Shown in pieces: positions 1 through 64,000 of a DNA stretch of 64,000 nucleotides. The translations under genes were made by a program, and so were the position numbers. Below the pieces are notes generated by a model. It did not search any database, was not told where the DNA came from, and worked only from the letters and a program-made list of their open reading frames with translations. Numbering within the stretch: the stretch's first letter is position 1; every line of letters starts with the position of its first letter. Source of the DNA: Clostridiales bacterium. Its GTDB lineage: Bacteria; Bacillota; Clostridia; Lachnospirales; Lachnospiraceae. The DNA lies in NCBI GenBank assembly GCA_022770525.1, contig JALEHN010000104.1, positions 1 to 64,000 of the forward strand, given 5' to 3'.

Positions 1-528
1 CGCCTGCTTTTAGAGGGAATCGGTGAGGATCCCGGGCGGGAAGGACTTAAAGATACTCCGGAACGAATTGCCAATATGTGCAAAGAAATTTACGGCGGTA
101 TGGATGAAGATGTCAGTGCCTATCTGAATAAAACATTTACAGTTACAGGCAGCGATATGGTTCTTGAAAAAGACATTACATTTTATTCAATGTGTGAGCA
201 TCATCTGATGCCGTTTTACGGCAAAGCGCATATTGCCTATATACCTGACGGTAAAGTTGTTGGGCTTAGTAAACTGGCAAGGACAGTGGATGCTTTTGCA
301 AAACGTGCGCAGATTCAGGAAAGGCTGACACAGCAGATCGCTGATGCCATGGCAGACTGTCTGGCACCAAAAGGTGTGATGGTTATTCTGGAAGCAGAGC
401 ATATGTGTATGACCATGCGGGGGATTAAAAAGCCGGGAAGCCGTACAGTGACCTATGCGTGCAGAGGTCTCTTTGAAAATAATCCACAGCTTATGCAGAT
501 GGTATTTGACAATATTAAAGCAGGCTAA
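1..528 (+). CDS. folE: GTP cyclohydrolase I, 5' end cut by window
   Basis: GTP cyclohydrolase I converts GTP to 7,8-dihydroneopterin triphosphate, the first step of tetrahydrofolate synthesis in the cytoplasm. The reading frame is open from base 1 (residues [20 protein letters not shown] precede the first internal Met), so the true start lies upstream of the window; 175 residues are visible. Family signatures are the zinc and catalytic CEHH stretch near base 193, the GLSKLAR segment, the QERLTQQIA segment and the second zinc Cys in EHMCM. Length and motifs match the C-terminal three quarters of a normal FolE. It heads a folate operon with the HD, folP and folB-folK genes that follow at short spacing. 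Confidence 0.95.
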
Positions 529-543
529 CTACGGAGAGATAGA

Positions 544-1026
544 GTGGACAGAATAGACAGAATCATTCATGACCGGCGTTTTACGGAGGCATTGCAAAAA
601 CTGCGGATTTATGAAAAGGGACGTATTTTTTGCGGTCACGATTTGAAGCATTTTCTGGATGTTGCAAGAATTGCATGGATATATATTCTTGAACATCATT
701 TAAATTATAAGAAAGATGTAGTTTATGCAATGGGACTTTTGCATGATATCGGCAGGATTTGCCAGTATGAGGAAAATATACCTCATCATGAAGCCGGAGC
801 CTGTATGGCTTCTGCTATTTTAAAAGATGCCGGTTATGACGAAGCTGAGACAGCATTGGTTAAAGACGCAATTTTGCATCACAGGAAAGAAGAAAATGAA
901 GATCCGGCATCGTTAAATGCGATTCTTTATATGGCCGATAAAAAATCAAGAGCATGTTATATGTGCGATGCAATCGATTTGTGTCACTGGCCGGATTCAA
1001 TAAAAAATAAATCAGTTACAGATTGA
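544..1026 (+). CDS. HD-domain phosphohydrolase in folate operon
   Basis: A 160-residue HD-superfamily metal-dependent phosphohydrolase. The HD dyad is in LLHDIG (H67, D68), with upstream histidines in GHDLKH (residues 32-36), the HH pair of ILHHRKE near residue 112, and an ADKKSR segment typical of stand-alone HD domains. The start is GTG at 544, preceded by GGAGAGATA. It lies 15 bases after folE and just before folP. In several Clostridia an HD protein sits at this place in the folate cluster, and a role in removing phosphate from dihydroneopterin phosphates is conceivable, but that is inference from context. The substrate cannot be read from the sequence. Confidence 0.85.
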   Translation: MDRIDRIIHDRRFTEALQKLRIYEKGRIFCGHDLKHFLDVARIAWIYILEHHLNYKKDVVYAMGLLHDIGRICQYEENIPHHEAGACMASAILKDAGYDEAETALVKDAILHHRKEENEDPASLNAILYMADKKSRACYMCDAIDLCHWPDSIKNKSVTD

Positions 1027-1043
1027 AGATAGAGAAGAAGACA

Positions 1044-1871
1044 ATGATAAAACAGATGAAAATTGGAAACAGAATTTTTGATATCGGCAGCCATACGTAC
1101 ATTATGGGCATCCTAAATGTGACACCGGATTCATTTTCAGACGGCGGCAGCTACAAAACGGTAGATGATGCATTATATCGTACAGAGCAAATGATTGGCG
1201 AAGGCGCGGATATCATTGATGTGGGCGGTGAGTCTACCCGTCCCGGTTATAAAAAAACGCTGACAAATGAAGAGGAAATGGCAAGAGTGCTTCCTGTGAT
1301 TGAAAAAATCAGGGAAAAATTTGATATTCCGATTTCTATAGATACCCATAAGGCACAGGTGGCCGAGGCTGCAATTCTTGCCGGAGCTGACCTTGTCAAC
1401 GATATATGGGGATTTAAATATGATGCAAAGATGGCGGACATTGTTAAAAAATATGATGCGGCATGCTGTCTTATGCACAATAAAAATGAGGCTGTATATC
1501 ATAACTTTATGAAAGAATGTGCAGATGAACTGAAGTCATCGGTGATGCTTGCAAAAGCTGCAGGTATTTCTGATGATAAAATCATGATTGATCCCGGTGT
1601 CGGATTTGGTAAGACTTATGAGCATAATCTGATCGTTTTAAAACACTTAAAGGATTTTAATGCTCTTGGATATCCGGTACTTCTTGGAGCTTCAAGAAAA
1701 TCTGTGATAGGACTTACCCTTGACACATCTGTGGATGACAGAGTGATCGGTACTTGTGTGACAACGGCTTTTGCTGCGGCGGCAGGTACAGCTTTTGTCC
1801 GTGTCCATGATATTAAGGCAAATAAGCAGGCCATCATGATGGCGGAAGCTATAAATCATATGAATCAGTAA
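1044..1871 (+). CDS. folP: dihydropteroate synthase
   Basis: Condenses 6-hydroxymethyl-dihydropterin diphosphate with p-aminobenzoate to give dihydropteroate; it is the sulfonamide target. The TIM-barrel family motifs are all present: ILNVTPDSFSDGG in loop 1, GGESTRPG in loop 2, the pterin-binding DIWGF, MIDPGVGFGKT, GASRKSVIG, and the terminal RVHDI. ATG 1044 is chosen because AGAGAAGAAG precedes it at normal spacing. A TTG 21 bases upstream would overlap the HD gene. This gives 275 residues, normal for FolP. It lies between the HD gene and the folB-folK fusion. Confidence 0.95.
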   Translation: MIKQMKIGNRIFDIGSHTYIMGILNVTPDSFSDGGSYKTVDDALYRTEQMIGEGADIIDVGGESTRPGYKKTLTNEEEMARVLPVIEKIREKFDIPISIDTHKAQVAEAAILAGADLVNDIWGFKYDAKMADIVKKYDAACCLMHNKNEAVYHNFMKECADELKSSVMLAKAAGISDDKIMIDPGVGFGKTYEHNLIVLKHLKDFNALGYPVLLGASRKSVIGLTLDTSVDDRVIGTCVTTAFAAAAGTAFVRVHDIKANKQAIMMAEAINHMNQ

Positions 1872-1889
1872 CAGATGGGAGCATGGAAC

Positions 1890-2717
1890 ATGGATCAGAT
1901 AACGATTAAAAATCTTGAAATATTTGCAAACCATGGTGTGTACGAAGAAGAAAACAGGCTCGGTCAGCTTTTTATCGTCAGCGCGGTGCTTTACGTGAAT
2001 ACGTGGAGAGCGGGCAATAAAGATGATCTTGATATGTCGGTTGATTATGGCAGTGTCTGTAAAATGATCGCAGACTGCATGGAGAAAAAAACCTTTCATT
2101 TAATCGAAGCTGCGGCAGAATATACAGCAAGAGAGATATTAAGGGCATTTCCTTTAGTTCACAGGGTCGACCTTACGATCAACAAGCCGTGGGCACCGAT
2201 TGGACTTCATCTTGATACAGCGGGGGTGACCATACATCGGGGACGTCACAGAGCGTATATAGGTGTGGGAAGCAACATCGGTGATTCAAAGACGATTATT
2301 TCTATGGCTTTAAAGCATATTTCAGGCATTCCGGATATAGAGATTAAGAAGTGCTCTGACTTCATAATCACACCGCCGTATGGTGTGACAGATCAGCCGG
2401 ATTTCTTAAATGGATGTGTGGAAATTGAGACACTGATGGAGCCGGAGGAGCTTCTTGATACTTTAAATCAGATTGAAAAGATTTTCGGCCGCGAGCGGGT
2501 GATTCACTGGGGACCGAGAACGCTTGACCTGGATATTTTGTTTTATGATGATTGTGTGATCAACACTAAGCGGCTGACAGTACCGCATCCGGATATGGCA
2601 AACCGCGGTTTTGTACTGGAACCGTTAAACCAGATTGCCGGATGGTATATGCATCCGCTTTATCATAAAACAGTAGAAAAGCTATATAATGAATGGATAC
2701 GGGGGAGAAAAGAATGA
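1890..2717 (+). CDS. folB-folK fusion: bifunctional dihydroneopterin aldolase / HPPK
   Basis: A two-domain folate enzyme of 275 residues. Residues 1-118 are dihydroneopterin aldolase (FolB): ANHGVYEEEN near the N-terminus, the FHLIEAAAE segment, and the active-site lysine region TINKPWAPI. Residues 120-275 are 6-hydroxymethyl-7,8-dihydropterin pyrophosphokinase (FolK): YIGVGSNIGD, then GPRTLDLDILFYDD with the magnesium-binding aspartates, and VPHPDMANRGFVLEPL. The two domains carry out consecutive steps upstream of FolP. ATG 1890 has GGGAG about 8 bases upstream, better than ATG 1875. The stop overlaps the next start as ATGA, so translation is coupled. Confidence 0.95.
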   Translation: MDQITIKNLEIFANHGVYEEENRLGQLFIVSAVLYVNTWRAGNKDDLDMSVDYGSVCKMIADCMEKKTFHLIEAAAEYTAREILRAFPLVHRVDLTINKPWAPIGLHLDTAGVTIHRGRHRAYIGVGSNIGDSKTIISMALKHISGIPDIEIKKCSDFIITPPYGVTDQPDFLNGCVEIETLMEPEELLDTLNQIEKIFGRERVIHWGPRTLDLDILFYDDCVINTKRLTVPHPDMANRGFVLEPLNQIAGWYMHPLYHKTVEKLYNEWIRGRKE

Positions 2718-3715
2718 TAGATCTTCATGTACATTTGGATGGTTCCATTCGTCCGCAGACACTGGTCGAACTTGCCAGAGAGCAGGACGCTCATCTGCCG
2801 ACTTATGATATCAACCGCATTAAGGATTACCTTGTGGTTTCCGCAGATTGTAATAATATAGACGACTATTTAAAGCGATTTGATCTGTCACTTGCTGTAT
2901 TGCAGTCAAGAAAACCAATCCGCCGTGTTGTCAGTGAGCTTGTGAGAGATCTTGACCATCAGGGTGTCATTTATGCTGAAATCAGATTGATGCCTCAGTC
3001 CCACATACTTCGGGGTATGACGCAGAAACAGGTAGTGGAGGCGGCGCTTGAAGGCTTAAAGCAGGGAATGGAATACAGCCGTCATATTAAAGCAAACCTT
3101 GTTTTGTGCACAATGCGCGGCGCCGATGAAAAAGATAATTTCGCAACGATTGTTGAAGCTGCAAATCACATGGGACGTGGTGTTGTCGGTGTGGATATGC
3201 TTGGCGATGAATATACTTATAGAAATGATATGTATGCAGGTCAGTTTCAGCTGCTTAGAGAAGAACATATTCCTTTTACAGTTCATGCCGGTGTTATGGT
3301 CGGCGCTGAAAGCATCCGCCAGGTTGTGGAATATGGCGCAAAACGTATCGGTCACGGTATAAGGGCAACTGAAGACGAGAGTCTGATGCAGCTTTTAAAG
3401 GAACAGGGCATTATTCTTGAAATGTGCCCGTCAAGCAATGTCCAGTCAAGATCCGTGCAAAATATTGAAAGTCATCCGATCAAGAAGTTTTTTGATATGG
3501 GAATCAAAGTGACTGTTGGCACTGATGATATGACCATCTGTGATACAAACCTTAAAAAGGAATATGCACTGATCAAAGAGCATCTCGGATTTACAGATGA
3601 AGATATATATCAGATGAATCAGTACGCCATTGAGGGGGCATTTATTTCGGGGTATGAAAAAAGGAGACTTAGTCAGAGACTGAAGGAGAGTTTTTTCGAT
3701 GAAAACGCTAATTGA
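2714..3715 (+). CDS. adenosine deaminase family protein, catalytic Glu replaced
   Basis: An amidohydrolase-fold protein of 333 residues in the adenosine/AMP deaminase family. The N-terminal metal motif HVHLDGS, the GAKRIGHG segment and the metal/catalytic pair GTDD are present. The usual HAGE motif, whose Glu protonates the purine ring, reads HAGV here (Val near residue 194), and the usual TDDP reads TDDM. The zinc ligands look intact, so the fold is sound, but ordinary adenosine deamination is doubtful. ATG 2714 is preceded by GGGGGAGA and overlaps the folB-folK stop. Its end overlaps pheA by 17 bases. A related deaminase or hydrolase with another substrate is possible. Confidence 0.8.
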   Translation: MIDLHVHLDGSIRPQTLVELAREQDAHLPTYDINRIKDYLVVSADCNNIDDYLKRFDLSLAVLQSRKPIRRVVSELVRDLDHQGVIYAEIRLMPQSHILRGMTQKQVVEAALEGLKQGMEYSRHIKANLVLCTMRGADEKDNFATIVEAANHMGRGVVGVDMLGDEYTYRNDMYAGQFQLLREEHIPFTVHAGVMVGAESIRQVVEYGAKRIGHGIRATEDESLMQLLKEQGIILEMCPSSNVQSRSVQNIESHPIKKFFDMGIKVTVGTDDMTICDTNLKKEYALIKEHLGFTDEDIYQMNQYAIEGAFISGYEKRRLSQRLKESFFDENAN

Positions 3716-4835
3716 ATTAAGAGATGAAATAGACAGAATTGACAAAGAGATGGTGCGCCTGTTTGAAGAACGTATGCTTGTGGCAGAAAATGTGGCAAAG
3801 TATAAAATGACGATCGGCAAGGCTGTGCTTGACAAAACCCGGGAAAAAGAAAAAATTGAAAATGTCCGTTCACTGGCGCATACAGATTTTAATGCCAGGG
3901 GTGTTGAGGCTTTATTTTCACAGCTGATGACAATCAGCCGTATGCGCCAGTATATGCTGATGGCACAGGCAGATACCGACAGCTTTGGCTTTAAATGCGA
4001 TACGCAGGTGATCACACAAAAGACAAAGGTTGTTTTCGCGGGTGTCAGAGGCGCCTACGGTCAGCAGGCCATGGATGGTTATTTTGGTAAAGACATTGAT
4101 AGTTTCAATGTAACAACATTTAAAGAAGCGATGGATAAAGTGTCTTCCGGTGAAGCCGAATATGGTGTTTTGCCTATAGAAAACTCATCAACAGGGATTA
4201 TTACAGATGTTTATGACCTTCTTGCGGCTAATAATAACTATATCGTCGGTGTCTACGATGTCAAGGTTGAACATGCGCTTCTCGGTATTCCGGGCGCGAA
4301 AATTGAGCAGATCAAAACTGTTTATTCCCATGCTCAGGGACTTTTGCAGTGCAGAAAGTTTTTAAAAGATAAAAACTGGGAAGAGATCAGTCTTGCCAAC
4401 ACAGCCATTGCTGCCAAAAAGGTGGTTGATGACAAAGATCCTTCTCAGGCGGCCATTGCCAGCGTCCTGGCGGCAAAAGTACACGGCCTTGATATTCTGG
4501 CTAAAGAGATCAATGACATCGATAATAATACAACCCGTTTTATTATTATAAAAAATCAGAAGCATTTTACACCAGAGGCTGATAAAATCAGTATTTGTTT
4601 TGAAGTCGCTCATGAAAGCGGTACACTTTATAATGTACTGTCTCATTTTATTTTTAATGGTCTGAATATGTCAAAAATCGAATCACGGCCGATTCGCGGT
4701 CAAAAGTTTCAATACCGCTTTTTTGTCGATTTTGAGGGAAATCTTAACGATAAAAATGTTATCGGCGCAATGACCGGTATTATGTCAGAGACACAAAATT
4801 TCAGAATTCTTGGCAATTATGAAAGTATTGACTGA
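3699..4835 (+). CDS. pheA: chorismate mutase / prephenate dehydratase (P-protein)
   Basis: A bifunctional 378-residue enzyme of phenylalanine synthesis. Residues 1-90 form an AroQ-type helical chorismate mutase (LRDEIDRIDKEMVRLFEERM, with KYK and EKE catalytic-site segments). Residues 107-285 are prephenate dehydratase, starting FAGVRGAYGQQA, with ENSSTGII and the catalytic NTTRFIII. The remainder is an ACT regulatory domain with the ESRPIRG motif that senses phenylalanine. The three-domain order matches bacterial P-proteins. The start at 3699 lies inside the end of the deaminase gene, and GGAGAG precedes it. Feedback inhibition by phenylalanine is expected from the ACT domain. Confidence 0.95.
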   Translation: MKTLIELRDEIDRIDKEMVRLFEERMLVAENVAKYKMTIGKAVLDKTREKEKIENVRSLAHTDFNARGVEALFSQLMTISRMRQYMLMAQADTDSFGFKCDTQVITQKTKVVFAGVRGAYGQQAMDGYFGKDIDSFNVTTFKEAMDKVSSGEAEYGVLPIENSSTGIITDVYDLLAANNNYIVGVYDVKVEHALLGIPGAKIEQIKTVYSHAQGLLQCRKFLKDKNWEEISLANTAIAAKKVVDDKDPSQAAIASVLAAKVHGLDILAKEINDIDNNTTRFIIIKNQKHFTPEADKISICFEVAHESGTLYNVLSHFIFNGLNMSKIESRPIRGQKFQYRFFVDFEGNLNDKNVIGAMTGIMSETQNFRILGNYESID

Positions 4836-4845
4836 GGTGACAACA

Positions 4846-6153
4846 GTGAAGATCAGAAAAAGTGAATTGATTTTATATAGAAGTTTTAATGAAGACGTAT
4901 TTGAAAAGATGGTCAATGCGGCCAATACATACGACAGCGGGGATTGTGACAGGGAAGCGCTGATTAATGATATTTATCATTGTATTAATGAAATTGTTTC
5001 CATAGCCCGTGATCACGGGTTTGAGGGCAATCTCTGGCACGGTTATCTGACGTATTTGCTGACAACCAACGAAAATGCGTTCAGTATGTCCTGTGAAAAG
5101 CAGGGTGCGATTGAAGGCAGCTTAAATGATCTGGCGCTGCATGATCTGGAAATCTTTCGGGAAGCTTATGCCTTTGACTGGAAAACGGTTGAAAAGGTTC
5201 TTCATGTGCGTTTCCTTGGACTCATCAGCGCTTATGAAGGTGTCGATAAACATGGTGTTGTGTACAGCCGTTCATTAAGAGACAGGATCGACCAGTTAAA
5301 CGGGCTTTTGTCACAGGCATCGTCGGCAGAGGAAATGTATCTTGCACTGACATCGTTTTACAAGGATTACGGTGTCGGAAAGTACGGACTTCACCGAGCC
5401 TTTAAGCTTATGGAGTTTAAACAGGGTGAGACATGCATTATGCCGATTACAAAAACAGAGAAGGTCAGTCTTTCGGATATTGTCGGCTATGATATTCAGA
5501 AGCAGAAGCTTGTTGATAATACAAGAGCGTTTGTCGAGGGACGAAGAGCCAATAATGCCCTTCTGTACGGTGACAGCGGTACCGGCAAATCAACAAGTAT
5601 CAAGGCAATTTTAAATGAGTTTTATAAAGACGGTCTGCGAATGATTGAAATATATAAGCATCAGTTTAAGAACATTTCAGATGTGATCGCTCAGATTAAA
5701 AACAGAAATTACAAGTTTATTCTTTATATGGACGACCTGTCGTTTGAAGAATTTGAAATTGAATACAAGTTTTTAAAGGCAGTCATTGAGGGCGGACTGG
5801 AAACGAAACCGGATAATGTACTGATTTACGCAACAAGCAACAGAAGGCATCTGATCAGGGAAACCTGGGCAGACAGAAAGCAGAACGCGGATGATGTTCA
5901 CGGCGCTGATTCTGTTCAGGAAAAACTCTCTTTGGCAACAAGATTCGGTGTCAGTATTTATTACGGTAAGCCGAGCCAGAAAGAATATATCAATATTGCC
6001 CAGACATTGGCGAAACGTTATGGCATAGCAATGTCTGAAGAAGACATCGCAAAAGAGGCTGTGAAGTGGGAAATGAGTCATGGCGGGCTTTCAGGCCGTA
6101 CGGCACAGCAGTTTATCAATTATCTGGCAGGAAAGGTACCGGATGAAGTGTAA
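4846..6153 (+). CDS. DUF815-family AAA ATPase
   Basis: A cytoplasmic AAA+ ATPase of 435 residues from the DUF815 family. Walker A is GDSGTGKS near residue 245, Walker B is FILYMDDLSFEE, and the sensor region is YATSNRRHLIRE. The N-terminal 200 residues are helical with no recognised domain. GTG 4846 is chosen because GAGGTG lies 6 bases upstream; an ATG at 4819 would sit inside pheA. It lies 13 bases before the Ppx/GppA gene, so they are probably co-transcribed. The molecular function of DUF815 ATPases is not established, and a link to polyphosphate metabolism here is only contextual. Confidence 0.88.
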   Translation: MKIRKSELILYRSFNEDVFEKMVNAANTYDSGDCDREALINDIYHCINEIVSIARDHGFEGNLWHGYLTYLLTTNENAFSMSCEKQGAIEGSLNDLALHDLEIFREAYAFDWKTVEKVLHVRFLGLISAYEGVDKHGVVYSRSLRDRIDQLNGLLSQASSAEEMYLALTSFYKDYGVGKYGLHRAFKLMEFKQGETCIMPITKTEKVSLSDIVGYDIQKQKLVDNTRAFVEGRRANNALLYGDSGTGKSTSIKAILNEFYKDGLRMIEIYKHQFKNISDVIAQIKNRNYKFILYMDDLSFEEFEIEYKFLKAVIEGGLETKPDNVLIYATSNRRHLIRETWADRKQNADDVHGADSVQEKLSLATRFGVSIYYGKPSQKEYINIAQTLAKRYGIAMSEEDIAKEAVKWEMSHGGLSGRTAQQFINYLAGKVPDEV

Positions 6154-6166
6154 GGGGGAGAAATGC

Positions 6167-7705
6167 ATGGCAATGAAAACCTTTGCGGCTATTGAGGTCG
6201 GCTCAAACGAGCTGGAGCTTAAAGTATATGAGATTAGTAAAAAAATAGGAATCCGGCAGATCGATCAGGTCCGTTATATCATCGAACTTGGCAGTGATGC
6301 GTATTCCAGCGGAATGATCAGCTATGAACTTGTCAACGAGCTTTGCAGTGTTTTAAAGAAGTTCAAGTTTAAAATGGATGAATATCAGGTGGATAATTAT
6401 GTGGCTTACGGCGGCAGTGCGTTAAGGGAAGCCTCAAACGGCAATATGATCGTTGACCAGATCAGAATAAAAACCGGACTTAAGGTGAAACTGATCAGCA
6501 ACGCACAGCAGCGTTTTCTTGTCTTTAAATCCATAGCCTTTAAAATGAAGAATTTTGAAACACTGATCAATGAAGGGGCGCTGATTATTGATATCGGTTC
6601 GGGAAGTCTTCAGGTATCTGTATTTGAGGACGGTGTTTTGCAGGTTTCAAAAAATATACGCCTCGGCTCATTAAGAATACGGGAGCTTTTATCGGCGATG
6701 GAAGGACAGACAAGTGATTTTGTCAATGTCATCAGAGAATTTGTTGATAACGGTATTTACGCCCACAGTCTTCATCAGCTGAAAAATATGAAGCTTAAAC
6801 ATGCAGTTATTGTCGGAGAAGAATTCTCAACGATTGTGAAATATAGCGGTATACAGTCTGAAGAGGGATGTATGACGATCGGACAGTTTGATAAAACATA
6901 CAAACAACTGATCGGCAAAAATCCGAATCAGATTCAGGAAGAACTTGATATCCCATATGAGCAGGCTTCGGTCATGATTCCGACAGCGATTGTTTTAAAA
7001 GAAATCGTACGTCAGACATCTGTCGATACGCTCTGGCAGGCGGCGTCAGATCTCTGCGACGGCATGGCGCTTGATTACAGTCAGAAGGTGGAACGTTTTC
7101 TTCTGGCTCATGATTTTACAAAAGATATTATTAAAAGCGTCCGTTGGATCGCAAAGAAATATGACAGCGATGAAGCCCATGTGCGCAATGTGGAAAATCA
7201 TGCAAAAGCACTTTTTGATGCGACAAAGAAAATATCGGGATTGAACCAGCGGCACAGGCTGCTTTTGCAGACAGCGGCGATACTGCACGATACAGGTAAA
7301 TTTATTAACGGTTCCAAAAGCGTTTATAACTCCTGTCACATTATCAGGGAGACGGAAATTATCGGACTATCTGATGCGGAAAGAGAGATCGTGTCCTGTA
7401 TTGTTTTATATAATTCCAGCGCTTATGTACCAAAATATGAGAAAATGAGTCATGAAATCGACAGAGACAGCTATATGGATCTTTTGAAACTGTCGGCTAT
7501 TTTCGGACTTGCCAATGCCATGGATAAAAGTCATCGTCAGAAAATGGATAAAATTCGCGTCACCATCGCAGAAAATGAAATGAAGATTACTGCCGATACG
7601 ATTTATGACATCACACTTGAACAGAGTATGGTCGAAGAAAAGTCAGGATTTTTTGAGGAAATATTTGGTATAAAACCAGTGCTTCGTCAGAAGCGCAGTA
7701 TTTGA
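6167..7705 (+). CDS. Ppx/GppA-family phosphatase with C-terminal HD domain
   Basis: A 512-residue protein of the exopolyphosphatase / guanosine pentaphosphatase family. The N-terminal half has the actin-like ASKHA fold: phosphate-1 loop AAIEVGSNELEL and phosphate-2 loop IIDIGSGSLQVSVF. The C-terminal part carries an HD-type domain (AAILHDTGKFIN, with downstream His in CHIIRE). It probably releases phosphate from polyphosphate chains or from pppGpp. The usual DIGSN and GGGS motifs read EVGSN and GSGS, so catalytic strength or specificity may differ. ATG 6167 has GGGGGAG 6 bases upstream. It directly precedes ppk, a common polyphosphate gene arrangement. Confidence 0.9.
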   Translation: MAMKTFAAIEVGSNELELKVYEISKKIGIRQIDQVRYIIELGSDAYSSGMISYELVNELCSVLKKFKFKMDEYQVDNYVAYGGSALREASNGNMIVDQIRIKTGLKVKLISNAQQRFLVFKSIAFKMKNFETLINEGALIIDIGSGSLQVSVFEDGVLQVSKNIRLGSLRIRELLSAMEGQTSDFVNVIREFVDNGIYAHSLHQLKNMKLKHAVIVGEEFSTIVKYSGIQSEEGCMTIGQFDKTYKQLIGKNPNQIQEELDIPYEQASVMIPTAIVLKEIVRQTSVDTLWQAASDLCDGMALDYSQKVERFLLAHDFTKDIIKSVRWIAKKYDSDEAHVRNVENHAKALFDATKKISGLNQRHRLLLQTAAILHDTGKFINGSKSVYNSCHIIRETEIIGLSDAEREIVSCIVLYNSSAYVPKYEKMSHEIDRDSYMDLLKLSAIFGLANAMDKSHRQKMDKIRVTIAENEMKITADTIYDITLEQSMVEEKSGFFEEIFGIKPVLRQKRSI

Positions 7706-7719
7706 AAGGAGTAATATCA

Positions 7720-9900
7720 ATGGCTGAACAGACAGTGAAAAAAGCGCCGGAAGCGGATGTCATCAATAAAGATGAACAGACAATGAAAAAGCCGGAATAT
7801 TATACAAATCGCGAGTTAAGCTGGCTTGAATTTAACTATCGTGTGCTCAGCGAGGCGAAGGATAAAACACTCCCGCTTTTTGAGCGCTTAAAGTTTTTAA
7901 GTATTACGGCATCAAATCTTGATGAGTTTTTTATGATTCGCGTAGCTTCTCTTAAAGATATGGTCCATGCAAACTATACGAAGCCGGATATTTCGGGCAT
8001 GACACCACAAAAACAGCTGACAGCGATCAGCAAAAAGACCCATGAGCTTTGTGCGGCACAGTATAACACATATAATCGTTCATTTTTACCGGCACTGAAA
8101 AAGGAAAAGCTTCAGATCGTTTCAAATTTTGAAGATTTGACGAAGGAACAGTCAGACTATGTGGATGAATATTTTATGCGTGATGTTTATCCGGTATTGA
8201 CACCGATGGCTGTAGATTCATCCCGCCCGTTCCCGCTGATTAAAAATAAAACATTAAACATCGGTGCATTGATTTACGATGAGGAAAAGGGTGATAAAGC
8301 CTTTGATTTCGCAACCGTCCAGGTGCCAAGTGTTCTGCCGAGGTTTGTAAAGATACCTTCTTTGAAAAAAGGTGAAACAACCATTATTTTACTGGAACAG
8401 ATTATTGAGAAAAATATTCAGAAGCTGTTTTTAAATTATAAAGTCATCTGCGCTTATCCGTATCGGATCATGAGAAATGCGGATTTAACGATTGAAGAAG
8501 ACGAGGCGGAAGATTTACTGAAGGAAATCCAGAAGCAGCTTAAAATGCGCCAGTGGGGTGAGGTTATCCGTCTTGAAATTGAGGAAGATGTTGATAAACG
8601 ACTGCTGAAGCTGCTTAAAAAAGAGTTTAATGTAGGCGAGGAAGATATTTATAAAGTCAATGGCCCCCTTGATCTGACATTTCTTATGAAGGTTAATGGT
8701 ATGGATGGCTTTGACCATTTAAAATATAAAAAGTATAAGCCGCAGCCTGTCCATGGTATGAACAGCGAGGAAGATATCTTTACCCAGATCAGACGTCATG
8801 ATATTGTTCTGCATCATCCGTATCAGACCTTTGATCCGGTTGTTGATTTTGTCCGTCAGGCGGCAAAAGATCCAAATGTCTTAGCTATTAAACAGACACT
8901 TTACCGTGTCAGCAGCAATTCACCGATTATAGCTTCATTAGCTGAAGCAGCTGAAAACGGCAAACAGGTTTCAGTTCTTGTGGAGCTTAAAGCGCGGTTT
9001 GATGAGGAAAATAACATCATATGGGCAAAAATGCTTGAAAAGGCAGGCTGCCACGTGATTTACGGCCTTGTGGGCTTAAAGACCCACAGTAAAATCACAC
9101 TTGTTGTGCGCAGAGATGAAGACGGCATTCGCAGATATGTCCATCTCGGTACAGGTAACTATAACGATTCCACGGCGAAGCTGTATACAGATATGGGGCT
9201 TATGACCTGTTCAAAACCGATCGGTGAAGATGCCACCGCTGTATTTAATATGCTGTCGGGATATTCAGAGCCGGAGGCATGGAATAAGCTGATTGTCGCG
9301 CCGCTGTGGATTCGCGACCGTTTTTATGAAATGATCGACCGGGAGAAGCAAAATGCCCTCGAAGGCAAACCTGCAAGGATTGTGGCGAAGATGAATTCTC
9401 TCTGTGACCAGAAGATTATTGCCAAACTTTATGAGGCTTCTGCCGCCGGGGTTAAAATTGACCTGATTATCCGGGGCATATGCTGCCTGAAGGTCGGTAT
9501 ACCGGGTGTCAGCGAAAATATTACAGTGCGTTCAATCGTCGGCAATTTCCTTGAACACAGCCGTATTTTCTATTTCTATAATAATGGCTTTGAGGAAGTT
9601 TATATGGGCAGTGCCGACTGGATGCCTAGAAATCTTGATAAGCGTGTGGAAATAGTTTTCCCTGTGGAAGATGAAGCCTGCAAAGCAGAAGTGATGGAAG
9701 TGCTTCGCATCCAGCTGGAGGACAATGTCAAAGCCCGTATATTAAAACCGGATGATTCGTATGAGCGGGTTGACAGAAGAGGAAAAACAAGCCTTTCATC
9801 CCAGGATTATTTCTGTGAAAAGGCCATTGCCCAGGCTAAAGAAAACGAAGAAGATAAAAAAGAAAAAAGCAGAGTATTTGTACCTGTAGAGAGTATTTAA
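7720..9900 (+). CDS. ppk: polyphosphate kinase 1
   Basis: Reversible transfer of the ATP gamma-phosphate onto polyphosphate chains. At 726 residues it has the full PPK1 architecture: N-terminal helical domain starting at NRELSWLEFNYRVL, a head domain, and two phospholipase-D-like C domains. The autophosphorylated histidine is in GLKTHSKITLVVRR, followed by YVHLGTGNYN; the second C domain has GICCLKVG and EHSRIFYF. ATG 7720 sits after AAAGGAG; a TTG at 7702 is unlikely. It is the last gene of the DUF815-Ppx-ppk group and is followed by a hairpin. The C-terminal tail is Lys/Glu-rich. Confidence 0.96.
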   Translation: MAEQTVKKAPEADVINKDEQTMKKPEYYTNRELSWLEFNYRVLSEAKDKTLPLFERLKFLSITASNLDEFFMIRVASLKDMVHANYTKPDISGMTPQKQLTAISKKTHELCAAQYNTYNRSFLPALKKEKLQIVSNFEDLTKEQSDYVDEYFMRDVYPVLTPMAVDSSRPFPLIKNKTLNIGALIYDEEKGDKAFDFATVQVPSVLPRFVKIPSLKKGETTIILLEQIIEKNIQKLFLNYKVICAYPYRIMRNADLTIEEDEAEDLLKEIQKQLKMRQWGEVIRLEIEEDVDKRLLKLLKKEFNVGEEDIYKVNGPLDLTFLMKVNGMDGFDHLKYKKYKPQPVHGMNSEEDIFTQIRRHDIVLHHPYQTFDPVVDFVRQAAKDPNVLAIKQTLYRVSSNSPIIASLAEAAENGKQVSVLVELKARFDEENNIIWAKMLEKAGCHVIYGLVGLKTHSKITLVVRRDEDGIRRYVHLGTGNYNDSTAKLYTDMGLMTCSKPIGEDATAVFNMLSGYSEPEAWNKLIVAPLWIRDRFYEMIDREKQNALEGKPARIVAKMNSLCDQKIIAKLYEASAAGVKIDLIIRGICCLKVGIPGVSENITVRSIVGNFLEHSRIFYFYNNGFEEVYMGSADWMPRNLDKRVEIVFPVEDEACKAEVMEVLRIQLEDNVKARILKPDDSYERVDRRGKTSLSSQDYFCEKAIAQAKENEEDKKEKSRVFVPVESI

Positions 9901-9931
9901 ACTACTGAAAGTAAAAATGGAGAATCATAAA

Positions 9932-9960
9932 TGGAGAATCCCGCTTTGCGGGGTTCTCCA
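9932..9960 (+). terminator. GC-rich hairpin after ppk
   Basis: Inverted repeat with arms TGGAGAATCCCGC and GCGGGGTTCTCCA around a TTT loop (one G-T pair). It lies 31 bases after the ppk stop. No clear T-run follows, so it could be an mRNA 3' end stabiliser as well as a terminator. Confidence 0.55.
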
Positions 9961-9984
9961 TCTGCAGTAAAGCTAAAACAGAAT

Positions 9985-10020
9985 CGGTATCATCCACGCT
10001 GATTGATGTGGATGATACCG
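9985..10020 (-). terminator. terminator of the minus-strand zinc-ribbon gene
   Basis: A perfect 13-base inverted repeat (CGGTATCATCCAC / GTGGATGATACCG) with a 10-base loop, 6 bases beyond the stop of the minus-strand gene at 10027. On the minus strand it is followed by ATTCTGTTTTAGC, a modest T-rich tail. Confidence 0.7.
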
Positions 10021-10026
10021 GCGCAT

Positions 10027-10683
10027 TTACAGTCCCTGCATTTCGTATATTTCATTGAATATTTTCTGAAATTCAGGGAGCGACATCATATAAAATACGG
10101 ACACAAGCATCAGTATTCCGGCAACAAGAATAACAGCACTGATAATAATACCGGCAATGGCCATGCCTTTGCCGCCGCCTTTTTTTAAGGCTATGATACC
10201 GAGAACAATGCCGACGATATCAAGCGGTATTGAAAGATAAGGCAGAAAGCACATGAAGAAAATGCTGGCAATACCAACAATCATGGAAGCCAGTGCGAAA
10301 GAATTAGCCGGCTGTTTCGGCGGCTGATTCTGCCAGTATGGCTGATTATTATTAAAGCCCTGATTGTTCTGCTGATTGTACCAGCCCTGATTATTCTGAT
10401 TGTTGTTCCAGTATTGGCTGTCAGGGTTATTGTTCCAGTTCTGGCTGTTTGGATTATTGTTCCGGTTTTGACTGTTCTGGCTGTTGTTAAAGCCCTGCCA
10501 CTGGGATGAAGAACCGTTATCATTTCGGGTTTCGCCGGATGTATAATAATCATCGTTATTGGAAGCCTGTCCTGAATTCTGGTTATTGTCAGGCTGTGGG
10601 TCTTTCGGAGCAAAACGCTGACCGCAAAAAACGCACTGTGATACGTCATCGCTGTTTTGTGAGCCGCAGTTTGGACAGATCAT
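10027..10683 (-). CDS. zinc-ribbon, Asn/Gln-rich, DUF4190-like membrane protein
   Basis: A 218-residue protein. The N-terminus is a zinc ribbon (MICPNCGSQN ... CVFCGQRF). It is followed by a 100-residue low-complexity linker very rich in Asn, Gln, Ser and Trp, then two hydrophobic segments (SFALASMIVGIASIFFMCFL and IVGIVLGIIALKKGGGKG with a further helix) typical of DUF4190 membrane proteins. ATG at 10683 follows AAGGAGG, whereas the upstream in-frame ATG has no such site. It is monocistronic, with its own promoter and terminator. It shares its zinc-ribbon, repeat and membrane layout with the protein at 46494. Function unknown. Confidence 0.85.
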   Translation of the reverse strand: MICPNCGSQNSDDVSQCVFCGQRFAPKDPQPDNNQNSGQASNNDDYYTSGETRNDNGSSSQWQGFNNSQNSQNRNNNPNSQNWNNNPDSQYWNNNQNNQGWYNQQNNQGFNNNQPYWQNQPPKQPANSFALASMIVGIASIFFMCFLPYLSIPLDIVGIVLGIIALKKGGGKGMAIAGIIISAVILVAGILMLVSVFYMMSLPEFQKIFNEIYEMQGL

Positions 10684-10734
10684 GAATATTCCTCCTTGGT
10701 ATGACGTTGATGTCATTTGTTATATTTTGTGAAT

Positions 10735-10763
10735 AGTATAACGTATTTTATTTTAATTTTCAA
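10735..10763 (-). promoter_or_regulatory. sigma-A-type promoter for zinc-ribbon gene
   Basis: On the minus strand TTGAAA (10763-10758) and TATACT (10740-10735) are 17 bases apart, an almost consensus housekeeping promoter. It gives a 5' leader of about 45 bases that contains the small dyad ATGAC/GTCAT. Confidence 0.8.
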
Positions 10764-10797
10764 TATATTATAAAACATGAAATGACGGATTAAGAAA

Positions 10798-11907
10798 ATG
10801 AACATATTAATATTTATAATGCTTATATTTTTCGGACTGGGACTTATTGACTGTATCACAGGGCGGCATATGGGACTTGCCGATGGCTTTGAGCGGGGGA
10901 TTGCTCAGACAGGAAGTCTCTGCATGTCGATTGTCGGTATTTACTGCATCGGTATCACCGTTGTACGGCAAAATATCGAATCGGTAGCAGCGTTGTTTGA
11001 AAAACTTCCTTTTGACGGTTCGATCATCACATCAATGATACTGGCACCGGATCTTGGCGGTTATCCGCTGGCACTAGAAATTGCCGCATCGCCGGAGCTT
11101 ATTGTGTTTTCAGGGTTTTTATTATCAGGGGGTCTTGGATGCCTGATCAGTTTTCAGCTGCCGATTGCACTGGTAATGATAAAAAAGGAACATACAAATG
11201 AGATGATGCAGGGCTTTGTACCGGGAATCATTGCTATTCCGGCGGGATTATTGGCGGGCGGTATAATGCTGTCAATGGATATTCGTGTGATGCTCATCAA
11301 TATGGTGCCTGTTTTAGTTGTATGTCTGATCCTTGCCTTCGGTGCGGTCAAATTCCCAAAAGGAATACAGAAAGTTCTCAGTGCCTTTGGAACGGGAATC
11401 CGGTATTTGTCTATGATTTTATCCGCAGTTGTGCTGATAGGCCTGTTTTATGAGCCATGGCAGCTTGCGCCTTCGGATCTCGTTAAGGAAGCTCTTGTAA
11501 TTTCGGTAAAAATTGCCGTTGTCGTATGCGGCGGGCTGGCCCTCTCGGATTTCATTTTAAATCACTGCCGTGGGGTGATTCGTACAGCGGCTTTAAAACT
11601 GGGCATCAATCAATTTGCCATGGTCGGACTTGTTTTAAGTCTCACATCGGGCATTGCCATGCTGCCGCTTTTTGAAAAAATGGATCATCGGGGGAGACTG
11701 ATGAATGCGGCTTTTTCTGTGATGGGTGCGTATGTATTCGGCGGTCAGATGGCTTTTGTGGCAGGACTGACAACAACAAAAAATCTGTTAATTTATATGG
11801 CCGGAAAGCTGATTTCAGGCATTCTGGCATTGGTCGTTGTATGGCTGATGGATAAAACCCGTAAAAGTGCAAAAGGTCCTGTGGAGGAATGCGTGCATAC
11901 CAAATAA
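10798..11907 (+). CDS. eutH: EutH-family ethanolamine transporter
   Basis: A polytopic inner-membrane protein of 369 residues with 10-11 hydrophobic segments, beginning MNILIFIMLIFFGLGLID. The conserved EutH features are a GLADGFERGI segment, LAPDLGGYPLA and the GGQMAFVAGLT stretch near the C-terminus. EutH imports ethanolamine (in the family mainly at low external concentration). No eutBC, microcompartment shell or other eut catabolic gene is adjacent. Only a lone EutQ-like cupin is found 28 kb away at 39984, so this copy may supply ethanolamine for something other than a classical eut pathway. The ribosome binding site is weak. Confidence 0.88.
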   Translation: MNILIFIMLIFFGLGLIDCITGRHMGLADGFERGIAQTGSLCMSIVGIYCIGITVVRQNIESVAALFEKLPFDGSIITSMILAPDLGGYPLALEIAASPELIVFSGFLLSGGLGCLISFQLPIALVMIKKEHTNEMMQGFVPGIIAIPAGLLAGGIMLSMDIRVMLINMVPVLVVCLILAFGAVKFPKGIQKVLSAFGTGIRYLSMILSAVVLIGLFYEPWQLAPSDLVKEALVISVKIAVVVCGGLALSDFILNHCRGVIRTAALKLGINQFAMVGLVLSLTSGIAMLPLFEKMDHRGRLMNAAFSVMGAYVFGGQMAFVAGLTTTKNLLIYMAGKLISGILALVVVWLMDKTRKSAKGPVEECVHTK

Positions 11908-11977
11908 CAGATGATGAAATCACCAAAGAATGACAAAAAAACTGCACAGTTTTCTACAGGTGTTTTTATTGAATTCG

Positions 11978-12006
11978 TTGAAATGAAAAAAAGATTGTGC
12001 TATACT
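11978..12006 (+). promoter_or_regulatory. sigma-A-type promoter for giant repeat protein
   Basis: TTGAAA at 11978-11983 and TATACT at 12001-12006 are separated by exactly 17 bases. The predicted transcript start, about 12013, leaves a very short leader before ATG 12028. This also supports 12028 as the true start instead of the in-frame ATG at 11911. Confidence 0.8.
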
Positions 12007-12027
12007 TTTTTTCGTGAGGTTATATCA

Positions 12028-15000
12028 ATGAGAAAACGAATGAAATCAGAAAATAAAAATAAAGGTTTAATACCGGGAGTAAAGATGATACTGGTGTGCG
12101 CGGTGCTTTTCATCAGTTTATCAGCTGCCGGTATTTTTTCATATATCAAGTACAAAACAGATGAGACCGGTCATTATATACCTTCTGTCAGTTCCGTGAG
12201 ATTTGAAAATGGCAGGGTACTTGAGCTGACATGGTCTTTTGGAAAATATAAAAAGGTGCAGGCCGGGGATTACAATTACAGGCTGCAGTTTTACGATGAA
12301 AACAGGCAGCTTCAAATGGAACTGAATGTCGGTAAGATCAGTGATACGGCAGTGGATCTAAACAGTGGTGAGATCAGTGATACGGCAGTGCCTCCAAACA
12401 TTGGTGAGAAAAGCGATGCGGCAATGGCGCTAAACAGTGGTGAGATCGGTGATATGACAGTGGTGCAGTGTTCGGCGGCTGTATATGGTGATGACGGCAA
12501 TGAAGGGACGACAGAGAAATATCAGACGGTACTGAACTTTCCGATATACATTGACAGCGATGATGTCATCCATCTTGTACTTGATGCACCGGATGACCGG
12601 GCAGCCATGCTTTGTTTACAGCCCGGGGCCGATGGTGAAGATTTCGACAGCACATACAGTGCTATGAAACTGTGGACAAAAGCAGGTATTGATCTGACGA
12701 AAAAAATCTATGTCCGGATCCAGGCATGCGACATAAGCGGGACAGGCGGAAAATGGGCGCAGAGCGGCTATGAAAATCTTTTGATGGGACAAGGCTGTGA
12801 CAGTGAAAACCACAGATATACAATCAGTAACAGCCGCCATTTATTCAATATCCGTTTTATGGAGTATCTGTTTAGAGATAAAGACACGTCAGTGACATAT
12901 TTGCAGACAGAAAGTTTTTCGTGTGATGATAAAACGTTTATTCCGATAGAAAGTCTGTCGGAAAATTCTGTTTATGACGGCACCGGTGAGACAATCCGTA
13001 AGCTTATTCTTTGTGCTTCAGCAGAGGATGAGAAGCTTGGTTTTGTGCGTGAAAACAGGGGAACGATCAAAGACCTGATTATTGAAGAAGCCTCTGTGGA
13101 GGGTGCCGGAGGGTGTGCGGCATCGGTGACGGGCGTTGTCTGCGCAGTGAATCTTGGTGTCATTGAAAATGTCAGAACAGTACAATGCCGTGTCCTTGGA
13201 CAGGATTTTGTCGGCGGTATAGCGGGCTGTTTGGGTGACGGTGAGATGGTTGACTGTGAAAATGATGGCGGTACGGTATCGGGAAGGGATTTTGTCGGCG
13301 GTATTTACGGATATGCTTGTGCATCAGATGATGAAAAGTCGGTGTTTGACGGCAAAGGAACGAAAAACAGAGCTGATGTCACCGGACGCAGATATGTCGG
13401 CGGTATTACGGGATTTAACGGACATATCCGCCGTGCTGCGGATACGGAAGGCAAAGACAAAACTGTTTATCTGCCGGATTTTGATGCCTGTGACGATATT
13501 GAGATGATTCACTGGATCAACGAAGGTCTTGTGTATGCGTCGGAAAAATATGCCGGAGGTATTACCGGCTATAATACGGCAGTGATCACAGACTGTGAAG
13601 TGATTGTGGAAACGACTGATGAAGCGTTAGAAAGGCTTGATGCAATCACGGGAACTGATATTTCTGCCATGGGCAGCTATATCGGCGGTGTGGCCGGATG
13701 CAGCAGCGGTGTCATCAGAGCTTTGGAAGAAGGCGGTATCGTTAATGTCTACTGTCTGGTCAGAGGTAAAAATTATGTCGGCGGTGTTGTCGGATGCAGC
13801 AGACCGTCGGCAAAAATAAGCGGGTATAAATTATCCGGAGGCAATATTACAGGGCAGAGCTTTGTGGGCGGTTATATCGGCATTAATCATTCACCGGAAA
13901 TACTTAATGGCACTGTGCTTGAAGCATCACCCCGTCTTGTAAAGGGGCAGTGTTTTGTCGGCGGCCTGATCGGAGGAAACATTGTTCTTGTCAGTGATGA
14001 TCAAAGATCGCTGACTTTGAATTTTAATGTTCATCATGAGGAAGGAGAAGTGATCAGTGCCGGACCGTATGCCGGCGGTGTTGCAGGATTTAATGCATTG
14101 TTTACAAAACTTAATGAAAGTGAAGCATACGGCGGCAGTGCAGCGGATATAATTCTTGAAAAAAATGAACAGATGCGCCTCCTTTTTGATGATGCCGGAA
14201 AGAACAGCCAAAAGATTACAAAAGCGATGGAAGAACTGTTATATAACCGGGGAAGCGGGGGCATCGGCAGGAGAGCCGGAAGCGGATGGCAGCTTCAAAT
14301 GACGACCCCGGCTGTATTTCTTGACAGCTATGGCGATATGATATTGGCAAAGGTTTCAGGAAGTGTGCATGTGGGCGGCGTTTGCGGCTACAATGACGAC
14401 AGAACCGTTCTTAAAATCAAAGGTATAAGAAATAAAGCGGATATTTATGCAGAAAAAACACTTGGTTCTTCGGAAGGAGAATTTGCTTATGCCGGCGGCA
14501 TCATCGGACTTGTGCAGAAGAATTGTACAGTGAATCAGTGCACGGTTTATGAAAGTGTATCTGTTTTGCATCACGGTACTTACCATGGTGCTGTTGCGGA
14601 AGTAAATGAAGGTATCATTACCGATTGTGAAGGCGGTGAAGCAGGAGATGTAAATATCAGTCATCTCGGCGGTATTGTGGGGCTTAACAGGGAACATGGC
14701 ACTGTTTTAAAGTGCAGGCTGACGGGAACCCTGAGCGGAAATTCAAATATCGGCGGCATCGCTTCAAAAAACAAAGGCAGGATTACAGAGTGTACGATTG
14801 ATGGTGATGTTACAGGCGTCGGATATAATATCGGCGGCGCTGCGGGTATCAATGAAGGGGTGATTCAGGATACGGCTGTCCATAAGTCGGTTGTCGGTTC
14901 CGGTGATTCGGACGGTAAATATTTCCGCGGCAATGGCTGCTGTGTCGGCGGTATCGCAGGTTACAGCACCGGTAGTATTGAAAACTGTACTGTGGAAAGC

Positions 15001-17277
15001 GGCGGTATCAGAGGCAGCGGCTTCGTGGGCGGTTTTGCAGGCTATCAGGATAAAAATTACAGACAAAATACCGGAGGCATACTGACAGGGCTTGTCAATA
15101 CGACAGAAGTTACGGCTAAAAACTATGCCGGTGGTATTGTCGGCTATGTCGGCGGTGAGGCAGAGCTTTCCCAGTGTTCGAATCAGGCGATTATTTACTG
15201 TTCGGAAGGGATTGTCGGCGGAATTACTGCTTATAATGATGAGTCGGGTCAGATTAAACGGTGCAGTGTACAGAGTCGTCTTGAAGCGCCAAATGCAAAG
15301 ACGGCCGGCGGCCTGTGCGGCATTAATAACGGAAAGATTGAACAGTGCCGTGTGGACGGCGGATTTAAAATCGTCGGAAGTCATATCATCGGCGGTATTG
15401 CGGGTATAAATAACGGCTATATCAATCTTTCAACGGCGGCAGAAGTTGAAATCGCACTTCAGGGCGGTATGCCTGAAAGCGCAGTGGGCGGCATCGTCGG
15501 AAAAAATTCAGGCACGATTGCTGTCAGCGGTTCTCCGGTCAAAACTTCGGGCAAAGCGGCAAAACCGGTGATCGTAACGAGCAATACCGGGGGCAGTTTT
15601 GTGGGCGGCGTTGCCGGTTACAATGAAGGAGTGATCAGTGGTATTTTACCGGCAGATGTAAAGACAACAATGTATGGGCAGATTGTTATGAAAAATAAGG
15701 CAGCCGCATATATCGGAGGCATTGCCGGTAAAAATGAAGGAGAAATTACAGGCTATATTTTTTCGGGTTATATTGAGGCTTTTGCAGGAAAGAACTGCAG
15801 TGTCGGAGGCATTGCCGGCATCAATGGGAATAATGACGAAAAAGACGTTCAGGCGGTGATCAGTCAGTGTGAGACTGCGGATATAAGGCTTGCCGGTGAG
15901 ACGATGGATGATACAGGGACAGGTGATACCGCTAAATGTACAATACTGGTAAACGGTGAAGGCGATACAGCCATTGGCGGTATTGCCGGCAGCAATATGA
16001 AGAATGGTCTTATTTTGGAATCTTCGCTGATTCATTGCTATATCCGGGGGATGACCGGATATACCGGCGGCATAGCCGGCCTTAATCAGGGCGAAATTGC
16101 TTCATGTAAAGGCAATTTGCAAAATCATGCGGCTGCGGTTTCTAAAATAAGGGTAAAAATATACGCCGACGGCGGAAGTGTCGGCGGTATCGCCGGACTG
16201 AATGCGGAAAAGGGTATCATCAGGGAATGTGACACAGGAACGGACTGGGTCATTTTACAGGCTGCGCAGAAGGAAAAAGAAGCAGAGAAATCATTAAATG
16301 CAGCCGGCGGCATTGCAGGAAGAAACAGTTCGTCAGAGTGTATTGCGGACAGTGAAAACTATGCCCCGGTGAAAAAAACAAAGCCTGAGGATTACGGACT
16401 CACCGGAGGCATCGTGGGACTTCAGGAAACGACGCTGGCTACAGGCTGGCGCATTGAAAACTGTAAAAACTACGGTACAGTTGAAGGCGGAAAAAGTACA
16501 GGCGCCATTGTGGCACAGTGGCGTTATACAGGCGGAACGGTCAGTGCATGTGAAAACTACGGTGATATTACATCTTTTGACAGCAAAGCCGGTATGGTCG
16601 GATCAATTTGTCACCTTGGCGCAGGTCAAAAAGCAAACATCATTTCCTGTGTGAATTTCGGAAGTGTTTCGGCAGTTTCAGATGCAGGCGGTATTGTCGG
16701 AAGCATCGGGGAAAATAAAGAGCATTCTCAGGTTGTTATTACCGGATGCAGCAATGCCGGCTCTGTTTTAGCTGATGATGAAAATCTTGGCGGTATCGTC
16801 GGAAATTTTGATGATTCGTCTTCACAGGTATGGATGAATAAGTGTGTCAATTATTATCGCGCACAGGATGACAACTATAACGGAATTGCCCGGTATTGTG
16901 TGAATACAAAAGTTATGCTTTGCATGAATGTGGCATCAAATCTTGACGGCAGGGGCGATAATAGTTTTTACAGTATCGGAATTAACCGGCGTTTAGGTTT
17001 GACAAACCTTAACTTTTCCCTTGGAAAAAGACAGAGCAGCAGTACAAATATCAATTTAACGGACAGTGTTCCGTTAAAGATGCAGTTTCGGGGAATGGAC
17101 TATGCTGCTTTTAATAAGTGTATTGAGGATATGTTGGAAGGGCTTAAGTATGACCCGAATTCTCCGGGAAATAAAAAGAAATCAGCAAAAACATATTATG
17201 ATGATCTTCATGAAGCTGTGGAAGCTTTTTTGACCGGACTGGAGGAAAAAGAATATGATGAAACAAAAAACGAGTAA
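12028..17277 (+). CDS. giant GLUG-like repeat surface protein
   Basis: A 1749-residue predicted membrane-anchored extracellular protein. Residues 18-40 form one hydrophobic segment (signal anchor); no LPXTG motif or C-terminal anchor is seen. Residues 99-146 are four copies of a 12-residue repeat. From about residue 394 to 1590 there are about thirty copies of a GLUG-like motif of the form V/A/I-GG-I-A/V-G-Y/L-N followed by I-x-x-C, which suggests a long right-handed beta-helix. Cysteines recur in the repeats, for example IENCTVE. ATG 12028 follows GTGAGG and a consensus promoter. It overlaps the next gene by 23 bases. Adhesion or surface-layer roles are plausible but not shown. Confidence 0.85.
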   Translation: MRKRMKSENKNKGLIPGVKMILVCAVLFISLSAAGIFSYIKYKTDETGHYIPSVSSVRFENGRVLELTWSFGKYKKVQAGDYNYRLQFYDENRQLQMELNVGKISDTAVDLNSGEISDTAVPPNIGEKSDAAMALNSGEIGDMTVVQCSAAVYGDDGNEGTTEKYQTVLNFPIYIDSDDVIHLVLDAPDDRAAMLCLQPGADGEDFDSTYSAMKLWTKAGIDLTKKIYVRIQACDISGTGGKWAQSGYENLLMGQGCDSENHRYTISNSRHLFNIRFMEYLFRDKDTSVTYLQTESFSCDDKTFIPIESLSENSVYDGTGETIRKLILCASAEDEKLGFVRENRGTIKDLIIEEASVEGAGGCAASVTGVVCAVNLGVIENVRTVQCRVLGQDFVGGIAGCLGDGEMVDCENDGGTVSGRDFVGGIYGYACASDDEKSVFDGKGTKNRADVTGRRYVGGITGFNGHIRRAADTEGKDKTVYLPDFDACDDIEMIHWINEGLVYASEKYAGGITGYNTAVITDCEVIVETTDEALERLDAITGTDISAMGSYIGGVAGCSSGVIRALEEGGIVNVYCLVRGKNYVGGVVGCSRPSAKISGYKLSGGNITGQSFVGGYIGINHSPEILNGTVLEASPRLVKGQCFVGGLIGGNIVLVSDDQRSLTLNFNVHHEEGEVISAGPYAGGVAGFNALFTKLNESEAYGGSAADIILEKNEQMRLLFDDAGKNSQKITKAMEELLYNRGSGGIGRRAGSGWQLQMTTPAVFLDSYGDMILAKVSGSVHVGGVCGYNDDRTVLKIKGIRNKADIYAEKTLGSSEGEFAYAGGIIGLVQKNCTVNQCTVYESVSVLHHGTYHGAVAEVNEGIITDCEGGEAGDVNISHLGGIVGLNREHGTVLKCRLTGTLSGNSNIGGIASKNKGRITECTIDGDVTGVGYNIGGAAGINEGVIQDTAVHKSVVGSGDSDGKYFRGNGCCVGGIAGYSTGSIENCTVESGGIRGSGFVGGFAGYQDKNYRQNTGGILTGLVNTTEVTAKNYAGGIVGYVGGEAELSQCSNQAIIYCSEGIVGGITAYNDESGQIKRCSVQSRLEAPNAKTAGGLCGINNGKIEQCRVDGGFKIVGSHIIGGIAGINNGYINLSTAAEVEIALQGGMPESAVGGIVGKNSGTIAVSGSPVKTSGKAAKPVIVTSNTGGSFVGGVAGYNEGVISGILPADVKTTMYGQIVMKNKAAAYIGGIAGKNEGEITGYIFSGYIEAFAGKNCSVGGIAGINGNNDEKDVQAVISQCETADIRLAGETMDDTGTGDTAKCTILVNGEGDTAIGGIAGSNMKNGLILESSLIHCYIRGMTGYTGGIAGLNQGEIASCKGNLQNHAAAVSKIRVKIYADGGSVGGIAGLNAEKGIIRECDTGTDWVILQAAQKEKEAEKSLNAAGGIAGRNSSSECIADSENYAPVKKTKPEDYGLTGGIVGLQETTLATGWRIENCKNYGTVEGGKSTGAIVAQWRYTGGTVSACENYGDITSFDSKAGMVGSICHLGAGQKANIISCVNFGSVSAVSDAGGIVGSIGENKEHSQVVITGCSNAGSVLADDENLGGIVGNFDDSSSQVWMNKCVNYYRAQDDNYNGIARYCVNTKVMLCMNVASNLDGRGDNSFYSIGINRRLGLTNLNFSLGKRQSSSTNINLTDSVPLKMQFRGMDYAAFNKCIEDMLEGLKYDPNSPGNKKKSAKTYYDDLHEAVEAFLTGLEEKEYDETKNE
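12322..12465 (+). repeat. four tandem 36-bp repeats inside giant protein gene
   Basis: Four in-frame 36-base units encode the variants LNVGKISDTAVD, LNSGEISDTAVP, PNIGEKSDAAMA and LNSGEIGDMTVV. Units 1 and 2 are nearly identical and units 3 and 4 have diverged. The repeat lies between the signal anchor and the GLUG-like region. Confidence 0.9.
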
Positions 17278-18409
17278 AGTCATTTTAATACCGGCATCGG
17301 ATTATGATGATGAAGAAGTCTATGAAAAACTGGACTGGGCATGTAAAGCCCTTGGCGGTATCGAAGATATTCTTAAAGGATGCACCGGCAGTTCAAAGAT
17401 ACTGCTGAAACCGAATCTTGTGCGAAAAGCGGAGGTTTCAAGAGCGGTGATGACCCATCCGGTTGTCATGGGTGCCATTGCAAGAATTCTTTATGAACAT
17501 CATTATGAAAATGTCAGTGCCGGCGATTCATGCGGTATCGGTATGGCAAAAAAGGTGATGGAAGGCACAGGGATGATCGAGCGCCTTGAAAAGTACGGCG
17601 TTAAAATCTGTGATTTTGACAGCGGTACAAGGACGGATATCGGCGGTACAAGGGCAAAATATATGGTAATGTGTGATCAGGTTTTAAAGGCCGATGCAGT
17701 GATTAATGTCTGCAAAATGAAAACACATGCGCTGGAGCGTATTACCGGTGCTGTTAAAAATATCTACGGCACGGTATACGGACTTCATAAAGCCAAAGGA
17801 CATACGCAATTTTCCGATGCCCATAGTTTTGCCGGAATGCTGGTGGATTTGAACCGGTTTGTGGGGCCAAAGCTTCATATTATGGACGGAATTACCGCTA
17901 TGGAGGGGAATGGTCCCACATCCGGCGATCCTGTTGATATGAATCTTATCCTCGTTTCAAAAGATCCTGTGGCACTTGACAGTGTATACTGCAGGCTGAT
18001 CGGTCTGGATCCGGCGCTTGTTCCGACAAATGTGGCAGGGCAGGCCGCCGGTCTTGGCGTTATGGAAACATCACGGATTGAAGTGGAAACGCCTGAAGGG
18101 GTGATTTCAATGGAGGATGCTGTAAGAAAGTACGGTAAAACAGATTTTAATGTGGACCGGAAAAAACATCGTGACTATGCAAGGTGGATAAAAATGCTCA
18201 GCATTTTTAAAATATTCCAGAAAAAACCGTATATTGATACGGAAAAATGTATCCGCTGCGGTATATGTGTAGAAAGCTGCCCGGTGGAGACAAAAGCCAT
18301 AAGCTTTAAAAATGGAAGAAAACATCCGCCGGTTTATGATTATAAAAAGTGTATCCGTTGTTTTTGCTGTCAGGAAATGTGCCCGCATAAAGCAATCCGT
18401 GTTAAATAG
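17255..18409 (+). CDS. DUF362 protein with C-terminal 2x[4Fe-4S] ferredoxin domain
   Basis: A cytoplasmic iron-sulfur protein of 384 residues. Residues 1-290 are a DUF362 domain (KILLKPNLVRKAE, the AGDSCGIG segment, NVCKMKTHALERITGAVKN). Residues 331-384 hold two ferredoxin motifs, CIRCGICVESCP and CIRCFCCQEMCP, for two [4Fe-4S] clusters. It is presumably a redox or iron-sulfur enzyme, but the reaction of DUF362 proteins is unknown. ATG 17255 follows GGAGG and lies within the end of the giant surface-protein gene, so the two are translated from one message despite unrelated predicted locations. Confidence 0.9.
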   Translation: MMKQKTSKVILIPASDYDDEEVYEKLDWACKALGGIEDILKGCTGSSKILLKPNLVRKAEVSRAVMTHPVVMGAIARILYEHHYENVSAGDSCGIGMAKKVMEGTGMIERLEKYGVKICDFDSGTRTDIGGTRAKYMVMCDQVLKADAVINVCKMKTHALERITGAVKNIYGTVYGLHKAKGHTQFSDAHSFAGMLVDLNRFVGPKLHIMDGITAMEGNGPTSGDPVDMNLILVSKDPVALDSVYCRLIGLDPALVPTNVAGQAAGLGVMETSRIEVETPEGVISMEDAVRKYGKTDFNVDRKKHRDYARWIKMLSIFKIFQKKPYIDTEKCIRCGICVESCPVETKAISFKNGRKHPPVYDYKKCIRCFCCQEMCPHKAIRVK

Positions 18410-18439
18410 GTGTATTTTAAGGGATTGGAGCTGCATAAG

Positions 18440-18967
18440 ATGAGATTTTTACTAAAACCGCTGTCATTTATTCCGGCACTGGTGCTTATGTATCTGATAT
18501 TTGGATTTTCTGCCGATGAAGGTGTCGATTCGGCAGCATTAAGTTATAAAGTCAGTCATAAAATCGTTGAAGTTGTGGATGTTGTCGGAGAGTTTGAATG
18601 GACAAATGCACAGATTGATGCATATACAGAAAGAATTCACGGGAAGGTGAGAAAACTGGCGCATATGACTGAATATGCGGCACTGGCCGTGGCTGTGTCA
18701 CTGCCCCTTTATGTATACGGAATGCACGGCCTTTTACTGACGATTGTTGCCGGTGGATTTTGTGTTGTTTTTGCGCTTGGCGATGAATATCATCAGCTCT
18801 TTGTGGCAGGCAGGAGCGGAAGTTTAAGAGATGTGGCAATTGATGGCATCGGTATTCTGGCGGGTATTATTGTGGTTCGTATCGTTGGATTTATAGGGCG
18901 GATGACAGTATTTAGAAAGCCGAAGCAAAGAAAATACAAAAAAATCAGCAGTAGCCGGTATTTATAA
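18440..18967 (+). CDS. VanZ-family membrane protein
   Basis: A 175-residue integral membrane protein with a VanZ-like domain. It has an N-terminal membrane segment (FIPALVLMYLIFGFSA), then the family core KLAHMTEYAALAVAVSLPLY, two more hydrophobic segments, and the conserved DEYHQLFVAGRSGSLRDVAI stretch. VanZ relatives are named for low-level teicoplanin resistance, but most, including this one, have no known role. ATG 18440 is chosen because TTGGAG lies about 9 bases upstream. It lies 30 bases after the DUF362 gene and is followed by repeats and a terminator. Confidence 0.88.
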   Translation: MRFLLKPLSFIPALVLMYLIFGFSADEGVDSAALSYKVSHKIVEVVDVVGEFEWTNAQIDAYTERIHGKVRKLAHMTEYAALAVAVSLPLYVYGMHGLLLTIVAGGFCVVFALGDEYHQLFVAGRSGSLRDVAIDGIGILAGIIVVRIVGFIGRMTVFRKPKQRKYKKISSSRYL

Positions 18968-18969
18968 AG

Positions 18970-18997
18970 GCGCGCAAAAGTCACTAGTGACTCTTTG
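18970..18997 (+). repeat. short palindromic repeat, partial copy of element at 42551
   Basis: GGCGCGCAAAAGTCAC followed by TAGTGACTCTTTG forms a near-perfect hairpin. It is nearly the same as the final module of the longer element at 42643-42671. The two copies lie in unrelated intergenic spaces, which points to a dispersed repeat family. Confidence 0.75.
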
Positions 18998-19036
18998 TCA
19001 TACATCGGATCTGATCAGATGTATGAAATCAGGAAG

Positions 19037-19080
19037 AGCCTCATAAAATGGATTAAATCCATTGGTGAGGCTTTTGTTTT
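19037..19080 (+). terminator. intrinsic terminator upstream of symporter
   Basis: The outer stem AGCCTCA/TGAGGCT encloses an inner stem ATGGAT/ATCCAT, followed by TTTTGTTTT. It lies after the VanZ gene and before the symporter start, so it ends the upstream transcript or acts as an attenuator of the symporter. It also argues against the longer symporter start at 18995. Confidence 0.75.
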
Positions 19081-19099
19081 GGAAAATATTCTGAATCAT

Positions 19100-20449
19100 A
19101 TGAATAAAATCATCTGGGGACCTGCCACTTTATGCATATTTCTCGGCACAGGCATATTTTTCCTTGTTGTATTCAATTTTATGCCGTGGCGCCGCCTCGG
19201 TTATGCACTGAGTCTGGTGTTTCGTCCTGAAAAGCCTGCAGGAAAAGTCAAAGGTGATATAACCCCCTTTGCTTCATTGATGACATCTCTGGGCGCATGT
19301 ATGGGTACCGGAAATATTGCAGGGGTTGCCTGTGCACTTGTACTTGGCGGGCCCGGGGCATTATTTTGGATGTGTCTGTCTTCATTCACAGGTCTTCCGG
19401 TGATATTTGCTGAATGTGTCTTATCGGTCAGATACCGAGAAAAAAGTAAGACCGGTATGATGTGCGGCGGACCGATGTATGTGATGAAATACGGGATCGG
19501 TAAAAAAACGGGAATGGTATTGGCTGTCTGTTTTTCGGTATTTACAGTCGGAGCCTCTTTTGGTATCGGCAATATGACACAGACCAATGCGGCAGCGGCG
19601 GCAATGAAGGAAATATGGCACATACCAAAGCCGCTGACGGGATTTTTTATGGCGGTTTCGGTATTTCTTGTCCTTGTGGCAGGCATTGGGGGCATCGGAA
19701 GAATCTGCAGCATTATTGTACCCGCGGCATCAATGCTTTATTTGAGTTGTGCTTTCACGGTCATTATTTTAAATTACAGAAATATTCCCGGAAGCTTTTT
19801 GGAAATCATACATATGGCATTTTCCGCAAAAGCAGTGACTTGCGGAATTGGCGGTTCAATAACAGCTTCGATGTATACGGCAATGAAATGGGGGATTGCA
19901 CGGGGTGTCTTTTCAAATGAAGCAGGCCTTGGCTCGGCACCGATTGCCGCGGCTGCGGCAAAAACTGACGCGCCGGCTAAGCAGGGATATATACATATGA
20001 CAGGTGCATTTATTGATACGGCAGTAATGTGTACAGTGACCGGACTTGCGATTTGTGCATCGGGTGTTTTGGGAATGAAGGATATGAACGGTCAGCTGAT
20101 TACCGGTGTCGAACTGACAATCAGGGCATTTGAGACAGCATTAAAGGGCGGCGGTCATATCATTTGTGCCGGGATGCTGTTTTTTGCTTTTCCAACATTG
20201 CTTGGGTGGGCTTATTACGGCGAAAAGGCTCTCATCTTTCTTACAGGTCAGAGATTTGAAAAATATGCTGTAGTTATCTACAGAATACTTTTTTGTGTTA
20301 TGTGTTATGTCGGCGCGGTCAAAGCGCTGAAGCCTGTGTGGGACTTTTCGGATATTATGAATGGCTTGATGGCTGTACCTAATCTGATCTGCCTCTGGAT
20401 CAAGTGGCGGGAAGTCAGAGAGATATGCCTGAAGGAACAGAAAAAATAA
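19100..20449 (+). CDS. alanine/glycine:sodium symporter (AGCS family)
   Basis: A Na+-coupled amino-acid importer of 449 residues with about 10-11 membrane helices. Family features are [15 protein letters not shown] with the sodium-site region, [12 protein letters not shown], and the signature [20 protein letters not shown] 19100 opens MNKIIWGP, the usual family N-terminus. Longer in-frame starts would run through the terminator hairpin at 19037-19080. No strong ribosome binding site is seen directly upstream, so the exact start is uncertain. Substrate (alanine, glycine or D-alanine) cannot be told from sequence. A consensus promoter for rubrerythrin begins just after the stop. Confidence 0.9.
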
Positions 20450-20457
20450 AATGTTGA

Positions 20458-20486
20458 TTGACATTTGTTGGAAAAAGGATTATAAT
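20458..20486 (+). promoter_or_regulatory. consensus sigma-A promoter of rubrerythrin
   Basis: A perfect TTGACA (20458-20463), 17-base spacer and perfect TATAAT (20481-20486). The predicted start is about 20493. This is the strongest promoter in the window and predicts high rubrerythrin expression when not repressed. Confidence 0.88.
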
Positions 20487-20499
20487 ACAAATATAATAT

Positions 20500-20514
20500 T
20501 AGTAATTATTACTA
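20500..20514 (+). promoter_or_regulatory. PerR/Fur-like 7-1-7 palindrome
   Basis: TAGTAAT-T-ATTACTA is a perfect 7-1-7 inverted repeat about 7 bases past the predicted transcript start. Its architecture and 10 of 14 arm positions agree with the PerR box TTATAAT-N-ATTATAA. PerR control of rubrerythrin is known in clostridia; here it is inferred from the site. Confidence 0.55.
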
Positions 20515-20582
20515 TTTTAAAATTATTTATAGCCGAATCAGAATTTGACTTTGGCATGAAGAAAAACAAGGAGGTATTTTTT

Positions 20583-21122
20583 ATGGCACAATTAAAAGGT
20601 TCAAAAACAGAAGAGAATTTAAAAACAGCATTTGCAGGAGAGTCACAGGCAAGAAACAAGTATACATATTATGCAAGCAAAGCTAAAAAAGAAGGGTACG
20701 AGCAGATTGCGGCATTATTCCTTGAAACAGCAAATAACGAAAAGGAACATGCAAAAATCTGGTTTAAACTGCTCCATGACGGTATCCAGGATACAGCTTC
20801 AAATTTACTGGATGCTGCAGAAGGTGAAAACTATGAGTGGACAGATATGTATGCGACATTTGCAAAGGAAGCAAAAGAAGAGGGCTTTGATGACATTGCA
20901 TATTTGTTTGAAGAAGTAGGCAAGATCGAAAAAGAACATGAAGAAAGATACAGAAAGCTGCTGGCAAATGTTGAAGGCGGTCTTGTATTTTCAAAAGACG
21001 GCGAACAGATCTGGCAGTGCTCAAACTGCGGACATATCTGTGTAGGCACTAAAGCACCTGATGTTTGTCCTGTATGTGCACATCCTCAGGCATATTTCCA
21101 GATTCTTGCAAAGAATTATTAA
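20583..21122 (+). CDS. rbr: rubrerythrin
   Basis: A non-heme diiron peroxidase of 179 residues that reduces hydrogen peroxide in anaerobes. Residues 1-135 are a ferritin-like four-helix bundle with the metal ligands in [12 protein letters not shown] and ETANNEKEH, repeated later as [15 protein letters not shown]. Residues 145-179 are a rubredoxin-like domain with CSNCGH and CPVCAH binding one Fe. ATG 20583 follows AAGGAGG; the longer open frame from 20451 covers the promoter. It is monocistronic, with a consensus promoter, a PerR-like palindrome and a downstream terminator. Electrons probably come from a rubredoxin or NADH:rubredoxin reductase not present here. Confidence 0.96.
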
Positions 21123-21149
21123 ATAGTTGTAAATGTTTAGATCCAACTT

Positions 21150-21189
21150 CCAAAATGCTGCGCATTTTGGAGGTGTGGCGTATCCGCCA
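21150..21189 (+). other. two small hairpins after rubrerythrin
   Basis: CCAAAATG/CATTTTGG (21150-21170) and TGGCG/CGCCA (21176-21189) form consecutive hairpins between the rubrerythrin stop and the terminator at 21208. They are probably 3' untranslated structure. Confidence 0.5.
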
Positions 21190-21207
21190 AATAAAGTGTG
21201 AATTGTG

Positions 21208-21240
21208 ACAGCTGCGCGAATAGCGCAGCTGTTTTGATTT
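21208..21240 (+). terminator. intrinsic terminator after rubrerythrin
   Basis: A perfect 10-base stem ACAGCTGCGC/GCGCAGCTGT with loop GAATA, followed by TTTTGATTT. It separates rubrerythrin from the acyltransferase-like gene. Confidence 0.85.
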
Positions 21241-21355
21241 GTCCAACTGTACATATCAGCTGATTTATGGTAGAATAACCATGGAACGCGGCTTTGCTGA
21301 TTTTGTCAGCGTTAAATAAAGCTGTGGTATTCATAGAAAAGAGAGGAAGATATCA

Positions 21356-22051
21356 ATGGGTGATTCAAAGATTTATGAGGCTTTAACTGTAAAAAACTTA
21401 TATAACCTTGATGAAACGATTGCGGCAGATTTGTTTAACGATGTAACATATCCATGGGAGGTTCTGCCAAAGATAAAGTCATTTATTGTGGCGCTTGGCA
21501 AGACACTGCCTAAAGATGAATATGACCTTGTCGGTGATGATGTATGGATTGCTAAAGATGCTAAAGTTTTTCCGTCAGCATATATCAATGGTCCGGCGAT
21601 TATCGGCAAAGGGGCTGAGGTTCGCCACTGTGCCTTTATCAGAGGAAATGCCATCGTCGGTGAAGGTGCTGTTGTTGGAAATTCTACAGAGCTTAAAAAT
21701 GTTGTCCTGTTTAATAAGGTTCAGGTACCGCATTATAACTATGTCGGAGATTCTGTACTGGGCTATAAAGCCCATATGGGTGCAGGTTCGATTACTTCCA
21801 ATGTTAAATCGGATAAAACACTTGTGGATGTCGTTGTCAATGGTGAAAGAATCCATACAGGATTAAAAAAATTCGGTGCCATGCTTGGTGACAATGTGGA
21901 GGTTGGCTGCAATACCGTGATGAATCCGGGAACGGTCATCGGACGTGAAAGCAACGTATATCCGGTATCGATGGTCAGAGGCTTTATTCCTGAAAAAAGT
22001 ATTTATAAAAAGCAGGGTGAGGTCGTTCATAAGAAAGGATTAACAGATTAA
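21356..22051 (+). CDS. left-handed beta-helix (hexapeptide-repeat) acyltransferase-like protein
   Basis: A 231-residue protein whose middle part (about residues 60-200) is a series of hexapeptide repeats forming a left-handed beta-helix (VWIAKDAKVFPSAYINGPAI and IIGKGAEVRH, IVGEGAVVGN). Proteins of this type are often named UDP-N-acetylglucosamine pyrophosphorylase-related because they resemble the C-terminal half of GlmU, but there is no nucleotidyltransferase domain here. The likely activity is acyl transfer to a sugar or another acceptor; the substrate is unknown. ATG 21356 follows GAGAGGAAGATATCA. The CPBP protease gene starts 10 bases after the stop. Confidence 0.82.
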   Translation: MGDSKIYEALTVKNLYNLDETIAADLFNDVTYPWEVLPKIKSFIVALGKTLPKDEYDLVGDDVWIAKDAKVFPSAYINGPAIIGKGAEVRHCAFIRGNAIVGEGAVVGNSTELKNVVLFNKVQVPHYNYVGDSVLGYKAHMGAGSITSNVKSDKTLVDVVVNGERIHTGLKKFGAMLGDNVEVGCNTVMNPGTVIGRESNVYPVSMVRGFIPEKSIYKKQGEVVHKKGLTD

Positions 22052-22061
22052 GGTATATCTT

Positions 22062-22991
22062 ATGAGAAAAATTTCCAGGGGCAATATGCTGCTTTTGATT
22101 ACAGCCATACTATTTTACGGCCTGTCTCTTGCATTAAGTCTTGCCGATTATATCCCATATCCGATGCTGGCCGAAATATTCGCACAGCTTTTGCTTATGA
22201 TACCGGCGCTTGTTTATTGCGCGGCAAGCAAAACTTCTGTGCCTGATGCTGTGAGAATTAAAAAGACGAAACCTGTTAATTTTTTGATGGCGTTTTTGGT
22301 CATACTTTGTTCATATCCGGTCAGTGCTGTGTTAAACCTTGTGTCTATGTTTTTTGTAGAAAATGCCGTATCGGATACGATAAGTATGATGCTTACAAGA
22401 TACGGTTTCTGGCTGCCGTTTTTTGTTGTTGCTGTTATGCCGGGAATTTGTGAAGAATTTTTATTTAGAGGTGTCGTCTATGGCAGTTACAAAAAAAGCC
22501 ATCCGATGGCAGGGCTGTGGATCAGTGCTGCGGTTTTCGGGCTGATGCATGGCAATTTTAATCAGATGCCGTATGCTATGTTTCTTGGCATTGTTTTTGT
22601 ACTGATGTTGGAGGCAACAGATTCTATTCTGACAACAATGTTTATGCATTTTTTGCTTAATGGTTCAAATGTTTTACTGATGTATGCGGTTGGACCTGAA
22701 ATGTACGCGGCAGGTGAAAATTCATCGGCATCGGTTCGTCAGATGTTTGGAAGCATGATGATGGAAAACGGTGCCGTCATGGTTATCGGAGTCCTGTTTA
22801 TTTATGGAATGATGGCAATTTTATTTGCGGCAGCGGTATTCTTTTTGATCTACCTGACATTTATTTTAAATCATCGTTCGCTGAAACAGACTTTTATGCA
22901 GCAGTCTGGCGGCGAAAAACAGCATATTTTTGATTTTTGGCTTTTGGGTTTTGTCATTTTAATGATCGTTGTGATGATATTTTTTAAATAG
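22062..22991 (+). CDS. CPBP-family intramembrane metalloprotease
   Basis: A 309-residue polytopic membrane protein with the CPBP (CAAX protease / bacteriocin-processing) domain. Motif 1 is CEEFLFRG with the EE pair and Arg, motif 2 is FGLMHGNF with the catalytic His, and motif 3 lies in FMHFLLNGSN, the His-Asn segment. About eight hydrophobic segments are seen. Members process prenylated proteins or bacteriocins or act in self-immunity; no bacteriocin gene is visible here. It follows the beta-helix gene by 10 bases and is probably co-transcribed with it. Confidence 0.9.
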   Translation: MRKISRGNMLLLITAILFYGLSLALSLADYIPYPMLAEIFAQLLLMIPALVYCAASKTSVPDAVRIKKTKPVNFLMAFLVILCSYPVSAVLNLVSMFFVENAVSDTISMMLTRYGFWLPFFVVAVMPGICEEFLFRGVVYGSYKKSHPMAGLWISAAVFGLMHGNFNQMPYAMFLGIVFVLMLEATDSILTTMFMHFLLNGSNVLLMYAVGPEMYAAGENSSASVRQMFGSMMMENGAVMVIGVLFIYGMMAILFAAAVFFLIYLTFILNHRSLKQTFMQQSGGEKQHIFDFWLLGFVILMIVVMIFFK

Positions 22992-23211
22992 AGATGACTT
23001 GCTTTTTAGTCGGGGATACCCAGCTTTATGTTGTACAAAATGACAAGAAGATGTGAAATACTTAAGGCTATCCCTATGAAGGTTGCCAATTTCAAATAAA
23101 ATCATAAAAAAAGGTAGACGAAAGATAAAAAAAGTGAGAAAATAAAGACAGGTATGATTATTATTTAACAATCATTCAAATTAATATTACATAGTTGAAA
23201 GGAGTCACAAA

Positions 23212-23904
23212 ATGATTTATTCACGTGAAGTACAATTAATGTGCCCTGTGGCAAAAGGCGCAAAGCATGAACCTGCGCCGATTCCTGAAGAAGGAAAATG
23301 GGTTCACTCTAAAAAAATTGAAGATATATCCGGTTTTACACATGGTGTGGGCTGGTGTGCACCACAGCAGGGTGCTTGTAAACTGACTCTGAATGTTAAA
23401 AATGGTATCATCGAAGAAGCATTAGTTGAAACAATCGGATGTTCAGGTATGACACATTCAGCAGCTATGGCAGCAGAAATTCTTCAGGGAAAAACAATCC
23501 TTGAAGCATTGAATACTGACCTTGTATGTGATGCGATTAACACAGCTATGCGTGAATTGTTCCTTCAGATCGTATACGGCAGAACACAGAGTGCTTTCTC
23601 AGATGACGGTCTTGCAATCGGTGCAGGTCTTGAAGATTTGGGTAAAGGTCTTCGTTCACAGGTTGGTACAATGTACGGAACAAAGGAAAAAGGCGTTCGC
23701 TATCTTGAGATGGCAGAAGGCTATGTGACAGGTCTTGCTCTCGATGAAAATGATGAAGTTATCGGCTACCAGTTTGTAAGCCTTGGCAAGATGACAGACT
23801 TTATCAAAAACGGCGATGATCCAAACACTGCATGGGAAAAAGCTAAAGGTCAGTATGGCCGTGTTGCCGATGCGGTTAAAATTATCGACCCAAGAAAGGA
23901 GTAA
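23212..23904 (+). CDS. NifU-like iron-sulfur scaffold-type protein
   Basis: A 230-residue protein annotated in related genomes as an iron-sulfur cluster assembly scaffold because part of it resembles the NifU/IscU N-terminal domain. Cysteines are in VGWCAPQQGACKL (near residue 48) and ETIGCSGMTHSAA (near residue 76). The C-terminal part (from about residue 140) has no recognised domain. GAAAGGAG precedes ATG 23212. It is followed after 6 bases by the GGGtGRT gene, a fixed pair in many Clostridia. Codon choice in both genes leans towards optimal codons (GGT, CGT, GCT, GTT), which suggests high expression. Biochemical role unknown. Confidence 0.8.
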   Translation: MIYSREVQLMCPVAKGAKHEPAPIPEEGKWVHSKKIEDISGFTHGVGWCAPQQGACKLTLNVKNGIIEEALVETIGCSGMTHSAAMAAEILQGKTILEALNTDLVCDAINTAMRELFLQIVYGRTQSAFSDDGLAIGAGLEDLGKGLRSQVGTMYGTKEKGVRYLEMAEGYVTGLALDENDEVIGYQFVSLGKMTDFIKNGDDPNTAWEKAKGQYGRVADAVKIIDPRKE

Positions 23905-23910
23905 GAGACA

Positions 23911-24921
23911 ATGGCTTTATTTGAATCATATGAAAGAAGAATTGACAAGATTAATTCTGTTTTAAATAGTTACGGAATCGCTTCTATCGAAGAAGCTGAA
24001 AAAATTACAAAAGATGCCGGTCTGGATGTTTATGAACAGGTTAAGAAAATTCAGCCAATCTGCTTTGAAAATGCATGCTGGGCTTACACTGTAGGCGCTG
24101 CGATCGCTATCAAAAAAGGCTGCCGCAAAGCTGCTGATGCCGCTGCAGCTATCGGTGAAGGTCTTCAGGCTTTCTGTATCCCTGGTTCTGTTGCAGACCA
24201 TCGTAAAGTAGGTCTTGGCCACGGTAACCTTGGCAAGATGCTTCTTGAAGAAGAAACAGAGTGTTTCTGTTTCCTTGCAGGTCATGAATCATTCGCAGCC
24301 GCTGAAGGTGCGATCGGTATTGCTGAAAAAGCAAACAAAGTACGTCAGAAACCGCTCCGTGTTATCTTAAACGGTCTCGGCAAAGACGCTGCTCAGATTA
24401 TTTCACGTATCAACGGTTTTACATTTGTTGAAACAAAGTTTGATTACAAAGAAAATAAAGTTCATGTGATTTATGAAAAACCATATTCCACAGGCCTTCG
24501 TGCAACAGTTAAGTGCTACGGTGCTGACGATGTTCAGGAAGGTGTTGCAATCATGCATATGGAAAACGTTGGTGTTTCTATCACAGGTAACTCTACAAAC
24601 CCGACAAGATTCCAGCATCCTGTTGCAGGTACATACAAAAAAGAATGTATCGATCAGGGTAAGAAGTATTTCTCAGTTGCATCAGGCGGCGGTACAGGCC
24701 GTACACTGCATCCGGACAACATGGCAGCAGGTCCTGCTTCCTATGGTATGACAGATACACTTGGCCGTATGCATTCAGATGCACAGTTTGCAGGTTCATC
24801 ATCTGTTCCGGCTCATGTTGAAATGATGGGTCTGATCGGTATGGGCAATAACCCGATGGTAGGCGCTACAGTAGCTGTTGCTGTAAGCATTGAAGAAGCT
24901 GCTAAAGAAGGCAAATTCTAA
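23911..24921 (+). CDS. GGGtGRT-family protein
   Basis: A 336-residue cytoplasmic protein of the GGGtGRT family, recognised by the eponymous segment ASGGGTGRTLHPDN near residue 260. The N-terminus is MALFESYERRIDKINSVLNS, and a glycine-rich central part (GLGHGNLGKMLLEEE) could bind a nucleotide or cofactor. No membrane segment or signal peptide. The family has no established function. Its tight pairing with the NifU-like gene (6-base gap), strong ribosome binding sites and biased codons suggest an abundant two-protein complex, possibly iron-sulfur related. A strong terminator follows. Confidence 0.85.
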   Translation: MALFESYERRIDKINSVLNSYGIASIEEAEKITKDAGLDVYEQVKKIQPICFENACWAYTVGAAIAIKKGCRKAADAAAAIGEGLQAFCIPGSVADHRKVGLGHGNLGKMLLEEETECFCFLAGHESFAAAEGAIGIAEKANKVRQKPLRVILNGLGKDAAQIISRINGFTFVETKFDYKENKVHVIYEKPYSTGLRATVKCYGADDVQEGVAIMHMENVGVSITGNSTNPTRFQHPVAGTYKKECIDQGKKYFSVASGGGTGRTLHPDNMAAGPASYGMTDTLGRMHSDAQFAGSSSVPAHVEMMGLIGMGNNPMVGATVAVAVSIEEAAKEGKF

Positions 24922-24953
24922 TCAGCCGGTAATTTATATTGAAAAACTGTTAA

Positions 24954-24988
24954 AGACGCATTCGGATAATTCGGATGCGTCTTTTTTT
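24954..24988 (+). terminator. intrinsic terminator of GGGtGRT operon
   Basis: Stem AGACGCAT/ATGCGTCT with a 12-base loop, then seven T residues. It lies 32 bases after the GGGtGRT stop. Confidence 0.92.
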
Positions 24989-24996
24989 ACAAAGAT

Positions 24997-25512
24997 TTAA
25001 ATGTTCAATACTTTGAAATCAATTGAAAAGTCCGGATATATTCCTGATTGTACGGAATCAGCGAATGAATATTCGGCAATTTCTTCTGTATCAAAATGAT
25101 ATACCATGATCCGGTTTTTGTCCGGATCCACAAGCCAGTATTCCCGAACGCCTGCGGTTTTGTATTTAAATAATTTGGTGAAATAATCCATCCGCCTGCT
25201 GCCTTGTGAAACAACTTCGATAATCCAGTCGGGAGCGCCGACATATCCTTTGTCATTCAGTTTATCACGGTCACATATAACACTGATATCCGGCTCGACA
25301 TAGGTTTTATCATTTTCATTGAGAAAGACGGCAAATGGAGCGATATCGACCTCACAGGAGCCACCTTTAGCATCGATATAGTCTGCAATTTTGCGGTACA
25401 GCGCTCCGGTTATTTTCTGGTGCTTTCTTGTCGGGGGTGCCATGTAATAAATCTGGCCGTCGATGAGTTCCGCCCGGGTACCTTCAGGGAGAGCATAAAA
25501 TGATTTAACTTG
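24997..25512 (-). pseudogene. Uma2-family endonuclease-like gene, 5' truncated
   Basis: The conventional reading begins at ATG 25443 (148 residues: MAPPTRKHQ ...). The frame stays open upstream and still matches the Uma2 family: FYALPEGTRAELIDGQIYY immediately precedes the Met, to about base 25512. The N-terminal family segment beyond that is missing, and no ATG, GTG or TTG with a ribosome binding site exists in this frame. The body keeps the PD-(D/E)XK-like core (VEPDISVICD, PDWIIEVVS, YWLVDPDKNRI). I conclude a decayed or 5'-deleted gene. A short protein from the internal Met is possible but would lack the start of the fold. Confidence 0.7.
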
Positions 25513-25576
25513 ATTGGGATGACATATTAGAGTAGAATAGTAAGCAAGGGTACAAAAGACATCGGAGGAAAAGTAT

Positions 25577-26350
25577 ATGAGAATTTTATTAATAAGACAC
25601 GGTGATCCTGACTATGAAAATGATACGCTGACGAAGAAAGGTCATAAAGAAGCGGCTCTGCTTGCTAAAACGGCAAAAGATCTTCAAGTAGGTGATTGTT
25701 ATATGTCACCCCTTGGACGGGCACAGTGTACAGCAGGTTATACACTGCGTGAACTTTCTCTTACCGCCAAAACATTGGATTGGCTGCGTGAGTTTCCGGC
25801 ACAGGTGGATTTAAACCGTTCGGAGGAACTGAGAGCTGCATATACGGATACACGTATGGAAAACGGCGTTTATATGCCGCGGATTGCGTGGGATATGGTG
25901 CCGTCTTACTGGACAGAGCATCCTGAATACATGGATTATGACAAATGGAGAACTTCCGAAGTAGCCAGAGTCAGTGATATCGTGCCTTTATATGATGAAG
26001 TTACAGCATCTTTTGACAGACTTCTTGCTGACTACGGCTATGTCAGAGAGAATAATCATTACCGTGTAGAAAGGGAAAGCACACAGACAATCACATTATT
26101 TTGCCATTTTGGTGTTACATGCGTACTGCTTTCGCATTTATGGCATGTGTCACCGTTTGTGTTATGGCACAGCCTTGTGACACTGACAACTTCCGTTACA
26201 GAAGTTGTGTCAGAAGAGCGTGAAAAAGGCTGGGCATATTTCAGGGCAAAGCGTATCGGTGATATTTCACATCTTTATGCAGGCTATGAAGAACCTTCTT
26301 TCGCGGCGAGGTTTTGTGAGACATTCAGCAATAAAGAACAGAGACATTAA
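25577..26350 (+). CDS. histidine phosphatase superfamily protein
   Basis: A 257-residue cytoplasmic protein of the phosphoglycerate-mutase-like histidine phosphatase family. The phosphohistidine motif is RILLIRHGDPDYE at the N-terminus, with the second catalytic His in LFCHFGVTC near residue 177, and an Arg in MSPLGRAQCT. Length and insertions indicate a phosphatase of unknown substrate, not a glycolytic mutase. ATG 25577 follows GGAGGAAAAGTAT. It appears monocistronic; the truncated Uma2 gene is divergent upstream. Confidence 0.88.
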   Translation: MRILLIRHGDPDYENDTLTKKGHKEAALLAKTAKDLQVGDCYMSPLGRAQCTAGYTLRELSLTAKTLDWLREFPAQVDLNRSEELRAAYTDTRMENGVYMPRIAWDMVPSYWTEHPEYMDYDKWRTSEVARVSDIVPLYDEVTASFDRLLADYGYVRENNHYRVERESTQTITLFCHFGVTCVLLSHLWHVSPFVLWHSLVTLTTSVTEVVSEEREKGWAYFRAKRIGDISHLYAGYEEPSFAARFCETFSNKEQRH

Positions 26351-26413
26351 CAGCTGTATTCGTGTGCGGTTATATCTGTTATAATCTTGATGGTATATTG
26401 GAAGAAAAAAGTA

Positions 26414-26439
26414 CGGGGTCAGGCATTAGCCTGGCCCCG
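26414..26439 (-). terminator. terminator of YmaF gene
   Basis: Perfect 11-base stem CGGGGTCAGGC/GCCTGGCCCCG with loop ATTA, followed on the minus strand by TACTTTTTTC. It lies just past the minus-strand stop at 26450 and may also stop plus-strand transcription from 25577 (ATTGATTTTAT follows on that side). Confidence 0.8.
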
Positions 26440-26449
26440 ATTGATTTTA

Positions 26450-26797
26450 TCAGTATTCACATACAGGATCTTCAATCAGTGTTGCCGCTGTGAATTCGTG
26501 TTTGTGCAAAGGATTTCCGTTTTCCGTTGTACATCCTTTAATTAAGTGCACATGGCGGCCGCAGCCGACATCTTTAGCCGGTCCTGTTGTTCCGCAAAAT
26601 TCATGGCGGTGTCCGTTACATGAATCTGTCGTAAACTTAACATCATGAACATGACTGTCTTCGTAAGGAATTGCATCACCTGTTACAGTTGCAAATCTAT
26701 GGTTATGGGCATAGTCACAGCAGCCGAAAATTTTCACACTGCCCTGAAGTTCGTGGTTATGCTGTTTTGGTTTACAAGGTTTATGATTATTATCCAT
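26450..26797 (-). CDS. YmaF-family His/Cys-rich protein
   Basis: A 115-residue soluble protein of the YmaF family, extremely rich in histidine and cysteine: KQHNHELQG, GCCDYAHNHRF, EDSHVHDVKF, CNGHRHEFCG, GCGRHVHLIKG, NPLHKHEF. The regularly spaced H-x-H pairs suggest repeated metal-binding loops. No catalytic motif, signal peptide or membrane segment. ATG 26797 is chosen because GAAAGGACG precedes it; upstream codons run into a structured leader. Family function is unknown; metal binding is an inference from composition. It is a single-gene transcript with a roughly 175-base leader and its own terminator. Confidence 0.82.
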   Translation of the reverse strand: MDNNHKPCKPKQHNHELQGSVKIFGCCDYAHNHRFATVTGDAIPYEDSHVHDVKFTTDSCNGHRHEFCGTTGPAKDVGCGRHVHLIKGCTTENGNPLHKHEFTAATLIEDPVCEY

Positions 26798-26863
26798 AAA
26801 TGAGCGTCCTTTCATATAATTAATTTCTTTGTACAGTATATTATATGTGAAGACCCCTGATTT

Positions 26864-26973
26864 TGTGTTATATATCCGCCAGCCGGAGCGTGTTCCTCCG
26901 GGATAATCTATGTGTGAACCGAGACACCTCCGATACGGGCAAAACCGCACTCCTCCCGGAACTGGCGGACACA
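26864..26973 (-). ncRNA. unidentified structured 5' leader upstream of YmaF gene
   Basis: A closed structure lies in the untranslated space before the YmaF gene. The outer stem TCCGCCAG (26969-26962) / CTGGCGGA (26882-26875) is extended by TGTG/CACA across an AT-rich bulge. Inside are CCGGAG/CTCCGG (26883-26888 with 26896-26901), a GTGT/ACAC hairpin and a CGGG/CCCG hairpin. It starts within a few bases of the predicted transcript start. It matched none of the riboswitch consensuses I recall (FMN, TPP, SAM, cobalamin, c-di-GMP, fluoride, guanidine, glycine, ZTP). It could be a cis-regulatory RNA or a palindromic repeat. Confidence 0.5.
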
Positions 26974-26978
26974 ATCTG

Positions 26979-26984
26979 ATTATA
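26979..26984 (-). promoter_or_regulatory. extended -10 promoter for leader and YmaF gene
   Basis: On the minus strand TGC-TATAAT is an extended -10 element; the -35 region is poor. It puts the transcript start near 26972, exactly at the edge of the structured leader. Confidence 0.6.
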
Positions 26985-27077
26985 GCATAGCATGAAGAAA
27001 AAAGATAGAAAAACCTTTTTGGACAGTGTTGAAAGGTAAATTTATCTTATAGCCTGCCAAAATTAGGATTGCGGGCT

Positions 27078-27105
27078 GTTCAAATATAGCAAAATAAGGT
27101 ATACT
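27078..27105 (+). promoter_or_regulatory. candidate promoter of PTS-like gene
   Basis: GTTCAA (27078-27083) and TATACT (27100-27105) with a 16-base spacer. The -35 is weak. It would start transcription near 27112, which argues against the TTG start at 27114. Apart from this site and the YmaF leader and promoter, nothing else was recognised between 26798 and 27251. Confidence 0.4.
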
Positions 27106-27251
27106 GTAAAAGATTGCATATCTGTATTTTGCAAAATGTGATCGGTTTATATTGTCATGTTTACAGATTTTATGTCCGGGATTTGGATAAAAAGCGGGAA
27201 TCCCCGGTCATTCAATTGATGAGTAGTTTAGCGGAAAGGGATTGGTACAAA

Positions 27252-28316
27252 GTGAAAGCAATTAAAGGCATTTTAAATCGTATTTTTATAGACGGCTTAA
27301 GCGGTATGGCGACCGGATTATTCGCGACACTGATCATAGGGACAATTATTCAGCAAATAGGTACACTTGTCGGCGGAAATATCGGCAGTCTGATTTTTTT
27401 CGTCGGTAAAGCAGCGGCGGCTGCAACATGTGCGGGTATCGGTGTCGGTATGGCGTTTCGGCTCGGGGAAAGCGGTCTTGTTGTACTATCGGCTGCGACA
27501 TGCGGTATGGTCGGCGGATATGCTTCAAAAATTCTGGCAGGGACACTGATTACAGACGGCGCGGTGGTGCTTGCCGGTCCCGGTGAACCTCTCGGCGCAT
27601 TTATTGCGGCTTATGCGGGGATAGAAGTGGGGAGGTTGATTGCGGGAAGAACGAAAGTTGATATTTTGCTGACACCTCTGGTGACGATTGGTGCCGGTTC
27701 TGCCGTTGGAATTTTAGTAGGTCCGCCGATTTCATCGTTTATGGCATGGCTAGGCAGTCTGATTAACTGGGGGACCGAGCAGCAGCCATTTTTGATGGGC
27801 ATCGTCGTTTCGGTTTTAATGGGAATGATATTGACACTGCCGATCAGTTCGGCGGCCCTTGGCATTATCCTCAATCTGTCCGGTATTGCCGCCGGTGCGG
27901 CTACGGTTGGATGCTGCTGTAATATGGTGGGTTTTGCGGTGGCAAGCTATCGGGAAAACAAGGTTGGCGGCCTTCTGGCACAGGGCATTGGCACATCGAT
28001 GCTGCAGGTGCCAAATATTATGCGAAAGCCTGTGATATGGCTGCCTGTCATTTTATCCAGTGCCATATTAGGGCCGGTTTCCACGATGGTTTTTCATATG
28101 ACAAACAATGCCACCGGTTCAGGTATGGGTACCGCCGGGTTTGTGGGACAGATAATGACATGGCAGACAATGACAGCATATGAAGATCCGGTGATTGTAC
28201 TGATTAAAATTATTGTGATTCAGATATTTCTACCGGGGCTTTTGACACTGGTCATCTCCGAGTTTATGAGAAAACACAGATTTATTAAAGACGGAGATAT
28301 GCGGCTTGATATTTAA
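27252..28316 (+). CDS. PTS_EIIC_2-type membrane transporter
   Basis: A polytopic membrane protein of about 354 residues with roughly ten hydrophobic segments, matching the PTS_EIIC_2 family (transport subunit-like proteins without IIA/IIB domains). Glycine-rich helices such as GGNIGSLIFFVGKAAAAATC and the GPPISSFMAWLG segment are typical. No phosphorylation-site Cys/His domain is attached, and no other PTS component is nearby, so the substrate and coupling are unknown. The start is uncertain: GTG 27252 has AAAGGGA upstream and gives the usual family N-terminus (KGILNRIFIDGLSGM); in-frame ATG 27219 lacks a ribosome site. Confidence 0.8.
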   Translation: MKAIKGILNRIFIDGLSGMATGLFATLIIGTIIQQIGTLVGGNIGSLIFFVGKAAAAATCAGIGVGMAFRLGESGLVVLSAATCGMVGGYASKILAGTLITDGAVVLAGPGEPLGAFIAAYAGIEVGRLIAGRTKVDILLTPLVTIGAGSAVGILVGPPISSFMAWLGSLINWGTEQQPFLMGIVVSVLMGMILTLPISSAALGIILNLSGIAAGAATVGCCCNMVGFAVASYRENKVGGLLAQGIGTSMLQVPNIMRKPVIWLPVILSSAILGPVSTMVFHMTNNATGSGMGTAGFVGQIMTWQTMTAYEDPVIVLIKIIVIQIFLPGLLTLVISEFMRKHRFIKDGDMRLDI

Positions 28317-28339
28317 AAAGGAGAAAGAGGACGAAAGAT

Positions 28340-28888
28340 ATGACTGGAAATTACGGACATGTAGTGTATAATGAAAAGCCTGATCCAAAGGGAAGGCTTA
28401 AAAAGGAAATGGCAGTATATGATTTACTTGAAAAGCTCGGTATTCCTTACTGGCGTCTTGACCATGATGCGGCGATGACGATGGAAGCGTGTGAAGGTAT
28501 TGATCAGATTCTTGATATCTGTTATTGCAAAAATCTTTTTTTGCGCAATACACAAAAGACAGAATTCTATTTGCTGTTAATCGGCCATGACAAAAAGTTT
28601 AAGACGGCAGTTCTTTCTAAACAGATAGGCACTGCCAGGCTGTCTTTTGCGGAGCCGGAGTATATGGAAAAGTATTTAAATATAACGCCGGGGGCGGTCA
28701 GTATTATGGGACTTATGAATGATACAGAAAGAAAGGTCCATCTTCTGATTGATGAAGATGCCCTGAATGGTGAATATATGGGCTGTCATCCATGTGTTAA
28801 TACTGCAAGCCTTAAAATTAAAACCGAAGATATTTATAATAAATTTTTAAAATATACAGGACATCAGCCTGTATTTGTTCAATTATAA
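28340..28888 (+). CDS. YbaK/ProX-type aminoacyl-tRNA deacylase (PrdX-like)
   Basis: A 182-residue stand-alone editing-domain protein of the prolyl-tRNA synthetase-associated (PrdX/ProXp) type that hydrolyses mischarged tRNA, typically Ala-tRNA(Pro), in trans. Family features are LGIPYWRLDHDAAMTMEAC, KNLFLRNTQKTEFYLLLI, the lysine of LSKQIGTARLSFA, and GCHPCVNTASLKI. ATG 28340 follows AAAAGGAGAAAGAGG. It follows the PTS-like gene by 23 bases. Substrate cannot be fixed from sequence alone. A second, YbaK-type deacylase is encoded 2 kb downstream. Confidence 0.88.
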   Translation: MTGNYGHVVYNEKPDPKGRLKKEMAVYDLLEKLGIPYWRLDHDAAMTMEACEGIDQILDICYCKNLFLRNTQKTEFYLLLIGHDKKFKTAVLSKQIGTARLSFAEPEYMEKYLNITPGAVSIMGLMNDTERKVHLLIDEDALNGEYMGCHPCVNTASLKIKTEDIYNKFLKYTGHQPVFVQL

Positions 28889-28947
28889 AGTCGGTATGAT
28901 GCTTTTGCCAATGATTATACGCCACAAATATACGAAGGGAGAAGATT

Positions 28948-29298
28948 ATGGAAAGTATTTATCTTATACTGGAACACTTTTTATCAAACATCGCCAATCT
29001 GGCCATTGTAGTTTTTGAGTTTATCGGTGTCGGTATCATTATTTACAGCGGCCTTAGCGGATTTGTCAAGTTTTTGAAAAAGGCGCCGGATACGAGAATT
29101 TATCTGGCAAAGGGACTGGCGATGGGGCTGGAATTTAAAATGGGCAGCGAGATTTTAAGAACTGTTGTCGTACGGGAATGGCGGGAAATCGGTATTGTTG
29201 CGGGAATTATCGCCCTTCGTGCCGCCTTGACCTTTTTAATTCACTGGGAAATCAAACAGGAAGAGAGAGCGGATGAAAGTCATGAGCATACGAAATAA
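28948..29298 (+). CDS. DUF1622 membrane protein
   Basis: A 116-residue integral membrane protein of the DUF1622 family with three hydrophobic segments (IANLAIVVFEFIGVGIIIYS, an amphipathic LAKGLAMGLEFKMGSEIL, and IGIVAGIIALRAALTFLIHW). The LEFKMGSEILRT segment is the conserved core. Function unknown. GAAGGGAGAAG precedes ATG 28948. Its end overlaps the MFS gene by 26 bases, so translation is coupled. Confidence 0.85.
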   Translation: MESIYLILEHFLSNIANLAIVVFEFIGVGIIIYSGLSGFVKFLKKAPDTRIYLAKGLAMGLEFKMGSEILRTVVVREWREIGIVAGIIALRAALTFLIHWEIKQEERADESHEHTK

Positions 29299-30484
29299 CT
29301 ATAAACATACGATTTTCGCATGTGAGATCGGATATGTGACACAGGCGATTGTGAATAATTTTATTCCGCTGTTATTCCTGACATTTCAGAAAAATTTCGA
29401 AATATCGCTGGATCAGATTGCACTGCTTATTACATTTAATTTTGGTGTTCAGCTGATTGTGGATGCGTTATCCGTCGGCTTTATAAAAAAAGCCGGGTAT
29501 CGAAGTGCCATGATATTTGCCCATTTATGCGCGGCTTTGGGACTTGTCTGCCTTGCGGTTTTACCGGGCGTTTTGCCAAATGCCTATATCGGCATATTGA
29601 TTTCAATTATTTTATATGCCATTGGCGGAGGACTTTTGGAAGTCATGGTAAGCCCCATTGTGGAGGCTTGCCCGTCTGATGATAAAGAAGGTGTCATGAG
29701 TATTCTGCATTCATTTTATTGCTGGGGGCACATCGGCGTTGTTGTTGTCAGTACACTGTTTTTCTATATCGCAGGCATTGACTGCTGGCCGGTGATGGCG
29801 TGTCTGTGGGCGGTTGTACCGTTGATCAACAGTATTTATTTTAAATATGTCCCAATCTATGATATTGTCCCGGAAGGGCGGGGGATGTCATTTATGGCAC
29901 TGGCAAAGACTAAGATGTTTTGGATACTCATATTAATGATGATTTGTTCAGGTGCCAGTGAACAGGGGATGAGCCAGTGGGCCAGCGCTTTTGCCGAGAA
30001 AGGGCTTGGAATAAGCAAAACGGCAGGTGATTTGCTGGGACCGTGCATGTTTGCACTGACAATGGGTATTGCCAGATGGCTTTACGGAAAATATAGTGAA
30101 AAAATGCCCCTTAAAAAGACGATGATTCTTTGCAGCGGGCTTTGTATTTTCAGCTACCGTCTGGCCGGTGCGGCAGCGACACCGTGGCTTGGCCTTGCAG
30201 GCTGTATTCTCTGCGGTTTTTCGGTCGGTATTATGTGGCCGGGAACATTTAGTATCGGCGCGACATCTTTTAGAAATGGCGGCACAGTCTTATTTGCCAT
30301 GCTGGCGCTTGCAGGTGATATCGGCTGTGCCGCCGGGCCGGCAGCAGTAGGGTTTGTGGCGGATGCAGCCGGACAAAGCTTAAAATCGGGCCTCGGCTTT
30401 GGTATTTTATTTCCGTGTGTACTGATTTTAATGACAGTTTTACAATTATATGAGACAAAAAAAGGAGGATGTTCAAATGATTGA
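29273..30484 (+). CDS. MFS transporter
   Basis: A major-facilitator permease of 403 residues with about 12 membrane helices. N-terminal part: YKHTIFACEIGYVTQAIVNN; the loop after helix 2 is GFIKKAGYRSAM, a degenerate motif A. The sequence resembles sugar/metabolite MFS proteins of the FucP/NarK-like type, but the substrate is unknown. ATG 29273 or 29282 could start it; both lie within the DUF1622 gene with no strong ribosome site, so coupling is likely. The stop overlaps the thioesterase gene by 8 bases. Confidence 0.85.
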   Translation: MKVMSIRNNYKHTIFACEIGYVTQAIVNNFIPLLFLTFQKNFEISLDQIALLITFNFGVQLIVDALSVGFIKKAGYRSAMIFAHLCAALGLVCLAVLPGVLPNAYIGILISIILYAIGGGLLEVMVSPIVEACPSDDKEGVMSILHSFYCWGHIGVVVVSTLFFYIAGIDCWPVMACLWAVVPLINSIYFKYVPIYDIVPEGRGMSFMALAKTKMFWILILMMICSGASEQGMSQWASAFAEKGLGISKTAGDLLGPCMFALTMGIARWLYGKYSEKMPLKKTMILCSGLCIFSYRLAGAAATPWLGLAGCILCGFSVGIMWPGTFSIGATSFRNGGTVLFAMLALAGDIGCAAGPAAVGFVADAAGQSLKSGLGFGILFPCVLILMTVLQLYETKKGGCSND

Positions 30485-30863
30485 AACAGGAATTAAAGGT
30501 AAAGAGACAATGGTTGTCAGTGAAAATGATACAGCAAGGGTATACGGCAGCGGTACACTGGATGTTTTTGCAACACCGGCCATGGTGGCTCTGATGGAAA
30601 AAACATGTTTAAACAGTGTTGCGCCTTACCTTGAGCCGGGTGAGGGTACAGTAGGAACATTGCTTCATGTTAAACATACAGCGGCAACACCTGTTGGAAT
30701 GACAGTGACTGTTGACAGTGAACTTGTGGAAGTGGACAGACGAAGGCTCGTATTCGAAGTCAAGGCATTTGATGAAACCGGTGCGATTGGCGAGGGGCGC
30801 CATGAACGTTTTGTGATTCAGACGGAAAAATTTATGGCAAAAGCCAATGATAAGTTGAAATAA
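30477..30863 (+). CDS. hot-dog thioesterase, FlK-like
   Basis: A 128-residue hot-dog-fold protein related to fluoroacetyl-CoA thioesterase FlK and similar acyl-CoA thioesterases. Recognisable segments: VYGSGTLDVFATPAMVALME, TVGTLLHVKHTAATPVGMTV with the catalytic His region, and EGRHERFVI. It probably hydrolyses a short acyl-CoA; real fluoroacetyl specificity is not implied. ATG 30477 follows AAAGGAGG, while the longer frame from 30450 would begin inside the MFS gene without a site. It is translationally coupled to the MFS gene. Confidence 0.85.
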   Translation: MIETGIKGKETMVVSENDTARVYGSGTLDVFATPAMVALMEKTCLNSVAPYLEPGEGTVGTLLHVKHTAATPVGMTVTVDSELVEVDRRRLVFEVKAFDETGAIGEGRHERFVIQTEKFMAKANDKLK

Positions 30864-30949
30864 TATAATGATTTTTTGGCCTGTTTTCAGACCTTTTAAT
30901 CTGCATTATAAAATTTAAAAATTATTAAAACTAACAGGAAGTGAAACAA

Positions 30950-31417
30950 ATGTCTGTTACAAAAGTGAAAGCATATTTTAAACAGTTTGACATGGAGGAT
31001 AAAGTGCTGGAGTTTGACGTATCTTCGGCGACTGTGGAACTGGCTGCGAAAGCGGTGGGATGTGAACCGGAAAGAATTGCAAAAACATTATCATTTAAAG
31101 TTGATGACCAACCGATTTTAATTGTAGCCGCAGGTGATGTAAAAATTGATAATCCGAAATATAAGGCAGTGTTTCATACAAAGGCTAAAATGCTTGCTTT
31201 TGATGAAGTCGAACCTTTGATCGGCCACGGTGTGGGCGGCGTTTGTCCTTTTGCGGTAAACGAAGGTGTGACTGTTTACCTTGATGAATCATTAAAACGT
31301 TTTGATACAGTATTTCCGGCATGCGGCAGCAGCAACAGCGCCATTGAAATGTCGATGGAGGATCTGGAAAAGTATTCCGGGTATAAAGCGTGGATTGATG
31401 TTTGCAAAACTGTATAA
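30950..31417 (+). CDS. YbaK/EbsC-type aminoacyl-tRNA deacylase
   Basis: A 155-residue YbaK-domain protein, typically a Cys-tRNA(Pro) or related deacylase. Features: CEPERIAKTLSFKVDDQPIL, AGDVKIDNPKYKAVF, the GHGVGGVCPFAV glycine-rich substrate loop, and FPACGSSNSAIEM. ATG 30950 lies 8 bases after AGGAAGTG; GTG 30941 is less likely. It is followed by a bidirectional terminator facing the NSS transporter. Confidence 0.9.
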   Translation: MSVTKVKAYFKQFDMEDKVLEFDVSSATVELAAKAVGCEPERIAKTLSFKVDDQPILIVAAGDVKIDNPKYKAVFHTKAKMLAFDEVEPLIGHGVGGVCPFAVNEGVTVYLDESLKRFDTVFPACGSSNSAIEMSMEDLEKYSGYKAWIDVCKTV

Positions 31418-31445
31418 AATCACTAAAGAACAGTATATAAAGGTA

Positions 31446-31507
31446 AAATCCCTGCAATGTGGATTATCCCCTGTCGGACAGGGAAAATATCAAAATTGCA
31501 GGGATTT
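31446..31507. terminator. bidirectional terminator between convergent genes
   Basis: Outer 13-base stem AAATCCCTGCAAT/ATTGCAGGGATTT with an inner CCCTGTC/GACAGGG stem. It lies between the YbaK gene (plus) and the NSS transporter (minus) and gives T-rich ends on both sides. Confidence 0.8.
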
Positions 31508-31514
31508 CTATTTG

Positions 31515-32906
31515 TCACATCGAAATCAGGCCGAAGGCATTGGCAATGGAGCTGACCAGTATAATCATCAGAAACAGTGGTGCCAGATATCTGATGCAGA
31601 AACGGAATATTTTTTCACGTTTAAACTTTGATGATCTTTTTATTTCGGCTGTGATTTTATCAAAACCGATGATTTTAACAATCAGAAAGCATGTGCATAA
31701 TGCGGCAACAGGCATCATGACGGAGTTGCTGATGAAATCAAAAAAGTCAAGTATGGAATCCATGCCAAGAGGCTTTATGAAGTCAAGAATACTAAAGCCA
31801 AGGCAGCATGGAATGCCGAAAACCAGTATTTCAATAAAAATAATCAGTGTACTTTTTTTGCGGCTTAAGCCGGTGGCGTCTGAGATTGTGGATACATTTG
31901 TCTCCATCAGCGAAATTGATGAAGTCAGCGCGGCAAAGAGTACAAGCAGAAAAAATACAATACCGAAAATACGACCAAAGCCCATAGTGTTAAAAATCTT
32001 TGGTATGGTGATAAACATCAGTGACGGTCCTGCTTTCAGGCTTTCGGTACTGCCGCCTGAAAATGCAAATACGGCAGGTATGATCATGAGCCCGGATAAT
32101 ATGGCGATTCCGGTATCAAATATTTCTATCTGTGATGTGGATTTTTCCATATCGACGTCCTTTTTCATATAAGAACCGTAAGTGACGAGGATACCCATGG
32201 CGATTGATAAGGAATAAAACATCTGTCCCATGGCTGCGACGATGGTCATTAGCGAAAACTTTGAAAAATCCGGGATCAGAAAATATTTAACACCTTCCAT
32301 GGCACCGGGGCGGGTGATGGAATAAATGGCGACGATCACAGCAAGGATAATCAGTACCGGCATCATAATCTTTGAAGCTCTTTCAACACCCTTTTCAACG
32401 CCGGCCATGACGATGAACAGGGTGGCAATTACAAAAATAATAAAAAAGACAGAAGGTGCATAGGTTTCTGATATAAAATTTGAAAAATAGTCATCACCGG
32501 CAACACCTGCCACATTACCGCGGATATATTCTGCCAGATATTTAAAAACCCAACCGCCGATGACACTGTAATAAGGAACAATAATCATTGGTATAATGGC
32601 ATTGATGCGTCCTCCGAATTTAAGAAATAGACTTTGACCGAAGGATTCGTAGGCACCGATGGGACTTTCGCCGGTCATACGTCCAAGGGCGGATTCAGCC
32701 ATGATCAGTGCAAAGCCGAAGGTTAACATCAAAACAAGATAAACAAGCAGGAAAATGCCGCCGCCATATTTGGCTACCAGATACGGAAAGCGCCAGATAT
32801 TGCCCAGGCCTACTGCAGACCCGGCTACTGCCAGTACGTAGCCGAGTTTCCCTGAAAAACTGCTGCGGACCGTGGACTTTTTTGCAGAATTGTTGTTTTC
32901 ATTCAT
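31515..32906 (-). CDS. sodium-dependent transporter (NSS/SNF family)
   Basis: A Na+-coupled amino-acid or amine importer of 463 residues with 11-12 membrane helices. The sodium/substrate site of helix 1 is AVAGSAVGLGNIWRFPYLV, followed by KYGGGIFLLVYL; a GQMFYSLSIAMG stretch is typical of helix 6. ATG 32906 follows GGAGGGG on the minus strand, and the longer frame to 33077 is upstream non-coding sequence. Substrate unknown; bacterial relatives carry tryptophan, tyrosine or leucine/alanine. It is divergent from the flavodiiron gene with 236 bases between. Confidence 0.9.
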   Translation of the reverse strand: MNENNNSAKKSTVRSSFSGKLGYVLAVAGSAVGLGNIWRFPYLVAKYGGGIFLLVYLVLMLTFGFALIMAESALGRMTGESPIGAYESFGQSLFLKFGGRINAIIPMIIVPYYSVIGGWVFKYLAEYIRGNVAGVAGDDYFSNFISETYAPSVFFIIFVIATLFIVMAGVEKGVERASKIMMPVLIILAVIVAIYSITRPGAMEGVKYFLIPDFSKFSLMTIVAAMGQMFYSLSIAMGILVTYGSYMKKDVDMEKSTSQIEIFDTGIAILSGLMIIPAVFAFSGGSTESLKAGPSLMFITIPKIFNTMGFGRIFGIVFFLLVLFAALTSSISLMETNVSTISDATGLSRKKSTLIIFIEILVFGIPCCLGFSILDFIKPLGMDSILDFFDFISNSVMMPVAALCTCFLIVKIIGFDKITAEIKRSSKFKREKIFRFCIRYLAPLFLMIILVSSIANAFGLISM

Positions 32907-33142
32907 ATATTCCCCTCCAAAATAAATGTTGTAATGGTAATTATACATAGGATATCCATGTTCGACAAGAATATTGTGAAAAAGAATAGAAAAAAATACA
33001 AATATTTTTGTAATTATAGATGTATTCATAAAAAAGAAATAGAAATTGCAGGTATATTGTGATATAATTTTTGCCATGGCTATTTCTGTTGCCTATTAAA
33101 GCAATAGGTCATATGATTTTACAATTCAGGAGGATGAAACGT

Positions 33143-34309
33143 ATGAAAGATACCAGAATCTCAGACACAGTGCTGTATATCGGTGCAGATGATAAAACTT
33201 TAGATTTATTTGAAAGTCAGTACATCGTACCGAATGGTGTTTCTTATAACTCGTATTTGATTATCGACGAAAAAGTTGCTATTATGGATACTGTCGATGC
33301 CAGAGCAACAGATGAATGGTTTGATAATCTTGACAAAGCATTAAACGGACGTACACCGGATTATCTTGTTGTTTCACATATGGAGCCGGATCATGCAGCC
33401 AATATCAAAGCGGCAGCTAAAAAGTATCCGGAGATGAAAATTATCGGAAATGCTAAAACATTTAATATGATCGGTCAGTTCTTTGATGTGGACCTGGAAG
33501 GAAGAAAAGTTGTTGTCGCTGAAGGGGACACTATATCGTTAGGTCAGCATACACTGCAGTTTTTCATGGCACCGATGGTACATTGGCCGGAAGTTATGGT
33601 TACATATGAACAGTCTGAAAAGATTCTGTTCTCAGCCGATGGTTTCGGCAAGTTCGGCGCGCTGGATACAGATGAGGACTGGGCTTGTGAAGCAAGACGC
33701 TACTATTTTAACATTGTAGGAAAATATGGTGCGCAGGTACAGGCACTGCTTAAAAAAGCATCAGGACTTGATATTGCGATGATTTGTCCGCTGCATGGAC
33801 CGATTCTTAAAGAAAACCTTCCATATTATATTGGTTTATACAATACATGGAGCAGCTACAGTGTTGAAGCGGAAGGTGTGTTTATTGCTTATGCTTCAAT
33901 TCATGGCAATACAGCCGGCGCTGCAAAGAAGATGAAAGAGATTCTTGAGGCAAAAGGTGTTCAAAAGGTTGTCATTGCTGATCTTTCAAGAACAGATATT
34001 GCGGAAGATGTTGAAGATGCATTTAAGTACGGCAAGATCGTTTTGGCAGCATCCACTTATGACGGCGGTGTGTTCCCTGTGATGGAAGAATTTTTACTTC
34101 ATTTGAAAGCTAAAAACTATCAGAAACGTACAGTTGCTTTGATTGAAAATGGTTCATGGGCACCGGCTGCGGGAAGAATCATGCGCGGTATACTTGAATC
34201 TATGAAAAATATCAGTATTTGTGAAAATACAGTAACGATCAAATCAGCAGTGAAAGCTGAAAATGTGGCCGCCATGGAAGTGCTGGCTGATGAGCTTATT
34301 TCAAAATAA
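33143..34309 (+). CDS. FprA-type A flavodiiron protein
   Basis: A two-domain oxygen (or NO) reductase of anaerobes, 388 residues. Residues 1-245 are the metallo-beta-lactamase-like diiron domain with H79-x-E81-x-D83-H84 in SHMEPDHAAN, then VHWPE, SADGFG and CPLHGP supplying the remaining ligands. Residues 250-388 are a flavodoxin domain binding FMN (IAYASIHGNTAGAAKKM, STYDGGVFP). It reduces O2 to water with electrons from rubredoxin or a flavoprotein, complementing rubrerythrin. ATG 33143 is 9 bases after CAGGAGG. It is monocistronic. A TATAAT at about 33063 may be its -10. Confidence 0.95.
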   Translation: MKDTRISDTVLYIGADDKTLDLFESQYIVPNGVSYNSYLIIDEKVAIMDTVDARATDEWFDNLDKALNGRTPDYLVVSHMEPDHAANIKAAAKKYPEMKIIGNAKTFNMIGQFFDVDLEGRKVVVAEGDTISLGQHTLQFFMAPMVHWPEVMVTYEQSEKILFSADGFGKFGALDTDEDWACEARRYYFNIVGKYGAQVQALLKKASGLDIAMICPLHGPILKENLPYYIGLYNTWSSYSVEAEGVFIAYASIHGNTAGAAKKMKEILEAKGVQKVVIADLSRTDIAEDVEDAFKYGKIVLAASTYDGGVFPVMEEFLLHLKAKNYQKRTVALIENGSWAPAAGRIMRGILESMKNISICENTVTIKSAVKAENVAAMEVLADELISK

Positions 34310-34460
34310 GTGATTCATTTGTTAAAAAATGTGTTAAAAACGTTCACAAAATACTTGTATTATGATAGCTACAGGTATATAATAAATTTTGTAATTTGTA
34401 GCTGTTTGGAGCCAGGCATTTTGAGGTTTGCTCTGAATAGTCTTAGTAATTGAATAAAGG

Positions 34461-34572
34461 TTTTTCGGGGCGGGGCGTAATTCCCCACCGGCGGTATAGT
34501 CCGCGACCCGCGCAAGCGGCTGATTTGGTGAGATTCCAAAACCGACAGTTAAAGTCTGGATGAGAGAAAGAC
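34461..34572 (+). promoter_or_regulatory. FMN riboswitch (RFN element)
   Basis: The conserved RFN core is present in order: GGGGCGGGGCGTAATTCCCC, ACCGGCGGTA, CCGCGACCCGC, GGCTGATTTGGTGAGATTCC, AACCGACAGTTAAAGTCTGG and ATGAGAGAA. FMN binding should favour the terminator at 34604 and switch off ribD-ribE-ribBA-ribH. In the untranslated stretch 34310-34769 nothing else was recognised before base 34461. Confidence 0.97.
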
Positions 34573-34603
34573 AATACATAGCGTGCATTTTATTTGTTTA
34601 TGA

Positions 34604-34636
34604 AGGCTCTGAAATTTTAATTTCAGAGCCTTTTTT
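34604..34636 (+). terminator. riboswitch-controlled terminator
   Basis: Stem GGCTCTGAAA/TTTCAGAGCC followed by six T residues, 31 bases after the riboswitch core. It is the expression platform for transcription attenuation by FMN. Confidence 0.92.
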
Positions 34637-34714
34637 GACCGTAAGCGTGTACCGTCAGAACAGGGTACATCGACCGGTTTACTTTAATAAAACGTGCTTC
34701 CAGTTTTTTGATAT

Positions 34715-34754
34715 ATCAGCCAGGCCCCGGACTTTGATCCGGGGCCTGGCTGAT
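34715..34754 (+). other. perfect 16-bp hairpin just before ribD
   Basis: ATCAGCCAGGCCCCGG and CCGGGGCCTGGCTGAT form a perfect inverted repeat around ACTTTGAT. It ends three bases before the ribD ribosome site AAGGAGG. It lies after the riboswitch terminator, so it is a second, very stable structure in the rib leader. Confidence 0.85.
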
Positions 34755-34769
34755 TTTAAGGAGGAAAAA

Positions 34770-35957
34770 ATGTTTGATGATTACAGTATTCACGAAAAAT
34801 ATATGATTCATGCTGCAGAGCTTGCAAAAAAAGGAGAAGGCCATGTCAATCCCAATCCCCTTGTAGGCGCGGTTATTGTTAAAGACGGTGTTATCATCGG
34901 TGAAGGCTGGCATGAGAAAATCGGCGGCCTCCATGCGGAAAGACAGGCATTGGCGCATTGTATACAACCGGCGGACGGTGCAGACCTTTATGTAACATTA
35001 GAGCCGTGCTGTCACTATGGCAGGACGCCGCCGTGTACGGAAGCGATTATTGAAAACGGTATCCGACGGGTATTTGTTGGATCTGATGATCCCAATCCCC
35101 TTGTGGCAGGCAAAGGCATTCAGATACTAAAAGATCATGGTATTGAAGTCGTGACCCATGTTGCAAAATCGCTTTGTGACAGCTTAAATGAAACATTCTT
35201 TTACTATATAAAGCATAAAGAACCTTTTGTTGTGATGAAGTACGCCATGACACTTGACGGAAAAATTGCCACAAGGGATGGTTTTTCAAAATGGATCACC
35301 GGTGAGGCTGCAAGGGAAAATGTCCATAAGGACAGAAATAAGTACAGCGGTATTATGGCAGGTATCGGGACGGTATTTAAAGATGATCCGATGTTAAATT
35401 GCAGGGTTTTGGGGGGAAGAAATCCGGTACGGATTATTTGCGATTCTAAGCTTAGGATACCGGAGACGTCACAGATCGTTAAAACAGCCGGAGAAATACC
35501 GACCCTGATCGCCTGTGCCATTCCTGAGAATATGGCTGATCAGGTCAAAGAAAATCAGGAATTATATGAAAAAATAAAGCTTCTCAATCGCGCAGGCTGT
35601 CAGGTCATATTGTGCGGCAGCGGTGACGGAGAAAAAACGGACTTAAAGCTTTTAATGCGGCTGCTTGGAAACCCGGCACTGCGCACAAATCAGCCCTACT
35701 GGGAAAATGCAGAGACGAAAGAGCCTGTAGACAGCATTTTACTGGAAGGCGGTGCCGTGTTAAATGAAGCGGCGCTTAAGGCAGGCATTGTTCACAAGGT
35801 GCAGGCCTATGTGGCACCTAAAATTTTTGGCGGTGAAGCTGCAAAAACACCGGTTGGAGGTTTCGGCGTACGGATGCCCGATGAGGCATATGCATTGAAA
35901 AATATCGAAATATCCCGGCTTGGCGGGGATATATTGATTGAAGGGCAGGTGAAATAA
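34770..35957 (+). CDS. ribD: bifunctional pyrimidine deaminase / reductase
   Basis: Carries out deamination and side-chain reduction of the riboflavin precursor after GTP cyclohydrolase II. The 395 residues comprise an N-terminal deaminase domain with zinc motifs HAERQAL and EPCCHYGRTPPCTEAI (about residues 50-90) and a C-terminal RibD_C NADPH reductase domain (MKYAMTLDGKIAT, then WITGEAARENVHKDR). ATG 34770 follows AAGGAGG. First gene of the rib operon; its stop overlaps the ribE start (TAATG). Confidence 0.96.
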   Translation: MFDDYSIHEKYMIHAAELAKKGEGHVNPNPLVGAVIVKDGVIIGEGWHEKIGGLHAERQALAHCIQPADGADLYVTLEPCCHYGRTPPCTEAIIENGIRRVFVGSDDPNPLVAGKGIQILKDHGIEVVTHVAKSLCDSLNETFFYYIKHKEPFVVMKYAMTLDGKIATRDGFSKWITGEAARENVHKDRNKYSGIMAGIGTVFKDDPMLNCRVLGGRNPVRIICDSKLRIPETSQIVKTAGEIPTLIACAIPENMADQVKENQELYEKIKLLNRAGCQVILCGSGDGEKTDLKLLMRLLGNPALRTNQPYWENAETKEPVDSILLEGGAVLNEAALKAGIVHKVQAYVAPKIFGGEAAKTPVGGFGVRMPDEAYALKNIEISRLGGDILIEGQVK

Positions 35958-36634
35958 TGTTTACAGGAATCGTTGAAGAAACAGGGATTGTATACAATGT
36001 CCTATGGGGCGCAAGGTCTGCGGTTCTTGAAATCAAAGCAGATATCATTTTCGGCGATTTGAAAATCGGAGACAGTGTTGCTGTCAATGGGATTTGCCTG
36101 ACTGTGACTGAAATTGACAGACAACGAAAAATATGGAAAGCCGATGTGATGCATGAGACACTGCGAAGGTCATCACTTAAAAAAATTCAAAGCGGTTCCC
36201 GTGTCAATCTGGAGCGGGCGATGGCGGCAAACGGCAGGTTTGGGGGACATATTGTCAGCGGACATATTGACGGCACAGGCATTATAAGTTCGATCAAAAA
36301 GGATGATAACGCGCAGATTGTGACGATTGAGACAGACCCCAAAATCATGGCGTTTATTGTTGAAAAAGGTTCTATTACCATTGACGGCATCAGCCTTACA
36401 GTGGCGGCACTTGGAAGTACATGGTTTCAGGTCTCTGTGATTCCCCATACAATGAAAGCAACCATTTTATCAGAATTAAAACCGGGGGATACGGTGAATC
36501 TGGAAAATGATGTGATCGGTAAATATGTAAAGCGTCTGATGGGGATCTGCAGCACAGAAAGCAGTCCTAAAGAAGATAAAAAAGCAGAAAACAGCGGTCT
36601 TACATTAGAATTTTTAAAGGAGCACGGGTTTTAA
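35957..36634 (+). CDS. ribE: riboflavin synthase alpha subunit
   Basis: Dismutates two 6,7-dimethyl-8-ribityllumazine molecules to riboflavin. The 225 residues hold two tandem lumazine-binding barrels: the first begins MFTGIVEETG with NGICLTVTE, the second has SGHIDGTG and DGISLTVAA. This duplication and the MFTGI N-terminus are diagnostic. It overlaps ribD by one base and precedes ribBA by 24 bases. Confidence 0.96.
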   Translation: MFTGIVEETGIVYNVLWGARSAVLEIKADIIFGDLKIGDSVAVNGICLTVTEIDRQRKIWKADVMHETLRRSSLKKIQSGSRVNLERAMAANGRFGGHIVSGHIDGTGIISSIKKDDNAQIVTIETDPKIMAFIVEKGSITIDGISLTVAALGSTWFQVSVIPHTMKATILSELKPGDTVNLENDVIGKYVKRLMGICSTESSPKEDKKAENSGLTLEFLKEHGF

Positions 36635-36658
36635 TATAAGCCGGGAATGGAGGATATG

Positions 36659-37861
36659 ATGTTTAAATTTAATACTGTAGAAGAAGCACTTGAGGATTTA
36701 AAGAACGGGAAAATCGTTCTTGTCACAGATGATGAACACCGGGAAAATGAGGGCGATTTTATTTGTGCCGCCCAGTTTGCCACAACGGAAAATATTAACT
36801 TTATGGCAACACATGGTAAGGGGCTGATCTGCATGCCGATGAGTGAAGCCTACTGTCAGAAACTTTCGCTGCCGCAGATGGTGACAAATAATACAGATAA
36901 TCATTGTACGGCATTTACTGTTTCCATCGATCATGTCAGCACATCGACAGGGATTTCGGCAAAAGAGCGTTCTGTGACGGCAATGGCAGTGACAGATGAT
37001 GATGCTAAGGCAGAAGACTTCAGAAGACCCGGGCATATGTTTCCGCTGCTGGCAAAAAAAGGCGGTGTATTGGAAAGAGACGGTCATACGGAAGCAACCG
37101 TTGATCTGATGCGCCTTGCAGGTCTTAAAGAATGCGGACTTTGCTGCGAAATCATGAGGGAAGACGGAACAATGATGCGCTCGGCGGAGCTTAAAGAGAT
37201 GTCAAAAGTATGGGGTGTCAAGTTTATTACAATCGCTGCTCTGGCAGATTATCGCAAAAAACATGAAAAGCTTGTGGAAAAAGTGGCAGTGACCAGAATG
37301 CCGACAAAATACGGTGAGTTTACAGCCTGCGGTTATGTGAATAAGCTGACCGGCGAGCATCATGTTGCTCTTATCAAAGGTGATATCGATGACGGTAAAA
37401 ACATTCTCTGCCGCGTCCATTCAGAATGCCTGACCGGAGAGGTTTTTGGATCTATGCGATGTGACTGCGGTCAGCAGTTTGAGTCGGCCATGCGGCAGAT
37501 TGAAAAAGAAGGCCGCGGAATTATGCTTTATATGCGGCAGGAAGGCCGCGGCATCGGACTGATCAACAAATTGAAGGCCTACAAGCTTCAGGATGAAGGT
37601 ATGGATACGGTAGAAGCAAATCTCGCCCTCGGTTTTGACGAGGATATGCGGGAGTATTATACAGGCGCCCAGATTTTAAGAGATCTTGGTGTGAAAACAA
37701 TGCGGCTTCTGACAAATAATCCGCTTAAAATATATGGCCTTAAAGACTATGGTATGGAAATTACCGAGCGTGTGCCTATCCAGATGCAGGCGAACAAATA
37801 TGATCTGTTTTATTTAAAGACAAAGCAGGACAAAATGGGACATATGGTCGAGTATCACTAA
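36659..37861 (+). CDS. ribBA: bifunctional DHBP synthase / GTP cyclohydrolase II
   Basis: Supplies both precursors of riboflavin. Residues 1-200 are 3,4-dihydroxy-2-butanone 4-phosphate synthase ([21 protein letters not shown]). Residues 205-400 are GTP cyclohydrolase II with the zinc cysteines in [20 protein letters not shown] and the catalytic [13 protein letters not shown]. The length of 400 residues is normal for the fusion. ATG 36659 is chosen since GGAGG lies 5 bases upstream; ATGs at 36647 and 36656 are too close to it. Confidence 0.95.
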
Positions 37862-37948
37862 AATATACAGGGATTATGAACGCACAAAGTGTGAATGATC
37901 CGTTTGGCATTGATGAACAACAACATCTTATCAAAGGAGAATTATATT

Positions 37949-38419
37949 ATGAAAGTATTTGAAGGAAAATTAGTAGCATCCAACATGAAAGTCGGTATTG
38001 TAGCCGCACGTTTTAATGAGTTTATCGTATCAAAGCTTGTATCCGGCGCAGTGGACGGTCTTGTCCGTCACGGGGTCAATGAAGAGGATATCCACACAGC
38101 ATGGGTGCCGGGCGCATTTGAAATTCCGGTAATCGCGGCAAAAATGGCTTCCTGCGGTAAATATGACGCGGTGATTTGTCTCGGCGCGGTCATCAGAGGA
38201 AGCACATCACATTATGATTATGTATGCAGTGAAGTATCCAAAGGTGTTGCGGCTGTAAGCCTTCAAAGCAGGATTCCTGTAATGTTTGGCGTGCTGACAA
38301 CAGATACCATTGAGCAGGCTATTGAAAGAGCCGGTTCGAAGGCAGGCAACAAGGGCAGCGAATGCGCGGCAGGTGCTATTGAAATGGTTAACCTGATGCG
38401 GGAAATCGATGCTGTATAA
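37949..38419 (+). CDS. ribH: 6,7-dimethyl-8-ribityllumazine synthase
   Basis: Condenses the two riboflavin precursors into lumazine and usually assembles into large icosahedral or pentameric shells. At 156 residues it carries [21 protein letters not shown] and [16 protein letters not shown] with the catalytic His. ATG 37949 follows AAAGGAGA; the frame upstream to 37895 is untranslated spacer. It is the last gene of the rib operon, followed by a terminator. Confidence 0.96.
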
Positions 38420-38445
38420 TTCATTGATGTAAATCTGAATGAAGG

Positions 38446-38483
38446 GCAGAACCTTGCGGATAATCTGTAAGGTCTGCTTTTTT
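38446..38483 (+). terminator. terminator of rib operon
   Basis: Interrupted stem GCAG-ACCTT / AAGGT-CTGC followed by six T residues, 27 bases after the ribH stop. Confidence 0.85.
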
Positions 38484-38544
38484 CATTTTCTTCATCCTTT
38501 ACACCGCCTGCAAAATATGCTAAACTTTATTCTGGAGGGATTTT

Positions 38545-38727
38545 ATGGGAAAGCAATCCAATTGTGAATATTGTTCAAACTATGTTTATGATGACGATTA
38601 TGAGTGTTACACATGTCTTGTGAATCTTGACGAGGACGAGATGGCAGGATTTATGATGCATACATTTGATCGGTGTCCTTATTTCAGAATGGATGATGAT
38701 TATAAAATTGTAAGAAAACAGATGTGA
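38545..38727 (+). CDS. DUF6472-like small Cys-rich protein
   Basis: A 60-residue acidic protein with paired cysteines: CEYCSNYVYDDDYECYTC and DRCPYF, a pattern that suggests one small metal (zinc) site. The segment VNLDEDEM and the end DDDYKIVRKQM match the small Clostridia-specific DUF6472 family as I recall it. Function unknown. TGGAGGG precedes ATG 38545. It lies 9 bases upstream of trpS and so may be co-transcribed with it. Confidence 0.8.
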   Translation: MGKQSNCEYCSNYVYDDDYECYTCLVNLDEDEMAGFMMHTFDRCPYFRMDDDYKIVRKQM

Positions 38728-38736
38728 GGAATGAAC

Positions 38737-39825
38737 ATGAAAAAGATTATTTTGACAGGTGACAGACCTACAGGCAAACTTCATGTAGGTCATTATGTCG
38801 GCTCATTAAAACGCAGAGTTGAGCTTCAGAATTCAGGAGAATTTGATGAGATTTATATTATGATTGCCGATGCGCAGGCACTGACAGACAATGCCGAGCA
38901 TCCGGAAAAAGTCAGGGAAAATATTATCGAGGTGGCTCTTGATTATCTTTCATGCGGTCTTGACCCTGAGAAGGTGACGATTTTTATACAGTCACAGGTA
39001 CCTGAACTTGCCGAACTGGCATTTTACTATATGAATCTTGTGACTGTATCGAGACTTCAGAGAAATCCGACAGTCAAGTCTGAGATTCAGATGCGCAATT
39101 TTGAAAGCAGCATACCGGTCGGCTTTTTCACATACCCGATCAGCCAGGCTTCAGATATTACAGCCTTCAAGGCAACGACAGTTCCTGTAGGTGAGGATCA
39201 GGAGCCGATGATCGAACAGACAAGAGAAATTGTACGCAAGTTTAATGCGGTATATGGCGAAACACTTGTGGAGCCTGAGATTTTACTGCCGGATAATAAA
39301 GCATGCCTGCGCCTTCCGGGTACAGACGGAAAGGCAAAGATGAGCAAGTCTCTTGGCAACTGCATTTATCTTTCAGATACACCTCAGGATGTGAAGAAAA
39401 AGATTATGTCCATGTATACAGACCCGAACCATATTCAGGTCAGTGATCCGGGCTGCGTTGAAGGCAATTGTGTATTTACTTATCTTGATGCATTTTGCCG
39501 TGATGAGCATTTTGAAAAGTATCTGCCGGATTATAAAAATCTTGACGAGTTAAAAGCGCATTATCAAAGAGGCGGACTTGGCGATGTCAAAGTTAAGAAG
39601 TTCCTCAACAAGGTTCTTGAAGAAGAACTGACACCGATTCGCGCCCGCAGAGCCGAACTGGAAAAAGATATTCCTGCAATTTATGATATTTTAAAGAAAG
39701 GCAGTGTCAAAGCACAAAAGACAGCGGCAGTGACCCTTTCGGAAGTTAAGGATGCCATGAGGATCAACTACTTTGATGATGAGCAGTTGATTATGGATCA
39801 GGCACAGAAGTATAAAAACAAATAA
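38737..39825 (+). CDS. trpS: tryptophanyl-tRNA synthetase
   Basis: Charges tRNA(Trp). A class I synthetase of 362 residues with the HIGH-like signature [14 protein letters not shown] and the KMSKSLGN loop near residue 200. The GDRPTGKLH form and the C-terminal region match the longer TrpRS subclass common in Clostridia. ATG 38737 is 6 bases after GAGGA; ATG 38731 abuts it. No T-box leader is visible, since the DUF6472 gene ends 9 bases before. Confidence 0.94.
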
Positions 39826-39983
39826 TCATGATTCGGTTGTTGCGTTTATACTGATATTTCATGCTTGCTTTATATCAAATGTATGATGAGTGATACTAAA
39901 CAGTCATCGCAAAGTCAAAGATATATCCGTGTGCATATATCTTTAGATATCGGGAAAAATGATGCAAAAAAGGAGTTAAGCAT

Positions 39984-40427
39984 ATGAATCAGTTAAATTC
40001 AGATATGATACGTGAAATCGTAGAAAAAGTTGTTAAAGAGACAATATCAGTCAATGAAGAAGGCTTTGTAAAGAAAAAAGACCCAAGCGGTATTTTGATG
40101 GTTAAAACAGATACTGTGAAGTGTGAACCGTTTGCCGGCGCAGAGGGTGTCGGACTCAAGGATATTGTGACACTGGAAGAAGCACCGCGTATGGGCGCAG
40201 GTATTATGGAGCTGGATCATACAAGTTTTGAGTGGACGCTGACTTATGATGAATATGACATGGTCATTGAAGGAACACTTGAAATTGAAATTGACGGACG
40301 TGTTGTGACAGGCCATCAGGGAGATATCATTTATATCCCGAAGGGAAGTCATATCCACTTCCAGACACCGGATAAAACAAGATATGCTTATTTTGTTTAT
40401 CCTGCAGACTGGCAGTCGGTAAAATAG
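39984..40427 (+). CDS. EutQ-like cupin protein
   Basis: A 147-residue protein with a C-terminal RmlC-type cupin resembling EutQ, the ethanolamine-utilisation acetate-kinase-like cupin. Segments: the SFEWTLTYDEYDMVIEG core, TLEIEIDGRVVTGHQGD and IIYIPKGSHIHFQ. The N-terminal 35 residues are helical (MIREIVEKVVKETI), a possible encapsulation or docking helix. No other eut genes are near; the only other candidate in the window is EutH at 10798. AAAAGGAG precedes ATG 39984. A metabolic or cupin-regulatory role outside ethanolamine catabolism is possible. Confidence 0.82.
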   Translation: MNQLNSDMIREIVEKVVKETISVNEEGFVKKKDPSGILMVKTDTVKCEPFAGAEGVGLKDIVTLEEAPRMGAGIMELDHTSFEWTLTYDEYDMVIEGTLEIEIDGRVVTGHQGDIIYIPKGSHIHFQTPDKTRYAYFVYPADWQSVK

Positions 40428-40439
40428 AAAGGTAAGCGG

Positions 40440-41312
40440 ATGTTTGGGTATATTACGGTTTATAAACCGGAATTAAAGATTAAAGACTACTATAAATACA
40501 GGGCTTATTATTGCGGATTATGCCGTACATTACTTGAAGAATTCGGAGTTACCGGTCAGATTACATTATCTTATGATTTAACATTTTTTGTGGTACTTTT
40601 GTCTTCGCTGTACGAAAGTACCACAAAAACTGAAGTACATCGCTGTAAAGTGCATCCGGTTAAAAAAAGTCCGATGCTGATGAATGAAATGACCGTTTAT
40701 TCGGCGAAAATGAATATTGTGCTGTCTTATTATCATTTTGAGGATGACTGGAAAGATGACCGAAGTGCTTTGGGACTTGCAGGGATGCTGGCGCTGAAAA
40801 AAAAGGTGAAAAAAGTTGAGCGGGAGTATCCGAGACAGTGTAAAAAAATGCGAAAGTGTCTTAAAAAACTATCGGATATGGAAGTACAGAATCTTCAGAA
40901 TATTGATGAAACGGCAGGATGTTTTGGCGATATTATGGCAGAAATACTTGTCTGTAAACAGGATATATGGGAGCCCTATCTAAGAAGGATCGGTTTTTAT
41001 CTCGGAAAGTTTATATACATTATGGATGCCGTTGATGATGTGGAAAAGGATATAAAAAAGGGTAATTACAATCCGTTAAAAAGTATGTATGAATCCATGA
41101 CAAAAGAAGAATTTTTAGCTTCGGGCCGCGAAATTCTTACAATGATGATGGCAGAAGTCAGCGATGCTTTTGAAAAGCTGCCGTGCATTCAGGATGAAGA
41201 CATTCTCAGAAATATTCTGTATGCCGGTGTCTGGAATAAATTAAACTGCTTAAGCGGCAAGTGCTCTTTGGAAGAACAGTTAATCAATGAAAAGCGAAAG
41301 GATATTATATAA
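40440..41312 (+). CDS. DUF5685-family protein
   Basis: A 290-residue soluble helical protein of the DUF5685 family. The N-terminus [20 protein letters not shown] is followed by YYCGLCRTL with a CxxC pair; the body is lysine-rich and helical, with an acidic segment [20 protein letters not shown] that recalls the aspartate-rich segment of some helical all-alpha enzymes. No function is known. It lies 12 bases after the cupin gene and shares its last base with the DnaJ gene start (TAATG). The DUF5685-DnaJ-membrane protein trio looks like one transcription unit. Confidence 0.82.
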
Positions 41313-41944
41313 TGAATAATCCATACAGCGTACTGGGTGTGTCAGAGAACGCCACAGACGAAGAAGTAAAAAAAGCATACAGGGAACTGTCAAGAAAGTA
41401 TCATCCTGATTCTTATGCCAATAATCCACTGAAAGATCTGGCGGAGGACAAGTTTAAAGAGGTGCAGGAAGCTTATGATCAGATCATGAAGGAACGGAGT
41501 CAGGGCGGCAGTTACAGTTACGGATATGGTCAGGGCAGTTACAGCAGCAGAAACAGCGGCGGTTATACGACAGATGTCAAATATCAGACGGTTTGCGACT
41601 ATATTAATTTCAGACAGTTCCGCAATGCCATTGACGAGCTAAACCGTATGCCGGACAGAGACGGCCGGTGGTATTATTTAAGTGCCATAGCCAATGCGGG
41701 TCTTGGAAATAATTATCAGGCAAACAGTGACGCAAATCGTGCCGTTGCCATGGAGCCCGGAAATCAGGAATACAGGAATTTTCTGAATCAGCTTCAGTCA
41801 GGCCAGCAGCGCTATCAAAATTACGGATACCCGCGTCAGGGGCAGAGAAATTCAGATTGCGGCACAGGTAATTTCTGCTGTGATCTCTGGATTGCGGATT
41901 CCTGCTGTGAATGTATGGGAGGCGACCTTTGCAAATGCATGTAA
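41312..41944 (+). CDS. DnaJ-domain protein
   Basis: A 210-residue J-domain protein. Residues 1-68 are a J domain: [29 protein letters not shown] with the HPD motif that stimulates DnaK ATPase. A Gly/Ser/Tyr-rich linker follows, then a TPR-like helical part ([20 protein letters not shown]). The last 20 residues are Cys-rich ([20 protein letters not shown]), an unusual tail that may bind metal. It is not the general chaperone DnaJ, since it lacks the zinc and substrate domains. It overlaps both neighbours. Confidence 0.88.
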
Positions 41945-42477
41945 ATGCAAGAAAAATAGCTTTTTCAGGAATTATGTTGGCGTTATCAGTAATTTGTATT
42001 GTTCTTTCCGGTGTATTGAAATTTAATACATTATTTTTACTTGGCATTGCCGCATTCAGTGTCGGTATCGTGATCCGGGAGTTCGGTATGAAATTCGGGG
42101 CTGCTTATCTGATCGCTGCGGTTTTTCTTGGTTTTATGCTGGCGCCAAACAAGCTTTACTGTATTACGTTTGCAGCAATGGGGATTTATGTGTTTGCAGA
42201 CGAGCTGCTGTGGCCGGTGATTCAAAAACTGTCAGTAAAAATCAGAATCAATGTTTCGGTGTCCATGTGGATCGGAAAATTTGTCATTTTTAATGTGATG
42301 TATATTCCGATGCTGTTTGCATTTCCAAAGCTTTTATTTGCAGGTGATTTAAGCCGGGAGATGATCTGGATCGCGTTTTTTGCGGGACAGATTATACTTG
42401 TGATCTATGATAAGGCCTATGATTATTTCCAAAAGTACATATGGTCAAAATACAGGAAGATACTGGATGTACATTAA
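41935..42477 (+). CDS. predicted multi-pass membrane protein
   Basis: A protein of about 180 residues with five to six hydrophobic segments ([82 protein letters not shown]). The first part resembles ECF-type S-component or DUF2232-like proteins, but I do not recognise a definite family. ATG 41935 overlaps the DnaJ gene by 10 bases, with GGGAGG 13 bases upstream, so the exact start is uncertain. The J-protein next to it suggests assistance or coupling, which is inference. Confidence 0.72.
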
Positions 42478-42490
42478 TCTCCTCTGTACT

Positions 42491-42550
42491 GCATACGATA
42501 TAAAATGGATTCTTCCGTGTTACACCGTATGCTGTGCAGTGGATTTTTTT
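42491..42550 (+). terminator. terminator-like stem after membrane protein gene
   Basis: GCATACG (42491-42497) pairs with CGTATGC (42526-42532), and a run of seven T follows at 42544-42550. The stem is short and the loop long, so this is less certain than the other terminators. Confidence 0.55.
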
Positions 42551-42671
42551 ATGATATAGGAAATTGTAATTTCCTATATCATAAACGCTCCGCCAGGATG
42601 CGACCCGTGCGGAGCGAAGATGCACTTGCGTGCCCGCACGGGCGCGCAAAGAGTCACCTGGTGACTCTTTG
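42551..42671 (+). repeat. palindrome-rich intergenic repeat element
   Basis: Three inverted-repeat modules in a row. ATGATATAGGAAATT/AATTTCCTATATCAT is perfect with a 2-base centre (42551-42582). CGCTCCGC/GCGGAGCG forms the second, with CCCGTGCGG able to pair alternatively with CCGCACGGG. The last is a perfect CAAAGAGTCACC-T-GGTGACTCTTTG hairpin (42647-42671). No open reading frame is credible here. The last module recurs at 18970. It looks like a REP/MITE-like dispersed element. Confidence 0.8.
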
Positions 42672-42713
42672 TTGTGATATGGAATTGGCAAATGCTGACC
42701 GGGGGTGTATGTT

Positions 42714-44384
42714 GTGAAAAACAGCTGTAAAACGAAAACTTTAAATATGATTTGTGTCGGACTCGTGCTGATTTCATGTGTCTTGCGTTTGATTGGATAT
42801 GAGCTTGTAATTCCATATAATGGTATCCTCTGTGTTTTCTACTGCAGTGCGGCTTTTTTATGGCTTCTTCAGCTTCAGAAACGGCTGATACAGCCAAATG
42901 TGCGTAAATATCTGACACTGATGGCAAAGATGATGATTTTCTGGATCATTATACGAACGATTAAATATGATTTTACCGGTAAAAATGATGATGTGACCAG
43001 ATACATATGGTATATGTACTATATACCGCAGATTCTGATTGTTCTTTGGATGTTCTTTACTGTACTTCAAATTGGAAAACCTTATAACAGGACGTTTAGC
43101 AGAAGATGGTATCTGTTGTATATTCCTGCGTTGCTTATTATCATCAGTGTTTTGACAAATGATTTTCATCAGATGGCCTTTTGTTTTCCGTATGGTCTGA
43201 AAAGCTGGAATGACTTTGGTTATTCGTATGGTTTTATATATTTTTTGGCGTTGCTGTGGGATGTGATCTTTTGTATTGCGGTACTTCTTATAGCATTTAT
43301 TAAGTGCAGTATCAGAGATACAAAAAAGAATATTTGGATGCCGATGCTTCCGCTTTTTGCTGCCGTGATCTATGGTGTGATGTTTTTTATTAAGCCTGAC
43401 AGTATTTTATTAAAGGCAATTAAAGTACCGGAGTTATTTTGCTTTGTGTTTGCAGCATTTATGGAGAGCCTGATTCTTGCGCATCTGATTCCGTCAAATG
43501 ATAATTACGGCGATTTCTGGAATGTATCTTCTATCGGTGCCGGTATTATGGATATGAACGGAAATATATGCTATAAATCTGAAAAAAGCATGTCGGTCGG
43601 GTCTGATGAAATATATAAAGCGCTTGTCGGACCTGTACTGATTGAAGATGGAAATATTGTATTGAACAGCCGGAAAGTGGATGGCGGTATTGGATACTGG
43701 ATTAAGGATATTTCTCAGATTAACTGTATGAATAAGGAACTGGAAGAAATAGGCGATGTCCTTGTAAAAGAAAATGAACTTCTTGATGCAAAAAATAAAA
43801 TCATGGCCCAGAGGGCAGCGATTGAAGAAAAAAACAAGCTGTATGATGATATTGCTGTCAGCAACAAAAAGCAGCTGAATAAACTGGATAAGCTGCTTCA
43901 ATCGATCGAAGCGGAGCCGGAGTTTTTTGAACAGAAAATTAAATATGCATGTATATTAAATGCCTATATCAAAAGACATTCCAATCTTTTACTTCTAAAA
44001 CATCAAAGCACAATGATCAGCAGCGATGAGCTGAAGCTGGCGATTAATGAATCTGTTGAATATGTCCGACTTTACGGAGCTGCTGCTTATGCGGAATATG
44101 TCGGTACATGTAAGATTCCGGCCTCGCATATTTTATTGTTTTATGAATTATTCGAAGAGGTATTAGAATGTGCTTTGCCGGATACTGATGCTGTGTTTAT
44201 AAGCGTAAGCTTTTTGAAAGAAGAAATCAATATGCGTATGGAACTTAATGCACCGCGCAGATGTATTTCTCAAAATTACCGGGTAAACAGTATTTCCCGG
44301 ATGCATGGTTCTTTAAGTATTGAAAAAGAGGATCATACGGAGTATGTTATTTTGATGCTGCCGGCGGGAGGTGAACATTCATGA
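42714..44384 (+). CDS. membrane sensor protein, probable pseudo-histidine kinase
   Basis: A 556-residue protein with an N-terminal block of about eight membrane helices (residues 10-260) of the histidine-kinase 7TM type, a short PAS-like region (IGAGIMDMNGNICYKSEKS), a coiled-coil (about residues 345-400) and a C-terminal region that resembles a kinase domain but lacks a clear HisKA His motif, N-box Asn or glycine boxes. I infer a signalling partner or pseudokinase that senses at the membrane. GTG 42714 follows GGGGGTG. It overlaps the real kinase gene by 4 bases (ATGA), so the two are coupled. Confidence 0.78.
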   Translation: MKNSCKTKTLNMICVGLVLISCVLRLIGYELVIPYNGILCVFYCSAAFLWLLQLQKRLIQPNVRKYLTLMAKMMIFWIIIRTIKYDFTGKNDDVTRYIWYMYYIPQILIVLWMFFTVLQIGKPYNRTFSRRWYLLYIPALLIIISVLTNDFHQMAFCFPYGLKSWNDFGYSYGFIYFLALLWDVIFCIAVLLIAFIKCSIRDTKKNIWMPMLPLFAAVIYGVMFFIKPDSILLKAIKVPELFCFVFAAFMESLILAHLIPSNDNYGDFWNVSSIGAGIMDMNGNICYKSEKSMSVGSDEIYKALVGPVLIEDGNIVLNSRKVDGGIGYWIKDISQINCMNKELEEIGDVLVKENELLDAKNKIMAQRAAIEEKNKLYDDIAVSNKKQLNKLDKLLQSIEAEPEFFEQKIKYACILNAYIKRHSNLLLLKHQSTMISSDELKLAINESVEYVRLYGAAAYAEYVGTCKIPASHILLFYELFEEVLECALPDTDAVFISVSFLKEEINMRMELNAPRRCISQNYRVNSISRMHGSLSIEKEDHTEYVILMLPAGGEHS

Positions 44385-45709
44385 GCGCCTATTGTGAACT
44401 TTCAAATATTTTTTATGCTGTCACAGGATTTCATGCGGTTCTTAATACGCTGTTTGCAGTGTTTATGTTTGTGTTGATCTGTTATTTACATATGCATAAG
44501 AATATTCTGGTTTATACAGGAATACTTACAGTCATATCAGGTTTTATGATGACAGGTGCCAATGCTGTCAGCTTGCGTGAGGTGAAGCATTTAGAAATAC
44601 ATTTTTTCATGTATGATGTGTTTGCCTGTATGCCGTGGTTTTTATTTGAAGCACTGCTTTCTTTGTGTTCAGCCTTCTGCATTGTTTTGTGGCTGCATAT
44701 CAACCGGGAAAAAAAGAAAATGTTAAAACCGGGGGCAATGAAGGAAACACTGGATGTCTTGCCGGATGGTATCTGCTTTTCAAGAGAAGACGGGCAGCCG
44801 CTTCTTGTAAATATCCGGATGAACAGGCTTTGCAGTGAATTAATCGGCTCTGAGATGCTTAATACCCAGGTATTCTGGGAAAAACTGAATCGGAAAAAAA
44901 TAAGCGGAAGTAACCGGATTCTTCGTATGCAGCCATCGGTTGTTGTGCAGCTTAAAGATGATAGTATATGGGATTTTCAGAGAAAAACATTGAAAGTTGA
45001 CGATTATAAAGTGGAGGAAATAATTGCTTACGATGTGACAACGCAATACAGTCTCAGTATGGAACTGGAGTCAAGAAATCAAAGACTTGTTAAAATGAAT
45101 GATGCGCTTATTGAGTTTAACCACGAGGTAGGACGTATTACAAAGGAAAAAGAAATATTAAATGCTAAAATAAAAGTCCATGATGATGTCGGCAGGTCTC
45201 TTATTGCTTTCAGACTTTATCTGACACAAAAAGGAGATCGGGAAAGCAGGGAAAGACTGCTTGACATGTGGCGTTATACGATAAAAATGCTTAAAAATGA
45301 AGCGGAAAACGAACGAAATGGCGATGACTGGGAAATGCTTTGTCAGGCGGCACAGGAGATGTCTGTGATCATAGAAAGAGACGGCGATTTACCGGACGAT
45401 GCCGTCATCAGTTCGATTTTAATAACGGTAGCGCATGAATGTCTCACAAATATGTTAAAGCACGCAGGCGGCAGACATTTATATTTAAATCTGCGTTATG
45501 ATGGCGGTCTTATCACTGCGGAATTTAGAAATGACGGAAGATCACCGGATCAAACGATTACTGAGACCGGTGGCCTGAAAAACTTAAGATATACAGTGGA
45601 GACAGCCGGCGGTAAAATGACTGTTGAAAGTCTGCCTGTATTTCTGCTTCGCATAGAGTTTCAAATGGGAGATGGGTTAAATGGCAAAGATCAAGGTGAT
45701 GATCGTTGA
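44381..45709 (+). CDS. membrane sensor histidine kinase
   Basis: A 442-residue kinase with four to five N-terminal membrane helices (residues 12-110), a PAS-like segment (LDVLPDGICFSREDGQPLLV), a coiled-coil, a HisKA_3-like phosphoacceptor VHDDVGRSL (His near residue 267) and a HATPase domain (AHECLTNMLKHAG as N-box, GGLKNLRYTV as G-box). It should phosphorylate the response regulator encoded next, whose gene it overlaps by 29 bases. Signal unknown. Shared layout with the preceding protein suggests they arose by duplication and may form a hetero-complex. Confidence 0.88.
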   Translation: MSAYCELSNIFYAVTGFHAVLNTLFAVFMFVLICYLHMHKNILVYTGILTVISGFMMTGANAVSLREVKHLEIHFFMYDVFACMPWFLFEALLSLCSAFCIVLWLHINREKKKMLKPGAMKETLDVLPDGICFSREDGQPLLVNIRMNRLCSELIGSEMLNTQVFWEKLNRKKISGSNRILRMQPSVVVQLKDDSIWDFQRKTLKVDDYKVEEIIAYDVTTQYSLSMELESRNQRLVKMNDALIEFNHEVGRITKEKEILNAKIKVHDDVGRSLIAFRLYLTQKGDRESRERLLDMWRYTIKMLKNEAENERNGDDWEMLCQAAQEMSVIIERDGDLPDDAVISSILITVAHECLTNMLKHAGGRHLYLNLRYDGGLITAEFRNDGRSPDQTITETGGLKNLRYTVETAGGKMTVESLPVFLLRIEFQMGDGLNGKDQGDDR

Positions 45710-46307
45710 TGATCAGTTTATGTCACGGAAGCTTTTTGAAATGTATCTGGAGTCTTCAAAGAAGTATGAAGTGGAATTTGCGCTGGAGTCCGCCGCATTT
45801 GCGGATACTTTTGTGAAAACACGGCCGGTGGAGCTTGTTCTGATGGATATATTAATGCATGACGGTTCCAACGGACTGGAAGCTGCTGAAAAAATAAAAA
45901 AGATCCGGCCTGATATTAAAATTGTGGCTGTGACCTCCATGCCTGAAGCGTCATGGATTAAAAGAGCAAGAGATATAGGTATTGAGAGTTTTTGGTATAA
46001 AGAGACTTCAAAAGATACGATTCTTGATGTGATGGACAGAACGATGGCAGGCGAGTCTGTTTATCCGGACAGCGCGCCAAAGGTGAAACTTGGTTTGTCA
46101 AGCAGTGAAGAATTTACAGAAAGAGAGCTTGAGGTACTGAGAATTATGACGATGGGTGTATCCAATGCTGTTATTGCTAAAAAACTGGGAATTACGGAAA
46201 ATACTGTAAAAAATCATATACGCCACATGATGGAAAAAACCGGATGTGAGAGCCGCACGGAACTTGCCATAAAAGCCAGAGTCAGCGGTATAGTGATTCC
46301 GGATTGA
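45681..46307 (+). CDS. LuxR/NarL-family response regulator
   Basis: A DNA-binding response regulator of 208 residues. Residues 1-120 form a receiver (acidic pair in IVDDQ, phospho-acceptor D56 in VLMDILMHDGS, Lys in FWYKETS). Residues 145-205 are a LuxR-type helix-turn-helix (FTERELEVLRIMTMGVSN, KKLGITENTVKNHIRHMM). It is activated by the kinase in the previous gene. No obvious target site can be named; the zinc-ribbon gene at 46494 is the closest downstream candidate. A terminator follows. Confidence 0.92.
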   Translation: MAKIKVMIVDDQFMSRKLFEMYLESSKKYEVEFALESAAFADTFVKTRPVELVLMDILMHDGSNGLEAAEKIKKIRPDIKIVAVTSMPEASWIKRARDIGIESFWYKETSKDTILDVMDRTMAGESVYPDSAPKVKLGLSSSEEFTERELEVLRIMTMGVSNAVIAKKLGITENTVKNHIRHMMEKTGCESRTELAIKARVSGIVIPD

Positions 46308-46315
46308 GTATTAAG

Positions 46316-46359
46316 ATGCAGGGAGATATAAGTACAAAGCTTAAATCTCCCTGCATTTT
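46316..46359 (+). terminator. terminator after response regulator
   Basis: Perfect 12-base stem ATGCAGGGAGAT/ATCTCCCTGCAT with a 17-base loop, followed by a short T tract (TTT). It closes the sensor-regulator operon. Confidence 0.85.
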
Positions 46360-46493
46360 GTGTGATAATGACGAATAAATGGCGAAATAGTACTTTTGTG
46401 TCATGCAAAATTGTCAAATTGTCCATATAATTAATTGTGAAAATATTAGTTTTCAGTAATGTGAAATCAATGATTATGTAAGGAGGCATATGT

Positions 46494-48731
46494 ATGGGAT
46501 TTTGTAAAGTTTGCGGAGCACAGATCCAGGATGGTATTAAGTTTTGTACAGAATGCGGAAGTCCTGTGGCAGCAGCACCTGATATTCAAGGTTCGCCGTC
46601 AATGTCAGGGACATCACAGCAAGTAGCACAGAATCAGAATTTTAACAGCCAGAGCAGCGGACAGCAAAAACAGCCGGAGAATACGGCCGATTATAAGAAT
46701 GACGGCTGGGGTGTTTCGATGGGTGACGAGACGATGGTGCTTAACGAGGGCTGGAAAACACAGATGGAAAGCGGCAAAAAAGTCGGCGGTGACAGATGGG
46801 GGCAGACAAATGGCGGACAGTCCGCGCCTCGGGGACGGAAGCGTTCGGCACAGAACAATACAGCGCAGTCCAATACAGCACAGACAAACACAACACAGCA
46901 GACAGGCTTTGATACGTCAAAGGGCAGTCAGGAACCGGCAGGAAGTGCGAGTCCATTTGGATATGGCAGCCCATCAGGCGCGCAGGGAAGCAGTCCAAAT
47001 CAGTTTGGATACGGCAGTCCTTCAGACAGTCAGGGGCAGACTGGAAGCAATCCACAGACCGGTGCGCAAAATCAGTTCGGGTACGGCAGTCCACAAACCG
47101 GTGCGCAAAACCAGTTCGGGTACGGCAGTCCACAAACCGGTGCGCAAAATCAGTTCGGCTATGGCAATGCATCAGGTGGGCAGGAAAGTGCACAAAATCA
47201 GTTCGGGTACGGTAATCAGACAGGTTCACAAAATCAGTTTGGATATGGCGCTCAGCCGGGAAGCCAGGGCCAGTTTGGCGCAGGCGGACAAGGTGCTGCG
47301 CAGCCCGGCGGTATGCCTCAGGGTAATGCAGCGCAGCCAAAAGCACCTAAGGAGAAAAAAGCAGGCAATAAAAAAGTATTTCTGTTTGCAGGTATCGGTG
47401 TTGCGGCAGTAGCGGTGATTGTGGCGGTTATTCTTATTGTCTTAAAATTTGCAGGCGGCGGTAAAGATGATCCGAATATCGGTGTATACAAAGGAGTGTC
47501 CTGTGTTGTAGAAAGTGTTGAAGTCGGCGCTGAAAATGAGTGGATCGAACTTAAGTCAGGCAGCAAAGCGACACTTCATCTGATGGATGAGGAATTTGGT
47601 GCCAAATGGTCTCTTGACGGAGAAAAGCTTACGGTCACACAGAGCGGCGATAAATATGAAGGCACATTAAAAGACGGTACGATAATTATAGATTTTGAAG
47701 GCATGCTCTATACCTTCTGTAAAGAAGGAACAGAACCGGCAGGTGATAAAGCTGCTGAAACCGAAAGCAAGGAACAGGCGGCATCAGACGCCGGTTACTG
47801 GACACTTCTGCGGTGTGATTCTGACAGCGAAGAGAGCGCGTTGAGTGAGGAGGATGTCAAAGGTTTTAAGGAGCTTGGCCTTGACGCTTTTATGGTTTTA
47901 AATGAAGACGGTACAGGTGCGATTTCATTATTCGGCGATTCAACGAAATTGACATGGGAATCCGAAAAAATTGTCATCGAAGGTGAAAACTTCAGTTATA
48001 CAGTAAGTGACGGACAGCTTTCGTTTGATTTTTACGGCTCAGTGATGGTGTTTGTCAGAGGTGAAGGTGAAGCACCTGAAATTGACTGGTCCTTAAATGA
48101 AGGCGATGATATCGATGGCGGCGGTGATATCGATGGCGGCGGTGATAATGTCGGTTCTGTTGATGGAACTGATAACAGTTCTGATTATGACGGGCCTTAT
48201 GCATTCTGGTATGGCGACTGGTATGGCTGGTGGGTTGTCACCTCAGGCTGGGGAGCGTACAGTGAAGATACAGGAGTCTACGATGATGTTTGTGCGAGAA
48301 TAACAGTTAATGATGATGCTACAGGAACGATACAGCTTTGGAACGCGGATAATGCTGCCGGAGAGTATTTTTGCAGTGTGGATGTGTCTTTTGGCGCCGG
48401 AACAACGCAAGACGGCTGCATGATGTCAGAAAGCGGCTATTATGAAGATGCGAATGTCGCACATGCGGATTGGATCGTAGATCCGGGTGCATCAATCGTG
48501 AGCGATTTTGATCAGATGATCTGGATCAACGGCACTTATACAAGCCCTGATAACAGTGACAATGAGTATAGTTATTATATCTTTCTAAGACCATGGGGAA
48601 TGGAATGGGAAGATGTCAGAACGGCCGATACAACGGATATGCCTTTTGATGATATGATGCCTGCAGGATATGATAGCTGGTATTTACCTTTGATTCAGAA
48701 CGGAAGCAGGATGCCGGATTCTTTCTATTAA
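46494..48731 (+). CDS. zinc-ribbon, QFGYG-repeat, single-pass membrane protein
   Basis: A 745-residue protein. Residues 1-25 are a zinc ribbon (CKVCGAQIQDGIKFCTECG), then a Gln/Asn/Gly/Ser-rich region with repeated NQFGYG (about residues 150-270), a Lys-rich stretch, and one membrane helix (about residues 296-322, VFLFAGIGVAAVAVIVAVIL). The outer part (residues 325-745) holds two lipocalin-like repeats (GTIIIDFEGMLYTFC and LSFDFYGSVMVFV) and an acidic Gly-rich spacer. The zinc ribbon would be cytoplasmic. AAGGAGG precedes the start. It heads the zinc-ribbon/SPFH block. Confidence 0.82.
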   Translation: MGFCKVCGAQIQDGIKFCTECGSPVAAAPDIQGSPSMSGTSQQVAQNQNFNSQSSGQQKQPENTADYKNDGWGVSMGDETMVLNEGWKTQMESGKKVGGDRWGQTNGGQSAPRGRKRSAQNNTAQSNTAQTNTTQQTGFDTSKGSQEPAGSASPFGYGSPSGAQGSSPNQFGYGSPSDSQGQTGSNPQTGAQNQFGYGSPQTGAQNQFGYGSPQTGAQNQFGYGNASGGQESAQNQFGYGNQTGSQNQFGYGAQPGSQGQFGAGGQGAAQPGGMPQGNAAQPKAPKEKKAGNKKVFLFAGIGVAAVAVIVAVILIVLKFAGGGKDDPNIGVYKGVSCVVESVEVGAENEWIELKSGSKATLHLMDEEFGAKWSLDGEKLTVTQSGDKYEGTLKDGTIIIDFEGMLYTFCKEGTEPAGDKAAETESKEQAASDAGYWTLLRCDSDSEESALSEEDVKGFKELGLDAFMVLNEDGTGAISLFGDSTKLTWESEKIVIEGENFSYTVSDGQLSFDFYGSVMVFVRGEGEAPEIDWSLNEGDDIDGGGDIDGGGDNVGSVDGTDNSSDYDGPYAFWYGDWYGWWVVTSGWGAYSEDTGVYDDVCARITVNDDATGTIQLWNADNAAGEYFCSVDVSFGAGTTQDGCMMSESGYYEDANVAHADWIVDPGASIVSDFDQMIWINGTYTSPDNSDNEYSYYIFLRPWGMEWEDVRTADTTDMPFDDMMPAGYDSWYLPLIQNGSRMPDSFY
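47052..47168 (+). repeat. three tandem 39-bp repeats encoding QNQFGYGSPQTGA units
   Basis: Three consecutive 39-base units starting at 47052, 47091 and 47130, nearly identical except for the end of the third. More diverged copies lie on both sides (46950-47290). They are in frame and expand the low-complexity linker of the zinc-ribbon membrane protein. Confidence 0.9.
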
Positions 48732-48762
48732 AAAACAGCAGAGCAAAAGGAGGTAAAGTGAA

Positions 48763-49152
48763 TTGAAGAGTATTGCAGTGAGTATACGCAACCGTGTGTT
48801 CTCGGAAAGTGTTCTGCTGATGCTGAAACAAACAGGCGCTTTACAACCGATTCAGATTCCGACACAGCCGCCGGAAATGATTATCATCGAGTGCCGGGCT
48901 GCAAAACCGGATATACTGCTGATGGATATTACGCCGGTATCCTGTGATACAGCACTGGAGGGGCGGCTTATGATGATCGATCAGCTGAAAAAAGAATTAC
49001 CTGACTGCAGATATGCCTTGCTGTGTGATGAAACAGCATATCCGGAAGCAGCGCGCAATGTGATGCGGGCAAAACAGAGAGGGCAGATAGATGCGTTTTT
49101 TTATGCATCTGTGACAGCAGAATATCTTACGGCGTCTTTGGAGGCGCTTTGA
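48763..49152 (+). CDS. receiver-like single-domain protein
   Basis: A 129-residue protein resembling a CheY-type receiver: MKSIAVSIRNRVFSESVLLM, and ILLMDITPVS with an Asp at the acceptor position (D55). The N-terminal acidic pair that binds magnesium is missing (IRNRVF instead of a DD pair), so phosphorylation may not occur. There is no output domain. The start is TTG 48763, 9 bases after AGGAGG. It lies between the zinc-ribbon and SPFH genes and may be a scaffold or protein-interaction module there. Confidence 0.7.
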   Translation: MKSIAVSIRNRVFSESVLLMLKQTGALQPIQIPTQPPEMIIIECRAAKPDILLMDITPVSCDTALEGRLMMIDQLKKELPDCRYALLCDETAYPEAARNVMRAKQRGQIDAFFYASVTAEYLTASLEAL

Positions 49153-49174
49153 AAAATTGAAGGGAGAATGATAT

Positions 49175-50602
49175 ATGGGACTTATAAAAGCTGGAATGGG
49201 CGCCGTTGGAGGAATGATGGCCGATCAGTGGCGTGAATTTTTCTATTGTGAGGCCATGGATAAAGACGTCATGGTAAAAAAAGGATCAAAACGTACAACG
49301 GGGCGTTCTTCAAATACAAAAGGCAATGATAATATTATTTCTAATGGATCGGGTATTGCCGTTGCAGACGGACAGTGTATGATGATCGTTGAGCAGGGGA
49401 AGATTGTTGAAGTATGTGCCGAACCGGGGGAATTCATCTATGACACATCAACAGAACCGAGTATTTTTACGGGAGATTTAGGCGACAGTATACGGGAAAC
49501 ATTCCGTATGATCGGCAAACGATTTGCTTACGGCGGAGATACCGGGAAAGACCAGCGCGTCTATTATTTTAATACAAAAGAATTGATCGATAATAAATTC
49601 GGAACTCCGAATCCGATTCCGTTTCGTGTGGTTGACCGCAATATCGGCCTTGATATCGATGTGTCTGTGCGCTGTTCAGGTGTTTACTCTTATAGAATTT
49701 CCAATCCGCTTTTGTTTTATTCAAATGTCTGCGGAAATGTTGAATACGAATACAACCGTTTGGAAATTGAAAGTCAGTTAAAGACTGAATTTATCAGTGC
49801 CCTTCAGCCTGCTTTTGCTAAAATATCCGAGCTGCAGATACGTCCGAGTGCGCTGCCGGGACATGCGGAAGAACTGTCTGAGGCAATGAATGAGGCTCTT
49901 ACGAAAAAGTGGGGCGAACTGCGCGGACTTTCTGTTGTGTCTATTGCGATGAATCCGATAACGCTGCCGGAAGAAGATGCCCAGCTGATTAAGCAGGCAC
50001 AGCGTACGGCTATTATGCGTGATCCTACAATGGCTGCAGCAACACTTGTCGGTGCTCAGTCGGATGCAATGAAGTCTGCGGCAAATAATCCAAACGGCGC
50101 GATGATGGGCTTTATGGGTATGGGCATGGCCCAGCAGGCAGGCGGTATGAATGCCCAGAATCTTTTTGCAATGGGACAGCAGCAGGCAATGCAGCAACAG
50201 GCAGCCCAGCAGCATGCGTCACAACAGCAGACAGCCCCATCGCCAAACAGTTGGAAATGTGCATGCGGTACGGTAGTTAATGGTAAATTCTGTCCGGAGT
50301 GCGGCGCCAAAAAGCCTGAACCGGTTCAGGAGGGCGCATGGAAATGTATGAAGTGCGGTACGATGGCTACCGGAAAGTTCTGCCCGGAATGCGGCGCTAA
50401 AAAACCGGAAGAAGATGGCTGGACCTGCACTTGCGGAACATTGAACAAGGGTAAATTCTGTATGAACTGCGGTGCTAAAAAGCCGGCAGGCGTACCGGTG
50501 TATCGCTGCGATAAATGTGGATGGGAACCAAAAGATCCGGCACATCCGCCGAAATTCTGTCCGAACTGCGGAGACCCGTTTAATGAAAATGATATCAGAT
50601 GA
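49175..50602 (+). CDS. SPFH-domain protein with four C-terminal zinc ribbons (YdjI-like)
   Basis: A 475-residue protein. Residues 1-270 are an SPFH/band-7-like domain of the type annotated as virion core protein-like in bacteria, homologous in layout to Bacillus YdjI. A Met/Gln/Ala-rich linker follows (MGQQQAMQQQ), then four zinc ribbons at residues 360-475 (WKCACGTVVNGKFCPECG, WKCMKCGTMATGKFCPECG, WTCTCGTLNKGKFCMNCG, YRCDKCGW with CPNCG). SPFH proteins assemble at membranes; no transmembrane helix is present here. GAAGGGAGAATG precedes ATG 49175. It probably acts with the next three genes in envelope stress handling. Confidence 0.88.
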   Translation: MGLIKAGMGAVGGMMADQWREFFYCEAMDKDVMVKKGSKRTTGRSSNTKGNDNIISNGSGIAVADGQCMMIVEQGKIVEVCAEPGEFIYDTSTEPSIFTGDLGDSIRETFRMIGKRFAYGGDTGKDQRVYYFNTKELIDNKFGTPNPIPFRVVDRNIGLDIDVSVRCSGVYSYRISNPLLFYSNVCGNVEYEYNRLEIESQLKTEFISALQPAFAKISELQIRPSALPGHAEELSEAMNEALTKKWGELRGLSVVSIAMNPITLPEEDAQLIKQAQRTAIMRDPTMAAATLVGAQSDAMKSAANNPNGAMMGFMGMGMAQQAGGMNAQNLFAMGQQQAMQQQAAQQHASQQQTAPSPNSWKCACGTVVNGKFCPECGAKKPEPVQEGAWKCMKCGTMATGKFCPECGAKKPEEDGWTCTCGTLNKGKFCMNCGAKKPAGVPVYRCDKCGWEPKDPAHPPKFCPNCGDPFNENDIR

Positions 50603-50662
50603 TAAAATGCAAAGTCGAGTAATACAGGTATGTATGCCTTAAATCATTAAAGGAGTGTTTTT

Positions 50663-51823
50663 ATGGGATTATTTGATAAGAAGTTTTGCGATGTATGCGG
50701 AGAAAAGATTGGTATGCTGGGCAATCGTAAGCTGGATGATGGAAATCTCTGCAAGGATTGTGCTAAAAAACTTTCACCGTGGTTTGAGGAACGCCGCCAC
50801 AGTACGGTGGATTCCATTAAAGAACAGCTTGCCTACAGGGAGGCAAATAAGGAAAAGGTTCGTGCTTTTCAGATAACAAGAGAATTTGCAACTTCAAATT
50901 ATCATGTATTTATTGATGACCAGAAAAGGCAGTTTGCCATTGCAGCGCGTATGAATGTCGAAACAAATCCGGATATTCTTGATCTTTCTCAGATCGTAAG
51001 CTGCCGTATGGAAGTAGAGCAGGATAGGGATGAAGAAAAATATCGTGATAATGAAGGCAATATGAAAAGCTATAATCCGCCGAGATATAAATATGAGTAT
51101 GATTACTGGATGAAAATTACAGTAAATTCGCCATGGTTTGATGATATGGATTTTAAAATGAATTCTTTTTCTATTGAGGAACGTGAACGCGGAAAAATAA
51201 TGGAGATGGAAAATCTGGGAAATCAAATCACGGCCGCTTTAACCGGAATGGGTTATAGCCCTCAGGGCGGTATGATGAATAACGGTATGTATGGTCAGCA
51301 GAGTATGCATAGCAGCATGTACGGTCAGCAGGGTATGCAGGGTGGCGGTATGTATGGTCAGCAGAATATGCAGGGCAGTGGTATGTACGGTCAGCAGGGT
51401 ATGCAGGGTGGCATGTACGGTCAGCATGGTGTGCAGAACAATGGTATGTACGGTCAGCAGGGTATGCAGGGTGGCATGTACGGTCAGCAGGGCATGCAGA
51501 ACAATGGCATGTACGGTCAGCAGGGCATGCAGAACAATGGCATGTACGGTCAGCAGGGCATGGCAAATAACGGTATGTACGGTCAGCAGGGCATGCAGGG
51601 TAGCGGCATGTACGGTCAGCAGGGCATGCAGGGTAGCGGTATGTACAGTCAGCAGGGCATGCAGGGTAGCGGTATGTACAGTCAGCAGGACATGCAAAAT
51701 AACGGTATGTACGGCCAGCAGAGTATGCAGGGCAGCGGTGACGGTGCATGGGTTTGTCCGGGATGCGGGTCAACAAATACAACAAAATTCTGTCAGCAGT
51801 GCGGTCAACAGCGTCCGTTTTAA
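50663..51823 (+). CDS. DUF4428 protein with GMYGQQ repeats and terminal zinc ribbon
   Basis: A 386-residue protein. Residues 8-45 form a DUF4428 zinc module (FCDVCGEKIG, LCKDCAKKL). Residues 75-185 are a beta-rich domain, possibly PH-like (NYHVFIDDQKRQFAIAARMN). Residues 205-360 are about 14 copies of a 10-11 residue repeat GMYGQQGMQ(G/N)(G/S/N). The C-terminus is a zinc ribbon (WVCPGCGSTN, FCQQCGQQRP). No membrane helix is seen. AAAGGAG precedes ATG 50663. The pattern of ribbon, repeat and ribbon links it to its neighbours. Function unknown. Confidence 0.86.
   Translation: MGLFDKKFCDVCGEKIGMLGNRKLDDGNLCKDCAKKLSPWFEERRHSTVDSIKEQLAYREANKEKVRAFQITREFATSNYHVFIDDQKRQFAIAARMNVETNPDILDLSQIVSCRMEVEQDRDEEKYRDNEGNMKSYNPPRYKYEYDYWMKITVNSPWFDDMDFKMNSFSIEERERGKIMEMENLGNQITAALTGMGYSPQGGMMNNGMYGQQSMHSSMYGQQGMQGGGMYGQQNMQGSGMYGQQGMQGGMYGQHGVQNNGMYGQQGMQGGMYGQQGMQNNGMYGQQGMQNNGMYGQQGMANNGMYGQQGMQGSGMYGQQGMQGSGMYSQQGMQGSGMYSQQDMQNNGMYGQQSMQGSGDGAWVCPGCGSTNTTKFCQQCGQQRPF
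51284..51738 (+). repeat. about 14 tandem 30-33-bp repeats encoding GMYGQQ units
   Basis: In-frame units of 30 or 33 bases coding for GMYGQQGMQ followed by GG, GS, NN or G. They are near-identical at DNA level in places (CATGTACGGTCAGCAGGGCA recurs), which favours copy-number change by slippage. Confidence 0.92.
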
Positions 51824-51920
51824 CATTTATGGCAAAGAAGGCGGTTTTGCTGCTTTAGCAGTAAGATGAATACACAGAATTTGATGTTAACAAAAAATGT
51901 CTGAAGGGAGTTGAGATCCG

Positions 51921-53015
51921 ATGTCAGACCTGAGGCAATATAAATGCCCTGCCTGCGGCGGGGCAATGGAGTTTGACAGTACTATACAGAAAATGAAATG
52001 CCCGTACTGTGATACAGTCATGGATGTTCAGGAATATCAGAATATGCAGGATGCAGTATATCAAAATAACGCAGGTTCGGCGGGCAGCGACCAATGGCAG
52101 GCTATGGGCGGCGGCGCATGGCAGTCCGGCGAGACAGACGGCATGTGTATCTATACATGTGAATCCTGCGGCGGAGAGATTATTGCAGATGTCAGTACAG
52201 GGGCTACGACCTGTCCGTTTTGCGGCAACAGAATCGTTATGACCGGTCAGTTTTCAGGCGATTTAAGACCGGATTATATTATACCGTTTAAACTGGACAA
52301 AAATGCCGCAAAAAAAGCCTATCACCGGCATTTATCAGGTAAAAAGTTTATGCCTGCCATTTTTAAAAAGGAAAACCACATTGATGAAATCAAAGGACTA
52401 TATGTGCCTTTCTGGCTCTTTGATGCCGATACAGAAGCGAATATTATGTATGAGGCAGAAAGGCTCAGAACGTGGAGATCCGGTGATACAGAGTATACGG
52501 AACATGAAATTTATAATGTACAGCGTGCGGGAAGAATAGGATTTTCGTATTTACCTGAGGATTGTTCCAGGAAAATGGATGATACATTGATGGAATCCAT
52601 TGAACCTTATAATTTTGCCGAGGCAGTTCCGTTTAGTACGGCATATCTTGCCGGTTATATGGCAGACCGTTATGATGTGGCCATGGAAGAACGTATGGAA
52701 CGGGCAAAGCAGCGTATTAAAAGAAGTACAATTGATGCATTTAAAAATACAGTTCAGGGGTATCATTCAGTCAAGGATGTCAACAGCTCGGTCAGTCTTT
52801 ATAATGTCCGTTATTTGTATGCGTTGTATCCGGTATGGATATTAAATACAACATGGAAAGGGAAAAAATATACCTTTGCCATGAACGGCCAGACCGGAAA
52901 AATGGTCGGTGACCTGCCGTTTGATAAAAATGCATTTAATAGATTTGTAATCACATGGGGCGTTGGGTTCGGAGCGATTGTTTATGCGATTATGTGGTTA
53001 TTTATGCTGCTATAG
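51921..53015 (+). CDS. TFIIB-type zinc-ribbon membrane protein (YdjG-like)
   Basis: A 364-residue protein with two N-terminal zinc ribbons (YKCPACGGAMEF with MKCPYCDTV at residues 8-30; YTCESCGGEIIADV with TTCPFCGN at about 76-100), a long conserved middle domain (YIIPFKLDKNAAKKAYHRHL, GLYVPFWLFDADTEAN), and one C-terminal membrane helix (FGAIVYAIMWLFMLL). The layout matches Bacillus YdjG. In Bacillus YdjG and YdjH act with PspA in membrane stress; no PspA is found in this window. GAAGGGAG precedes ATG 51921. It precedes the TPM gene by 13 bases. Confidence 0.88.
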   Translation: MSDLRQYKCPACGGAMEFDSTIQKMKCPYCDTVMDVQEYQNMQDAVYQNNAGSAGSDQWQAMGGGAWQSGETDGMCIYTCESCGGEIIADVSTGATTCPFCGNRIVMTGQFSGDLRPDYIIPFKLDKNAAKKAYHRHLSGKKFMPAIFKKENHIDEIKGLYVPFWLFDADTEANIMYEAERLRTWRSGDTEYTEHEIYNVQRAGRIGFSYLPEDCSRKMDDTLMESIEPYNFAEAVPFSTAYLAGYMADRYDVAMEERMERAKQRIKRSTIDAFKNTVQGYHSVKDVNSSVSLYNVRYLYALYPVWILNTTWKGKKYTFAMNGQTGKMVGDLPFDKNAFNRFVITWGVGFGAIVYAIMWLFMLL

Positions 53016-53028
53016 GGAGGGATGGTTT

Positions 53029-53835
53029 ATGAAAAAACGAATTTGTTCTGCGCTGTTAACCATTCTTCTGGCAATGCTTATTGTCTTGCCGGTATCAGCC
53101 GGTGAGGGCGAACATCCGCCCCGTCTTGTTGACGGTGCCGGACTTCTCAGTGCTTCGCAGGAAAGTGAACTGGAAGATAAGCTTGATGAGATCAGCACAC
53201 GTCAGGCGTGTGATGTTGTCATTGTCACTGTGGACAGTCTGGATGGTAAAACAGCAATGGCGTATGCTGATGATTATTATGATTATAACGGATATGGCTT
53301 TGGCAGCGAAAGAGACGGTATCTTATTACTGGTCAGTATGGAATCTCGGGACTGGTGGATCAGTACATGCGGTTATGGAATCACAGCATTTACTGACGCA
53401 GGCATGGAATATATTGCAGATCAGTTTTTATCGGATTTAAGTGACGGAAAGTATAAAAAAGCATTTGAAAAATTTGCGGATCTCTGTGATGATTTTATAA
53501 CCGAAGCAAATAATGGCGAGCCATATGACGTGGGCCACATGCCAAAAGGAAAATTACCGTTATATTGGATTGTTGTTGATCTGGTCATAGGTCTTTTTAT
53601 ATCCTACTGTATCGCTTCAAATAAAAAAAGCAAGCTCAGATCAGTGGTCAGCAAGTACAATGCTGCGGATTATGTAAGGCCGGGCAGTCTTGTGCTGACC
53701 GCAAACTGGGATCAGATGGTCAATCGACTGGTGACAACAAGAGTCATTCCGAGAGAAAGAGAAAGCTCCGGCGGAAGCAGCACCCATACCAGTTCATCAG
53801 GTTCGACACATGGAGGTACAGGCGGTAAATTTTAA
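53029..53835 (+). CDS. TPM-domain membrane protein (YdjH/YgcG-like)
   Basis: A 268-residue exported membrane protein. Residues 1-23 are a signal peptide (LLTILLAMLIVLPVSAGEGE). Residues 35-160 form a TPM domain (VDGAGLLSASQESELEDKLD, ACDVVIVTVDSLDG, GILLLVSMESRDWWIST) facing the outside, then one membrane helix (LPLYWIVVDLVIGLFISYC, residues 174-195) and a cytoplasmic tail ending in Gly/Ser-rich GGTGGKF. TPM domains occur in photosystem II repair protein Psb32 and in Bacillus YdjH. ATG 53029 follows GGGAGGG. It belongs to the SPFH/zinc-ribbon unit. Confidence 0.88.
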   Translation: MKKRICSALLTILLAMLIVLPVSAGEGEHPPRLVDGAGLLSASQESELEDKLDEISTRQACDVVIVTVDSLDGKTAMAYADDYYDYNGYGFGSERDGILLLVSMESRDWWISTCGYGITAFTDAGMEYIADQFLSDLSDGKYKKAFEKFADLCDDFITEANNGEPYDVGHMPKGKLPLYWIVVDLVIGLFISYCIASNKKSKLRSVVSKYNAADYVRPGSLVLTANWDQMVNRLVTTRVIPRERESSGGSSTHTSSSGSTHGGTGGKF

Positions 53836-53861
53836 TCTGTTGGAAGGAAGGAGGATTTCAA

Positions 53862-55379
53862 TTGAAAAAATTTATTTCGTTATTACTCATTGCGGCAATG
53901 ACTATGGCTCTTGTATCCTGCGGCGGCAATGAAAATGCGCTGGCAGGTAAGAAAAAAAGTATTTCGGAAAGTACTGAAACAAAAGAAGCGGTGGAAACAG
54001 TTAAAGAGACCGAAGAAAAGGATTTTTCTGACCGTGAATGTGCAAGCGTTGAACTTTTTAAGGTATATTATCCGAAAGACTGGTTTTATGATGAGGAATC
54101 AACCAGTGACAGCTCTGATTACTGCAGAGTCGTTCTTTATATCGGCGGAGAAGATTATTATTCTTCAGAAACCTGGATTTATATTATGGCTGAAAATGAA
54201 GACGGCGCAGCGTTCAGACATACGCTTTCACAGACAGATGTTGTCCTGGAAAGCTATGCCGACGGAAGCATACTGACAATGCCATGCGGCGGTGTTATGT
54301 TTGCCGAGGCACCGATTCAGGAGGATGATACGCTGTATTATATTTATCGTCATGAACCGTCTCAGACGACATACTCCATCAATATCGGCGGTGATTATGA
54401 AAATGAGGCTGTTAAAGAAGTTCTGGAAGGTATCGAGCTGACACTTAGCGATAACGGCGGTGTTGATTCACCTTGGCCATGGGATGGCGTACCGTTTGCG
54501 CCTGTTGTTTCACAGCAGACGGTAGGTTCTTATACAATTGTTCCTGAAGTCATTGCGTTTGAAGAATCTTTGTATGTGATGGATATTATGGAGCATCAGT
54601 TTGCGGTCATCGGAAATAAAATGTATCATCTTTTTGAAGATACATTGACGGAATATGATTATTCCGGAACTGATCTTAAAAAAGTCACATCAACTCAGTA
54701 TGATAAAGAATATGAGTATTTGTCTTATGATAACAGCGGAATGCTATATCTTTCACAGGGTATTTATGAAGGTGATGCTGTCAAAGATCATGCAATTGTC
54801 GGAAGTACAGTCACACATGATTTAGTAATGCACCCTTCGGGTGAATGGGGCATTACATCCTGGGTTTCAAGTGATGTTATGAAAGTTACAAATAATAATG
54901 GCAGTTTTACAGAAGAACCGTGGGTGCTGACCAATTTAAATATCGATGAAACAAGACAGGGTGATTTTGCAATGATCGATGATATAGCAATATCTGATTC
55001 ACATATTATTGTTGCTGGTCTTGTTGCAGGCAGCAGTTCAACGAAAAAAATCGGCGTGTATGATTATGACGGGAACAAACAGCTGCTTCTCGGCGGCGAA
55101 ACTTATGAGGATCCTGACTGTCTAGGCGCAGTTACAGGTATCGTGGAGACTGCCAATGGATATGTTGCTGCTGACGGCAATATGCGAAAATTGTACTTCT
55201 GGGAGAAAGACGGTACGTTTATCGGTACTGTAGACTCAGATGACATTTTTGGTACGGACTATCCGTGGTTTGAAGATATGCAGCTTCTTGATGACGGTTC
55301 AATACTTTTGATGTTGACACAGGAAAGATTTGATGAGTCGGCAGACGAGTTGCTTGTTTTCAGACTGACAGGATTTTAA
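53862..55379 (+). CDS. predicted lipoprotein with propeller-like C-terminal region
   Basis: A 505-residue lipoprotein: the lipobox MALVSC places the lipid-modified Cys at residue 20. A charged Glu/Lys/Thr spacer (residues 30-55) leads to a first domain (residues 60-200, YPKDWFYDEE) like those for protein-surface interactions, and a second region with repeating beta blades (FAVIGNKMYHLFEDTL, KIGVYDYDGNKQLLL, LYFWEKDGTFIG) suggestive of a beta-propeller. The start is TTG 53862, after GGAAGGAGG. It is the last gene of the zinc-ribbon/SPFH/TPM block and may be its extracytoplasmic sensor or partner. Function unknown. Confidence 0.78.
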   Translation: MKKFISLLLIAAMTMALVSCGGNENALAGKKKSISESTETKEAVETVKETEEKDFSDRECASVELFKVYYPKDWFYDEESTSDSSDYCRVVLYIGGEDYYSSETWIYIMAENEDGAAFRHTLSQTDVVLESYADGSILTMPCGGVMFAEAPIQEDDTLYYIYRHEPSQTTYSINIGGDYENEAVKEVLEGIELTLSDNGGVDSPWPWDGVPFAPVVSQQTVGSYTIVPEVIAFEESLYVMDIMEHQFAVIGNKMYHLFEDTLTEYDYSGTDLKKVTSTQYDKEYEYLSYDNSGMLYLSQGIYEGDAVKDHAIVGSTVTHDLVMHPSGEWGITSWVSSDVMKVTNNNGSFTEEPWVLTNLNIDETRQGDFAMIDDIAISDSHIIVAGLVAGSSSTKKIGVYDYDGNKQLLLGGETYEDPDCLGAVTGIVETANGYVAADGNMRKLYFWEKDGTFIGTVDSDDIFGTDYPWFEDMQLLDDGSILLMLTQERFDESADELLVFRLTGF

Positions 55380-55405
55380 ATCATGAATTTTATGCGTAAA
55401 GTATA

Positions 55406-55449
55406 AAAGGAGACAGGCTTCTAAATTTTTAGAGAAGCCTGTCTCCTTT
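55406..55449. terminator. terminator between lipoprotein and acidic membrane protein genes
   Basis: Perfect 17-base stem AAAGGAGACAGGCTTCT/AGAAGCCTGTCTCCTTT with a 10-base loop. It ends the block on the plus strand and the convergent minus-strand gene at 55477. Confidence 0.9.
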
Positions 55450-55476
55450 AAAATGTTTAAATCATTATCTGAAAAA

Positions 55477-55815
55477 TTATGCCTGTTCTTCGTCTGTGTC
55501 ATCGTCAGTTGCTTCAGCATCATCATCAACTGTTTCAGCATCATCTGCTGATGCCTCTTCATTGCCTTCATCCGCACTGTCGGCTTTATCTCCGGAAAGA
55601 TGAATGCTTACATATTCTCTTTTGGCATCATCATCGGCATCGTCTTCGTCAACAGACTCAAAAGCGTCATCAAAATCATCATCGTCAAAATCATCAAATA
55701 AATCCCGTTCTGACTTTTTATCCATCACTTTTTTTACTGTATAAGCAGCACCGGCCACAGCGGCAAGGGCAGCCGAAACTTTTACAAATACGCTGAAAAA
55801 CTTTTTAAAATTCAT
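55477..55815 (-). CDS. small acidic membrane protein
   Basis: A 112-residue protein with one N-terminal membrane segment (VKVSAALAAVAGAAYTV, residues 12-28) and an extremely acidic remainder dominated by Asp, Glu, Ala and Ser (LFDDFDDDDFDDAFESVDED, DDDAEATDDDTDEEQA). No domain is recognised. Composition suggests an anchored cytoplasmic or surface tail with cation or protein binding, which is inference. AAGGTGAC precedes ATG 55815 on the minus strand. Confidence 0.75.
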   Translation of the reverse strand: MNFKKFFSVFVKVSAALAAVAGAAYTVKKVMDKKSERDLFDDFDDDDFDDAFESVDEDDADDDAKREYVSIHLSGDKADSADEGNEEASADDAETVDDDAEATDDDTDEEQA

Positions 55816-55970
55816 TTTGTCACCTTCCGTTATTTATAATAATGGTAATATTATAATCGATTTACCGAAAAAAATAAAGATGAAATTTATTTATATTGAG
55901 ATCAGGTATCAAAAGAACACAGTTTGTGGTATCATGAATGATAGAAACATCAGAGAAAAGGGGGTATATG

Positions 55971-56453
55971 ATGAATATTTTCTTTGCGGCTGCTGCAGTA
56001 TGTGTGGCTTATTATATTGTGACACTGTTTGCCGGCGGTTTTTCGGTATTTTCTTTAATATGGCCTGTCCTTGGAGCTTTGCTGGGCGGCTTTGGATGCA
56101 TGAAAATAAAAGGGCTGAAATTAACCATGATTTTACCTGCGCCGATCCGGTGGGCAGTTTTTAGTATATTTATAGTATGCACTGTTTTGTTTTGCGTGGT
56201 TGAGGGTATGATTATAAAAACAGGATTTGCCGGGTCGCAGGACAATGCGGATTATATCATTATTCTCGGTGCACAGGTCAAAGGGGAAGTGCCGTCACAG
56301 GTTTTGTATCTCAGAGTGATGAAAGCAGTTGAATATCTGAATAAGAATCCTGATACAAAAGCGATTGTGTCCGGTGGAAAGGGCAGCGGTGAAGCCATTC
56401 CAATATACCGCTGCTGCCGAATTTTTATTTCAGAGAGTTTTTTGCTGTGTTGA
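55971..56453 (+). pseudogene. YdcF/ElyC-family membrane protein, truncated
   Basis: The N-terminal part (residues 1-85) has three membrane segments and is followed by the start of a DUF218/YdcF domain: ADYIIILGAQVKGEVPSQVL and NPDTKAIVSGGKGSGEAI. After GEAI (about base 56398) the family match stops abruptly and 17 unrelated residues lead to a stop at 56453. A complete YdcF domain needs roughly 100 more residues. The break is not a simple frameshift because no continuation is found in the next 240 bases, so a deletion or rearrangement is likely. ATG 55971 follows AAAAGGGGG. Confidence 0.75.
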
Positions 56454-56601
56454 AGTATTACATAACAGGTCAGATATGAAACGCGAAAAATATCCGAAAA
56501 CATACATAACTGTGACGCTAAAACAACTTTAAAACACATAAGTATTGTCAAAATCAAGCAGATGATATAAAATAGAATTGTCATTTTTTTGAACAAAGTA
56601 G

Positions 56602-56629
56602 TTGACACAATAGAAAAAGATGATATACT
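56602..56629 (+). promoter_or_regulatory. promoter of fatty acid synthesis operon
   Basis: TTGACA (56602-56607) and TATACT (56624-56629) with a 16-base spacer, upstream of acpP. The predicted start, about 56636, leaves a leader of about 57 bases. The rest of 56454-56692 holds no recognisable gene. Confidence 0.75.
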
Positions 56630-56645
56630 TTGAATATCAAAGTAT
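56625..56645 (+). promoter_or_regulatory. FabT-like operator palindrome
   Basis: ATACTTTGA-ATA-TCAAAGTAT is a perfect 9-3-9 inverted repeat that overlaps the -10 box and the predicted start. It closely resembles FabT (MarR-family) sites, which centre on TTTGA-n3-TCAAA. Repression by a FabT-like protein in response to acyl-ACP is predicted; no fabT gene is in the window. Confidence 0.65.
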
Positions 56646-56692
56646 TGTGTGGACTGCAATAAATTTATAACTATATTAAAGGAGAGTTAATT

Positions 56693-56926
56693 ATGTTTGA
56701 AAAAATTAGGGAAATCATTTGTGAACAGTTAAGTGTTGATGAAAGCGAAGTTAGTTTGGAAGCTTCTTTCAAAGATGACCTCGGTGCGGATTCTCTGGAT
56801 CTGTTTGAACTTGTTATGGCACTGGAAGAAGAATATGGTATTGAAATTCCTACAGATGACCTGTCACAGATCACAACTGTAGGTGAAGTTATCGAATACT
56901 TAAAAGCTCAGGGGATCGAAGACTGA
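56693..56926 (+). CDS. acpP: acyl carrier protein
   Basis: The 77-residue carrier of growing fatty acyl chains. The phosphopantetheine attachment serine is S34 in [20 protein letters not shown], the canonical site. The protein is acidic and helical. GGAGAG precedes ATG 56693. It is first in the fab operon, right behind the FabT-like promoter, and is followed by fabK after 30 bases. Confidence 0.96.
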
Positions 56927-56956
56927 TCGATGTCTTTAAGTGTACCGGAGGTTTGT

Positions 56957-57901
56957 ATGAAAACGAGACTTACTGAATTACTGAATATAGAATACCCGGT
57001 GATCCAGGGCGGTATGGCCTGGGTTGCAGAGTATCATCTTGCTGCGGCAGTTTCAAATGCCGGCGGTCTGGGTATTATCGGCGCAGGTGCTGCACCGGCA
57101 TCTTTTGTCAAAGAACAGATTGAAAAGTGCCGTGAACTTACAGATAAGCCATTTGGCGTCAACCTGATGCTGATGAATCCGGCAGCGGATGAGATTGCCG
57201 AAGTCATCGCCGAATCCGGGGTCAAAGTTGTCACCACAGGTGCAGGCAGCCCGGCAAAATATATGAAAATGTGGAAGGAAGCCGGCGTTAAGGTGATTCC
57301 TGTTGTCGCTTCCGTGGCGCTTGCAAAAATTATGGAAAAGAACGGTGCAGATGCGATTGTCGCTGAAGGCTGTGAATCCGGCGGACATATCGGGGAATTG
57401 ACAACGATGGCGATGATGCCGCAGATTGTAGATGCGGTATCTATTCCTGTAATTGCCGCAGGCGGTATTGCTGACGGCAGAGGTGTTGCTGCTGCGCTGA
57501 TGCTCGGCGCATCCGGCGTACAGGTCGGTACACGTTTCCTTGTTGCAAAAGAAACACAGGTGCATCCGGCTTATAAAGAAAAGGTTCTTAAAGCAAAGGA
57601 TATTGATGCACAGGTGACAGGCCGTTCGGGCGGTCACCCGATTCGTTCTCTGAAAAATCAGATGACAAGAAAGTATCTTCAGATGGAAGCTGAAGGTGCT
57701 ACTTTTGAAGAATTGGAATCCCTGACAGTCGGCTCTTTAAGAAAAGCCGTTGTTGAAGGGGATGTTAAAACCGGTACTGTCATGGCCGGACAGATTGCAG
57801 GTCTTGTAAACAAAGAGCAGACTTGTAAAGAAATTGTTACAGAGTTAGTAGAAGACGCTGTAAAGGTGATCAATGACCGTTATCAGTTATTTGCAAAGTA
57901 A
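56957..57901 (+). CDS. fabK: enoyl-ACP reductase II
   Basis: An FMN-dependent enoyl-ACP reductase for the last step of each elongation cycle, 314 residues. The family N-terminus TRLTELLNIEYPVIQGGMAW is followed by the FMN-binding AAGGIADGRGVAAALMLGAS and the GTRFLVAKE segment. FabK replaces FabI in many Firmicutes and is triclosan-insensitive. ATG 56957 follows CCGGAGG. It lies in the usual acpP-fabK-fabD-fabG-fabF order. Confidence 0.93.
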   Translation: MKTRLTELLNIEYPVIQGGMAWVAEYHLAAAVSNAGGLGIIGAGAAPASFVKEQIEKCRELTDKPFGVNLMLMNPAADEIAEVIAESGVKVVTTGAGSPAKYMKMWKEAGVKVIPVVASVALAKIMEKNGADAIVAEGCESGGHIGELTTMAMMPQIVDAVSIPVIAAGGIADGRGVAAALMLGASGVQVGTRFLVAKETQVHPAYKEKVLKAKDIDAQVTGRSGGHPIRSLKNQMTRKYLQMEAEGATFEELESLTVGSLRKAVVEGDVKTGTVMAGQIAGLVNKEQTCKEIVTELVEDAVKVINDRYQLFAK

Positions 57902-57910
57902 TGTGCGGTC

Positions 57911-58024
57911 AGCAGGGCGTTTAGCCCTGCTCATATTGATGAGGGCCAGGCTTTTAACTGTCTTTCGTCGGATTTTTGAGATTAAGCAGGAATTTTCCAC
58001 AGCGATTTGTATGAAACTGTGGAA
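57911..58024 (+). other. two hairpins in the fabK-fabD gap
   Basis: AGCAGGGC/GCCCTGCT (57911-57931) and TTCCACAG/CTGTGGAA (57995-58024) lie in the 170-base gap between fabK and fabD. No T-run follows either, so they are more likely mRNA processing or stability structures that adjust fabK and fabD levels than terminators. Confidence 0.55.
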
Positions 58025-58071
58025 GGTTCTTGCTTTCATGTGATATGGGATTGATAAAGAGGTTGAAAATC

Positions 58072-58992
58072 ATGTCGAAAATTGCATTTGTATTTCCGGG
58101 CCAGGGTGCACAGTACTTTGGCATGGGTAAAGATTTTTATGAAAATAATGAAGACTGCCGCCGTGTATATGACATGGCAACAGATATTTTAGATATAGAT
58201 ATGAAAGCGTTGTGCTTTGAAGAAAATGACCGGCTAAATATTACAGAATTTACACAGATCGGGCTTCTTACAACGGAGCTTGCTATTTTAAAAGCTGTGC
58301 TTAACATGGGCATAAAGCCGGATGTATGTGCAGGTTTAAGTCTCGGAGAATATGCGGCACTTGTGGCAGCGGGAAAACTTTCCGAAGAAGATGCCATCAG
58401 AGTCGTTCGAAAAAGAGGTATTTATATGCAGGAAGCAGTACCGACAGGCGGCGCGATGTCTGCGGTACTGGGACTTGATTTTGAAAAAGTTGAAGAAATA
58501 TGCGGCAATACTGAGGGTATCGTGGAACTGGCAAATTATAACTGTCCGGGACAGATTGTTATTTCAGGTGAGGAAAATGCGGTTGCCGCTGCTTCAGAAA
58601 AGCTAAAAGAGGCAGGCGCTAAGCGTGTGGCACCGTTAAAAGTCAGCGGTCCTTTCCATTCATCGATGCTTAAAGGTGCGGGTGAAAAACTTGGTGATGT
58701 GCTTGAACAGGTGACATTTACAGATTCGGATATTCCATATGTTGCCAATACAACTGCTGAATATATTTCCGACACATCAGTGATTAAGGAACTTCTTGTG
58801 CGCCAGGTGTCATCTTCCGTACGTTGGGAGCAGAGTGTACGTCTCATGCTTGAACATGGTATTGATACATTTGTTGAAATCGGACCGGGCAAGACACTGG
58901 CCGGATTTTTAAAGAGAATTGACAGAAAGGCAGTTTCTGTGAACATTGATAAATATGAGGATCTTGAAAAACTGAAAGGAGTTTTGGCGTAA
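58072..58992 (+). CDS. fabD: malonyl-CoA:ACP transacylase
   Basis: Loads malonyl groups onto ACP. The 306-residue protein starts [20 protein letters not shown]; the nucleophile elbow is [10 protein letters not shown] with S90 (the Leu replacing the commoner His is frequent in Clostridia), and the catalytic His is in GPFHSSM. ATG 58072 follows AAAGAGG. Its stop overlaps the fabG start (TAATG). Confidence 0.95.
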
Positions 58993-59735
58993 TGCTTAAA
59001 GATAAAGTGGCACTTGTTACAGGTGCAAGCCGGGGTATCGGCAGGGAAATCGCTCTGACGCTTGCTGATGCCGGCGCGGCAGTGGTTGTTAACTATAACG
59101 GTTCAAAAGAAGCTGCGGAAGCGGTTGTTGCAGAGATTGAAAGTAAAGGCAAAAGGGCGCAGGCTTATCAGTGCAATGTCGGTGATTTTGCAGCGTCAAA
59201 GGCAATGATCGACGATGTGATTAAAAGCTTCGGACGTCTGGACATTCTTGTGAATAATGCGGGAATTACAAAAGATAATCTGATGATGCGTATGAGTGAA
59301 GCAGATTTTGATGCAGTCATTGACAGTAACCTTAAAGGAACTTTTAACTGTATCAGGCACGTTTCAAGACAGATGCTTAAACAAAAAGGCGGACGTATTA
59401 TCAATATGTCATCAGTTGTGGGACGGTGCGGCAATCCGGGACAGCTTAATTATGCTGCATCAAAGGCCGGTATTATCGGACTGACAATGTCAGCGGCAAA
59501 AGAGCTGGCCAGCAGAGGTATTACAGTCAATGCGATCGCTCCTGGATTTATTCAGACTGAGATGACAGCTGCGATGACTGAAGATGCAAAATCAGCGATT
59601 TCAAAAATGATTCCGATGGGAATGCTTGGAGAAACAAAGGATATTGCAAATCTTGTGCTGTTTCTGGCATCAGATCAGGCAAGATATATCACAGGTCAGA
59701 CAATCAGTGTAGACGGCGGTATGTTCATGGGATAA
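58992..59735 (+). CDS. fabG: 3-oxoacyl-ACP reductase
   Basis: A short-chain dehydrogenase that reduces 3-oxoacyl-ACP with NADPH; 247 residues. Cofactor motif [16 protein letters not shown] in [10 protein letters not shown], catalytic Ser in [10 protein letters not shown] and the Tyr-Lys pair in [11 protein letters not shown]-terminal [14 protein letters not shown] is typical of FabG. ATG 58992 overlaps the fabD stop by one base, indicating coupled translation. Confidence 0.96.
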
Positions 59736-59827
59736 GGCTTTAAAGCTGATATCGGGCGCTTAATATTTTGTCCTGCGGCAAGGTACGCAGGAGTCCTAAA
59801 GATCATATGGTAAGGAGAGAGTTAATT

Positions 59828-61063
59828 ATGAAGAGAGTTGTCGTTACAGGTATGGGTGCAATTACACCGATCGGACTTGGCGTTGATGCCTTCTGGCGTT
59901 CAATTAAAGAAAATAAAGTCGGTATTGTTCCTATTTCCTATTTTGATACAACCGGCTACAAAGCTAAGGTCGCTGCAGAAGTGCATGATTTCGTTGCAAA
60001 AGATTATCTGGATCCGAAATCAGCAAGACGAATGGAACGTTTTTCACAGTTTGCCGTTGCAGCTTCAAAAGAGGCACTGGAAGACGCAGGTATAGATATG
60101 TCAAAGGAAGATCCGTACAGAGTCGGCGTTTCCATAGGTTCAGGTGTCGGAAGTCTGCCGCTTCTTGAAAAAGAAGTGATAAAGCTTCAGGAAAAAGGGC
60201 CACAAAGAACAGCGCCTTTATTTATTCCAATGTTTGTCTCAAATATGGCTGCAGGCAATGTGTCTATCTATTTCGGCCTTAAGGGAAAGAGTATTGATAT
60301 CGTTACAGCCTGTGCAACAGGCACACATTCCATCGGCGAAGCTTATCGAACCATTCAGTGCGGTGATGCCGATGTGATGGTTGCAGGCGGTACGGAAAGC
60401 TGTATATGCCCGATCGGCGTTGCCGGTTTTACGGCGCTGACAGCACTGACAACATCAGAAGATCCGATGCATGCTTCAATCCCGTTTGATAAGGACAGAA
60501 GCGGTTTTGTTATGGGTGAAGGTGCAGGTGTTGTTGTGCTGGAAAGTCTTGACCATGCTCTTCAAAGAGGTGCAAAAATTTACGCGGAACTTGGCGGATA
60601 CGGTGCTACCAGCGACGCTTACCATGTAACATCACCTGCTGAAGACGGCATGGGTGCCGCAACGGCGATGATGAATGCCATGAAAGAAGCAGGTGTGGCG
60701 CCTTCAGAGGTCAGCTATATCAATGCCCATGGTACAAGTACACATCATAATGATCTTTTTGAGACGAGAGCCATCAAAGCAGCCCTTGGAGAGGATGCTT
60801 ATCATGTACCGATCAGCTCCACAAAATCAATGATCGGTCATTTACTTGGTGCTGCCGGTGCGGTTGAATTTATTACATGTGTGAAGTCTATCCAGGACAG
60901 CTATATTCATCCGACAGTAGGTCTCAAAAATCCTGATGATGAATGTGATCTTAATTATGTTCCTGGGCAGGGGCTTCATTGCGAAGTTGAAGTGGCCATG
61001 AGTAATTCCCTTGGATTTGGCGGACATAATGCGACATTGTTAGTAAGAAAATATCATGAATAA
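59828..61063 (+). CDS. fabF: 3-oxoacyl-ACP synthase II
   Basis: The elongating condensing enzyme; 411 residues of the thiolase fold. The active-site triad is C162 in TACATGTHSIGEA, H301 in NAHGTSTHHND and H338 in SMIGHLLGAAGAVEF, in positions close to those of well-studied FabF proteins. ATG 59828 follows AAGGAGAG; the upstream in-frame start is spacer. FabH, needed for initiation, is not in this window. Confidence 0.96.
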   Translation: MKRVVVTGMGAITPIGLGVDAFWRSIKENKVGIVPISYFDTTGYKAKVAAEVHDFVAKDYLDPKSARRMERFSQFAVAASKEALEDAGIDMSKEDPYRVGVSIGSGVGSLPLLEKEVIKLQEKGPQRTAPLFIPMFVSNMAAGNVSIYFGLKGKSIDIVTACATGTHSIGEAYRTIQCGDADVMVAGGTESCICPIGVAGFTALTALTTSEDPMHASIPFDKDRSGFVMGEGAGVVVLESLDHALQRGAKIYAELGGYGATSDAYHVTSPAEDGMGAATAMMNAMKEAGVAPSEVSYINAHGTSTHHNDLFETRAIKAALGEDAYHVPISSTKSMIGHLLGAAGAVEFITCVKSIQDSYIHPTVGLKNPDDECDLNYVPGQGLHCEVEVAMSNSLGFGGHNATLLVRKYHE

Positions 61064-61113
61064 ATACAGTTACGGGTCCGGTGGGACTGTGGCTTCATAT
61101 GGAGTGATGGATT

Positions 61114-61614
61114 ATGGATATTGATAAGATTATACAGTTGATTGACAAGGTATCTGAGTCTTCAATTTCAAATATTAATATTGAAGAAGGGTCATTAAAA
61201 ATCAGCATTGAAAAGAAGCAGGGTGTCGTGACAGCGTTCACAGAGCCTGTTCTGGCTGCACCTCAGACAGTTCAGATAGCACAGGCACCACAGGCTTTTG
61301 CTGCGGCAGTGCCTTCAGAAACTGCCCTAAAGGCACAAACCCCTGGTGTTAAAGACCCGGCAGAGGAAGATGATGAAGATACAAGATTTATTACATCACC
61401 GATCGTCGGCGTTTTTTACGCAGCGCCAAGCCCTGATGCCAAACCTTATGTACAGGTTGGTGACACAGTTAAAAAAGGACAGGTTGTCGGTATTGTCGAA
61501 GCAATGAAGCTGATGAATGAGATTGAAAGTGAAGAAGACGGCGTCATCACACGGATTCTTGTTGAAAATCAGTCAGCAGTTGAATACGGACAGCCGCTGT
61601 TTAAGATTAAATAA
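61114..61614 (+). CDS. accB: biotin carboxyl carrier protein of acetyl-CoA carboxylase
   Basis: Carries CO2 as carboxybiotin between AccC and AccAD; 166 residues. N-terminal helix (MDIDKIIQLIDKVSE), Ala/Pro-rich flexible linker (residues 45-85), and C-terminal biotinyl domain with the target Lys near residue 132 in VEAMKLMNEIE and the thumb segment before it. GGAGTG precedes ATG 61114. It lies between fabF and fabZ. Confidence 0.95.
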   Translation: MDIDKIIQLIDKVSESSISNINIEEGSLKISIEKKQGVVTAFTEPVLAAPQTVQIAQAPQAFAAAVPSETALKAQTPGVKDPAEEDDEDTRFITSPIVGVFYAAPSPDAKPYVQVGDTVKKGQVVGIVEAMKLMNEIESEEDGVITRILVENQSAVEYGQPLFKIK

Positions 61615-61636
61615 ACATTGCGGGAGATCATTGATT

Positions 61637-62068
61637 ATGACAGAACTTGGAATTAAAGATATTATGAACATTATACCGCACCGTCAGCCATTTCTTCTGG
61701 TTGACAGAGCACAGATTCTTGAACCGGGCAAAAAGGCCGTGGGCTATAAGGCGGTGACATACAATGAGCCGTTTTTCGCGGGCCATTTTCCGGGCGAACC
61801 GGTCATGCCGGGCGTTTTAATCATCGAAGCGATGGCCCAGGTCGGAGCGATTGTCATCTTAAGTCAGGATGAAATGAAAGGAAAACTTGCCTTCTTTGGC
61901 GGCATAAATAAAGCGAAGTTCAGACAGAAGGTCGTACCGGGGACGATGCTTCGAATGGAAGTTGAGATTATCAAACAGAAGGGGCCGATCGGCATCGGAG
62001 CTGCAAAGGCTTACAATCAGGATGATAAACTTGTGGCAGAAGCCGAGCTTACTTTTGCCATTGGTTAA
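61637..62068 (+). CDS. fabZ: 3-hydroxyacyl-ACP dehydratase
   Basis: Dehydrates 3-hydroxyacyl-ACP to trans-2-enoyl-ACP; 143-residue hot-dog protein with [10 protein letters not shown], catalytic His in [11 protein letters not shown] and Glu in LIIEAMAQ. It is FabZ and not the longer isomerising FabA. ATG 61637 follows GGGAGATC; the longer frame from 61517 lies inside accB. It is 11 bases ahead of accC. Confidence 0.95.
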
Positions 62069-62079
62069 GAGGTGTTTCT

Positions 62080-63426
62080 ATGATTCGCAAAATATTAATA
62101 GCTAACCGGGGCGAGATTGCTGTGAGAATTATCAGAGCATGCCGCGAACTTAGTATTGCCACTGTTGCTGTTTATTCAACCGCAGATATTGATGCGCTTC
62201 ATACACAGCTTGCGGACGAAGCCGTCTGTATCGGTCCGGCAGCGTCTAGAGACAGCTACCTGAATATGGAAAATATTATCAGTGCCACGATCATCAGCGG
62301 CGCTGATGCGATTCATCCGGGTTTTGGATTCCTTTCTGAAAATACAAAGTTTGTGGAAATGTGTGAGGAATGTAAAATCACATTTATCGGACCATCGGCG
62401 AAGCTGATTCATGCCATGGGCAATAAATCCGAGGCAAGAACGACGATGATGAATGCAGGGGTTCCGGTTGTACCGGGGACAAAAGATCCGGTTTTTGAAG
62501 CCAAAAGAGCGCTTAAGATTGCTAAAGATATCGGATTTCCTGTAATGATTAAGGCATCTTCGGGCGGCGGCGGCAAAGGTATGCGTATATCGGCAGATCC
62601 GTCGGATTTTATTGAGAATTTTAATATGGCTCAATTGGAATCGGTCAACGCCTTTGGTGATAACACGATGTATATCGAAAAGTATATTGAAAATCCCCGG
62701 CATATTGAATTTCAGATTCTTGCCGATAAGTTCGGCAATGTGGTCCATCTTGGCGAACGTGACTGTTCAATTCAGAGAAGACATCAGAAAGTGCTTGAGG
62801 AATCGCCTTCCTGTGCCATTGATGACGATCTGCGAAGGCGGATGGGTGAGACCGCTGTAAGGGCTGCAAAAGCTGTCGGGTATGAAAATGCAGGAACGAT
62901 CGAGTTTTTGCTTGACGCAAACAAAGATTTTTATTTTATGGAAATGAATACAAGAATTCAGGTGGAGCATCCTGTAACGGAAATGGTTACGGATACGGAC
63001 CTGATTAAAGAACAGATCCGCATTGCATCGGGACTGCCCCTTGAATTAAAGCAGGAAGATATTCATGTCAGCGGTCATGCCATTGAATGTCGTATTAATG
63101 CGGAAAATCCTGAAAAGAATTTCAGGCCGTGTCCGGGGTTAATTGAGGATGTTCATATTCCGGGCGGCAACGGTATACGTGTCGATACAGCGATATATCC
63201 GGGGTATGAGATTCCGCCGTATTATGATTCGATGATCGCGAAGCTGATTGTCCGCGGTAAGACAAGAAGCGAGGCTATAGATAAAATGCGCAGTGCCCTC
63301 GGTGAATTTATCATTCAGGGTGTTGATACGAATCTTGATTTTCAGTATGATATTATAAATAATAAAAAGTTTAGAGAAGGAAAAGTCAGTACAAGTTTTA
63401 TAGAAACAATGTATGATGAAGAGTAA
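62080..63426 (+). CDS. accC: biotin carboxylase of acetyl-CoA carboxylase
   Basis: ATP-grasp enzyme that carboxylates biotin on AccB; 448 residues. Motifs: LIANRGEIAVRIIRACRE at the N-terminus, the ATP-binding Gly-rich loop KASSGGGGKGMRI, EKYIENPRHIEFQILAD, catalytic EMNTRIQVEHPVTE, and the C-terminal AccC domain GHAIECRINAENP. AAGAGGTG precedes ATG 62080. It precedes accD by 39 bases. Confidence 0.96.
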   Translation: MIRKILIANRGEIAVRIIRACRELSIATVAVYSTADIDALHTQLADEAVCIGPAASRDSYLNMENIISATIISGADAIHPGFGFLSENTKFVEMCEECKITFIGPSAKLIHAMGNKSEARTTMMNAGVPVVPGTKDPVFEAKRALKIAKDIGFPVMIKASSGGGGKGMRISADPSDFIENFNMAQLESVNAFGDNTMYIEKYIENPRHIEFQILADKFGNVVHLGERDCSIQRRHQKVLEESPSCAIDDDLRRRMGETAVRAAKAVGYENAGTIEFLLDANKDFYFMEMNTRIQVEHPVTEMVTDTDLIKEQIRIASGLPLELKQEDIHVSGHAIECRINAENPEKNFRPCPGLIEDVHIPGGNGIRVDTAIYPGYEIPPYYDSMIAKLIVRGKTRSEAIDKMRSALGEFIIQGVDTNLDFQYDIINNKKFREGKVSTSFIETMYDEE

Positions 63427-63465
63427 TCATTCCGGGATAACCGGAGATGCTGCAGGTGATTTTTA

Positions 63466-64000
63466 ATGCTGAATGGAATGTTTAAAAAGACAAATTACGT
63501 GGCCATTGCCGGTGATTTGCTGAAGAAAAAAGAGACAACTGAAAATGCTTCAAAGACTTTGGAAGAAAAGATTTTGCAGGAAGAGGACAATGAGGAAAAG
63601 CCGACGGTACCGGAAGGTATGTTCGTGAAATGTAAAAAGTGCCGTTCGGTCATTTACACAAAGGATTTGAAGGATAATCTTTATATATGTCCGAAATGCG
63701 GCGTATACCACAGGATAGCTGCCTATGACAGAATACAAATGATTATGGATGAGGATTCATTTGAGGAATGGGATACATCAATGGACACCAAAAATCCGCT
63801 GGACTATCCGGGATATCCCGAAAAAATTGAGCTTCTTCGTGAAGAAACAGGCCTTAATGAAGGTGTTGTTACCGGAAAAGGCACAATTTTCGGAGAAGAA
63901 GCAGTGGCGGCGGTGATGGATGCAAGATTTATGATGGCCAGCATGGGTTTGGTTGTCGGCGAAAAAATCACCCGGGCTGTGGAGAAGGCGACAAAACTGC
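63466..64000 (+). CDS. accD: acetyl-CoA carboxylase carboxyltransferase beta subunit, 3' end cut by window
   Basis: Transfers CO2 from carboxybiotin to acetyl-CoA together with AccA. The 178 visible residues begin MLNGMFKKTNYVAIAG; the zinc finger is CKKCRSVIYTKDL followed by CPKCG, and the start of the carboxyltransferase (crotonase-like) domain follows (DSFEEWD, YPEKIELLREETGLNEGVVT). The frame is open to the last base, so the rest lies outside the window. The ribosome site CAGGTGA lies about 8 bases before ATG 63466. accA probably follows. Confidence 0.93.
   Translation, partial: MLNGMFKKTNYVAIAGDLLKKKETTENASKTLEEKILQEEDNEEKPTVPEGMFVKCKKCRSVIYTKDLKDNLYICPKCGVYHRIAAYDRIQMIMDEDSFEEWDTSMDTKNPLDYPGYPEKIELLREETGLNEGVVTGKGTIFGEEAVAAVMDARFMMASMGLVVGEKITRAVEKATKL

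Follow-up and report, generated by a model that had tools for sequence, protein, structure and literature searches.

A structured RNA with a covarying four-way junction in Lachnospiraceae, most probably the product of a free-standing single-copy gene

The window, that is, the whole stretch of 64,000 nucleotides analysed here, carries on its minus strand a YmaF gene and, upstream of it, a GC-rich element whose four helices form a four-way junction. The features of the locus are listed below in the order in which they would be transcribed.

26979..26987, minus strand: -10 box TATAAT (26979-26984) with an extended TGC (26985-26987), from the sequence
26871..26973, minus strand: probable small RNA of about 103 nt, matched by the covariance model (101 bits, E 1.4e-21)
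26962..26971, minus strand: 5' strand of the closing stem P1, in which the pairing is kept and the sequence is variable (double changes at 9 of 10 pairs)
26951..26960, minus strand: P2, a 3-bp hairpin UCC-GGGA-GGA with a GNRA-type loop (alignments)
26933..26950, minus strand: P3 hairpin GUGCGG...CCGUAU with conserved G-U wobbles at its base (first pair G-U in 44 of 46 sequences, third pair in 33 of 46)
26884..26932, minus strand: P4 long hairpin CGGAGGUGU...ACACGCUCCG, with a one-base bulge and an inner stem (double changes at 11 of 14 pairs)
26903..26918, minus strand: P4 apical loop, the largest single-stranded stretch, with conserved edges YUCACA and UAUCC and a variable middle (alignment columns)
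26873..26882, minus strand: 3' strand of P1, followed in the window copy by AUAUAACAC without a U-tract (a U-tract is found there in 32 of 44 genera)
26840..26845, minus strand: possible separate weak -10 box TATAAT for YmaF, without a good -35 box, by sequence inspection only
26450..26797, minus strand: YmaF coding sequence, 115 amino acids (PF12788, E 2e-34), with the ribosome-binding site AAAGGA at 26807-26812

Elsewhere in the window, an FMN riboswitch (RF00050, 113 bits) was found at 34457-34575 on the plus strand.

The initial annotation had described a closed, GC-rich structure at 26864-26973, a transcript starting near 26972, and an AT-rich tail leading to the start of YmaF, and our results agree with all three points. 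The fold of 26864-26973 (minus strand) has a minimum free energy of -44.9 kcal/mol (z = -2.8), which was equalled by two of 200 shuffled sequences, and that of 26868-26975 (minus strand) has -45.1 kcal/mol (z = -3.0), which none of 200 shuffles equalled. The perfect TATAAT with TGC on its 5' side predicts a start near 26972, and YmaF begins at 26797, beyond the tail. The window copy retains the fold and the extended -10 box, and lacks both a TTGCAA-like -35 box and a U-tract. The structured RNA at this locus is real beyond chance, and 46 genus-level or phage sequences show covariation for the same fold.

A DNA search of 200 Lachnospiraceae genera gave matches at E <= 1e-6, with 72-85% identity, in 17 other genera, and a covariance model (R1) was built from 17 sequences. 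With R1, the RNA was detected in at least 45 of 299 Lachnospiraceae genera (one genome each), exactly once per genome, the match in one genome (G136) being partial; the figure of 45 of 299 is a lower bound, since the filters were tightened for searches of more than 40 genomes. The window's own genome likewise has one copy. When stability was checked at the genus level, the RNA was found in 2 of 2 genomes, the other genera tried being singletons. In order- and phylum-wide samples, nothing outside Lachnospiraceae rose above the noise (about 24-26 bits). An exact-pattern scan of GTDB species yielded 93 contigs, partly from the same genomes as the 299, and R1 matched all 93 at full length; the 80 titles listed among these 93 are of Lachnospiraceae, its genera or unplaced Clostridia-type records, with one titled Oscillospiraceae. 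The carriers include Enterocloster citroniae WAL-17108, Hungatella hathewayi WAL-18680 and Clostridiales bacterium 1_7_47_FAA. In this sampling, the RNA family is confined to Lachnospiraceae, plus at least one phage. The main alternative put forward in the initial annotation, a dispersed palindromic repeat, does not agree with one copy in each of 45 genomes, and looking for the same structure elsewhere in the genome, as had been suggested there, revealed a single copy and no dispersed repeat. A REP- or MITE-like repeat, which would have many copies per genome, was thus ruled out.

A covariation analysis of homologues, also suggested at the outset, showed that the fold covaries strongly and that it is under selection at the RNA level, as seen from compensatory changes. 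The four helices comprise 10 bp in P1, 3 bp in P2, 6 bp in P3 and about 14 pairs in P4, which carries the large apical loop. In the 46-sequence alignment (mostly one sequence per genus), which was fitted to the model and therefore favours it, 93.2% of the cells were paired, compared with 77.0% in shuffled alignments, and double changes were present at 25 of the 33 pairs. The covariation score was 0.495, against 0.188 for shuffled alignments and 0.08-0.12 when the pairing partners were slid, and none of 500 shuffles reached it. Our first alignment, of 17 sequences made by MAFFT without a structure model, gave the same answer, and covariation was also supported in a set of 97 sequences. Pairs that do not vary lend no covariation support of their own. 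The strongest couplings between columns were those of the modelled pairs, and no coupling indicative of a further pseudoknot, including one between the P2 and P4 loops, was found in the alignment columns. GAAA loops were also seen together with UCCC loops, which does not fit such an interaction. Conservation is high in the junction, P2, the base of P3 and the P4 stem, and the middle of the apical loop is variable; for conservation we relied on the genus set, because the GTDB search pattern had fixed some of the bases in the 97-sequence set.

Both ends of the RNA are marked in most genera. A -10 box with at least five of six matches was found in 43 of 44 genera, mostly 2-7 nt 5' of the model start, and 38 of those 43 also have a TTGCAA-like -35 box; this sigma-A-type promoter has a fixed spacing and places the predicted start at the closing stem P1. 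At the four positions immediately after P1, T has a frequency of 0.59-0.70, compared with about 0.3 further on, and the larger set agrees. At least four T residues in the 7 nt after P1 are present in 32 of the 44 genera, compared with 24% in control sequence. With the U-tract directly behind P1 in these genera, the RNA seems to terminate its own transcription, P1 and the U-tract probably forming an intrinsic terminator. The remaining 12 genera, the window's among them, have no U-tract, and in some of them the RNA is immediately followed by a separate hairpin or by a tRNA. At locus L136 (6862-6965; same genome as L070), a tRNA-Ala starts 1 nt past the model end; its position fits a mature 3' end at P1, and the RNA and the tRNA-Ala may form one precursor cut by RNase P. 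A general association with tRNA genes was considered and rejected, since the enrichment was seen against plain sequence and not against an intergenic control from the same loci (11% vs 13%).

The RNA is independent of its neighbouring genes. In 54 of 86 loci, the RNA and the next downstream gene are encoded on opposite strands, no family beyond common ones is shared among the neighbouring proteins, and the 69 downstream proteins have no Pfam theme. In seven of nine pairs of related loci, at least one flank shows approximately random similarity (<= 0.45), and the RNA is still 87-94% identical. Near the RNA in one genome, L022:909-1178 (plus strand) matched the BsrG RNA family below threshold (39.5 bits; gathering score 55).

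These contexts bear on the proposal, made in the initial annotation, that the element is a cis-regulatory leader of YmaF, riboswitch-like and possibly metal-sensing. At the window locus such a leader might well be suspected: the RNA and YmaF share a strand, the YmaF start follows the RNA after about 74 nt, no terminator intervenes, the U-tract of the RNA is missing, and P1 as a terminator stem recalls the logic of an expression platform. The proposal nevertheless has next to no chance of being correct, given that the downstream genes of the RNA are mostly on the opposite strand and share no functional theme, that most carriers of the RNA have no YmaF (found in only 10 of 200 Lachnospiraceae genera), and that no credible copy was detected near the YmaF homologues of nine other genera (R1 model, about 1.5 kb, filters off; best 14.7 bits). 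One genus (G051) has both the RNA and YmaF, but on different contigs. A leader role is therefore refuted as the function of the RNA family, and YmaF is a chance neighbour outside the RNA system. Because the window copy has neither the U-tract nor the -35 box, YmaF may receive read-through from the promoter of the RNA in this species, and the copy itself (26979-26987, 26864-26872) may be turning into a leader or decaying.

We interpret the element as a free-standing structured small-RNA gene, present once per genome and equipped with its own promoter, and assign this reading a probability of about 0.85. Counting against it are the 12 of 44 genera that have no U-tract and the patchy presence in about 15% of the sampled genera, a pattern seldom expected of a core RNA. 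The same patchiness, together with the lack of synteny, could point away from a host RNA and towards a DNA-level or mobile feature (a palindromic repeat, an integration site or phage cargo), and copies on phage contigs could be cited for this as well. Three scans of IMG/VR recovered an intact copy (90 bits), with promoter and U-tract, at L177:7304-7401 (minus strand; IMGVR_UViG_3300006217_000306), where it lies antisense between two genes matching PHROG transcription regulators, after which a putative terminase pair can be read in the sequence. On another contig (L176:9193-9269, minus strand; IMGVR_UViG_3300006131_000053), near PAPS-reductase-like and ParA/ParB-like genes, only the promoter and the 5' half are present, and unrelated sequence takes the place of the 3' half; this may be a relic, a decoy or a recombination point. 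A third hit (L188) was a false positive. We regard a feature of either kind, DNA-level or mobile, as very unlikely: each genome has exactly one copy, the conserved G-U wobbles are sensible only in an RNA of this strand, the promoter and U-tract are kept, and the neighbours are mostly ordinary chromosomal genes. Moreover, no match to the RNA was found in the INPHARED phages (50,697 records) or the PLSDB plasmids (72,556 records), and neither multiple copies nor target-site duplications nor an integrase at most loci were seen.

For the small-RNA gene, the following course of events can be proposed. The predicted transcription would start from the sigma-A-type promoter at the first base or bases of P1, and the RNA would fold into a compact four-way junction of P1, P2 with its GNRA-type loop, P3 with its wobble base and P4 with its large apical loop. 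In most species, P1 and the U-tract would terminate transcription and a folded RNA of about 100 nt would be released. The released RNA would act in trans, a mode that is strongly indicated, and would do so without Hfq, and a partner protein or RNP would recognise its shape. The copy of the window species would have lost the U-tract and the -35 box and would merely happen to sit upstream of YmaF.

We favour a protein or an RNP that reads the shape of the RNA over antisense pairing, because the conserved parts are the junction, P2, the P3 base and the stem of P4 and the middle of the apical loop is variable, and we put this preference at even odds. The competing reading, which concerns the mode of action and not the existence of the gene, is that target mRNAs are bound by base pairing to the apical loop of P4 (about 16-19 nt), with the remainder of the molecule as scaffold and terminator. 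A large single-stranded loop with conserved edges and a free-standing gene with promoter and U-tract would suit such an antisense RNA; the variation in the middle of the loop, beside a nearly invariant junction and P2/P3 base, would not, and we consider this reading possible but rather doubtful. It is further weakened by the host: Hfq (PF17209) was detected in none of 80 Lachnospiraceae genomes, with matches in the positive-control genomes, and an Hfq-dependent antisense small RNA was ruled out on this ground. As a tentative and more speculative idea, which we think unlikely to hold in full, the RNA could represent a new class that engages core machinery of gut Lachnospiraceae (RNA polymerase, the ribosome or a regulatory protein) by its shape and be released only when P1 folds and terminates, and phages could have taken it up for host control, given the intact copy beside late-gene regulators and the truncated one.

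A single-copy, strongly selected RNA that is absent from Rfam and occurs in dozens of genera of a main gut family, including the cultured E. citroniae and H. hathewayi, offers a concrete new target for study, since few small RNAs have been characterised in these bacteria and no Hfq was detected in them. With a covariance model and gene boundaries in hand, the RNA can be put to direct test, and its presence on a phage contig hints that the role may be one that phages profit from taking up.

The element in the window has no match in Rfam 15, either at gathering scores or at E <= 10, and the RNA in nine homologous loci likewise has none; the initial annotation was right to call the structure unrecognised, and a known riboswitch family was ruled out by the same searches. 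A four-way junction and a stand-alone gene do recall 6S RNA, SRP RNA, Y RNA and the yjdF-like tRNA-shaped RNA, so that the RNA might be a diverged member of one of these classes. In view of the missing Rfam hit, this is most improbable, the more so since 6S RNA was present in 50 of 50 carriers and non-carriers tested and the Ro/TROVE protein, the partner of Y RNA, in none of the 80 Lachnospiraceae genomes. A replacement of 6S RNA, which coexists with the RNA in every carrier tested, and a Y RNA, whose protein was not detected in these 80 genomes, were accordingly ruled out.

Like 6S RNA (RF00013), the new RNA is free-standing and stably folded and has its own promoter, but the two differ in size and shape: 6S RNA, at about 180 nt, forms one long hairpin with a bubble at its centre, and the new RNA, at about 100 nt, forms a four-way junction. 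Stand-alone structured noncoding RNAs of unknown function, such as raiA and OLE, were found by covariation, are independent of their neighbours and are limited to certain Firmicutes. The new RNA shares these three features; it differs from these classes in that no Rfam family model matches it, that its whole junction is closed by a stem and that the U-tract comes after that stem. With riboswitch aptamers (yjdF, tRNA-like fold; PMC9142559) it shares a conserved multi-helix junction and a variable closing P1, but it has no consistent downstream gene, and in most loci the downstream gene is on the opposite strand. A survey of human microbiomes (PMC8040213) predicted 3161 candidate structured-RNA motifs from gut metagenomes; a search of its main text found no Lachnospiraceae RNA named, and its motif tables may include the RNA unnamed. 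In the papers searched, neither text queries nor core sequence strings led to a description of the RNA. The most fitting label is that of a new family belonging to a known kind, the stand-alone structured RNAs of bacteria.

Follow-up and report, generated by a model that had tools for sequence, protein, structure and literature searches.

The window is the whole stretch of DNA analysed here, 64,000 nucleotides from a gut-type Clostridia genome (3.2-Mb assembly, 91% complete). Within it are seven adjacent open reading frames (A to G), all on the + strand and separated by gaps of about 13-97 bp. They lie at the coordinates given in an earlier note made from the sequence alone, and its labels for them (SPFH, DUF4428, YdjG, TPM and lipoprotein, plus a receiver-like protein) are borne out by homology. 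However, that note recognised only part of the unit. Three more + strand genes, encoding a 7TM sensor, a histidine kinase and a LuxR-type regulator, end 187 bp upstream of A. With these same-strand genes ahead of A, the unit described here therefore runs from 42705 to 55379 and includes a two-component system that the note had omitted. The start of the TPM gene is probably 53029 rather than 52963. The features are as follows.

42705-44384, + strand: histidine-kinase-like 7TM pseudokinase (HisKA_7TM, 5e-7; nine-locus alignment)
44381-45709, + strand: partner histidine kinase with three predicted TM segments (nine-locus alignment; TM prediction)
45681-46307, + strand: LuxR-type response regulator (Response_reg and GerE, Pfam)
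46389-46411, + strand: 23-bp candidate regulator site, AGTACTTTTGTGTCATGCAAAAT, overlapping the -35 position (whole-genome scan)
46426-46431, + strand: -10 element TATAAT, 14 nt downstream of the motif
46494-48731, + strand: protein A, with a cytoplasmic zinc ribbon, QFGYG linker, one TM segment and a lipocalin-like ectodomain (Pfam, comparison, TM prediction)
48763-49152, + strand: protein B, pseudo-receiver (hhalign; recurrence in related islands)
49175-50602, + strand: protein C, SPFH (Band_7_1) with four zinc ribbons (Pfam, alignment, tree)
50663-51823, + strand: protein D, with DUF4428, a beta-rich domain, a GMYGQQ repeat linker and a terminal zinc ribbon (Pfam, comparison, TM prediction, AlphaFold)
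51921-53015, + strand: protein E, YdjG homologue with two N-terminal zinc ribbons and a C-terminal TM segment (Pfam, comparison, TM prediction)
53029-53835, + strand: protein F, TPM-domain membrane protein, YdjH-like (PF04536, 2e-34)
53862-55379, + strand: protein G, lipoprotein with a C-terminal beta-propeller (AlphaFold pLDDT 83; Foldseek to NHL and BamB propellers)

An NCBIfam profile search gave no match above cut-off and Rfam found no RNA element. Just upstream, at 40440-42477, is a compact group that is apparently unrelated to the unit; its products are a cysteine-containing protein of unknown family, a DnaJ-like protein with a J-domain and a Cys-rich tail, and a multi-TM protein. Between this group and the 7TM gene, a perfect inverted repeat (TATGATATAGGAAATT-GT-AATTTCCTATATCATA) at about 42549-42584 precedes two or three further short inverted repeats. 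These could be an operator or stacked terminators.

The two-component system has an unusual composition. Across an alignment of nine loci the partner kinase retains its H-, N- and G-boxes. In the 7TM protein the N- and G-boxes have been lost, and the position of the phospho-acceptor His is occupied by Tyr, Ser or another residue. The hallmarks of a two-component pair, the His, N- and G-boxes and a receiver-HTH regulator, are thus found in the partner kinase and the LuxR-type protein and not in the 7TM protein. The latter is most plausibly a pseudokinase whose sensor is used by the active partner kinase. The earlier note had offered lipoprotein G as the outer sensor of the block, but the linked pseudokinase/kinase pair is a better candidate. 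In related islands, too, the two-component genes adjoin. Protein B is a degenerate receiver that aligns by hhalign to the receivers of neighbouring regulators (E 5.5e-7), with no Pfam family match. Since the acidic pair and the Lys are missing, it is classed as a pseudo-receiver. It is kept in four other loci, and in related islands it sits beside the regulator or the SPFH gene. Some related islands also encode a membrane protein with a large extracytoplasmic part fused to a LuxR-type HTH (L065:5652-7253, L069:7002-8729 and L072:13311-14894). This protein is absent from the window and is possibly a one-component membrane regulator.

One clue to what the regulator might control is the 23-bp motif, which sits between the regulator gene and A at a promoter with no canonical -35. 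When scanned with up to three mismatches (<=3), it has one match in the 3.2-Mb window genome, and the reversed control has zero. The nearest relative, sister genome G179, has two copies by the same scan, both inside its island and none elsewhere. They differ from the window 23-mer solely at the two Y positions, and at both the -10 begins 13 nt past the motif. One copy is behind the regulator and the other precedes a gene group running into the SPFH genes. The upstream regions of the window and of the related island L065 share no exact 11-mer, so the motif does not reflect general conservation. Looser scans of more distant islands gave no convincing site, and the motif is known from the two closest genomes only. 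It is a candidate binding site of the LuxR-type regulator.

The core of the unit is formed by C, E and F. Protein C matches Band_7_1 (2e-20) and a double zinc ribbon in Pfam, and four ribbons can be recognised in its tail. Window-type SPFH proteins are usually 400-500 aa long with two to four ribbons, often ending YRCDKCGWEPEDP..PPKFCPECGDPF, whereas PspA-linked SPFH proteins have about 315-355 aa and one terminal ribbon. In a tree that did not include Bacillus YdjI itself, the PspA-linked (YdjI-like) proteins form one fully supported group, set apart by very long branches from the multi-ribbon type, and protein C falls outside that group. Protein E is a true YdjG homologue: against the YdjG encoded in a pspA-ydjG-TPM-SPFH operon it shows 30% identity (E 2e-62). 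Its zinc-ribbon Pfam matches are sub-threshold. Protein F carries the TPM domain that had been assigned to it.

The remaining products are the low-complexity zinc proteins and the lipoprotein. Protein A is a zinc-ribbon membrane protein as described before (Zn_Ribbon_1, 3e-7, Pfam; six QFGYG repeats; one TM segment near residues 292-310). A full orthologue with the same ribbon and TM segment and an ectodomain 46% identical is found in locus L180, with a Pro/Ala/Gln-rich linker in place of QFGYG. In this pair the low complexity of the linker is kept and its sequence is not. Free-standing lipoproteins encoded in related islands match the ectodomain of A, and Pfam assigns one of them to Lipocalin_4. 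Protein D combines DUF4428 (6e-18, Pfam) with a Q/G/Y/M-rich repeat tail. Many DUF4428 proteins have the same plan of DUF4428, a beta-rich domain (AlphaFold pLDDT 86), a linker that is 70-85% Q/G/Y/M/N and a ribbon resembling those of the SPFH tails; others have an ordinary linker. A Foldseek search of PDB with the DUF4428 protein returned nothing significant. A PH-like fold (p62 PH, E 0.05-0.07) is at most hinted at, and lipid binding is therefore not claimed. The addition of such low-complexity zinc proteins to the block, which the earlier note had pointed out, recurs in related islands. Protein G has no Pfam family match; its C-terminal half is the predicted propeller.

Is PspA really missing? 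The earlier note had seen none in the window and proposed looking beyond it. PF04012 has no match in the whole assembly (91% complete), and PspC also has no match in the genome. Among 299 genomes of the family, 136 encode a window-type multi-ribbon SPFH (defined by E<1e-40), and the module is thus not peculiar to this genome. PspA is present in 14 of these 136 and in 76 of the 163 that lack the multi-ribbon SPFH (odds ratio 0.13, P 2.5e-12), leaving 122 that have this SPFH without PspA. The association is reversed for the weakly matching, classical one-ribbon YdjI-like SPFH, a class that sits near the search threshold: it occurs in 69 genomes, 52 of them with PspA (odds ratio 15, P 2e-19). Both P values overstate independence, since the genomes are related to one another. 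The near-complete single-contig genomes G215 and G256 have the island and no PspA. In a phylum sample, Band_7_1 proteins occur in genomes both with and without PspA.

The neighbourhoods agree with these counts. No PspA lies in any of the multi-ribbon SPFH neighbourhoods fetched, nor in 80 loci from genome contigs, of which 61 have YdjG and 55 have TPM. The two-component system, the DUF4428 protein and A are found in a subset of loci and are scattered on the SPFH tree, with six changes for the two-component system, so these extras have been gained, lost or exchanged. Together, the avoidance of PspA, the separation of the clades and the PspA-free neighbourhoods indicate that a PspA-free SPFH-YdjG-TPM core is a widespread Clostridia module. 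The description of the block as a PspA-less relative of ydjGHI is well supported, with homologous YdjG and TPM proteins and a distinct SPFH clade.

Several other arrangements were seen in other loci. A small Cys-rich protein (FQYQIRCESCGKIWKSK...CPICGHLVCDNCFM) with no Pfam match is encoded close upstream of SPFH at L065:7254-7799, L069:8913-9314, L131:9555-9920 and L132:4310-4666. Other multi-ribbon SPFH genes (L043:7944-8933, L044:6877-8789) are next to genes for non-YdjG membrane proteins with C-terminal zinc ribbons, suggesting alternative SPFH partners. In another SPFH-YdjG-TPM clade (L046:3058-9323 and L048) the core is preceded by genes for a histidine kinase, for a large TM protein and for an ABC ATPase with its permease, which is a second regulated island type.

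How might the unit work? We somewhat favour a membrane scaffold of the YdjGHI type that works without PspA, acts in envelope stress and is controlled by its own two-component switch. An envelope signal would be sensed by the 7TM pseudokinase and its partner kinase and passed by phosphorylation to the LuxR-type regulator, which would then bind the 23-bp site overlapping the -35 position and turn on the downstream genes. By analogy with YdjI in Bacillus, the YdjG and TPM proteins would be the membrane base on which the SPFH protein oligomerises. The multi-ribbon SPFH tails, together with the ribbons that the DUF4428 protein and A carry on flexible tethers, may be docking modules that gather partners, a step for which the classical version uses recruitment of PspA. 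The outer face would be reached through protein A and the propeller lipoprotein, and the whole would protect against envelope stress. Counting against this scaffold are the 14 genomes with PspA elsewhere, the restriction of the extras to some loci and that of the motif to two genomes. A bolder version, which we think improbable, is that the PspA effector of this Psp branch has been replaced by a condensate-like network of multi-ribbon SPFH oligomers and the prion-like Q/G/Y/M-rich zinc-ribbon proteins (DUF4428 and A). In this version the network would assemble membrane repair or domain bodies under control of the 7TM pseudokinase two-component system.

Stress protection is the likeliest purpose of the block, and its main rival is surface-protein assembly. 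On that view the block would not respond to stress but would help to assemble surface proteins and membrane complexes or control their quality; SPFH and TPM would be the chaperones of this platform, and the regulator would switch on surface lipoproteins together with their assembly factors. The BamB-like propeller fold of G would suit this, as would the proposal that SPFH and TPM domains are chaperone-like assembly factors (PMC11237479), and lipoproteins and surface proteins abound in related islands, one example being the SpaA-like protein that lies behind the motif in L065. However, the SPFH-YdjG-TPM core mostly occurs without these lipoproteins, and we rate the platform as unlikely. The block might instead be an ordinary Psp system served by a PspA encoded elsewhere, given that 14 of the 136 genomes do have one and that about 9% of the window assembly is incomplete. 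This we consider very improbable: the other 122 genomes are without PspA, G215 and G256 among them, and no fetched locus has a linked copy.

Other purposes have even less in their favour. Some SNIPE defence nucleases carry DUF4428 at their N-terminus (PMC13190303), which might point to an anti-phage system. However, PADLOC gave no meaningful match for nine proteins of the unit (the sole match was a spurious Cas12f ribbon, E 0.008), so defence is rated low, and the block has no nuclease or toxin-like gene; a defence role seems highly improbable. The many zinc ribbons across four proteins could be taken as a sign of zinc storage or zinc sensing. But they are ordinary structural CxxC types attached to SPFH and membrane domains, and the block has no recognisable transporter or regulator of zinc; this explanation, too, seems highly improbable.

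The scaffold reading matters because the Bacillus YdjGHI proteins are understood chiefly as PspA recruiters. Homologous YdjG and TPM proteins occur with a different SPFH in more than 100 genomes, nearly all without PspA, and therefore should have a PspA-independent job, one that gut Clostridia in culture make testable. For the signal that induces the island, the promoter motif and the pseudokinase/kinase pair offer a direct point of access.

In Bacillus, membrane localisation of YdjI requires YdjG and YdjH, and PspA requires all three (PMC8581546). Like the window unit, the pspA-ydjGHI operon of Bacillus subtilis groups genes for homologous YdjG and TPM proteins with one for an SPFH/Band-7 protein that bears a C-terminal zinc ribbon (PMC8581546, PMC9239133, PMC11237479). 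However, the window unit has no pspA, its order is SPFH-YdjG-TPM, its SPFH belongs to another clade and has four ribbons where that of Bacillus has one, and it adds the linked two-component system, the DUF4428 protein, protein A and the lipoprotein. The Bacillus order, pspA-ydjG-TPM-SPFH, is found closer by in L112, whose genome (G029) belongs to the window's family, and in L113, whose genome (G042) belongs to its order. Both share with the window a YdjG about 30% identical, a TPM domain and a Band_7_1 domain, but their SPFH is only 21-23% identical to C and has one ribbon, and pspA is adjacent. PspA-free Psp variants built on PspC/Toastrack/LiaF with two-component systems were described by Ravi et al. 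(2024), who treat the band-7/YdjG/TPM set as a PspA partner (PMC11237479). These are similar to the window in joining an envelope module to a two-component system without PspA, but their core is PspC/Toastrack (PMC11237479), whereas that of the window, in a genome without PspC, is SPFH-YdjG-TPM. A literature search, with subscription papers and preprints outside its reach, found no account of a PspA-free SPFH-YdjG-TPM module. Such a core appears to be a branch, hitherto undescribed, of a known stress system.
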